Source: Azoarcus sp. (GTDB lineage: Bacteria; Pseudomonadota; Gammaproteobacteria; Burkholderiales; Rhodocyclaceae). From it: DNA of 10,290 nt. Position 1 is the first letter of the stretch; every line of letters begins with the position of its first letter. The notes under the pieces are model-generated. The model was not told the origin of the DNA, did not search any database, and worked only from the letters and a program-made list of their open reading frames with translations. Location of the stretch: positions 1 through 10,290 of the forward strand of contig JAIRWW010000231.1 of NCBI GenBank assembly GCA_031268685.1. The letters are read 5' to 3'. A program made the position numbers and the translations under genes. Positions 1 to 10,290 of this stretch are shown piece by piece.

Positions 1-8
1 GTTTCTGG

Positions 9-536
9 TCAATGCCGGCGCGACAACCATAGCCGCGTCGCGGCTGCGAATGTCAGGCAGGGCAGCCATACCCACAGGAATTCGGATTGCAGCACGACAA
101 GGCCGCGCCCGCTAAAGAAGATGCGCGGGTTCAGGGGAGAAACCCTGATTGGCCGCCACGGGAGGAAATAGCGTTCATCGGAGAACGGCCAGAAAGCGGC
201 TACGCCCAGCCCGCCGCTCGTTGCGGCATCGAGCGCGATGTGGCTGGCGATGGCGGCGAAAACCAGAGTAGACGCCAGCCAGCGTTGGCAGCGCAGGAAT
301 GGCGCTGCCGCCCAAGCCAGGGCGGCGCAGAGCGCGGCAAACAGCAAGGAATGGGAAAACCCCCTGTGGCCGAACAAATCGCCGTAATTCACGCCGAGAC
401 GAAACCCGATTACGTCGAAATCGGGAAGCATGGCGCAAAAAACCACGGCATAGAACAGGCGCGGTGGAATGCGGCGAAAGCCGAGCGCCGATCCAAGAGC
501 CAGGGCGGGCGCGGCATGAGTAATGATGGTAGGCAT
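9..536 (-). CDS. YdjM/DUF457-type membrane-bound metal-dependent hydrolase (putative)
   Basis: A 175-residue protein that looks like the YdjM/YbcI (DUF457) inner-membrane family, annotated as metal-dependent hydrolases. Conserved polar residues lie between hydrophobic stretches: an N-terminal T-H (H7), P-D-F-D (38-41), H-R-G-x-S-H-S (57-63), and S-H-I-A-L-D (98-103), followed by W-P-F (116-118). These His/Asp positions are those expected to hold a metal. About four hydrophobic segments are visible (roughly 25-40, 62-80, 88-105 and 148-168), so it should sit in the inner membrane. The substrate is unknown for the family; E. coli ydjM is LexA-regulated, but I see no LexA box here. The ATG at 536 is the first start available in frame and has no clear Shine-Dalgarno. 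It is transcribed divergently from the M61 peptidase across a 75-nt gap. Confidence 0.85.
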   Translation of the reverse strand: MPTIITHAAPALALGSALGFRRIPPRLFYAVVFCAMLPDFDVIGFRLGVNYGDLFGHRGFSHSLLFAALCAALAWAAAPFLRCQRWLASTLVFAAIASHIALDAATSGGLGVAAFWPFSDERYFLPWRPIRVSPLNPRIFFSGRGLVVLQSEFLWVWLPCLTFAAATRLWLSRRH

Positions 537-611
537 GCTGGTTTTGTGAAAAAACGTCCGGTATCAAAATGCGGTTCATCGTAACATTCCAGTGACAGAA
601 TTCGCATCCGC
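537..611. promoter_or_regulatory. Divergent intergenic region between the DUF457 and M61 genes
   Basis: The 75 nt separate two divergent starts, so promoters for both genes should lie here or reach into the coding regions. It is more AT-rich than its flanks, with a run of six A at about 549-554. I found no -35/-10 pair with acceptable spacing on either strand and no clear operator, so the call rests only on gene arrangement. Confidence 0.35.
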
Positions 612-2429
612 ATGGACAAATATATGTCCTTTATCCGCTACGCCATTCACCCTTCGCGCCCCGGTGCGCATTTATTCGAGCTTGGCTGCACGGTGCCGGA
701 GCCAGCGCCGGGCGGGCAGCGGTTCAGCCTGCCTGCATGGATTCCCGGCAGTTACATGATCCGCGAGTTCGCTCGCCACATCGTGAGTTTGAGGGCGGAA
801 GCTGGCGGGCGGGCGGTGCCGCTCGTCAAACTCGACAAGCGCACATGGCAGGCGGCGAAAGTCCCGTGCGGGCAAGCCTTGTCTCTCATCTACGAGGTCT
901 ATGCCTGGGATTTGTCGGTGCGCGCCGCGCATCTCGACCAGACGCACGGTTTTTTCAACGGTTCCAGCGTATTTCTTGCCGTCGATGGGCAGACAGATGC
1001 CCCTTGCCTGATAGACATCCAGCCGCCGCCAGACGGCGCGGGGAACTGGCGCGTGGCGACCGCCTTGCCGGGCGCCGAGGGCGAACCCGGCGCGGCGGAG
1101 CCATATGGTTTCGGTCTTTACCGCGCCGCTGATTATGATGAATTGATCGACCATCCGGTTGAGATGGGCGAGTTCGTTCTTGATGGCTTCGAGGTCTGCG
1201 GCGTGCGGCATGATATCGTAATCAGTGGCCGCCATGATTGCGACATGGCAAGGCTCAAGGCCGATCTTGCCCGCGTGTGCCAATGGCAGATCGACCTTTT
1301 CGGCGCGCCGCCGCCGATGCCGCGTTACCTCTTTCTTACGCGGGCTGTGGACGAAGGCTATGGCGGACTCGAACATCGCGCTTCGACGGCGCTCATCGCC
1401 AGCCGCGCCGATCTGCCTTATCCCGGCATGAAGGGGATGCCCGAGGCTTACAAGGCTTACCTTGGCCTGTGCAGCCACGAGTATTTCCATTCGTGGAATG
1501 TCAAGCGGATCAGACCGGCGGCTTTTCTGCCCTATGATCTCGCGCGCGAAAACCATACCCGGCTGTTGTGGGCGTTCGAGGGGATCACTTCTTATTATGA
1601 TGACCTCGCCCTGGTGCGCGCGGGGGTGATAGGCGTCGACGATTATCTCGGCTTGTTGGCGAAAACCGTTTCGTCGCTGCTGAAAACGCCTGGGCGCTAT
1701 CGGCAGAGCGTGGCCGCATCTTCATTCGATGCCTGGACGCACTATTACCGGCAGGACGAGAATTCGCCCAATGCCATCGTCAGCTACTACACCAAGGGCG
1801 CGCTGATTGCACTTATGCTCGATCTGCGCTTGCGCGCCGACAGCGGGGGCAAGCGCAGTCTGGACGATGTCATGCGGGTTTTGTGGCGGCAATATGGGAT
1901 GGCGGGCATCGGCGTGCCTGAAGATGGCATTTTCGATGCAGTAGGCGAAATCGGCGGGGACAAGCTCGCACGCTGGCTGCGGCGGACGGTGGAAGGCGTC
2001 GACGACTTGGCGCTGGAAAAGCAACTCAAGGCTTTCGGCGTACATTGGCAGGCCGAAGCGGCAGATACCGCGCCGACGCTCGGCATCAAGCTTGCCAGCG
2101 ACAAGGAAGCCCGCATTGCCACCGCTTATGACAATGGCCCGGCACAGAAAGCGGGGCTTTCGGCGGGGGATGTGTTGATCGCCGTCGATGGCCTGCGGGT
2201 CGACAGCGACAGGCTACAGAAACTGCTCAGCCGCCGCCGCGCAGGCGATCGGGTGGAAATTCATGCTTTTCGCCGCGACGAATTGATGCGTTTCGAGCTT
2301 GAATTAGGCATCGCGCCCGCAGATACGATCAAGCTGTGTGTGGACGAAAGCGCGGGCAGGGAAGCCGAAAGGCTGCGCGGGGGCTGGCTCGGGGAGCGCA
2401 AAGCGGCCAGAAGGAAAGCATCGGCTTAG
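612..2429 (+). CDS. M61-family zinc aminopeptidase/glutamyl-type metallopeptidase with PDZ domain
   Basis: A 605-residue protein with the full architecture of MEROPS family M61 (glycyl aminopeptidase-like). An N-terminal beta domain (about 5-180) contains the family-typical P-A-W-I-P-G-S-Y (41-48). The gluzincin catalytic domain carries H-E-Y-F-H (289-293), giving two zinc-ligand histidines and the catalytic glutamate E290. The third ligand is probably E323 in E-G-I-T-S-Y-Y. A C-terminal PDZ domain (about 488-562) has the N-G-P-A-x-x-A-G-L ligand-groove region (508-516). No signal peptide or membrane segment is visible, so a cytosolic peptidase is inferred; the natural substrate is unknown. 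The start is uncertain: the ATG at 612 has no ribosome site, while the ATG at 624 (M5) has GGAC six bases upstream and fits the usual family N-terminus better. The gene ends 52 nt before the metal-ATPase cluster, on the same strand. Confidence 0.93.
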   Translation: MDKYMSFIRYAIHPSRPGAHLFELGCTVPEPAPGGQRFSLPAWIPGSYMIREFARHIVSLRAEAGGRAVPLVKLDKRTWQAAKVPCGQALSLIYEVYAWDLSVRAAHLDQTHGFFNGSSVFLAVDGQTDAPCLIDIQPPPDGAGNWRVATALPGAEGEPGAAEPYGFGLYRAADYDELIDHPVEMGEFVLDGFEVCGVRHDIVISGRHDCDMARLKADLARVCQWQIDLFGAPPPMPRYLFLTRAVDEGYGGLEHRASTALIASRADLPYPGMKGMPEAYKAYLGLCSHEYFHSWNVKRIRPAAFLPYDLARENHTRLLWAFEGITSYYDDLALVRAGVIGVDDYLGLLAKTVSSLLKTPGRYRQSVAASSFDAWTHYYRQDENSPNAIVSYYTKGALIALMLDLRLRADSGGKRSLDDVMRVLWRQYGMAGIGVPEDGIFDAVGEIGGDKLARWLRRTVEGVDDLALEKQLKAFGVHWQAEAADTAPTLGIKLASDKEARIATAYDNGPAQKAGLSAGDVLIAVDGLRVDSDRLQKLLSRRRAGDRVEIHAFRRDELMRFELELGIAPADTIKLCVDESAGREAERLRGGWLGERKAARRKASA

Positions 2430-2434
2430 TTGCT

Positions 2435-2440
2435 TATAAT
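2435..2440 (+). promoter_or_regulatory. Candidate -10 hexamer (TATAAT) for the metal-ATPase cluster
   Basis: A perfect sigma-70 -10 hexamer sits six bases after the M61 stop codon, in an AT-rich stretch. No good -35 lies 16-18 bases upstream (that stretch is AGGAAA-like). A TG two bases upstream of the hexamer is close to, but not exactly, an extended -10. The predicted start of transcription near 2447 would leave a leader of about 35 nt before the first gene at 2482. I saw no convincing 19-bp Fur box here. Confidence 0.45.
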
Positions 2441-2481
2441 TTTCACTGTTCACTATCGTATTGTTCGACGAGGATCATTTC

Positions 2482-2904
2482 ATGCCATCAATCGTTTCTT
2501 CCACGCCCGGACGCATACGCATTCGCCACAAGGCGCTTGCAAATGCCCGGCACAGCGGGCATTTGCGGGCCGCATTTCTCGCTCTCGACGGCATTGCGCG
2601 TGTCGATGCCAATGCCGCCGCGTCTTCGCTTGTCGTGCATTACAATGCCGCCGCCATCCCGGTCGAAGCAATGGAGCGCGCCGTAGATGAAATTGTCGCC
2701 GCCGAACTCAAGGCGCTGCACGCCGGGCGGGGCCGTGAAGCGGCGGTGAATCGCTACGCGAAATACGGCATGCTGCTGAGTCTCGCTGCTACGTTTGCCT
2801 TTGCGGGCAGGGGCACCCGGCGCGCCCATGCGCTTTCCGGCTGTCTGTTCGCCGCCTGTCTGGGCGTGCATCTTTATTTCCATCGCGGCAGGATTACGTC
2901 TTGA
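2482..2904 (+). CDS. HMA-like (HMA2-type) domain protein with two C-terminal membrane helices; FezC-like candidate
   Basis: A 140-residue protein. Residues 3-72 fit the beta-alpha-beta-beta-alpha-beta ferredoxin-like fold of heavy-metal-associated domains. The first strand carries P-G-R-I-R-I-R (9-15), and there is no CxxC metal site. The helix/strand pattern continues with a G-I-A-R-V-D turn (37-42) and L-V-V-H-Y (50-54). Two hydrophobic segments follow (about 95-109 and 116-133), so the domain should be tethered to a membrane. I chose the ATG at 2482 over an in-frame TTG at 2461 because GAGGA (2470-2474) sits seven bases upstream. The stop overlaps the next start by 4 nt (TTGA), implying translational coupling. 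The same P-G-R-I-R strand recurs in the next protein and at the N-terminus of the ATPase, so all three probably share a binding surface. The FezC comparison is from memory of ferrosome clusters. Confidence 0.8.
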   Translation: MPSIVSSTPGRIRIRHKALANARHSGHLRAAFLALDGIARVDANAAASSLVVHYNAAAIPVEAMERAVDEIVAAELKALHAGRGREAAVNRYAKYGMLLSLAATFAFAGRGTRRAHALSGCLFAACLGVHLYFHRGRITS

Positions 2905-3266
2905 AAGCGCCTGGACAATCGCGTGCGGACGCAAACGAATCCCTGCGGGGTTATATTGCCCTGGCCGCCATAGTGCACCATATTCCGGGGCGGATTCGCC
3001 TTAAGCTGAATGCCAGCGCCGAAACTCTGCGCCAGATCGGGTATGCCGGTGTCGGAGCCGGGCGTTTCGGCGACGCGCTCGGCGCTGTTCCCGGTATCCG
3101 CCGAATTCAGTTGAACAGGTTGGCGCGTTCCGTTACTGTGGAATATGACAACCAGAGCATCCCGGATCGGGCCTGGCCCGATCTTTTGGCGAATCGATCC
3201 TCGCCGGAAGCCGAGGCATTGCTGGACCGCCTGCGGGATGGATGTCTACAGTCAGTTGATACATAA
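2901..3266 (+). CDS. Soluble HMA-like (HMA2-type) domain protein lacking CxxC
   Basis: A 121-residue protein starting at TTG, with an AGGA site (2890-2893) seven bases upstream and a 4-nt overlap with the previous gene. Residues 22-96 form a second HMA-like domain: first strand V-H-H-I-P-G-R-I-R-L (25-34), then a helix, V-P-G-I-R-R-I (63-69) and S-V-T-V-E-Y (77-82). Both cysteines of the classical GMTCxxC loop are absent, though a His-His pair (26-27) precedes the strand. No membrane segment or export signal is evident, so it should be cytosolic, perhaps docking to the ATPase or the small membrane proteins encoded beside it. A metallochaperone role is possible, but with no cysteine ligands a protein-interaction or non-thiol metal role is equally plausible. 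It ends 10 nt before the next gene. Confidence 0.75.
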   Translation: MKAPGQSRADANESLRGYIALAAIVHHIPGRIRLKLNASAETLRQIGYAGVGAGRFGDALGAVPGIRRIQLNRLARSVTVEYDNQSIPDRAWPDLLANRSSPEAEALLDRLRDGCLQSVDT

Positions 3267-3276
3267 GGAGAAAGCG

Positions 3277-3585
3277 ATGTTTCCCATATTACCTTTCGTG
3301 GCAGGCGTCCTCGTCGGCGCTTCGGCTATCGGTCTTGTCCGCAAGGCGAAAACCAGCCAAGGCGTGAACGAAGCCGTGGAAAGCGCCGGGCGGAAGATTC
3401 GCCGTACCGCCGTTTCCGGCCTGGATGCCATACGGCAATCGAGCGAGCAATGGCGCGACCGCCTGGCTTCCGGCGCGCCTGCCGCCGATGAGGCTCCGCC
3501 CGCTGCTGCGGACGAATCGTTGCGAGCGGCGGATGCAGTCGAGGCTGCGACGCCTAAACCCCGGGGGAAGAAGGAGCAAGGATGA
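3277..3585 (+). CDS. Small single-pass membrane protein, DUF5132/PacL/FezA-like
   Basis: A 102-residue protein with the AAGGAG ribosome site (3265-3270) directly upstream of the ATG at 3277. The extreme N-terminus is one hydrophobic segment (2-20) containing G-V-L-V-G (10-14), a GxxxG helix-packing motif. It is followed by a charged, probably helical region (22-62) and then an Ala/Pro/Glu-rich, likely disordered tail ending in K-K-E-Q-G. This build (short GxxxG anchor, amphipathic helix, variable tail) matches the DUF1490 PacL proteins that partner CtpC-type pumps in mycobacteria, and small proteins of ferrosome clusters. No metal-binding D/H-rich tail like that of PacL is visible. Its stop overlaps the next ATG (ATGA). 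A scaffold or organiser role for the ATPase is inferred; exact family membership is not certain. Confidence 0.75.
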   Translation: MFPILPFVAGVLVGASAIGLVRKAKTSQGVNEAVESAGRKIRRTAVSGLDAIRQSSEQWRDRLASGAPAADEAPPAAADESLRAADAVEAATPKPRGKKEQG

Positions 3586-3893
3586 AGAAAAAAAAGACGT
3601 ACAAGCCGCTTTCCCCGCGCGGCGCAGGTAACGATTTCGTGCGCGGGGCGCTGGCTGGCGGCATTGTGGCAGCCATTGCGCGGGATGACCGCCGCCCCCG
3701 CCTGGATCGCGCCGCCCTGCGTGCCGCCCTGCAAGGCGGCGCGGTGCTGGCGGCGGTTACGATGGCGGCGGATGCTTTTCAACAGCGGCGCTATTTCCGC
3801 GCGGCGTTGGCGGCAGCCGGAGCGGCTGCCAGCGTTCATGCGCTGCAATGCCTGCTGCCAAGCGAAGCCGCCGTTGCGGCCATCGAGTCTTGA
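3582..3893 (+). CDS. Small Ala/Gly-rich membrane protein of the metal-ATPase cluster, function unknown
   Basis: A 103-residue protein that I cannot assign to a named family. It starts with four lysines after Met, strongly basic, then has a hydrophobic segment (about 18-34) with G-A-L-A-G (22-26), another GxxxG. Two further Ala-rich segments (about 45-63 and 72-92) are compatible with membrane helices or a hairpin. One cysteine (C90) and two histidines or fewer argue against a thiol metal site. An AAGGAG lies about five bases upstream, inside the previous gene, and the start overlaps that gene by 4 nt, so the two are almost certainly co-translated. The positive N-terminus and location suggest a membrane partner or structural component of the ATPase system. 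The gene is followed by the only sizeable gap in the cluster (199 nt). Confidence 0.7.
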   Translation: MKKKKTYKPLSPRGAGNDFVRGALAGGIVAAIARDDRRPRLDRAALRAALQGGAVLAAVTMAADAFQQRRYFRAALAAAGAAASVHALQCLLPSEAAVAAIES

Positions 3894-3953
3894 TTCCGAA
3901 TAAACCTGGGTAAAGCCGAGGAAAACCCCGAGGAAATTCTGGACAATCCCGCG

Positions 3954-4014
3954 CGCCCTGAGCCTGCCGAGGGGTATTTTTCATGAAGTCAGGAGCTTCT
4001 ACAGACTCAGCCCG
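3954..4014. repeat. Imperfect inverted repeat resembling a dispersed intergenic proteobacterial repeat
   Basis: The left arm (3954-3972) contains CCTGAGCCTGCCGAGG. The right arm (3996-4014) contains CTTCTACAGACTCAG. Reverse-complementing the right arm and aligning the two gives 14 of 19 identical positions, with a 23-nt spacer. The core (CTGAG, C/T, CTG, then CCGA or TAGA) matches the common intergenic repeat known from many proteobacterial genomes with consensus near TTCGACAGGCTCAGGGCG. Here both arms look diverged. It could fold into a cruciform or RNA stem between the genes. Whether other copies exist in this genome cannot be seen from one window. Confidence 0.6.
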
Positions 4015-4052
4015 AGCTGGGATGAGCATTGCTAGGTTTTTATCCCCAAAAT

Positions 4053-4066
4053 GGCGCGCTTGCGCC
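4053..4066 (+). other. Small GC hairpin upstream of the FezA-like gene
   Basis: GGCGC (4053-4057) and GCGCC (4062-4066) pair around a GCTT loop and are followed by TTTA. It lies 14 nt before the GGAGGAG site. A 5-bp stem with a short T stretch is too weak to call a terminator; a leader stem or weak attenuator is possible. Confidence 0.25.
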
Positions 4067-4092
4067 TTTACCCACGATCTGGAGGAGTTTTC

Positions 4093-4428
4093 ATGAGCAA
4101 GAAAGGCAAAGCAAAAAAAGCTCGCAAGGCGGCTCGCCTCGCAAGCGGTTTCAGCGGTTTCAATAGCGCGAACGCCGCCGCGCCCGGTTTTTTCAGCGAA
4201 ATGGGAGCATGGCTGCGCAAGCGCCCGTCCGAGCAATTCCTGGTCGGCGCGGTCTTGGGCGCGGCGGCGGTCTATGTGCTCTCCAATGAAGAACTGCGCG
4301 CCAAAATCCTGAAAGGCGGCATCGAGTTGTACGGCAGCGTCGCAGGCGGCCTGGCTGAACTGCGCGAGCAGATGGCCGATATCAAGGCAGAGATAGAAGT
4401 GGAAAAAACGGGCGAAGGGCTGCCATGA
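4093..4428 (+). CDS. Small single-pass membrane protein, FezA/PacL-like candidate, coupled to the ATPase
   Basis: A 111-residue protein. The start at ATG 4093 is fixed by GGAGGAG (4081-4087) five bases away; an earlier ATG at 4051 has no such site. The N-terminus is very basic (seven Lys/Arg in residues 3-15) and is followed by a linker. A single membrane segment (48-64) contains G-A-V-L-G (52-56), again GxxxG. Then come a long charged amphipathic helix (65-105, with A-G-G at 84-86) and an acidic end. There are no cysteines or histidines, so direct metal chelation is unlikely. Its stop overlaps the ATPase start by 4 nt (ATGA), the tightest possible coupling, which suggests a stoichiometric partner. 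In ferrosome loci a small FezA is encoded next to FezB, and in mycobacteria PacL proteins scaffold CtpC; this gene fits that slot. The analogy is inferred, not proved. Confidence 0.78.
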   Translation: MSKKGKAKKARKAARLASGFSGFNSANAAAPGFFSEMGAWLRKRPSEQFLVGAVLGAAAVYVLSNEELRAKILKGGIELYGSVAGGLAELREQMADIKAEIEVEKTGEGLP

Positions 4429-6542
4429 AGGCTGGCGCACGCTGCTTTTCGGCGGTGTGGGCAGTACACCAGCTCCCGGCGCGTGTGCGCTTTCGTTATG
4501 TTTCCTGTACGCACGGCGGTTCCGCGGATGGTGTGGAGGAGCTTTCCCGCTGGATTGCCTGTTTGCCCGGCGTCATCGGGCAACGCATCAATCCCCGCGC
4601 CCGCGCCTTGGTCATCCAGTTCGATAGCGCCGTTACCGACGCCGAACAGCTGCGCGAGCAATTGCTCGCCCTGAGGCCGGAAGCAGGGAAGGACGCCGCC
4701 CGTAGAAAAGCGGCGCTTCCCCTGAATGCCCCGAAACGCCGCCAGTCTGGAAATTTGGGTGGTCTTGCCGCGCTTCTCGCCAGCGCCTTCCTGTTGCCGC
4801 CTGCCTTGCACCTGCTCGCCACAGCAGGTCTTGCCTTGCCGGTGCTGCGCAAGGGCGCGCGCGATTTCCGCGACAACGGCATCGGATCTCATGCACTAGA
4901 AGCTGTCGCGGTAGGCATTTCTCTTCTGCTGCGGGATACCGCATCGGCCAGCGCCACCATTTTTATGCTTGAACTGGGCGAATGCATGGAAGAATCCATC
5001 GTCCGGCGATCCGATGAACTCCTGAAACACCTTCTGAACCCAGTCGATAAAGAAGTCTGGGTAGAGCGTCAGGGACGCGAGTTTGTCGTCTCCGCCGACG
5101 AAGTAATCGTCGGGGATACCGTGATCGTCGGCGCTGGCGCCATCATCCCCGTGGATGGAACCGTGCTTTCCGGCGTGGCGCGCGTAAACGAGGCAACAAT
5201 GACGGGCGAGAGCGCGCCGGTGGCAAAATCACGCGGCGATATGGTGCTTTCCGGTACGCACGTAGAAGAAGGCCGCCTGCGTATCTATGCTGAACAGGTC
5301 GGCGCGCATACCGCCGTGGCGCGCATCGCCGATTACGTCGAGCAATCCCTGACCGTGAAAAGCGCGGCGCAGCTCGATGCCGCGCATCTGGCCGACCGGC
5401 TGGTTCCCTGGATTGTGGCGCTGGCGGGCGCTTCCTATGCCGTTTCCGCCGACTGGCGTCGAGCCGCCGCCGTGTTGCAGGCCGACTATGCCTGTGCGCT
5501 CAAGCTGGCGACGCCGGTCGCGTTCAAGTCCGCCATGTATCAGGCGGGCAAAAACGGCATTCTCGTCAAAGGAGCCGACGCCCTTGAGCGTCTCGCCGAG
5601 GCCGATACTTTCGTATTCGACAAGACGGGAACGCTCAGCTCTGGCTCCTTGGCCGTCACCGACTCCATCGCGTTCGACACTTCTTACAGTGCCGAAGATT
5701 TGATTTGCTTGGCGGCCTCTGTTGAGGAGCACTACTTTCACCCGATGGCGATGGCAGTGGTTGAGGCTGCGCGTTCCATGAGCGGGCGGCATTTCAACCA
5801 CAAGGAAGTCGAATTCGTCGTCGCGCACGGCGTTGCCAGCATCATCGACGGCCAGCGCATCGTCGTCGGCTCGCGCCATTTTATCGAGGACGACGAAGGC
5901 ATCGACGTTTCCCCCTACCGCGACACGCTCGACCGGCTCCATTGCGACGGCAAGACCCTGCTGTACATAGGCTTCGGCGGCAGGCTCCTTGGCGTGCTGG
6001 CCCTGCGCGACGTTCTGCGCGCGGAGAGCGCCGCCACCATTGCGCGGCTGCGCGCCCTGGGGGTCGGTAAAATCGTCATGCTCACCGGCGACCATGCCGA
6101 CCGCGCAGCCGAATTCGCCGCCATCCTGGGCATCGATGAATACCATGCCGATCTCCTGCCCGAACGCAAGGCCGCCATCATTCAAACATTGAAAGAGCAG
6201 GGCGCGCGGATCGCCTTCGTAGGCGACGGCGTCAACGACGCGCCTGCGCTGGCTGTTGCGCACGTCGGCATTGCCATGCAAAAAGGCGCGGATGTCGCCC
6301 GCCTCACAGCCGATGTCGCGCTCCTCGAAGACGACATCACCCGCATCGCCGATGCCAAGGCGCTGGCGCTGGCTGCCCTCGGGCGTATCTCGTCCAACTA
6401 CAGGCTGACCGTGGGGTTGAATACCGCCATTCTGTCGGCGGCGGCGCTTGGCCTTCTAAGCCCGGTTGCCGCCAGCGTGCTGCACAACGGCAGCACCATA
6501 GGCATTCTGTTGAACGCGGTCAGGCGGCAAAAGACCGTTTAG
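4425..6542 (+). CDS. Atypical P1B-type heavy-metal ATPase (P1B-6/FezB-like candidate)
   Basis: A 705-residue P-type ATPase. In order: an HMA-like domain (12-84) with L-P-A-R-V-R-F-R (17-24) and no CxxC; four hydrophobic segments (about 112-125, 126-142, 157-170, 173-189); the actuator domain with T-G-E-S (260-263); a further membrane pair (326-342, 346-364); the phosphorylation site D-K-T-G-T (D399); the nucleotide-domain His-Pro of P1B pumps (H439-P440); T-G-D (554-556); the hinge G-D-G-V-N-D-A-P (600-607); and two last helices with N666 and H-N-G-S-T (687-691). All catalytic residues are present, so it should be active. The membrane metal motif is Y-A-C-A-L-K (355-360) instead of C-P-C-A-L-G, so classical Cu or Zn/Cd transport is unlikely. 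Iron transport into an internal compartment, as for FezB, is the favoured inference; manganese or zinc export of CtpC type is the alternative. The start overlaps the upstream gene by 4 nt. Confidence 0.93.
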   Translation: MKAGARCFSAVWAVHQLPARVRFRYVSCTHGGSADGVEELSRWIACLPGVIGQRINPRARALVIQFDSAVTDAEQLREQLLALRPEAGKDAARRKAALPLNAPKRRQSGNLGGLAALLASAFLLPPALHLLATAGLALPVLRKGARDFRDNGIGSHALEAVAVGISLLLRDTASASATIFMLELGECMEESIVRRSDELLKHLLNPVDKEVWVERQGREFVVSADEVIVGDTVIVGAGAIIPVDGTVLSGVARVNEATMTGESAPVAKSRGDMVLSGTHVEEGRLRIYAEQVGAHTAVARIADYVEQSLTVKSAAQLDAAHLADRLVPWIVALAGASYAVSADWRRAAAVLQADYACALKLATPVAFKSAMYQAGKNGILVKGADALERLAEADTFVFDKTGTLSSGSLAVTDSIAFDTSYSAEDLICLAASVEEHYFHPMAMAVVEAARSMSGRHFNHKEVEFVVAHGVASIIDGQRIVVGSRHFIEDDEGIDVSPYRDTLDRLHCDGKTLLYIGFGGRLLGVLALRDVLRAESAATIARLRALGVGKIVMLTGDHADRAAEFAAILGIDEYHADLLPERKAAIIQTLKEQGARIAFVGDGVNDAPALAVAHVGIAMQKGADVARLTADVALLEDDITRIADAKALALAALGRISSNYRLTVGLNTAILSAAALGLLSPVAASVLHNGSTIGILLNAVRRQKTV

Positions 6543-6679
6543 GCAAGCGCTGTGCAATACACAATCCGTTCGGGCCGAATTTGCCGAAGGTAATTTTCAT
6601 ATAATCAATTATTTGTAAGAAACTGGCTTGAGCAGACAGAGAGAGTCCCGGGCTTTTTGAAAGACTGTGCAAACAGGTT
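6543..6679. other. Convergent intergenic region between the ATPase gene and tamA
   Basis: Two genes end here facing each other. The centre is unusually AT-rich for the window, with ATAAT and ATTAT arms near 6599-6611 and a small palindrome TTCGGGCCGAA near 6569. CCCGGG followed by five T lies at about 6648-6658. None forms a convincing stem of six or more base pairs with a U-tract, so I do not call a terminator. Confidence 0.4.
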
Positions 6680-8452
6680 CTAAAACGCCACTTCCACCCC
6701 AAAATGCAGCCGCGGGCGTTTTTCGTTGCGCGCCCAGGCCAGATCGATGGCCAGCGGGCCGGCGGGACTGAGCCATCGCGCACCGAGACCGTAGCCGGTG
6801 TGGGCACGAAAAGATGTCCTCGAATCGGCTGCGTCGCCTGAGTCGACAAATACCGCCATTCCCGCGTTGGCCTTGATCCAGCGCACGAATTCCGCGCTGG
6901 CTGTGGCGATGCAGCGTCCCCCAACGGTGGCCGAGCCTTCCGTCACGCCAAGACTGCGGTAAGCATAGCCGCGCACCGATTGCGTGCCCCCGGCGCGGAA
7001 TAAAAAATCTTGTGGGACGCCATCCCGCGTTTCCGCCAGCGTCGCGCCAGCTTCGCCGCGCAGGGTGAGCACATTGCGCTCTCCGAGGGTGAAATAGTGT
7101 TGATAGCGGCTGTAGGCACGGGTGAAATGCTGCGCCTGCGCGGACAGGCCGAGGCCGCCGCCAAGCTGGATTTCGATTACGTAGCCCTTGCGCGGATCCA
7201 GCACATTGTCGACAGCGCGCCGTATCCAGCTCCAGTTCAGCGTCAGGGTGTTGTAGCTGTTTGCTTCGGCATTCTCGGGATGAATTTCTTCGCGCTGCAC
7301 ACGTGTGGCAATCTGGGTTTCGATGTCGCCGTGCCGGGTATTCCGGGCCAGCCCCGCTGCGCCGGTGTATATCCGAAGTCCTTCCAGGTCGCTGCGTTCA
7401 AGGCTTATACCGGCACTGTCGCGGTGGCGCGCCTGCCCGGGCGGCAGGAAAAGATCGGCGTATGCGTACTGGCGGCGCTGCTCCATGCGCAAACCGCTAG
7501 CAAGCTCCCAGCCATACCCGAAAAGGTTGACGTGACGGTAGGATGTTTCCGCCCGGTAGCCTGTATTGCTCGATATACCCAGACCGAAACTCAGTCGCTG
7601 CGGTATCGCCTCGGTCACTGTCGCGCGGATTGGCACAGCGGCGGCTTTTTGCGGATCGGGGTCTATGCTTACCACTGCCACGGACAATTGCGGCGCGGTT
7701 TGTAATGATTCCTGGAAAGCCAGCAGGTCGCGGCGGCTATAGATGTCACCTTCCTTGAGCGTGTTGTAACGGGCGACGAAATCCGGCGGCAACTCGCGCA
7801 GGCCGCTGACTTCGAGCGCCCCAAAACGGAAGGTCGGGCCGCTGTCGATTGTAATGTCGAGCTTTACCCTGGCGGCATCGGCATCCACGTCGGCCTTGGT
7901 CGATATGAATTTAGCCGCCGCATAACGCTCGCGCTGCAAGGCATCGAGCAGCGCCTGCTTGGCGTCTTCCCAATCTGCCTGACGGAAGGGGGTTCCGGTT
8001 GGCATTGCCCAGCCGCGCCGCAGGCTTTCGCATTGCGCTTCTTGATTGCCGTCTCCGAGTTCGCCCTGGAAATGGATATCGATCGCCGCGATCATGGCCC
8101 TTTCGCCTGGCTCGACGCTCAGGCGCCAGTTCACGGGGTCGGCTCGATCGAGGCGAATCCTGGGGGAAAAATAGCCCTCGGTGGCGAGCAGGTCGGCCGC
8201 CTCATGCTGGGCGCGCCGCAGCAGCGCGGCGCGATCTGGCCCCGGATCGGGAATGTCGCCGGAGGCCATCTGTAACAGATGGACATGTTCCCGGAGCAGT
8301 GTTTGCACTTCCGTCGGCGCATCAAGATCGATTTCGATGCCTTCGGCCGATGCCATGGCGGCGCAAAGAAATTGCAAGACAAAGGCTAGCGCCCACTGAC
8401 GCGCGTGCCATGACTGTGGGCAGAAAAAGCAAGCCGTGGCGCGCGGTGCCAT
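6680..8452 (-). CDS. tamA: TamA-like Omp85-family outer-membrane assembly protein
   Basis: A 590-residue outer-membrane protein close in length to E. coli TamA (577). The N-terminus has a basic region and a hydrophobic core, with a likely signal-peptide cut after A-M-A-S-A (about residue 36). Three POTRA-like repeats follow (about 38-112, 118-204, 206-282), the last beginning F-R-F-G-A-L-E-V-S-G (208-217). From about 285 to the end is a 16-strand-type barrel, with the Omp85 loop-6 motif V-R-G-Y (493-496) and a terminal F forming the beta-signal (V-E-V-A-F). Three POTRAs rather than five argue for TamA rather than BamA. TamA works with TamB in inserting outer-membrane proteins or moving lipids between membranes. 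It begins 20 nt after fbp on the same strand, so co-transcription with fbp is likely. Unlike the usual arrangement, tamB does not follow. Confidence 0.85.
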   Translation of the reverse strand: MAPRATACFFCPQSWHARQWALAFVLQFLCAAMASAEGIEIDLDAPTEVQTLLREHVHLLQMASGDIPDPGPDRAALLRRAQHEAADLLATEGYFSPRIRLDRADPVNWRLSVEPGERAMIAAIDIHFQGELGDGNQEAQCESLRRGWAMPTGTPFRQADWEDAKQALLDALQRERYAAAKFISTKADVDADAARVKLDITIDSGPTFRFGALEVSGLRELPPDFVARYNTLKEGDIYSRRDLLAFQESLQTAPQLSVAVVSIDPDPQKAAAVPIRATVTEAIPQRLSFGLGISSNTGYRAETSYRHVNLFGYGWELASGLRMEQRRQYAYADLFLPPGQARHRDSAGISLERSDLEGLRIYTGAAGLARNTRHGDIETQIATRVQREEIHPENAEANSYNTLTLNWSWIRRAVDNVLDPRKGYVIEIQLGGGLGLSAQAQHFTRAYSRYQHYFTLGERNVLTLRGEAGATLAETRDGVPQDFLFRAGGTQSVRGYAYRSLGVTEGSATVGGRCIATASAEFVRWIKANAGMAVFVDSGDAADSRTSFRAHTGYGLGARWLSPAGPLAIDLAWARNEKRPRLHFGVEVAF

Positions 8453-8472
8453 TCTTCATTCCGTCGGCAATA

Positions 8473-9486
8473 TCAGGCGGAAGCCGTGCCGTGATAGGAA
8501 GCAAGCCGCTCGACTTCGTCGCGGGAGCCGAGGATGACCGGCACGCGCTGGTGCAGACGTTTCGGTGCTACATCGAGAATGCGCTCGTGCCCGGTCGTGG
8601 CCGCGCCGCCCGCCTGCTCGATCAGCATTGCCATCGGGTTGGCCTCATACATCAGCCGTAGCTTGCCGCCCTTGGCGCGGCATTTTTCATCGAGCGGATA
8701 CATGAAGATTCCACCGCGCGTCAGCACCCGGTGTACGTCGGCCACCATCGAGGCCACCCAGCGCATATTGAAATCCACGCCGCGCGGGCCCTCCTTGCCT
8801 TGCTGCAATTCGGTGATGTAGCGCCGCACCGGCGACTCCCAGTAACGGATGTTGGATGCGTTGATCGCGTATTCCCGCGTCTCGGCGGGTACGGTCATGA
8901 ACGGATGCGTGTAGATGAAGCCGCCCATTTCGCGGTCGAGCGTAAAGGCATGCACGCCCTTGCCTACGGTCAGCACAAGCTGGGTCGACGGCCCGTAGAT
9001 CGCGTAACCGGCGGCGACCTGCTCGCGCCCGGGCTGGAGGAAATCTTCTTCCGAAGGGTCTTTGTCCTTTTCCCGCGGGTTGCGCAGCACCGAGAAAATA
9101 GTGCCGACTGTTACATTGATGTCGATGTTTGAAGAGCCGTCGAGCGGGTCGAACAGCAAGAGATAGCCGCCCTTGGGGTAATCGAACGGAATTTGATGCA
9201 CGGTTTCGACTTCCTCGGAAGCCATCGCCGCCAGATGTCCGCCCCATTCGTTGGCTTGGAGCAGTATTTCGTTAGCGATCACATCGAGCTTCTTTTGCGC
9301 CTCGCCCTGCACATTTTCAGTGCCTGCCTCGCCGAGCACGTCGGCGAGCGCGCCCTTCGAGACCGCGACGCCGATGGCCTTGACCGCGCGGGCGACGACT
9401 TCGAGCAACAGCCTCAAATCTGGCGGCACACGGCCAGCGCGTTGCTCGCCGATGAGAAACTGGGTAAGGCTGACACGATGCTGCAT
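8473..9486 (-). CDS. fbp: Class I fructose-1,6-bisphosphatase
   Basis: A 337-residue enzyme that hydrolyses fructose-1,6-bisphosphate to fructose-6-phosphate in gluconeogenesis, and in the Calvin cycle where present; cytosolic. The metal and substrate motifs are intact: S-E-E (90-92), [10 protein letters not shown] (113-122) with the metal-binding aspartates and glutamates, N-x-x-Y substrate contacts, and K-L-R-L-M-Y-E (275-281) near the C-terminus. The length matches bacterial class I enzymes. I place the start at the ATG at 9486, with GGGAG five bases upstream, rather than at the in-frame TTG at 9504. It sits between the kinase gene (145-nt gap upstream) and tamA (20-nt gap downstream), all on the minus strand. 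Confidence 0.96.
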
Positions 9487-9631
9487 GAAAACTCCCGGAG
9501 TCAAAGGTGGAAAAATCAGTGGAGAAAATATGGACGATTATCCCGCGTCCAGCGCGCGGGCGCATCCGTAGTGGACGGGGAGGTGAGGTGAGGGGATATC
9601 GGCGAAGGATAAGAGCATTGGGGGGTGGGCG
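9487..9631 (-). promoter_or_regulatory. Upstream region of fbp with a GC hairpin and a possible -10
   Basis: The gap between the kinase stop and the fbp start holds an inverted repeat, CCCGCG (9542-9547) and CGCGGG (9555-9560), with a 7-nt loop. Directly next to it on the minus strand is GATAAT, a five-of-six match to a -10 box, but no matching -35 is seen. The stem is not followed by a T-run, so it is not a clear terminator. A purine-rich direct repeat (GAGGTGAGGTGAGG) lies near 9580-9594 on the plus strand. Confidence 0.35.
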
Positions 9632-10290
9632 CTATGAACGCGGCCCGCGCCACGCGGTGAAAAGTCCGCCATTTTCTTTCCGTGTCCGGCGCTTCGACAA
9701 ACGTTGCCGCCAGTCCGCGACTTCCTGGCTTTCCGGCGCGCATGCGAGATAGGCCGCGAGCAGAGCGTCGGCTTCGTTTTTGCCAATGACAGAAGCGTGA
9801 CGGAAAAATTGATCGAGATCCCGTTGCCGGTCGTAGCGGCTTCGCCATGCGGGGCGCACTTTTTCCAGATCGATCAATGCCGCATCGAATCCTTCGCCTG
9901 CCTCGCGCAAAAATATGTGTGTGGGGTAAAAACAACCGTGAATCAGGCCGGATGCATGCAATTTCCGGGCTATCTTTCCGCAGGCAGCGAGCAGTTCCAT
10001 GCGCACGGCTTCGGAAAACGTCTCCCATCCGGCCAGCCAGCTATTCATCGCTTGCCATCCGTCCAGCGCATTGGTCAGCAGAATCGCGCACTCGCCAGCT
10101 TTGGGCGAGGTATTGGCAGGCAACTTGCGGCAAGCGAAAAAAGCAGCATTGGGCGTCGGCACGCCGAGCGAGCGCAGGCGTTCGATCGCACGGAATTCGC
10201 GCGCGAAAGTCGGCTCGCCGCATGGATGGGCAAAACTGCGCGTCAAGTGATTGCTCTGGCGCTTGAGGTAGTAGGCCCGGTCTTCTAGCG
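9632..10290 (-). CDS. InaA/WaaP-family lipopolysaccharide kinase-like protein (5' end outside window)
   Basis: The reading frame is open to the right edge, so the protein is truncated by the window: the codons before the TTG at 10246 continue as D-R-A-Y-Y-L-K-R-Q-S-N-H, which looks like the lysine-bearing strand of the kinase N-lobe. About 219 residues are visible. They show the family-typical H-P-x-G-E-P-T-F-A-R-E-F, a G-V-P-T-P turn, the catalytic-loop region L-I-H-G-C-F-Y-P-T-H, and A-L-I-D-L-E-K as the DFG-like metal site. This is the protein-kinase-like fold of lipopolysaccharide core heptose/Kdo kinases (Pfam Kdo/InaA group); a cytosolic enzyme acting on lipid A-core is expected. The usual catalytic aspartate of the H-R-D loop is replaced by cysteine, as discussed in the findings. 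The precise substrate is not known. Confidence 0.82.
   Translation of the reverse strand, partial: LEDRAYYLKRQSNHLTRSFAHPCGEPTFAREFRAIERLRSLGVPTPNAAFFACRKLPANTSPKAGECAILLTNALDGWQAMNSWLAGWETFSEAVRMELLAACGKIARKLHASGLIHGCFYPTHIFLREAGEGFDAALIDLEKVRPAWRSRYDRQRDLDQFFRHASVIGKNEADALLAAYLACAPESQEVADWRQRLSKRRTRKENGGLFTAWRGPRS

Follow-up and report, generated by a model that had tools for sequence, protein, structure and literature searches.

A probable six-gene ferrosome (fez) operon in an Azoarcus genome shares its gene order with Rhodopseudomonas

Inspection of a 10,290-nucleotide stretch of an Azoarcus sp. contig (JAIRWW010000231.1; hereafter the window, meaning the whole stretch analysed), part of a 2.2 Mb assembly that is 83% complete, revealed six genes on the plus strand, p1 to p6, whose open reading frames span positions 2482-6542 and bound the locus better than the 2435..6542 of the initial annotation. 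The first gene begins with an ATG at 2482, preceded by GAGGA, and aligned congeners have a methionine at the same place. Four-nucleotide overlaps, read directly from the sequence, join p1 to p2 (TTGA), p3 to p4 (ATGA) and p5 to p6 (ATGA). The initial description of six same-strand genes with three such overlaps, encoding two HMA-like proteins, three small GxxxG proteins and a P1B ATPase lacking CPC, was thereby confirmed, and a motif count found no CxxC in any of p1 to p6. The flanks are housekeeping in appearance, with an M61 peptidase gene upstream and, on the opposite strand downstream, TamA-like, fructose-bisphosphatase and LPS-kinase-like genes.

The p1 protein (2482..2904, +) combines an HMA_2 domain, scored at about 33.6-33.7 bits by Pfam HMA_2 (cut-off 30), with a C-terminal helical hairpin bearing two histidines, which the initial annotation does not mention. 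Its C-terminus resembles DUF4405 at E 0.0019, below the Pfam cut-off, and such below-cut-off matches were obtained for 5 of 10 p1 sequences tested, the window's included, while Rhodopseudomonas p1 gave none. Both His116 and His130 are invariant in 29 of 29 aligned sequences that had been picked for matching the p1 profile over its length; in a looser set (n = 55), histidine occupies the first of these columns in 38 of 53 sequences and the second in 37 of 43. In the predicted structure (pLDDT 88) an HMA-like fold is followed by a 50-residue helix and then by a second helix carrying both histidines, and many of the best matches of this model in the PDB are HMA domains, with weak scores (E 0.02). 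The alignment also has a conserved GRxR, whereas R-x8-GR, an N-terminal motif of FezB, was not seen as such. The two invariant histidines on two C-terminal helices and the weak DUF4405 match recall the DUF4405 cytochromes; p1 differs from them in the HMA_2 domain standing in front and in the sub-threshold level of that match. FezC itself has been shown to be a b-type cytochrome (b-haem protein), related to DUF4405 and maybe homodimeric (PMC11334425). Judged from sequence, p1 may thus be a FezC-like b-haem protein, with a presumptive role for the haem.

The remaining small proteins match known families weakly or not at all. Starting at a TTG that overlaps p1, p2 (2901..3266, +) is a small HMA_2-type protein without CxxC that scores 24.9 bits against Pfam HMA_2, below the cut-off of 30, and has an orthologue in Rhodopseudomonas. 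GxxxG is present in each of p3, p4 and p5. The small YtxH-like p3 (3277..3585, +), with one GxxxG stretch, matched no Pfam family at E up to 1; it matches the p5 profile at 50.7 bits and has the same place in relatives. For the small helical p4 (3582..3893, +) three long helices are predicted (pLDDT 76), and its own profile, after iteration, found a match in 86 of 98 loci searched. The YtxH/DUF5132-like p5 (4093..4428, +) resembles DUF5132 (E 0.051) and, about as weakly, YtxH (E 0.069), neither match reaching the Pfam cut-off.

The last gene, p6 (4425..6542, +), encodes a FezB-type P1B ATPase that exceeds the cut-off of TIGR01525 (462.8 bits) and also that of the NCBIfam cadmium-family model TIGR01512 (351.8 bits, cut-off 313.5). 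Its N-terminus is HMA_2-like, scoring 83.6 bits with the p1 profile, a feature missing from the initial annotation. The membrane-helix motif reads DYACALKL, in the position of the CPC of E. coli CopA and ZntA. Among 104 ATPase frames (duplicates included), DYSCALKL was found in 67, DYACALKL in 17 and other variants in 14, and no motif was found in six. Alanine for serine beside the motif cysteine (DYAC versus DYSC) occurs in 8 of the 9 ATPases of the genus, the window's included, and in scattered other lineages; the DYACALKL loci outside the genus are L041, L114, L119, L123, L127 and L146. In-frame stops in the ATPases of genomes G014 and G457 were considered as marks of broken copies, which was ruled out, both being terminal stop codons.

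A phylogenetic tree of 59 ATPase rows was generated by a quick method with SH-aLRT support only, leaving out the partial L003 and including as comparison pumps E. coli CopA and ZntA, C. metallidurans PbrA, the pumps of pSymA and other P1B ATPases. The PbrA row is a pMOL30 gene recorded as a heavy metal translocating P-type ATPase. The FezB-type rows all fall together (SH-aLRT 99), apart from CopA, ZntA, PbrA, the pSymA pumps and the other P1B sequences, and the window ATPase falls in an 18-row group (SH-aLRT 100) with those of Rhodopseudomonas, Magnetospirillum and Azotobacter. A pSymA pump with TPC, which we take to be the P1B-5 pump Nia, is long-branched and attaches basally (support 80), and a further pSymA row (925 aa), apparently another P-type ATPase, also has a long branch. 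The P1B-6 label for FezB-type ATPases is taken over from the initial annotation as an assumption, the references in the tree being without a labelled P1B-6 or P1B-7. Grouping with Cu+ or Zn/Cd pumps, named in that annotation as the outcome that would speak against its proposal, was not what the tree gave, p6 standing with its Rhodopseudomonas orthologues and CopA, ZntA and PbrA lying outside. Thus p6 shares the P1B core with P1B-1 CopA and P1B-2 ZntA/PbrA but lacks their CPC motif and belongs to a separate tree group; from motif and tree, copper or zinc efflux by p6 appears unlikely.

The six genes were matched one by one, in order and with similar spacing, in Rhodopseudomonas sp. BR0M22 (locus L116), whose ATPase is about 62% identical to that of the window, and the same genes in the same order were found in three more Rhodopseudomonas genomes (L182, L183 and L184). 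A scan of species genomes was classified by profile, with H for HMA_2, Y for YtxH-like (p3/p5 profiles), G for p4 and B for the ATPase. Among the loci of the best 80 of 593 relatives, with some genes lying out of sight beyond the end of a contig or the 4 kb limit, HHYGYB on one strand was found in 14 (L116 among them), HYGYB was contained in 56, and Y stood directly before B in 74. The "expanded set of small proteins" put forward in the initial annotation is therefore unsupported, the exact order or at least its last five genes being this common and six fez genes being present in R. palustris also. The same order of HMA_2 gene, YtxH-like, GxxxG, YtxH-like and ATPase is seen in the gammaproteobacterial fez-like loci L089 and L167 (Vibrio furnissii), but there the first HMA_2 gene is divergent, lacking by eye the two-histidine hairpin in L089, and the ATPase is 38% identical. 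Two Deltaproteobacteria MAG contigs (L142:2989-8067 and L143:3076-8073) carry two window-type ATPase genes each, divergently transcribed and ~0.6 kb apart.

Ferrosomes of R. palustris have been assigned six fez genes, the fez operon of strain CGA009 being RPA2333-2338 (Grant et al. 2022, cited in PMC12016538). The rpa2333-2338 genes have also been listed among those downregulated at low light, in a set of genes compiled from 14 or more of 17 strains and over half iron-related (PMC6879726). The window operon resembles that of CGA009 in having six genes, and the order of p1 to p6 and the ATPase group are common to BR0M22 and the three congeneric genomes; it differs in the alanine for serine of the metal-site motif, the comparison being with BR0M22. 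Across 16 Rhodopseudomonas genomes, four have the window-type ATPase, one has a second type and 11 have neither at the cut-off used. The second type (L185, in genome G460, of the same genus as BR0M22) is a fez-like locus with an ATPase 42% identical to the first and different small genes around it. The closed genome G459, of 5.270 Mb, has its ATPase at 2.549 Mb, a position that would fit the locus numbers RPA2333-2338 if, as we presume, the strain has ~4,800 genes.

Taken together, the six genes very probably constitute an ordinary fez (ferrosome) operon and not a new kind of compartment. This reading, already proposed in the initial annotation, is supported because the ATPase groups with Rhodopseudomonas orthologues, away from CopA, ZntA, PbrA and the P1B-5-like pump, and because the same six-gene order recurs there. 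Gene set, gene order and ATPase clade carry the assignment, from which we infer the iron cargo, haem, vesicles and the role of each protein. In the working that we consider most likely, the six proteins would enter a membrane compartment, where p6 would pump ferrous iron from the cytoplasm into the lumen and p1 would carry electrons through the membrane, allowing stored iron to be oxidised on entry or reduced when it is let out. The p2 protein would serve as an HMA_2 adaptor, with no metal binding through a CxxC site, and p3 to p5 as small helical membrane proteins shaping or coating the vesicle. Weighing against the fez reading, the link to proven ferrosome strains (which we take to be CGA009, S. 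putrefaciens CN-32, D. magneticus and C. difficile) runs through the genus Rhodopseudomonas; the sub-threshold DUF4405 match, the lack of an E. coli-type Fur box in the window, the alanine at the motif and the TIGR01512 score count against it as well.

The same alanine, in 8 of 9 ATPases of the genus, and the losses of HMA_2 and p4 in two congeners would also suit a related compartment for a different metal, or a system descended from fez that has given up vesicle formation in this lineage; we consider this improbable, the window's own six genes being intact and DYACALKL being found outside the genus too. Also improbable is the alternative raised in the initial annotation, a cytoplasmic-membrane efflux complex of the PacL/CtpC type in which the ATPase would export Zn or Mn, its folding or scaffolding aided by the small membrane proteins, for while the TIGR01512 match and the presence of small membrane partners favour it, the gene order is that of the Rhodopseudomonas operon, p6 lies outside the ZntA/PbrA group (in a tree without CtpC sequences), and none of p1 to p5 matched DUF1490, the PacL family, at E up to 1. 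A separate search of whole genomes for DUF1490 is uninformative, the profile having matched neither the window's own genome nor any control.

Fur has been reported to repress fez in C. difficile (PMC12574912). The window's genome contains a FUR-family gene. No Fur box of the E. coli type was found in the window at up to 3 mismatches, and no sigma-70-type promoter was found between 2300 and 6750. There are 8 FNR-like sites with 2 mismatches where 2.5 would be expected, a count reached in 1 of 200 shuffles; they are spread over the window, and the nearest one before p1 (2283-2296) lies inside the M61 gene.

At a strict cut-off the ATPase was detected in 9 of 21 genomes of the genus, several of whose assemblies are incomplete. 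The other eight carriers, out of 20 congeners, hold the gene set too, two of them without p4, and its association is not put down to chance. Among these eight, M61 directly precedes the operon in two (L033 and L034) and does not adjoin p1 in another four (L035, L036, L037 and L039), and in L038 and L040 the contigs end ~0.5 kb upstream, putting this neighbourhood beyond view; the operon therefore sits at different places in the genus. When 397 Pseudomonadota genomes were drawn, the window's genome and seven others (at 565-744 bits) scored at least 565 bits, the next P1B ATPase scoring 437 bits, with at most two candidates scored per genome. The operon adds a small-genome betaproteobacterial lineage, in which presence varies between congeners, to the carriers of ferrosome genes. 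For four congeners (G003, G014, G015 and G018) the isolate codes hint, as a guess, at a termite-gut origin; among the papers searched, none dealt with both ferrosomes and termites. Taken by itself, the operon of the window has few lessons that Rhodopseudomonas does not provide.

Two congeners, both draft assemblies, carry a reduced fez operon: G001 (L039:5086-8270) and G003 (L038:494-3642; L095 is the same contig). In both, p1 consists of the two-histidine hairpin only, its HMA_2 half being lost, and p4 is missing, while p2, p3 and p5 are kept. The ATPase has an intact core and a start codon that overlaps p5 in an ATGA-type junction, having lost its N-terminal HMA_2 domain; only these three rows, representing two distinct loci, lack that domain among the 104 ATPase frames. 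These two natural cut-down operons point to fez parts that may be dispensable. Tentatively, and with somewhat less than even confidence, we suggest that fez is undergoing reduction in the genus; if G001 and G003 still form ferrosomes, they might define a minimal gene set for the organelle, with the stand-alone HMA_2 protein p2 serving in trans.

A lack of bacterioferritin in fez carriers was considered and set aside, since all 21 genomes of the genus have a PF00210 match and an extra gene pair occurs only in three without fez. This adjacent pair of ferritin-family genes was seen in 3 of 12 congeners lacking fez (G004:C34, G006:C219 and G007:C68) versus 0 of 9 fez carriers, numbers too small to conclude from. 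Lastly, in one congener (G019, L033:5350-8560), p5 and the ATPase are separated by ~3.2 kb that contain two long reverse-strand frames and one forward frame that is RDD-like by eye.
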